Below, piece by piece: positions 1-15,241 of a stretch of 15,241 nt of DNA. Within the stretch, counting starts at the first letter, position 1. Each line of letters starts with the position of its first letter. The stretch is taken from NCBI GenBank assembly GCA_946545505.1, contig CAMNNN010000009.1:1-15241 (forward strand), given 5' to 3'. Both the position numbers and the translations under genes were made by a program. A model generated the notes under the pieces. It made no database searches. It saw only the letters and a list, made by a program, of their open reading frames with translations, and was not told the DNA's origin. The DNA is from an uncultured Clostridia bacterium (lineage in GTDB: Bacteria; Bacillota; Clostridia; Saccharofermentanales; Saccharofermentanaceae).

Positions 1-28
1 TGCGGTTCCTACTTAAGGAGAGTGTGAT

Positions 29-565
29 ATGTATAAGAATCACGGAAAATACACATCTACGCTTGTCTGGTCGATACTGGGTCTGGTATTTGGTATTCTT
101 CCCGCTCTATGCTGGGGACTTTTGCTCCTTGCATGTTTTGTAACGGGAGAGATGGAAACATCCGTAATCGTATTCAGCACCATATTTATGATAATGGGCA
201 TCGTTTTTACGGTGCTCGGTATCAGAGGACTGCTGATCATCTCAGCCGTATCGAACAGTAACTGGATCTTCGAGAAGGATCCTGACGGAATCGTCGGTAT
301 GGATACGCTTCTTAACAAGAAACATAAGAAGAAGGGCTGTGCTTACGAGAGAAGACTTCTCTGCGCAGTCGAGAAGGGGTACTTTGTAAGACTCACGTAT
401 GACCGCACGAACAGGATATTCGAGATGTCTGACAGAGTTAATACGATGAACGAGTACAATACCCGCTATATCGGTAAGAACTGTCCCAACTGCGGAGCAC
501 CTCTCAAGATAAAGAAGGGAACATCCATAACCTGTGACCGCTGCGGTCAGGAGGTCGAAGCATAA
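29..565 (+). CDS. Membrane protein with C-terminal zinc ribbon, unknown function
   Basis: This 178-residue protein has two hydrophobic segments, roughly residues 10-38 and 44-74, then a soluble basic region. It ends in a four-cysteine zinc ribbon (CPNC at 152-155, CDRC at 169-172). The start is supported by an AAGGAG ribosome site at 15-20. The stop codon overlaps the start of the LCP gene by one base (TAATG), so the two are almost certainly co-transcribed and translationally coupled. I do not recognise the family. Short membrane proteins with a terminal zinc ribbon are common in Clostridia and mostly uncharacterised. Coupling to an LCP ligase suggests a role at the cell envelope, but that is inference. 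The gene is complete. Nothing is visible in bases 1-28 apart from the ribosome site, so whether the operon begins further upstream cannot be seen. Confidence 0.8.
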   Translation: MYKNHGKYTSTLVWSILGLVFGILPALCWGLLLLACFVTGEMETSVIVFSTIFMIMGIVFTVLGIRGLLIISAVSNSNWIFEKDPDGIVGMDTLLNKKHKKKGCAYERRLLCAVEKGYFVRLTYDRTNRIFEMSDRVNTMNEYNTRYIGKNCPNCGAPLKIKKGTSITCDRCGQEVEA

Positions 566-1614
566 TGAACGATTCCACAAAGAATACGATAGCGGTCGTT
601 GCGGCGGGTGTAGCTATAACAGTTTTGGCTGCCGGTGCTGCAGTATATATGCATAACAAAGCATCAGTATCTCCTGTAGGAGAAGTGGACCGTCAGACTG
701 TCCCTACCGAGCCCCAGCCTACATTCCAGCATGTTGATGACCCGATGTCGGAGTCTCCCACGGCCGAGAGACTTATCAACTTTGACGGGACTCAGTACCG
801 TTACAGAGAGGATATCGATACACTCCTTATTATCGGTACGGATGATTATGAAGTAGTGGATGATTCCGAGGGCTACTATAACTACAGCCAGGCTGATCTT
901 CTGCTTCTAGTCGTATTCGACAACACGGACAGATCTTATAAGATCATTCAGATCAACCGAGATACTATGTGCGGCATCCGTAAGTACGACGTATTCGGTC
1001 AGTATGAGGGCATCGTAAATATGCAGATTGCCTTGTCACACACTTACGGTTCAGGCGGACAGGACAGCTGCCGTGATACCGTTTTCGCCGTGTCGAGGCT
1101 TCTTTATGATACCGAGATAGATAATTATCTTGCTGTTACCATGGGCGGCGTGCCCGTGTTTAATGACCTCGTAGGCGGTGTAGATGTACTTGTAGAGGAT
1201 AATTTCGAGGGCGTTGATGACACGCTCGTTATGGGCGAGACGGTTCACCTCGAGGGAGACCACGCGCTTACATTCGTAAGAGCCCGTATGTCCATGGCTG
1301 ATGATCCCACGAATATCGGCCGTATGAGCAGACAGAGAACTTATATGGTTGCTTTGATGGAGGCTCTCGGCGAGCGCCTGAGTGAAGATCCGGACTTCGC
1401 GGTTAATTCTTTCTCACAGCTTAACGGCTATGTCGTTTCCGATCTTTCCACTGACAGACTTGAAGAGTATGCGGATAGATTCCTTAACTACGAGCAGGGC
1501 GAGATCATAGTTCCCGCAGGAGAGTCTGTGGAAGGCGAGCAGTTCATGGAGTTCTATGTAGATGAGGATGAACTTCAGCAACTCATAGTAGATACATTCT
1601 ACGAACCTGCATAA
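565..1614 (+). CDS. LCP (LytR-CpsA-Psr) family cell-envelope glycopolymer ligase
   Basis: LCP proteins are membrane-anchored phosphotransferases that move polyprenyl-phosphate-linked glycopolymers (teichoic acid, capsule) onto peptidoglycan outside the cell. The 349-residue product has a short cytoplasmic N-terminus and one membrane anchor (about 9-29), then a Ser/Pro/Glu-rich linker. The LCP domain covers about 84-270, with the family's DTLLIIGTD opening, the ADLLLLVVFD strand (110-119), the INRDT motif with Arg132 (130-134), a second arginine cluster (FVRAR 237-241) and NIGRMSRQR (250-258). These arginines bind the lipid pyrophosphate in characterised members. The start overlaps the preceding stop and is preceded by AGGAGG at 549-554. 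The gene faces the capsule-control operon that ends at 1721. An LCP ligase next to CpsB/C/D fits one surface-polysaccharide locus. The exact polymer is unknown. Confidence 0.9.
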   Translation: MNDSTKNTIAVVAAGVAITVLAAGAAVYMHNKASVSPVGEVDRQTVPTEPQPTFQHVDDPMSESPTAERLINFDGTQYRYREDIDTLLIIGTDDYEVVDDSEGYYNYSQADLLLLVVFDNTDRSYKIIQINRDTMCGIRKYDVFGQYEGIVNMQIALSHTYGSGGQDSCRDTVFAVSRLLYDTEIDNYLAVTMGGVPVFNDLVGGVDVLVEDNFEGVDDTLVMGETVHLEGDHALTFVRARMSMADDPTNIGRMSRQRTYMVALMEALGERLSEDPDFAVNSFSQLNGYVVSDLSTDRLEEYADRFLNYEQGEIIVPAGESVEGEQFMEFYVDEDELQQLIVDTFYEPA

Positions 1615-1651
1615 TACGGATCATCGGATCCAAAGATTAAGAGCATAATAA

Positions 1652-1683
1652 GACCCCCCGTGTTGTCTAGAATACGGGGGGTC
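1652..1683. terminator. Perfect 10-bp GC-rich hairpin between convergent operons
   Basis: GACCCCCCGT at 1652-1661 pairs perfectly with ACGGGGGGTC at 1674-1683 around a 12-base loop. It sits 37 bases after the LCP stop and 37 bases after the end of the minus-strand run (1721). Read on the minus strand the stem is followed by TTATTATG, a loose U tract. On the plus strand the flank is ATTGCTG, with no U tract. It therefore looks like a better terminator for the minus-strand operon, and possibly serves both directions. Confidence 0.8.
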
Positions 1684-1720
1684 ATTGCTGCCAGCAAATT
1701 ATTACATTTGCTATATGAAG

Positions 1721-2392
1721 TCAGGCAGCAGATACTGCCGACTTCTTAGATGTTCTGAAGCAAATGCAAGCACCTGCAACGGCTACAACAGCAAGAGCGA
1801 TCCAAACGATTGCTGTATAACCTGTCTGTGCAGAAGTAGTGCCATCTGCAGCTGTACCGGCTGCTGCACCTGAATCGGTAGCAGAACCTGCTGTAGATGA
1901 TGAAGCGGAACCGTCTTCGAGGCCCTTAACTACGAATGCAACGTTGCAAAGGTGAGGGAATGTAGCAAATACAGATGATCCGTCCTGAATGAAAGATACG
2001 GAATCCCATGTATGAGTTGCAGCATTCCAAGCAAGAACTGCGAGGACTTCACTGGCGTCGTTACGGACGAATGATACGAGTACTGCAGTGTTTTCCTGGA
2101 AGTACTGTGATGTGACTACAGCACCGGCATGGTTAACGATCTCTACGCTAACGCAGTCAGTGGAGTACTCAGCCTCACCGCCGATCTCAGCCGCTCTAGA
2201 AGAGAGAGCAGAAAGCTCTTCCTGTGTAGGTGCAGCAGGAAGAATTCTGACCAGATAGTCATCAGAAGTTGAACTTGCACTTGAAACAACATCTCCACCA
2301 CTAGGCGAGGGGCTTGAAGTTGCTGCCATAGCAGGAACTGCCAAAGCGAATACAAGAGCCGCTGCCGCGATGATTGAGATTAATTTCTTCAT
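1721..2392 (-). CDS. Small secreted cell-wall-anchored protein, likely class B sortase substrate
   Basis: The 223-residue product starts with a clear Sec signal peptide (MKK, hydrophobic core to about 20, AMA/AT cleavage near 23-24). A Ser/Gly-rich stretch follows, then a folded region of about 45-158 that I do not recognise. Next come an Ala/Ser/Thr/Gly linker (160-186), the pentapeptide SAQTG (187-191), a hydrophobic segment (about 194-212) and a basic tail (FRTSKK). That C-terminus is the architecture of a sortase sorting signal. The pentapeptide resembles the xPxTG/NPQTx signals of class B sortases but has Ala in place of Pro. The gene lies 41 bases downstream of the sortase gene and has an AAAGGAGA ribosome site, so the pair is probably enzyme and cognate substrate. 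It is the last gene before the hairpin at 1652-1683. The alternative is a plain C-terminally membrane-anchored protein. Confidence 0.75.
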   Translation of the reverse strand: MKKLISIIAAAALVFALAVPAMAATSSPSPSGGDVVSSASSTSDDYLVRILPAAPTQEELSALSSRAAEIGGEAEYSTDCVSVEIVNHAGAVVTSQYFQENTAVLVSFVRNDASEVLAVLAWNAATHTWDSVSFIQDGSSVFATFPHLCNVAFVVKGLEDGSASSSTAGSATDSGAAAGTAADGTTSAQTGYTAIVWIALAVVAVAGACICFRTSKKSAVSAA

Positions 2393-2433
2393 CAGCTATA
2401 TCTCCTTTCTTAATATTTTATATTAGCCATTGG

Positions 2434-3234
2434 TTACTGCACCAAAGTTGCCATAACCAAAAAGCGTCTGGTATTGTCGCCTGCGAGACATGTGGATAAG
2501 ATCAGTACTCTGTCCGTCTCAGGATCAGAGGGTGCATGGTCTTCATTTACATATGCCCCCAGTTCTCTTATACCCATTACAGAATCAAAGAATTCTGAGA
2601 AGGCATAGGAATCATGCATATCATTATAATACAAAATATGGTTTCTGTTAAATGGTATTGCAGCAAAAACTGCATATTCCTGCATTCCGGCCCTCGTATA
2701 TATCCTGATATGGACGTCCGAAGCAAGGAATTCGGGGTCTGAATAATAGTCCTGAAGGTGCCCGAACATCAGGTTTCCGGCATTCATGTGATGTCCGTAC
2801 AGAATTGTCACAGGGTCCGTAAAATCAGTTCCGTTATAGGTCGCTTCTGAGAAGATCGCGCCTCCGGCGGAGTAATTTCCGTCAGAATTGGTCCTCAGAT
2901 AGTAGCTGTCGTTGTACGGATTCTGTACTACGGGGTATGAGATATCGGTGCCCGGAATCTCAAGCCAGGCATAAATATCGGGATTTAAGGCCTGAAGCGC
3001 GTCGAAATCCACGGACAGGACCTGTTCGCCCTCTTCAGGAAGGCTGGCGGCTGCGGGGACCTGACCCGTGACGGGATTGTCGGGGTCGGCGGTCTCGAGG
3101 ACAACGGGAGCAGGGCCATACTGCTCTGTCTGTACGTTAGTCGGAGAATACAGGTCAAGGAATGCCTTAACACCGAAGAACACCGCCACTCCGAGGAGGA
3201 CGAAGCCGAGAAGCAATGTCAGTTTTCTTTTCAT
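2434..3234 (-). CDS. srtB: Class B sortase
   Basis: This is a cysteine transpeptidase that cleaves a sorting signal and joins the protein to peptidoglycan or a pilin-type acceptor at the outer membrane face. The 266-residue product has an N-terminal signal anchor (about 5-27), a Pro/Glu-rich stalk, and the sortase fold from about 80. Class B hallmarks are NPDIYAWLEIPGT (84-96), YPVVQ (100-104), YYLRTNSDG, YGHHM with catalytic His148, LMFGHLQDY (155-163), STC with Cys249, and an Arg pair at 256-257. The ATG overlaps the CpsB stop (ATGA), with AGGAGG at 3241-3246, so translation is coupled to cpsB. Its presence in a capsule-control operon is unusual. The neighbour ending in SAQTG is the obvious substrate. 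Family assignment is secure; substrate pairing is inferred from position. Confidence 0.92.
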   Translation of the reverse strand: MKRKLTLLLGFVLLGVAVFFGVKAFLDLYSPTNVQTEQYGPAPVVLETADPDNPVTGQVPAAASLPEEGEQVLSVDFDALQALNPDIYAWLEIPGTDISYPVVQNPYNDSYYLRTNSDGNYSAGGAIFSEATYNGTDFTDPVTILYGHHMNAGNLMFGHLQDYYSDPEFLASDVHIRIYTRAGMQEYAVFAAIPFNRNHILYYNDMHDSYAFSEFFDSVMGIRELGAYVNEDHAPSDPETDRVLILSTCLAGDNTRRFLVMATLVQ

Positions 3235-3965
3235 GCCGCTCCTCCTGAAAATGCTGCCGGTACAGGTTCCGTGATGAGTCTGCCGTTATGTCTGATGTGA
3301 GCAAGAGCATCATCTCCGAGCTTCCTGGTTATGGCTGCTATGGCAGGTCCCATGTTAGGTGCTCTCGTGTCGAGGTTGTGTGCGTCAGAGCCTATAAAAT
3401 CTATAGTCTTGTCAGCTATCATGCGCATGGCTTTCCTTCTTGTCCTCGGATCGAGGAAGAAGGACGCGTTGCACTGTATCATGATGCCCGTGTCGAGAAA
3501 AGCATTCATCTTCGCACGGGACTGGATCTTCATATAACGCTCGATGTGTGCTGCTACAGGGATGAGCCCGGCGGAGGAGAGTTCCGATACTTCTTTTATC
3601 ATGTAGTCGCTCCACGGGTGAAACGGCATTTCGACGAGGATGAAGCGTGTTCCCTGAAGGCAGAGCCTGCTTATATCTTCGCAGGAACTCATGCCCCTGA
3701 AGTAGTAAACTTCGGCACCAAGTGAGATGGACGGATACGAGTCCGGATCGGGAGTGCGGCTTATCTCATCGATAAGGGAAGCATAAGCTGCGTTACGCTT
3801 CTCGATGAAACGCGAGGGGTTATTCATGTCCGCGTAGAAGTGGGGCGTGGCACAGATGTGGCTGACGCCCTGTTCCTTCCACATATCGAGCATACCCATA
3901 GACATTGACAGATCCTTGCTGCCATCGTCTACTCCGGGGATAAGATGTGAATGAAAATCAAGCAA
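3231..3965 (-). CDS. cpsB: CpsB/CapC/YwqE-type PHP-family protein-tyrosine phosphatase
   Basis: This metal-dependent phosphatase removes phosphate from the tyrosine cluster of the CpsD kinase, resetting the cycle that controls polysaccharide polymerisation and export. The 244-residue length is typical. PHP metal ligands are visible: FHSH (His5, His7), GVDDGS (Asp13, Asp14), ATPH (His42), GAEV (Glu85), AHIER (His140) and GSDAH (Asp194, His196). The start is TTG at 3965. It is the only codon that gives the family's short N-terminus right before the first metal motif, and a GAAGGT ribosome site lies 7 bases upstream at 3973-3978. It begins 17 bases after cpsD and overlaps srtB by four bases. The substrate is expected to be the adjacent CpsD. 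Confidence 0.93.
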   Translation of the reverse strand: MLDFHSHLIPGVDDGSKDLSMSMGMLDMWKEQGVSHICATPHFYADMNNPSRFIEKRNAAYASLIDEISRTPDPDSYPSISLGAEVYYFRGMSSCEDISRLCLQGTRFILVEMPFHPWSDYMIKEVSELSSAGLIPVAAHIERYMKIQSRAKMNAFLDTGIMIQCNASFFLDPRTRRKAMRMIADKTIDFIGSDAHNLDTRAPNMGPAIAAITRKLGDDALAHIRHNGRLITEPVPAAFSGGAA

Positions 3966-3972
3966 TCAGCGT

Positions 3973-3978
3973 ACCTTC
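3973..3978 (-). promoter_or_regulatory. Ribosome binding site fixing the TTG start of cpsB
   Basis: GAAGGT on the minus strand lies 7 bases before TTG at 3965. No ATG or GTG at a usable place would keep the first metal-binding motif, so this site decides the non-ATG start. Confidence 0.6.
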
Positions 3979-3982
3979 GTAA

Positions 3983-4741
3983 TTATGCTTTATATTCCTT
4001 CTTGTAGTACTTACTGTAATATCTGCTGTACGACTTGCTCTTAGTAACATCCGCGTTGGTGTAGATGAAACCGATGATCTTGGCGTTTACCTGACGCAGC
4101 TGTCTCATGGTGTCGGAAAGACCGCGCTTGGAAGCGCGCTCGTTTCTTACGACTACAGCCGTACCCGAGACGTAACGGGATGCCAGAAGAGCATCGGTAA
4201 CGACGGTAACGGGAGGAAGGTCGAGCACGATAATGTCGTAGAACTCCTTCAAAGTATTGATGAGGTGTTCCATTCTGTCGGACTGCATAAGCTCGGAAGG
4301 GTTCGGAGGAATGCTTCCGCCTGTGATGACGTCAAACTTAACGGGTTCTGATGCATTAGGCACATTGAAAGCGATCCTCTGAACTGCGTCGGAGATGGAA
4401 TTAAGTCCGACGAGAAGATCGGATAAACCGGGATTCTTACGCAGATTAAGTCTGTTCGCGAAGTTAGGGATACGCATATCGCCTTCGATCAGCAATACTC
4501 TGTTCTTAGCTTCAGCGAGCGTGTATGAGAGGTTAATGGAAGTTAAGGACTTACCCTCACCCTGGAATGTCGATGTAACGCCTATAACGTGGCACTTCTC
4601 TTCGGCGGGGAAGGAGAACATGAGGTTGGTTCGAAGAAGCTTATAGGCCTCGCTCGATGCGAAGTTAAGCTGAGGTCCGATCATGGACTGCTGCTCGATC
4701 GCGAGATTGGAAGCGGCATTTCCGACTTTCTTCTTAGCCAT
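3983..4741 (-). CDS. cpsD: CpsD/CapB/YwqD-type bacterial tyrosine kinase (BY-kinase)
   Basis: This cytoplasmic autokinase works with the membrane adaptor CpsC to control capsule or exopolysaccharide length and export. The 252-residue protein shows the SEAYKLLRTNL helix (30-40), Walker A STFQGEGKS (57-65), Walker A' LLIEGDMR (83-90) and Walker B IIVLDLPP (170-177). The C-terminus has a tyrosine cluster with Tyr238, 241, 242, 245, 246 and 250, the autophosphorylation sites. I chose ATG at 4741 rather than the longer frame to 4843: the extra 34 residues overlap cpsC, look random, and GGGAGG lies 9 bases upstream at 4751-4756. The start is one base past the cpsC stop. Separate CpsC and CpsD polypeptides are the Gram-positive arrangement. 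Function is well supported; the polysaccharide is unknown. Confidence 0.95.
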   Translation of the reverse strand: MAKKKVGNAASNLAIEQQSMIGPQLNFASSEAYKLLRTNLMFSFPAEEKCHVIGVTSTFQGEGKSLTSINLSYTLAEAKNRVLLIEGDMRIPNFANRLNLRKNPGLSDLLVGLNSISDAVQRIAFNVPNASEPVKFDVITGGSIPPNPSELMQSDRMEHLINTLKEFYDIIVLDLPPVTVVTDALLASRYVSGTAVVVRNERASKRGLSDTMRQLRQVNAKIIGFIYTNADVTKSKSYSRYYSKYYKKEYKA

Positions 4742-4742
4742 A

Positions 4743-5543
4743 TTATGCACCCTCCCTTCCGTTGTGATTCGGCGCGGAAGCTGATTTAGCTGCGGTGCCG
4801 TAGTGTCCGTATCTCGAGTATCCGTAGCCGCCGGCCTTGGCATCGTTTAAGTCAGGGATAACCGCAAGCAAAGGTACGTCGGGATAGTTCTCCGTGAGGT
4901 AATCCTCACTGTGGATACTGTCGTCGAGAAGGTATCTGATGATAATGATCGCCGCTACGAGTACGAAGCCTGCAAGGCCGCCGATAGCGGTATTCTTGGT
5001 ATAGCTCGGTCCGCTCTTGGAAGAGGGGATGACCGCGTAGTCAACGATCTTAACGTCACTTCCGTTAACGATCTCCGAGATCTTATCCGGCAGAACACGT
5101 GCGATGATGTTCGCGATTCTCTCGGATTCCTGAGGTGACTCTGTAGTAACCGTAATACTGAAGACCTCGGTATTATTTACGTCAGCCGCGCTGATGCGGT
5201 CGGAAAGCTCTTTGTATGTGTAGTCGGTTCCGGATTCCTCGATAACTTCGTTAAGTACTCTTCTGGACTTCAGGATAACTACGTATGTGTTAACGAGTTT
5301 CTGTGCAGCGGAGAGATCCGCGCTCGAGATTGAAAGCGCTGCGCTTCCCACCGAGATGTTGGAGTTGTTTACATAAAGGAGCGTGCTAGCCGTGTACTCG
5401 GGCTTTACGAAAGCAAAGGTGTAGCCTAAGGCCATACCGCCAGTGATAACGGTCACGAGGAACAAAAGCCAGAACTTGCTCAGGAGCACCTGGGCAAGTT
5501 CGAGCAGATCTATTTCGAATTCTTCAGATTTCTTCTCTCTCAT
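4743..5543 (-). CDS. cpsC: CpsC/CapA/YwqC-type chain-length regulator and tyrosine-kinase adaptor (Wzz family)
   Basis: This polysaccharide co-polymerase sets chain length and activates CpsD through its cytoplasmic tail. The 266-residue product has an N-terminal IDLLELAQVLLSKFW amphipathic start, membrane segment 1 (about 24-46), an extracytoplasmic domain, and membrane segment 2 (about 185-204) preceded by a Pro/Ser/Gly stretch (173-180). The cytoplasmic tail contains PLLAVIPDL (224-232), as in Wzz/CpsC proteins that contact the kinase. The last 30 residues form a Gly/Tyr-rich tail with Tyr at 240, 242, 245 and 248, not a standard part of the family as I know it. The start lies 31 bases after the TPP enzyme's stop and has no good ribosome site at normal distance. 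Translation may depend on ribosomes arriving from upstream, or the leader may be atypical. Confidence 0.93.
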   Translation of the reverse strand: MREKKSEEFEIDLLELAQVLLSKFWLLFLVTVITGGMALGYTFAFVKPEYTASTLLYVNNSNISVGSAALSISSADLSAAQKLVNTYVVILKSRRVLNEVIEESGTDYTYKELSDRISAADVNNTEVFSITVTTESPQESERIANIIARVLPDKISEIVNGSDVKIVDYAVIPSSKSGPSYTKNTAIGGLAGFVLVAAIIIIRYLLDDSIHSEDYLTENYPDVPLLAVIPDLNDAKAGGYGYSRYGHYGTAAKSASAPNHNGREGA

Positions 5544-5574
5544 TGTTCTAGTTTACAATAAACGGCCTTTCTAA

Positions 5575-7281
5575 TCAGCTTTGTAATGTTTCTTTTATAT
5601 TACCTTCGTCGAGTGTCATTATAAAATCGTATTCTTCTCTGTCAAGCAACGGCTCCTGATCCTGGTTGGGCTTGCCGAACTCGAGCTTCGGGAAAACGTA
5701 CGTGGGCTCTGTGATCTTCACCTCGATAAACTGAGGTCCGGGCACATCGAAAAGCCCGTCGTCAATATCTTCGGGAGAAGTCACGCACTTGTACGGGATC
5801 TTGTAGGCGCCGGCAACAGCTTCGAAGTCGGGCACCGTATAACCTCCCTCGGGTACTGTCTGAACATAGTTGTTATCGAAATACATCTCCTGGAAATGGC
5901 GGATCATGCCGAGGGCAGAGTTATTAAACAGGATTATCTTGACGGGGATATTCTCTCGCGCGACAGTCTGAAGCTCCTGAATATTCATCTGGATTCCGCC
6001 GTCTCCCTGGAAGGAATAAACTTCCTTGCCCGAAGCGAGCGCACATCCGATGGCTGCGGGGAGGGAATAACCCATCGCGCCGTGTCCGCCGGAGAAGAAG
6101 ATACGCTGATCCTTCTTAACGCCGAATGATTGTGCGACCCATATCTGGTTCTGTCCTACATCGGTAGTGATGACAGAGCCTTCGGGAATAACCTTGCTGA
6201 TATTATGAACGAACCTGTTAGGAAGTCTGTCGTCGATAAATGCGAGCTCGTCGCGTATCTTGCCGCAGATCATATTCCACAGTTCAAGATCCTTAGTCTT
6301 CGCATCGAGCATGGCATCGAGCACATCCTTAACGTCCGCATTAACCTGGATCTCATCGTCGTGAGCCTTAAGGCTTAACTCATCCTTATCTATCTCTACT
6401 CTTACGATTCTCGCACCGGGGGCGAACTGCTCTCTTCTGGCTCCGATCTGACGGACGTCGAGACGTGCGCCGAGGGAGATTACCAGGTCGCTTTTCGCCG
6501 CGATGAAATTCGCTGTCCTCGAGCCGTAAGCTCCGATGAATCCGTAGGAATTCCTGACCGTATCTATCGCGAGCATCGTGGTGATGACGGGGATATTAAG
6601 CTTGGATGCGACTTTGTTAAGAAGCTCCACCGCGCCTGCCGACTTGATGCCCGAACCTGCGAGCAGGACGGGACGGGAAGAGGCGGCGAGTGCTGCCTTA
6701 AGTTCGTCGAATGAAGTGCCGGAGCGGTCTTCAGAAGGAACGAATCCTTCAAGAGCATCGGGGTCGACCTCAGCCCTGAAGATGTTCATGGGAATGTCGA
6801 GGAGGACAGGTCCCTTACGGCCTTCCGAAGCGATGTGGAAAGCTTCGTCCAGGTGGTAGCGGAGCTTGTCCGCGTCAGTGATCCTGACTGCATATTTCGT
6901 AACGGGCTTAACGATGGAAACGATGTCTGTCTCCTGGAAGCCGCGCTGTCTTACGCCGAGATCTCCCTTGGACTCGAATGTGTTGACCTGCCCTGTTATG
7001 AACAGCGTAGGGATGGAGTCGAAGTAAGCGTTGCAGATACCCGTGATGAGGTTTGTCGCGCCGGGACCGGAGGTCGCATATGCTACGCCAACCTTGCCGG
7101 TCTCCTGGGCATACCCGCATGCAGCGAAGGCTGCGCCCTGCTCATGATATGTCACGTGGGCTCTGATCGGAGACTTGCTGAACGAGTCCATAAGATGAGT
7201 AACCATGCCTCCGGGGTAACCGAAGACATCGGTGATGTTCTTCTTGAGAAGATACTCAACTATGTAGTCAGAAGCTTTCAT
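5575..7281 (-). CDS. Acetolactate-synthase-like thiamine-pyrophosphate enzyme
   Basis: The 568-residue product carries the three domains of the acetolactate synthase (IlvB) family. The PYR domain has GYPGG (21-25) and the catalytic Glu47 of YHEQGAAFA. The central domain carries the SLGARLDVR motif (269-277). The PP domain has GGHGAMGYSLPAA (398-410) and the TPP/Mg motif GDGG...NN (426-429, 453-454). The family condenses or decarboxylates 2-oxo acids. No IlvN-type small subunit is adjacent, and the gene sits directly upstream of cpsC in a polysaccharide-control run. It may therefore make a sugar-modification precursor rather than branched-chain amino acids; that is inference. ATG at 7281 is preferred over an in-frame TTG two codons earlier. 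Neither has a convincing ribosome site. Ordinary IlvB acetolactate synthase remains possible. Confidence 0.85.
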   Translation of the reverse strand: MKASDYIVEYLLKKNITDVFGYPGGMVTHLMDSFSKSPIRAHVTYHEQGAAFAACGYAQETGKVGVAYATSGPGATNLITGICNAYFDSIPTLFITGQVNTFESKGDLGVRQRGFQETDIVSIVKPVTKYAVRITDADKLRYHLDEAFHIASEGRKGPVLLDIPMNIFRAEVDPDALEGFVPSEDRSGTSFDELKAALAASSRPVLLAGSGIKSAGAVELLNKVASKLNIPVITTMLAIDTVRNSYGFIGAYGSRTANFIAAKSDLVISLGARLDVRQIGARREQFAPGARIVRVEIDKDELSLKAHDDEIQVNADVKDVLDAMLDAKTKDLELWNMICGKIRDELAFIDDRLPNRFVHNISKVIPEGSVITTDVGQNQIWVAQSFGVKKDQRIFFSGGHGAMGYSLPAAIGCALASGKEVYSFQGDGGIQMNIQELQTVARENIPVKIILFNNSALGMIRHFQEMYFDNNYVQTVPEGGYTVPDFEAVAGAYKIPYKCVTSPEDIDDGLFDVPGPQFIEVKITEPTYVFPKLEFGKPNQDQEPLLDREEYDFIMTLDEGNIKETLQS

Positions 7282-7304
7282 TATCAATTATTCTAACACA
7301 ACGG

Positions 7305-8387
7305 TCAGATGCCGAAGAGCTCCTTTACTGCGTCCTTCTTGACCTCGGAACCGATAACGCACAGCTTGCCCGTTACGTCTGCGGGACCGGTTCTGACGGA
7401 AGTCTCGCCGGGAACATAATCGAAATGAATCCAGTTGCCGTCTTCACCTGCTACGATACCCTTGGCACGGAGGATCATACCGTAAGAGGATGTCTCGTCG
7501 AGCTCCTTGAGAGCTGTCTCGATGCCGTCCTTAGTGAACTTCTTGGATGTCTCGAATCCGATGGAATCGAAGACTTCATCTGCATGATGGTGATGATGAT
7601 CTTCACCGCAGTGACATACGCCGTGCTCATGATCGCAGTGGCTGTGATCCTCGTGGTCATGGTCATGCTCATCATGGTCGTGGTCGTGGTGATGCTCGTG
7701 CTCATGGTCATGATCGTCGTGGTCGTGATCGTGATGATGGTGGTGATGCTCGTGCTCTTCAGCCTCAGCGAGAGCCGCAGCCATATCGGCAGCTGTGAGA
7801 GGATTCTCTATAGCACTCAGGATCTGAGCTCCCGTGAGCTGCTCCCAGGGTGTTGTGATTACCTGTGAATGATCGTTAATTGCCTTGATGAGCTCGACAG
7901 CCTTATCGAGCTTCTCCTGCTTGATGTCGGATGTACGTGAAAGGATGATCGTGCCTGCGTACTTGATCTGATTCTCGTAGAACTCGGAGAAGTTCTTCAG
8001 GTAAACCTTACACTTGCTCGCGTCGATAACGGTTACCGTTCCGCAAATTTCCGTGTCTTCGACTTTCTTAATAGCCGCCACGACATCGGAAAGCTTGCCT
8101 ACGCCTGAAGGCTCGATAACGATTCTGTCGGGATGGAATCTGTCGATTACATCCTTCAATGCCGTGCCGAAGTCGCCTACAAGCGAGCAGCAGATACATC
8201 CGGAATTCATCTCTGTAATCTCGATGCCTGATTCTTTAAGGAAGCCTCCGTCGATACCGATCTGACCGAACTCGTTCTCAATCAATACGATCTTCTGCTT
8301 GTCATATCCGTCGGAGATGAGCTTCTTGATAAGTGTTGTTTTTCCTGCTCCGAGGAATCCTGAGAAAACGTCTACCTTTGTTGCCAT
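7305..8387 (-). CDS. COG0523 (G3E/CobW family) metal-chaperone GTPase with long His/Asp-rich tract
   Basis: COG0523 proteins use GTP hydrolysis to deliver metals, notably zinc, cobalt or nickel, to client proteins. The 360-residue product has Walker A GFLGAGKTT (10-18), the family's metal-binding SGCICC with Cys64, Cys66 and Cys67, IEPSG (91-95), VIDASK (120-125), and a CobW C-terminal domain from about 271. Residues 212-269 are almost entirely His, Asp and Glu, with Cys at 251, 258 and 260, a likely metal-storage or sensing segment. The usual NKxD guanine-specificity motif is replaced by SRTSD (150-154), which may alter nucleotide choice. The start has AGAAGG upstream. It lies 21 bases after another COG0523-like gene and 23 bases before the TPP enzyme. 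The metal cannot be read from sequence; zinc is a reasonable guess. Confidence 0.92.
   Translation of the reverse strand: MATKVDVFSGFLGAGKTTLIKKLISDGYDKQKIVLIENEFGQIGIDGGFLKESGIEITEMNSGCICCSLVGDFGTALKDVIDRFHPDRIVIEPSGVGKLSDVVAAIKKVEDTEICGTVTVIDASKCKVYLKNFSEFYENQIKYAGTIILSRTSDIKQEKLDKAVELIKAINDHSQVITTPWEQLTGAQILSAIENPLTAADMAAALAEAEEHEHHHHHHDHDHDDHDHEHEHHHDHDHDEHDHDHEDHSHCDHEHGVCHCGEDHHHHHADEVFDSIGFETSKKFTKDGIETALKELDETSSYGMILRAKGIVAGEDGNWIHFDYVPGETSVRTGPADVTGKLCVIGSEVKKDAVKELFGI
7581..7754 (-). repeat. Low-complexity His/Asp/Glu codon tract inside the COG0523 gene
   Basis: This stretch encodes residues 212-269 of the metal GTPase and is built from repeated CAT/CAC, GAC/GAT and GAG codons. The plus strand therefore looks like a degenerate TGATGG/TCATGG repeat. 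It also creates long spurious open frames on the plus strand. Such tracts tend to vary in length between strains. Confidence 0.85.
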
Positions 8388-8408
8388 ATGAATACCTTCT
8401 TTCTATTG

Positions 8409-9356
8409 TTAGCTGAAATAGATTATCTCCGTCTCGGGCTTGCTTGTGATCGCATAGTCCGTGACCTCGAGACAGGGAACCTGGATCTTCTGACCATTCT
8501 GGTTATCTTCGAAGAATCTTACCGTTCCGGTTACCTTGAGCCACTGTCCTACGGGGAAGCCCGGCTTAATGTCGTAGAAGCACAACAGATGGATCTGTCC
8601 GATATCGGCAGAACAGCATGTATATGCCTGCCTCTGAAGTGCGAAGGCCTTGCCCTTGAATTCGCGGAAAGTGACCGCCTGTCCTGTAAGCTTAACCTTC
8701 TTACCGTTGTATCTGGGTGCGTTGTCGAGCGCATCTGTCCAGAAAAGACCGAAGTCGTCAGGGGAGATCTCGCATACATCCTGTGACAGGTCGTAAGGCA
8801 GGAAGTCTCCGATATCGAGGAGCTTGCCGTCCGTGCTCAAGAACTGCAGATTAACTCCGGGATTAACGGACTTAACCGAGCCTCGAAGCTTAGGGATATT
8901 GTTTACTTCGGGATCAACGCGGTTGAAGATCGCCGTGTCGCAGTAGCGGTAATAGTCCGCGAAGAATGTCTGCATATTCTTGTAGTACTCGCTGTAAGTT
9001 GTCGCGTCGATGACAACAACGGCAGCCGCGAGAGCCCATCTCTCGGGCACATCCACCTCATCAAAAAACTTACCGGGGGAGACGGAACCGTTCCACTCAA
9101 TGAAGATGACATCGGGCTTGTGCTCGGCTTCGATCCTGAACATCAGGTCGCGGTTGATCTCTGTTGTCTCCTTCTCGATGATGACAGGCATGCCGTCAGG
9201 GAACTCGAGATCGTCGTACTCGACATCTCCGTCCTCTGTGGCGATAATTACGATCTTTCTTCCTCTGAAAGCTTCATTAGAAGCCCACTCGCCTATGACG
9301 GTGGTCTTGCCGCTGTCGAGGAATCCGGTGAAAAAGTAAACAAGACAATCTTCCAT
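8409..9356 (-). CDS. COG0523-like GTPase domain fused to DUF1980/TIGR03943-type C-terminal domain
   Basis: The 315-residue product begins like a COG0523 protein: FTGFLDSGKTT with Walker A at 11-19, a Walker B-like DVIFIEWNG (82-90), VVVIDATT (113-120) and NRVD (145-148) in the guanine-specificity position. The CxCC metal motif is absent; the equivalent region (about 60-68) has no cysteine. From about 205 the sequence changes to a pattern I recognise from the DUF1980/TIGR03943 (YcgQ) family: YNGKKVKLTG (216-225), QRQAYTCCSAD (241-251), and GQWLKVTGTV (270-279). That family usually partners a YcgR-type permease and is often found near COG0523 genes. No permease is in this window. The start has GGAG 8 bases upstream. 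It is the first gene of the minus-strand run. The fusion reading comes from motif recall, not a database search. Confidence 0.8.
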   Translation of the reverse strand: MEDCLVYFFTGFLDSGKTTVIGEWASNEAFRGRKIVIIATEDGDVEYDDLEFPDGMPVIIEKETTEINRDLMFRIEAEHKPDVIFIEWNGSVSPGKFFDEVDVPERWALAAAVVVIDATTYSEYYKNMQTFFADYYRYCDTAIFNRVDPEVNNIPKLRGSVKSVNPGVNLQFLSTDGKLLDIGDFLPYDLSQDVCEISPDDFGLFWTDALDNAPRYNGKKVKLTGQAVTFREFKGKAFALQRQAYTCCSADIGQIHLLCFYDIKPGFPVGQWLKVTGTVRFFEDNQNGQKIQVPCLEVTDYAITSKPETEIIYFS

Positions 9357-9381
9357 AAAATCAACTCCAAATCGTTCGCGG

Positions 9382-9387
9382 ATTATA
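9382..9387 (-). promoter_or_regulatory. Candidate -10 box for the eight-gene minus-strand run
   Basis: TATAAT on the minus strand lies 25 bases before the first gene's ATG at 9356. A good -35 hexamer at 16-18 bases is not visible (TTACTT at 16 is poor). I saw no clear Zur-type palindrome here. This is the only plausible promoter element in the divergent gap. Confidence 0.4.
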
Positions 9388-9424
9388 TTTTCACGCGCGC
9401 TTTAAGTAATTACAAGTGCCAAAT

Positions 9425-9439
9425 GTATAAAAAATATAC
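9425..9439. promoter_or_regulatory. Small inverted repeat in the divergent gap
   Basis: GTATA and TATAC arms flank five A's, between the metal-GTPase gene and the PAP2 gene. It could be an operator or simply an AT-rich promoter element. Arms this short occur by chance. Confidence 0.2.
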
Positions 9440-9473
9440 GTTCCGTCGCGCTTCGTGTGATAGAATTTGTCCT

Positions 9474-10094
9474 ATGAAAAGAATAATCATCGAGTCCGGC
9501 TTCAGAGAACAGAGCCAGAAAATATCAAGGCAGATCGAGACAGAGACTGACAAACAAGTCAGTCGTTTTTGTCAGTTCGAACTTCGTAATCTGAAGAGAC
9601 TTCACGATTATCTGTACTCACCTTTCATGGATCAGCTGATGGTCACAGTGACAAGTACCGGCAACTTCGGATTGATCTGGATTTTCTCGGCCCTCGCCCT
9701 CATGACGCTTGACGGGACTAAGAAACAGATCGGTTACAGCATGCTTATCGCGTTGCTGTTCTGTATCACCATCGGCAACCTCATCATCAAGAATGTCGTC
9801 CGCAGAAGCCGTCCGTTCTTCCATAAGAATTACAAGCTTCTCATCAAACAGCCCTGGGATTATTCTTTCCCGTCAGGCCATACGTTAAGTTCATTTGCCG
9901 CTGCCACGGTGCTGTTCTTCCTGAACAAGGATGTCGCTATTCTGGCTCTCATCTATGCAGGCCTTATAGCCCTGTCGAGGCTGTATCTGCGCGTGCATTT
10001 TTTCACGGATGTTTTCTTCTCGATGGTGCTCGGGACTGTCCTCGGCGTACTGGCTGTAAAGGCTTATGAGACGGGATTTTTCGGACTTATTTGA
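9474..10094 (+). CDS. PAP2-superfamily membrane phosphatase
   Basis: PAP2 enzymes remove phosphate from lipid phosphates, including undecaprenyl pyrophosphate, the carrier for cell-wall and capsule units. The 206-residue product has a soluble N-terminus (1-48) and several membrane segments. All three signature motifs are present: K106...RP (113-114), PSGH (133-136) and SR (168-169)...H175...D179. I chose ATG at 9474. The same frame stays open upstream to 9120, but that part lies antisense to the metal-GTPase gene and carries no family sequence. There is no ribosome site before 9474, and a TAGAAT hexamer ends 7 bases before it, so the message may be leaderless or nearly so. The 3' end overlaps the dihydrouridine synthase gene by 29 bases. 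The actual lipid substrate is unknown. Confidence 0.88.
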   Translation: MKRIIIESGFREQSQKISRQIETETDKQVSRFCQFELRNLKRLHDYLYSPFMDQLMVTVTSTGNFGLIWIFSALALMTLDGTKKQIGYSMLIALLFCITIGNLIIKNVVRRSRPFFHKNYKLLIKQPWDYSFPSGHTLSSFAAATVLFFLNKDVAILALIYAGLIALSRLYLRVHFFTDVFFSMVLGTVLGVLAVKAYETGFFGLI

Positions 10095-11097
10095 TACAAC
10101 GCATCCGCTGGTGGCACTGTCCCCAATGGCGGGTTTTTCCTGTGTAACTTTTCGAGGTATCTGCCACGGGTTAGGCTCGGATTACGCTCCCACGGAACTT
10201 ACGAGTGCACGCTCTGTCGTGATGAACGGGGTAGGCAAGAGTTACCGCTTCATGAGGATCAATCCGGAGACTGAGGGCGTCACCTGCATTCAGCTGTTCG
10301 GCAACACCCCGGAAGACTTTACGGAAGCGATGAAGATCATCTGCGAGGACGAGCTTCTGTCACGCGTCGACATCTTCGATATCAACATGGGATGCCCTGT
10401 GCAGAAGGTGGTGAAGACGGGTGCGGGATCGGGACTTCTGAAGACTCCGAAGCTCGCGGGAGAAATCGTCCGCCAAAGCCGGGAGGCCACGGAAAAACTC
10501 GGTAAAGTACTGACGGTAAAGACCCGCATCGGCTTTAACGACAGCAGTAAAAATGGCCCCGAATTCGCGAAAATACTCGCAGCCAACGGTGCACAGGCAA
10601 TCTGCGTTCACGGCAGGACCGCGGCGCAGATGTATGCGGGTGAAGCTGACTGGGAACAGATACGTCTCATGCGCGAGAGTGTCAGGGACTGCGGAGTGTA
10701 TTTCTTCGCCAACGGAGACGTTAAAGACGGGCCTTCCGCGAGGAAGATCCTTGATGTCACAGGAGCGGACGGAGTGATGATCGGAAGGGCAGCGTGCGGT
10801 AACCCGTGGCTGTTCTCTGAAGTGAAGGATTACCTGTTATGTCAAAACGCTGACAAAACTATTAAAAACATATCTTTCAAAGAAAAATGTGATATGCTCT
10901 TAAGTGAACTTCACGGAAGAATCAAGGAAGTCGGGGAGAAGACCGCAGTCTGTGAGATGCGCGGTGTTATGCCCCATTATGTCAAGGGCTTCCCGGGTGC
11001 ATCCAGAATGAAGGTTGCGCTGTGCCGTGCCAGTACCGAAATGGAGGTTAGACAGATACTTGATGACTGTCTGAGATTAAAAGAAGATGGGCTTTGA
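10066..11097 (+). CDS. dus: tRNA-dihydrouridine synthase family protein
   Basis: This FMN enzyme reduces uridine to dihydrouridine in the tRNA D-loop. The 343-residue TIM-barrel protein shows LSPMAG (18-23) at the flavin site, IQLFGN (75-80), INMGCP with catalytic Cys110, VKTRIGF (151-157), VHGRT (181-185), FANGDV (214-219) and MIGRAACGNPW (238-248). A C-terminal helical domain ends the protein, with YVKGFPGAS at 305-313. The N-terminal half (TELTSARSVVMNG) is more divergent than textbook DusB, so I do not assign a subtype. The start lies inside the PAP2 gene, with AAAGG close upstream. Its end overlaps the next gene by 11 bases, so the three form one operon. It is the only clear RNA-modification gene in the window, and its neighbours say nothing specific about it. 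Confidence 0.93.
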   Translation: MRRDFSDLFDTTHPLVALSPMAGFSCVTFRGICHGLGSDYAPTELTSARSVVMNGVGKSYRFMRINPETEGVTCIQLFGNTPEDFTEAMKIICEDELLSRVDIFDINMGCPVQKVVKTGAGSGLLKTPKLAGEIVRQSREATEKLGKVLTVKTRIGFNDSSKNGPEFAKILAANGAQAICVHGRTAAQMYAGEADWEQIRLMRESVRDCGVYFFANGDVKDGPSARKILDVTGADGVMIGRAACGNPWLFSEVKDYLLCQNADKTIKNISFKEKCDMLLSELHGRIKEVGEKTAVCEMRGVMPHYVKGFPGASRMKVALCRASTEMEVRQILDDCLRLKEDGL

Positions 11098-11737
11098 CAC
11101 AATTGCTCTGGGAATCATTCTTGTAGGCGGTCTGTTCGTCGCATGTGCCGGCATCAATTTCTACAGATATGCCGTAATCATTATGTCGGGTGCTTCCGGT
11201 TATGCTATCGGCAGGATCATCTGTGACAGCTTCCTTAACGGAAAAGTCGGCGAAGGCGTAATGAGAGAGACAAATGCGACGGCAGTTGATTCATTTGTAA
11301 TGGCTGTATGTATCCTGGGTCTCGCGGCTTTGGGATACGGACTGTATCAGATTATGGGCACGCTTGTAGCTTCGGTCGGAGGCGCATTCCTGTTGTCCAA
11401 GATCTCGATGGCTCTTATGGGTTCAGATATGGTCTCGATGATGGTCGGTGCATTCACGGGACTCATCCTCGGTGCTCTTATCTCCATGCTGGCTATCAAG
11501 TTCGAAGGATTCGCTCTTATCATCTTTAATGCTCTTGCCGGAGGACGCGTCGCAGGCTATGCCGCAGCATCCATCCTGAAGGCTAAGGAGATCGGTGTTC
11601 TTATCGCCAAGCCATGCATCGGATTGTTCAGTGCAAGATTCCCTGATGACGCCATCAGACTGTCGATCGCACTTGAATTATTCCTTGTTATCACGGTCGT
11701 TGGAATTATCGTTCAGTCGATACTAAGAGATGATTAA
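11087..11737 (+). CDS. Polytopic membrane protein, possibly TMEM198/DUF4203-like
   Basis: The 216-residue product is mostly hydrophobic, with about six or seven membrane segments (near 5-23, 27-45, 69-88, 91-110, 115-137, 139-160 and 192-212) and many small residues (Gly, Ala, Ser) inside them. The spacing and the glycine-rich helices resemble the TMEM198/DUF4203 group of bacterial membrane proteins, but that is recall only and no catalytic motif is visible. The ATG lies 11 bases inside the end of the dihydrouridine synthase gene. An AAAAGAAG purine run sits directly against the start, closer than usual. It is the last gene of the PAP2-dus operon. Transport, scaffolding or membrane-stress roles are all possible. 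Confidence 0.75.
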   Translation: MGFDTIALGIILVGGLFVACAGINFYRYAVIIMSGASGYAIGRIICDSFLNGKVGEGVMRETNATAVDSFVMAVCILGLAALGYGLYQIMGTLVASVGGAFLLSKISMALMGSDMVSMMVGAFTGLILGALISMLAIKFEGFALIIFNALAGGRVAGYAAASILKAKEIGVLIAKPCIGLFSARFPDDAIRLSIALELFLVITVVGIIVQSILRDD

Positions 11738-11802
11738 TTTAGTCACGAAAAATTATCAATTTTTCCGTTGATTATTAACGTTTAACTTGTTATCATTCAC
11801 TT

Positions 11803-11820
11803 ATCGAAGGAAACTTCGAT
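11803..11820 (+). ncRNA. Hairpin with GAAA tetraloop in the spacer, function unknown
   Basis: ATCGAAG (11803-11809) pairs perfectly with CTTCGAT (11814-11820) around a GAAA loop, a stable GNRA fold. It lies 65 bases after the membrane-protein gene in AT-rich spacer. No U tract follows directly, although TTTTCT occurs about 14 bases on. It could be an RNA-stabilising 3' end or part of a terminator. Confidence 0.4.
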
Positions 11821-11863
11821 GTTGATTCAGACAATTTTCTATATCTATCCCTTATTCCATGTT

Positions 11864-11897
11864 GAGGGCATCTCGAGCAACAAATCGAGATGCCTTC
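11864..11897. terminator. Hairpin between convergent genes, probable bidirectional terminator
   Basis: GGCATCTCGA (11867-11876) pairs with TCGAGATGCC (11885-11894) over an 8-base loop, extendable by three pairs with one G-U. It stands 17 bases beyond the dehydrogenase stop on the minus strand and ends the plus-strand operon. Neither flank has a strong U tract. Confidence 0.6.
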
Positions 11898-11914
11898 AAT
11901 AGTTTAGGGAAAAA

Positions 11915-12865
11915 TCAGTTGACCTGATTGATAGCAGATCCGGTTTTGCCGTCTGTGTACAGCTTGAGATTAGTCGCGGCAGCCTCGATAAGACGGGCTC
12001 TCGTCTCCTTCGGTGCCCATGCGATATGCGGTGTGATGATGGTGTTGGGCGAAGTGAGCAGGGGATTGGCTTCCTCCATGGGCTCGACGGATACTACATC
12101 ACAGCCGAATCCGGCAACTTTTCCCGACTTTAACGCCTGTGCCATATCGGCTTCGTTAACGAGAGGTCCTCTCGCGGCATTTATGATGAAGACTCCGTCC
12201 TTCATATCAGCCAGAACGTCTTTATCTATAAGGTTCCGGGTTTCCTCCGTAAGAGGGCAGTGAAGTGTGATGACATCAGCTTTCTTTACGGCCTTCTCGA
12301 AAGTGTATTCATGCGCAGGATCCTTTAAAGTGTGGGGTACCGGGAGAACATTCATGCCGAGCGCTTCCGCGATAACTGACACGCGGGAACCTATCTTGCC
12401 CATTCCAACAACTGCGATGTTCTTGCCGGCAAGCTCCGTCAAAGGTTCAAGCCAGTAGCAGAACTGGGTAGATCTTACCCAGTCGCCTCTCTTGACGGAT
12501 TCGTTGTGAAGTCCGACCTTGTCAGCGAGCTCGAGCAGAAGGGCGATGGTCATCTGGGCAGTGGCGAAAGTGCCGTATTCAGGGACATTTGTGACGGCGA
12601 TGCCTCTGTCCGCACATGCTTTCAGGTCAACCACGTTGAATCCGGTGGCGAGCACGCCGATATATTTGAGATCCGGAAGCTGCGCCACGATCTGCTCCGT
12701 GAAGGGTGTCTTGTTTGTGATAACGACCTCGGCCCCCGAAGCGCGCTCGATTATCTTGTCAGCGGGAGTGTAATCGTATGCCGTAACGTCTCCTATGGCT
12801 TCAAAAGGCTTCCAGTCGAGGTCTCCCGGGTTTGCTGCCGAGCCGTCCATGATAACAATACGCAT
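11915..12865 (-). CDS. D-2-hydroxyacid dehydrogenase (glycerate dehydrogenase/hydroxypyruvate reductase type)
   Basis: This family interconverts 2-oxo acids and D-2-hydroxyacids with NAD(P)H. The 316-residue length is typical. Visible are the substrate-domain VLATGFNVVD (71-80), the Rossmann VGMGKIGSR (153-161), and the catalytic trio Arg232 (NAARGPL), Glu261 (VEPM) and His280 (TPHIAW). The overall pattern is closest to glycerate dehydrogenase/hydroxypyruvate reductase, but family members differ in substrate, so the call stays general. After the second Rossmann strand (NVLPVPHT, 172-179) the acidic residue that normally selects NAD is missing, which may favour NADP. A GGAG ribosome site precedes the ATG. 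The gene stands alone, divergent from the CbiG-like gene, with a hairpin directly downstream. Confidence 0.92.
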   Translation of the reverse strand: MRIVIMDGSAANPGDLDWKPFEAIGDVTAYDYTPADKIIERASGAEVVITNKTPFTEQIVAQLPDLKYIGVLATGFNVVDLKACADRGIAVTNVPEYGTFATAQMTIALLLELADKVGLHNESVKRGDWVRSTQFCYWLEPLTELAGKNIAVVGMGKIGSRVSVIAEALGMNVLPVPHTLKDPAHEYTFEKAVKKADVITLHCPLTEETRNLIDKDVLADMKDGVFIINAARGPLVNEADMAQALKSGKVAGFGCDVVSVEPMEEANPLLTSPNTIITPHIAWAPKETRARLIEAAATNLKLYTDGKTGSAINQVN

Positions 12866-12953
12866 ATAATCTCCGCCTTTCGCATTTTCTTTTTATGATA
12901 TCAGAGGGCAAATTTGATATTCCATTATTTATTTTTATTGATAAACTGTATGT

Positions 12954-12959
12954 GGAGGA
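12954..12959 (+). promoter_or_regulatory. Ribosome binding site fixing the start of the CbiG-like gene
   Basis: GGAGGA lies 10 bases before ATG at 12970. The longer in-frame start at 12895 has no such site, and its 25 extra codons are AT-rich promoter-type sequence. Confidence 0.7.
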
Positions 12960-12969
12960 AGTTACATTT

Positions 12970-14031
12970 ATGTATCTTTATTGTTACGCGCGCTCTGACA
13001 GGGCGAAGTTAACGGGCCAGAAACTTATAGATAATGCGGAAGGCGAGTGGATCGACAACCTCGAATCATTCATCTCTTCTTATGCTGCCGGAGGGCAGAG
13101 AGCCGACGGTACCGTGGTTCTGCTCCTTCACCAGGAAGCCTGCGTAAAGCTTTTGCTCGAGCGTCTTTATCCCTCGGACATCAAGTTCCCCGTGATCAAC
13201 ATTACCCCTGACGGTAAGTATGCGGGTATCTTAAGACCCGGCGGATACAATACATACCAGATACTCGATAAGATAACTTCTATCCTCGGTTCCACAGCAC
13301 TATCCGGTGAAGATGACCGTAAGGATACGGCTCCGGATCTCATGCGTACGGTAATGTCTTACCAGATGAAGGCCGACGACGAGAATCTGCTTAAGGAAAT
13401 CACCGAATTCATCAAGAACGGAGGTACGGTAGATGTATACAGCGACCTTCCTCTTGAGATGAGCGAGCCCGTTCTCGACTCATTAAGCTACAGACCGTTC
13501 CTGTTCCAGTCGAATCAGAAGAACGAATTGAACCAGGCTTATGCTTCCGCGAACAGTGAAGATAAGTATTCGGTATTCATCACATGCGCCCGCATGGAGG
13601 ATATACCGAAGAACGGCAAGGTCCTTACACTCGTTCCTAAGATAGTAGTTCTCGGCATAGAGGTGTCTTCGAGGTCTGATCCGGACTATTCGGCACGCAC
13701 CTGCCGTGATTATATCGAGAAATATCACATCAATCCTGATGCGGTTGTGACCGTGGCGGTTTCCGCACTATCCAAGGACAGTGAAGCCGTAAGAAAGATC
13801 GCGGAGGACCTGGGGTGCTTCGTGACATACTTTGACTCAAGACTTCTCAAGGCGGTAAGGGTTCCGCTTAATATGGGATTTACACCGGAGAGACTTGATT
13901 CCGACTTCTGTACCGCGGCCGCATGTCTTGCTTCTGATAACGGCAGAATACTCATGAGAAGAGCCGGCGACAGAAATTCCGTGATCATGACGACATCGAT
14001 AAAGAGGAGTCCGGTTTATCTGACTCACTGA
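12970..14031 (+). CDS. Divergent CbiG-like protein (cobalt-precorrin 5A hydrolase family), orphan
   Basis: The 353-residue product follows the layout of CbiG, which opens the lactone ring in anaerobic cobalamin synthesis. Residues 1-66 resemble the N-terminal domain. Residues 72-108 match the central region, but the family's LLSGHxGGAN appears as ILRPGGYN (87-94). Residues 136-180 resemble the linker, and 224-347 the C-terminal domain: KIVVLGIEV (224-232) where CbiG has GIGC, then VTVAVSALSKDSEAVRKIA (260-278), FDSRLL (288-293) and TTSIK (341-345). Two signature motifs are thus degraded, so hydrolase activity is doubtful. No other cobalamin gene is nearby. The start at 12970 is set by GGAGGA 10 bases upstream. 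The family call rests on recalled sequence pattern and could be wrong. A profile search would settle it. Confidence 0.55.
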   Translation: MYLYCYARSDRAKLTGQKLIDNAEGEWIDNLESFISSYAAGGQRADGTVVLLLHQEACVKLLLERLYPSDIKFPVINITPDGKYAGILRPGGYNTYQILDKITSILGSTALSGEDDRKDTAPDLMRTVMSYQMKADDENLLKEITEFIKNGGTVDVYSDLPLEMSEPVLDSLSYRPFLFQSNQKNELNQAYASANSEDKYSVFITCARMEDIPKNGKVLTLVPKIVVLGIEVSSRSDPDYSARTCRDYIEKYHINPDAVVTVAVSALSKDSEAVRKIAEDLGCFVTYFDSRLLKAVRVPLNMGFTPERLDSDFCTAAACLASDNGRILMRRAGDRNSVIMTTSIKRSPVYLTH

Positions 14032-14084
14032 AATTAGGAATCGGTATTTGGCATTTAAGTAATTTGTTTTAAGGGGGGCTTAAA

Positions 14085-15241
14085 ATGAAGAAATCAACAA
14101 AAGCAATGGCTGTCGGACTTGCACTGAGCTTGATGGTTCCGATGTTCGCCGGATGTAAGAAGAACAGAGGCGGGGAGAAGGTATCAGGTGATGATGCCTG
14201 GTATAACCTGAATAAGATCGAGCTTGAGCAGACCGCCAATCCTGATGATTTTGATTATGTTTACTCGGATTATCAGTGCACATATGAAGACGGTTATGTA
14301 TTCCGTATGTCGGGGTCCCTCGCACTTCCTGAAGGTACTGATCCCGAGACTGTTGACTTAAATGATTATTATGTTGATGAACTTCAGATTTATGATAATG
14401 CAGGTAATGTTACCACCACATTTGACCTTCAGGCTCTTACAAGAGGTATTGAAGGTGACTATGTAACAGTATCTTCTGTAACTCCCACTGAGGGCGGTTT
14501 CTATGCGGATGTATCATCCTATAATTACACCACTCAGAATTCCACCGTGTACCGCTCATTTCTCGATGTTGCCTCCGGTACCGCGAGTCCTCTGACTGAA
14601 GCTGCGAGCAACGACGAAGTTCTGAGCAGACTTGCGGAAGAAGGCGGTATGGATGAGGGCGAGACACAGATCGGGTCTTATTCATTCCATAAGGTCTGGT
14701 TCTCGGAGTCCACTACAGGTACCGTTTCCACTTACGATATCGTAGTAATTAATGATGACGGTACCGTAAATGAAATCGATATGAGATCTCTTTATCCTAA
14801 TCAGGAGATATTCAATATCACAAGTTTTGTCGATATGGGTGACAACAAGGTGCTTGTGCTTGGTTCAAACAACGACGGAGAAGTTGTTTTCATCATTGAC
14901 CTTAACAGTATGACCGCCACCCTTGATACCGGAGACTGGAGCTGGATTGAGAGCAAGTCTTACATGATCAGACAGATCGATGGTGCAGGTTCAGTTTTGA
15001 GGGATGACGACGGTATCTATACGATCGACTTCGTCAATAAGACATACGTACCGTTGTTCCTTTACACAAGTTCCAATGTAAATGCTTATGAGATCTCCAG
15101 CCTGACTCCTATCTATGTAACAGCAGACAGAGCTCTGTTCTCCGGATCTGCATATAATCCCATACCCGGATCGGACGACAATACTAATGTAATTCTCTCG
15201 GAGTTTACCAAGGCTGATTCCTCTTCCAATGCGGGCAAGAC
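14085..15241 (+). CDS. Lipoprotein, partial at the window edge, unknown function (possible solute-binding protein)
   Basis: Translation from ATG at 14085 stays open to the last base, giving 385 codons with no stop. An AGGGGGG ribosome site lies at about 14072-14077. Residues 1-23 form a lipoprotein signal with the lipobox FAGC (Cys24), followed by KKNRGG, so the mature protein is lipid-anchored outside the membrane. The rest is rich in Asp, Tyr, Ser and Thr. Short beta-strand units follow (for example around 262-285 and 304-325, with D-G turns and FIIDL/TIDF strands), suggesting a beta-propeller-like domain. Long clostridial lipoproteins of this style sometimes continue into an extracellular solute-binding domain, but that part would lie outside the window, so no function is assigned. 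It is separated from the CbiG-like gene by 53 bases and may share its transcript. Confidence 0.85.
   Translation, partial: MKKSTKAMAVGLALSLMVPMFAGCKKNRGGEKVSGDDAWYNLNKIELEQTANPDDFDYVYSDYQCTYEDGYVFRMSGSLALPEGTDPETVDLNDYYVDELQIYDNAGNVTTTFDLQALTRGIEGDYVTVSSVTPTEGGFYADVSSYNYTTQNSTVYRSFLDVASGTASPLTEAASNDEVLSRLAEEGGMDEGETQIGSYSFHKVWFSESTTGTVSTYDIVVINDDGTVNEIDMRSLYPNQEIFNITSFVDMGDNKVLVLGSNNDGEVVFIIDLNSMTATLDTGDWSWIESKSYMIRQIDGAGSVLRDDDGIYTIDFVNKTYVPLFLYTSSNVNAYEISSLTPIYVTADRALFSGSAYNPIPGSDDNTNVILSEFTKADSSSNAGK

Follow-up and report, generated by a model that had tools for sequence, protein, structure and literature searches.

The window, the whole stretch of 15,241 nucleotides analyzed here, encodes on its minus strand a protein in which a G3E-type GTPase without the CxCC metal motif is fused to a DUF1980_C domain and, directly beside it, a second G3E GTPase that carries the motif. 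We could confirm that the fusion is a real two-domain protein, neither a chance product nor an artifact, and its pairing with the CxCC-bearing partner is well supported. The reading that we favor, to which we would give about an even chance of being right, is that the two genes encode a permease-free, cytoplasmic two-protein G3E unit, most likely for zinc, that descended from a permease operon. The features discussed below are as follows.

9356..8409, minus strand: fusion gene, CxCC-less G3E GTPase plus DUF1980_C (ORF of 315 aa)
8856..9341, minus strand: cobW/G3E GTPase domain of the fusion, PF02492 (residues 6-167, E 2.3e-13)
9303..9326, minus strand: Walker A motif GFLDSGKT (residues 11-18)
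9087..9101, minus strand: G3 motif IEWNG (residues 86-90; IEPSG in the partner)
8913..8924, minus strand: G4 guanine motif NRVD (residues 145-148)
8418..8786, minus strand: DUF1980_C domain of the fusion, PF21537, OB-like fold (residues 191-313, E 1.6e-14)
8604..8621, minus strand: TCCSAD motif (residues 246-251; Cys247, Cys248, and Asp251 invariant in alignments)
8388..8408, minus strand: intergenic gap from fusion to partner (21 nt)
7305..8387, minus strand: partner gene, G3E GTPase with CxCC, His-rich linker, and CobW_C (360 aa)
8187..8198, minus strand: CICC metal motif of the partner (residues 64-67)
7575..7760, minus strand: His/Asp/Glu-rich linker of the partner (residues 210-271; 30 His and 24 Asp/Glu among 62 residues)

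The fusion protein

Both domains of the fusion scored above their Pfam cut-offs, with 50.6 bits against 20.7 for PF02492 and 54.2 bits against 25.9 for PF21537, in agreement with a first-pass annotation that had proposed a GTPase-DUF1980 fusion. Two outcomes that the annotation had set against its own proposal, no DUF1980 match or a CobW_C match in its place, did not occur, and CobW_C (PF07683) was not found in the fusion among Pfam matches up to E 10. A homolog search recovered the same two domains in the six nearest homologs, which are 82-86% identical over their full length. Its TIGR03943 pattern held in part: the C-terminal third does match the model (residues 196-309, E 7.8e-15), covering model positions 110-219 of 221 and leaving the N-terminal membrane part unmatched, but the score of 54.9 bits lies below the cut-off of 88.8. 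Also as described there, the fusion protein contains no CxCC while Walker A and NRVD are present; the fourth position of Walker A is an acidic residue in the fusion and Gly in the partner. On the plus strand across 8409..9356, a stop codon interrupts the reading frame.

An AlphaFold2 model of the fusion reached a mean pLDDT of 89.3 and a pTM of 0.66, and the top structural matches of its GTPase were HypB/UreG and SRP-FtsY, placing it in the SIMIBI/G3E fold. Because the VIA and Foldseek lists for the whole fusion were dominated by the GTPase, DUF1980_C was modeled separately (pLDDT of 92.4), and its structural matches included OB domains. No hydrophobic membrane segment was detected in the fusion, in which the peak 19-residue hydropathy is 1.06.

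The partner gene and the region downstream

The first-pass annotation was right that CxCC is lost from the fusion but had not connected this loss with the neighboring CxCC-bearing gene at 7305-8387. The product of that gene combines a GTPase domain (PF02492, E 1.4e-37), CxCC, and CobW_C (PF07683, E 1.7e-06) and thus qualifies as a COG0523 protein. Its Glu37 lies within the stretch IENEFG upstream of CICC, and the His-rich linker is probably a metal buffer. The G4 motif of the partner reads SRTSD, which makes its guanine specificity uncertain. The layout of the two genes is consistent with their being carried in one transcript.

A gene for a thiamine-pyrophosphate enzyme (acetolactate-synthase-like; window 5575-7287, minus strand) begins 17 nt past the partner gene. 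It is not unique to the window, since the nearest relatives (L042, L044, and L045) likewise have a close homolog behind the partner gene; none was found in the other 77 named loci, within reach of the flanks and the ORF filter. Beyond it, at 2434-5543 on the minus strand, inspection by eye suggested a gene resembling sortase and a set of chain-length, kinase, and phosphatase genes of capsule type.

Spread of the fusion and conservation of the gene pair

The fusion is an old family in Clostridia. Homologs numbered 209 at E <= 0.001, and among the 120 listed, most carry both domains and fall at two identity levels, about 57-86% and about 30-36%. Full-length fusions were present in 45 of 246 sampled genomes of the class Clostridia and in 34 of 35 genomes of the genus; a sample of the phylum gave a single hit at E <= 1e-30 among 119 genomes, namely the window's own genome. 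With 209 homologs, 80 named loci, and 34 of 35 genus genomes, an origin by chance or artifact was rejected.

Neighborhoods were counted in the 80 named loci, which were the top-ranked of 571 candidates, and a G3E gene was scored as paired if it lay <=600 bases away on the same strand. Such a gene adjoins the fusion in 78 of these 80; the other two loci (L051 and L064) have 48 and 59 bases left to the contig end. The partner lies downstream in 36 of the 38 loci of subfamily A (L042-L079) and upstream in all 42 of subfamily B (L080-L121); the median gap is 23 bases in A and 25 in B. Pairing was thus kept although gene order switched, a pattern that usually indicates joint function. Within the genus, a G3E gene was adjacent in 34/34 fusion-carrying genomes (35 searched, with some overlap with the named loci). 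The partners of L087, L112, and L120, which sit at a contig start, show no visible CxCC, and that of L080 has its CxCC further in.

Across the 80 loci, no further gene family accompanied the pair in a large fraction of A and of B loci alike. Lineage-specific neighbors occur in subfamily A, with a dus-like gene (by eye) in 26 of 38 loci; no neighbor family exceeds 9 of the 42 loci of subfamily B, and the commonest family shared by both, a transporter-like protein, occurs in five A and four B loci. Tree distances of fusion and partner were correlated (r of 0.86 for 75 of the 80 pairs, and only 0.33 within subfamily A), a comparison without a working species control, as the dus-like neighbor chosen for that purpose left only three usable loci.

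Some genus members (G001, G015, G017, G023, and G025) carry a second, divergent fusion copy (L037-L041). Loci L037-L040 form a third group with a different CxCC-bearing G3E gene upstream, which gave a strong CobW_C match where tested (L037). The partner at L080:4453-5967 is 504 aa long; it has an additional N-terminal segment, and its linker contains seven near-identical repeats rich in His and Cys.

Loss of the metal loop

We aligned 98 GTPase domains, of which 56 were CxCC-less (28 fusions, 25 GTPase-permeases, and three free-standing) and 42 were comparison domains selected for having CxCC; the partners in the trees were likewise selected by this pattern. At the CxCC columns, 56/56 CxCC-less domains have a gap in common, and all of them keep the P-loop lysine and the Walker B glutamate. 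The position equivalent to Glu37, named as a ligand residue of YjiA in the title of structure 4ixn, is Glu in 30 of 34 partners. Among the residues printed for the CxCC-less domains (top five per group) it is not Glu, being Ala, Val, Leu, Asn, or Met in fusions and Gln in most GTPase-permeases. CxCC was absent from the 107 listed fusions with a P-loop pattern (13 of the 120 listed homologs had no P-loop and were left out) and from the first 130 residues of 120 listed GTPase-permease homologs, two of which lacked the P-loop pattern. Since the whole clade is without this switch-I loop, so is the fusion. The alignment suggests that the loop was probably lost in the common ancestor of the CxCC-less clade while nucleotide binding was kept. 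Four G3E proteins without an exact CxCC (L152, L156, L160, and L161), left out of the first trees and added later, fall outside the 56-domain side (99).

The Cys-Cys motif and the membrane side of DUF1980_C

The first-pass annotation had suggested that Cys247-Cys248 might replace the lost CxCC as the metal site. We rejected this proposal: two Cys and an Asp are invariant in 27/27 aligned DUF1980_C domains, 14 of which come from separate YcgQ proteins, so the motif came with DUF1980_C. Within the fusions themselves, aligned as the window plus 21 homologs (A1) or as the window plus 71 homologs and 19 locus-derived fusions (A2), Cys-Cys-x-x-Asp is invariant in 91 proteins. A group outside the 27-domain alignment (L185-L188) carries DUF1980_C on a single membrane span with Ser-Ser in place of Cys-Cys, and no permease or G3E gene was found near it in the 4.5-5 kb fetched.

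We examined 10 YcgQ proteins with a simple hydropathy window and found three hydrophobic segments ahead of DUF1980_C in eight of them, with charges that favor an outside location of the domain in most; L163 has four segments and L171 one. If DUF1980_C is indeed outside in YcgQ, its presence in a soluble fusion means that it would have changed sides, from the outside into the cytoplasm. The YcgQ homolog ScfB is predicted to have two membrane spans, not three, in the cited passages of PMC5584981, and two spans would put DUF1980_C on the N-terminal side, weakening the case for such a switch. A DUF1980 protein of S. aureus is listed among lipoproteins in the cited part of PMC5020093.

Permease-linked relatives and ancestry of the fusion

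Elsewhere in Clostridia, the CxCC-less GTPase type occurs either as a protein of its own or joined to an ArsP_1 (YcgR-type) permease, usually beside YcgQ. Three examples with cobW and ArsP_1 in one chain matched PF03773 at E 5.4e-39, 1e-55, and 7.8e-59, and when a GTPase-permease was used as the query, 113 of the 120 relatives listed showed both Pfam domains. The GTPase-permease genes lie near a CxCC-bearing G3E gene and YcgQ, and at L162 and L163 the four parts are separate, unfused genes.

The 28 fusion GTPases formed one group in the GTPase tree, with an SH-aLRT of 94 (91 with the four G3E proteins added) that is under the starred level, and they grouped with the GTPase-permeases of L165, L168, L178, and L179 (SH-aLRT of 99 both with and without the four). 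In the DUF1980_C tree, 25 fusion domains made one clade (98/94) and grouped with the YcgQ domains of these same four loci and of L032, L190, and L191 (98/99). The partners repeat this pattern: those of the fusions nest with those of L165 and L168 (81), in a tree from which the partners of L178 and L179 were left out. Constraining the fusion DUF1980_C domains to group with the YcgQ of permease-only loci (L182-L184) was rejected (AU p of 0.022), and constraints with L162/L163 (AU p of 0.21) or L185-L188 (0.17) were not. An origin of the fusion GTPase as a duplicate of its partner was disfavored, though not strongly (AU p of 0.036). Bootstrap values of the first tree had not converged, and PERMF_L032 and PARTP_L032 were dropped from the second because of long branches.

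These trees support a single origin of the fusion and its descent from an operon of the type CxCC-GTPase, GTPase-permease, YcgQ, and we regard this ancestry as fairly supported overall. As this operon type is indicated by the GTPase and DUF1980_C trees alike, one deletion could have made the fusion, and such a deletion would yield the gene order of subfamily B. We infer both the deletion event itself and the direction of transfer.

Evidence for zinc

In the operons of the relatives, five FUR-like, two ZnuA-like, and one ZnuB-like neighbors were all confirmed by Pfam matches to FUR, ZnuA, or ABC-3 (at L165, L166, L169, L170, and L171); other ABC-like neighbors were recognized by eye. Zur of Bacillus anthracis binds upstream of an operon with an ArsP_1 permease (BAS1632) and also upstream of yciC (BAS1633), according to the cited passages of PMC6336718; our literature searches found no other experiment that connects such a permease with zinc.

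Queries with two ZnuA, two ZnuB, and four FUR proteins found ZnuA or ZnuB in none and FUR in one of the 80 fusion loci, and on these counts we rejected a fixed zinc neighborhood for the fusion; a znuABC set suspected upstream at L116 was not borne out. Three search patterns, counted in the upstream regions of 38 subfamily A loci, 38 subfamily B loci, and 12 permease operons, revealed no clear Fur/Zur box upstream of the fusion. Fur-like cores were somewhat commoner upstream in subfamily A than in 565 control regions, which have a higher G+C, and we did not take this as evidence. Because neither zinc genes, apart from the one FUR gene, nor a clear Fur/Zur box were found at the fusion loci, the assignment of zinc is carried over from the relatives, and zinc would be the metal by that extension. 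The genus keeps ZnuA (53 of 58 genomes) and has a permease above the cut-off in only 3 of 59, so its zinc import can run without YcgR.

Proposed mechanism and alternatives

In the permease-free unit that we favor, the partner would hold the metal at its switch-I site (Glu37, C64-x-C66-C67) and in its His-rich linker. The fusion GTPase, having lost its own site, would probably pair with the partner as a GTP-dependent heterodimer, by analogy with the dimers of HypB and SRP-FtsY, and the OB-like DUF1980_C domain with its Cys-Cys...Asp would take or present the metal or select the client. The ancestor would have been an operon of a CxCC-GTPase, a CxCC-less GTPase fused to a permease, and a membrane anchor joined to DUF1980_C, in which the GTPase pair worked with the YcgR-YcgQ permease. 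A single deletion would then have removed the permease, the stop codon, and the membrane part of YcgQ, joining the GTPase to DUF1980_C and moving that domain into the cytoplasm if YcgQ holds it outside. More speculatively, and with well under an even chance in our estimation, the ancestral operon may be an undescribed GTPase-driven zinc permease, made of an asymmetric G3E pair, ArsP_1, and an external OB subunit. One deletion in gut Clostridia would have dropped its permease and pulled the OB domain into the cytoplasm, leaving a soluble metal-transfer machine of a metal-less GTPase and its CxCC partner.

A permease could still enter the picture if the fusion were a soluble regulator or energizer of a YcgR-type permease whose gene lies at another place in the genome, and the covalent union of the same GTPase type with a permease in other Clostridia speaks for such a role. 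The first-pass annotation had taken the fusion as a sign that GTPase and permease-subunit functions are directly coupled; the relatives uphold the link itself, but direct coupling in this organism is unlikely. In line with the annotation's remark that the permease is missing, no PF03773 match was found in this genome, whose assembly is only 69.86% complete. Nor was a permease found in the fetched flanks of the 80 fusion loci (43 of which reach about 6 kb on both sides), searched with a model built from six sequences, one of them a 123-aa piece. Among class genomes, an ArsP_1 match is absent from 33 of 45 that carry the fusion and 91 of 201 that do not (Fisher p of 0.0008, without phylogenetic correction). 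Twelve of the 45 do have some ArsP_1 match, which leaves room for a regulator, and 11 of these 12 could be placed; none is near the fusion, the nearest being about 55 kb away (G232). Together with the rarity of the permease in the genus and the lack of a membrane segment in the fusion, these counts make a regulator of a distant permease quite unlikely.

That the pair serves a metal other than zinc or a cofactor (candidates are cobalt, nickel, iron, and a corrinoid), the fusion being an insertase for one enzyme, is unlikely but draws on several observations: G3E proteins serve nickel (HypB and UreG) and cobalt (CobW), the fusion loci are not tied to zinc genes, and small CxCC-bearing G3E proteins adjoin corrinoid methyltransferase-like genes in some class genomes (L172-L177). 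However, the G3E proteins of L172-L176 form a separate group (SH-aLRT of 91), the relatives of the pair sit with ZnuA, ABC-3, and FUR, and no gene for a client enzyme regularly accompanies the pair across both subfamilies. Alternatively, the vicinal Cys-Cys of DUF1980_C might sense thiol/redox state or oxidative stress and thereby switch the GTPase, in which case the fusion would transfer no metal. Its invariance in the 91 fusion proteins and 27 domains would fit a sensor, to which we nevertheless assign a low probability, as the aligned architectures retain the motif next to G3E metal GTPases and the single-span group without G3E neighbors (L185-L188) has lost it. We consider it very improbable that the OB-like domain binds a nucleic acid or protein client and makes the fusion a targeting adaptor rather than a metal protein; OB folds are common to unrelated functions, and YcgQ carries this domain on a membrane anchor, perhaps on the outer side of the cell, where binding of nucleic acid is implausible. 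In the corrinoid-associated loci L172-L177 (about 4300-6100 in each), the CxCC-bearing G3E proteins of 198-209 aa adjoin a protein of 139-155 aa with a His-rich start in four of the six.

Comparison with known systems

COG0523 GTPases are leading candidates for intracellular zinc delivery, which raises the question of how metal reaches them; for YcgR-YcgQ (ScfAB), which occurs in several Gram-positive bacteria, we know of no substrate. A GTPase joined in nature to each permease subunit in turn links these two problems, and a gene pair in which one protein has and the other lacks the metal site makes possible a direct test of GTP-dependent passage of zinc to or from the OB domain. Searches by domain and family name, with supplements and most subscription papers outside their scope, found no paper on this fusion or on a GTPase-permease fusion.

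Compared with the COG0523 G3E proteins (YjiA, ZagA/YciC, and CobW), the fusion lacks CxCC, the Glu37 equivalent, and CobW_C, and has IEWNG for IEPSG. CobW_C is common in COG0523 proteins, not universal. All COG0523 members have CxCC in the description of Haas et al. (PMC2770081, passages cited). With YcgQ/TIGR03943/ScfB, the fusion shares a C-terminal DUF1980_C domain with Cys-Cys-Asp; in YcgQ, membrane helices stand in the place of the GTPase, and the fusion stays under the TIGR03943 cut-off. The function of ScfAB is given as unknown in the part of PMC5584981 cited here. The GTPase-ArsP_1 proteins (annotated as "permease", YraQ/UPF0718) have the same CxCC-less GTPase, a CxCC partner, and DUF1980_C nearby; they differ from the fusion in that the GTPase is joined to the permease, with DUF1980_C on a membrane protein of its own.

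The G domain of FeoB belongs to another class of GTPase. By analogy only, a nucleotide-hydrolyzing domain is joined to a metal permease in FeoB as in the relatives of the fusion (PMC9164220, cited passages), whereas the fusion of the window has no permease. The SIMIBI GTPases HypB/UreG and SRP-FtsY share the fold of the fusion GTPase. UreG dimerizes. HypB is a dimer according to the cited passages of PMC9164220; in contrast to HypB and SRP-FtsY, the putative dimer of fusion and partner would have an asymmetric arrangement of metal sites, as one protomer would bind metal and the other would lack the site.
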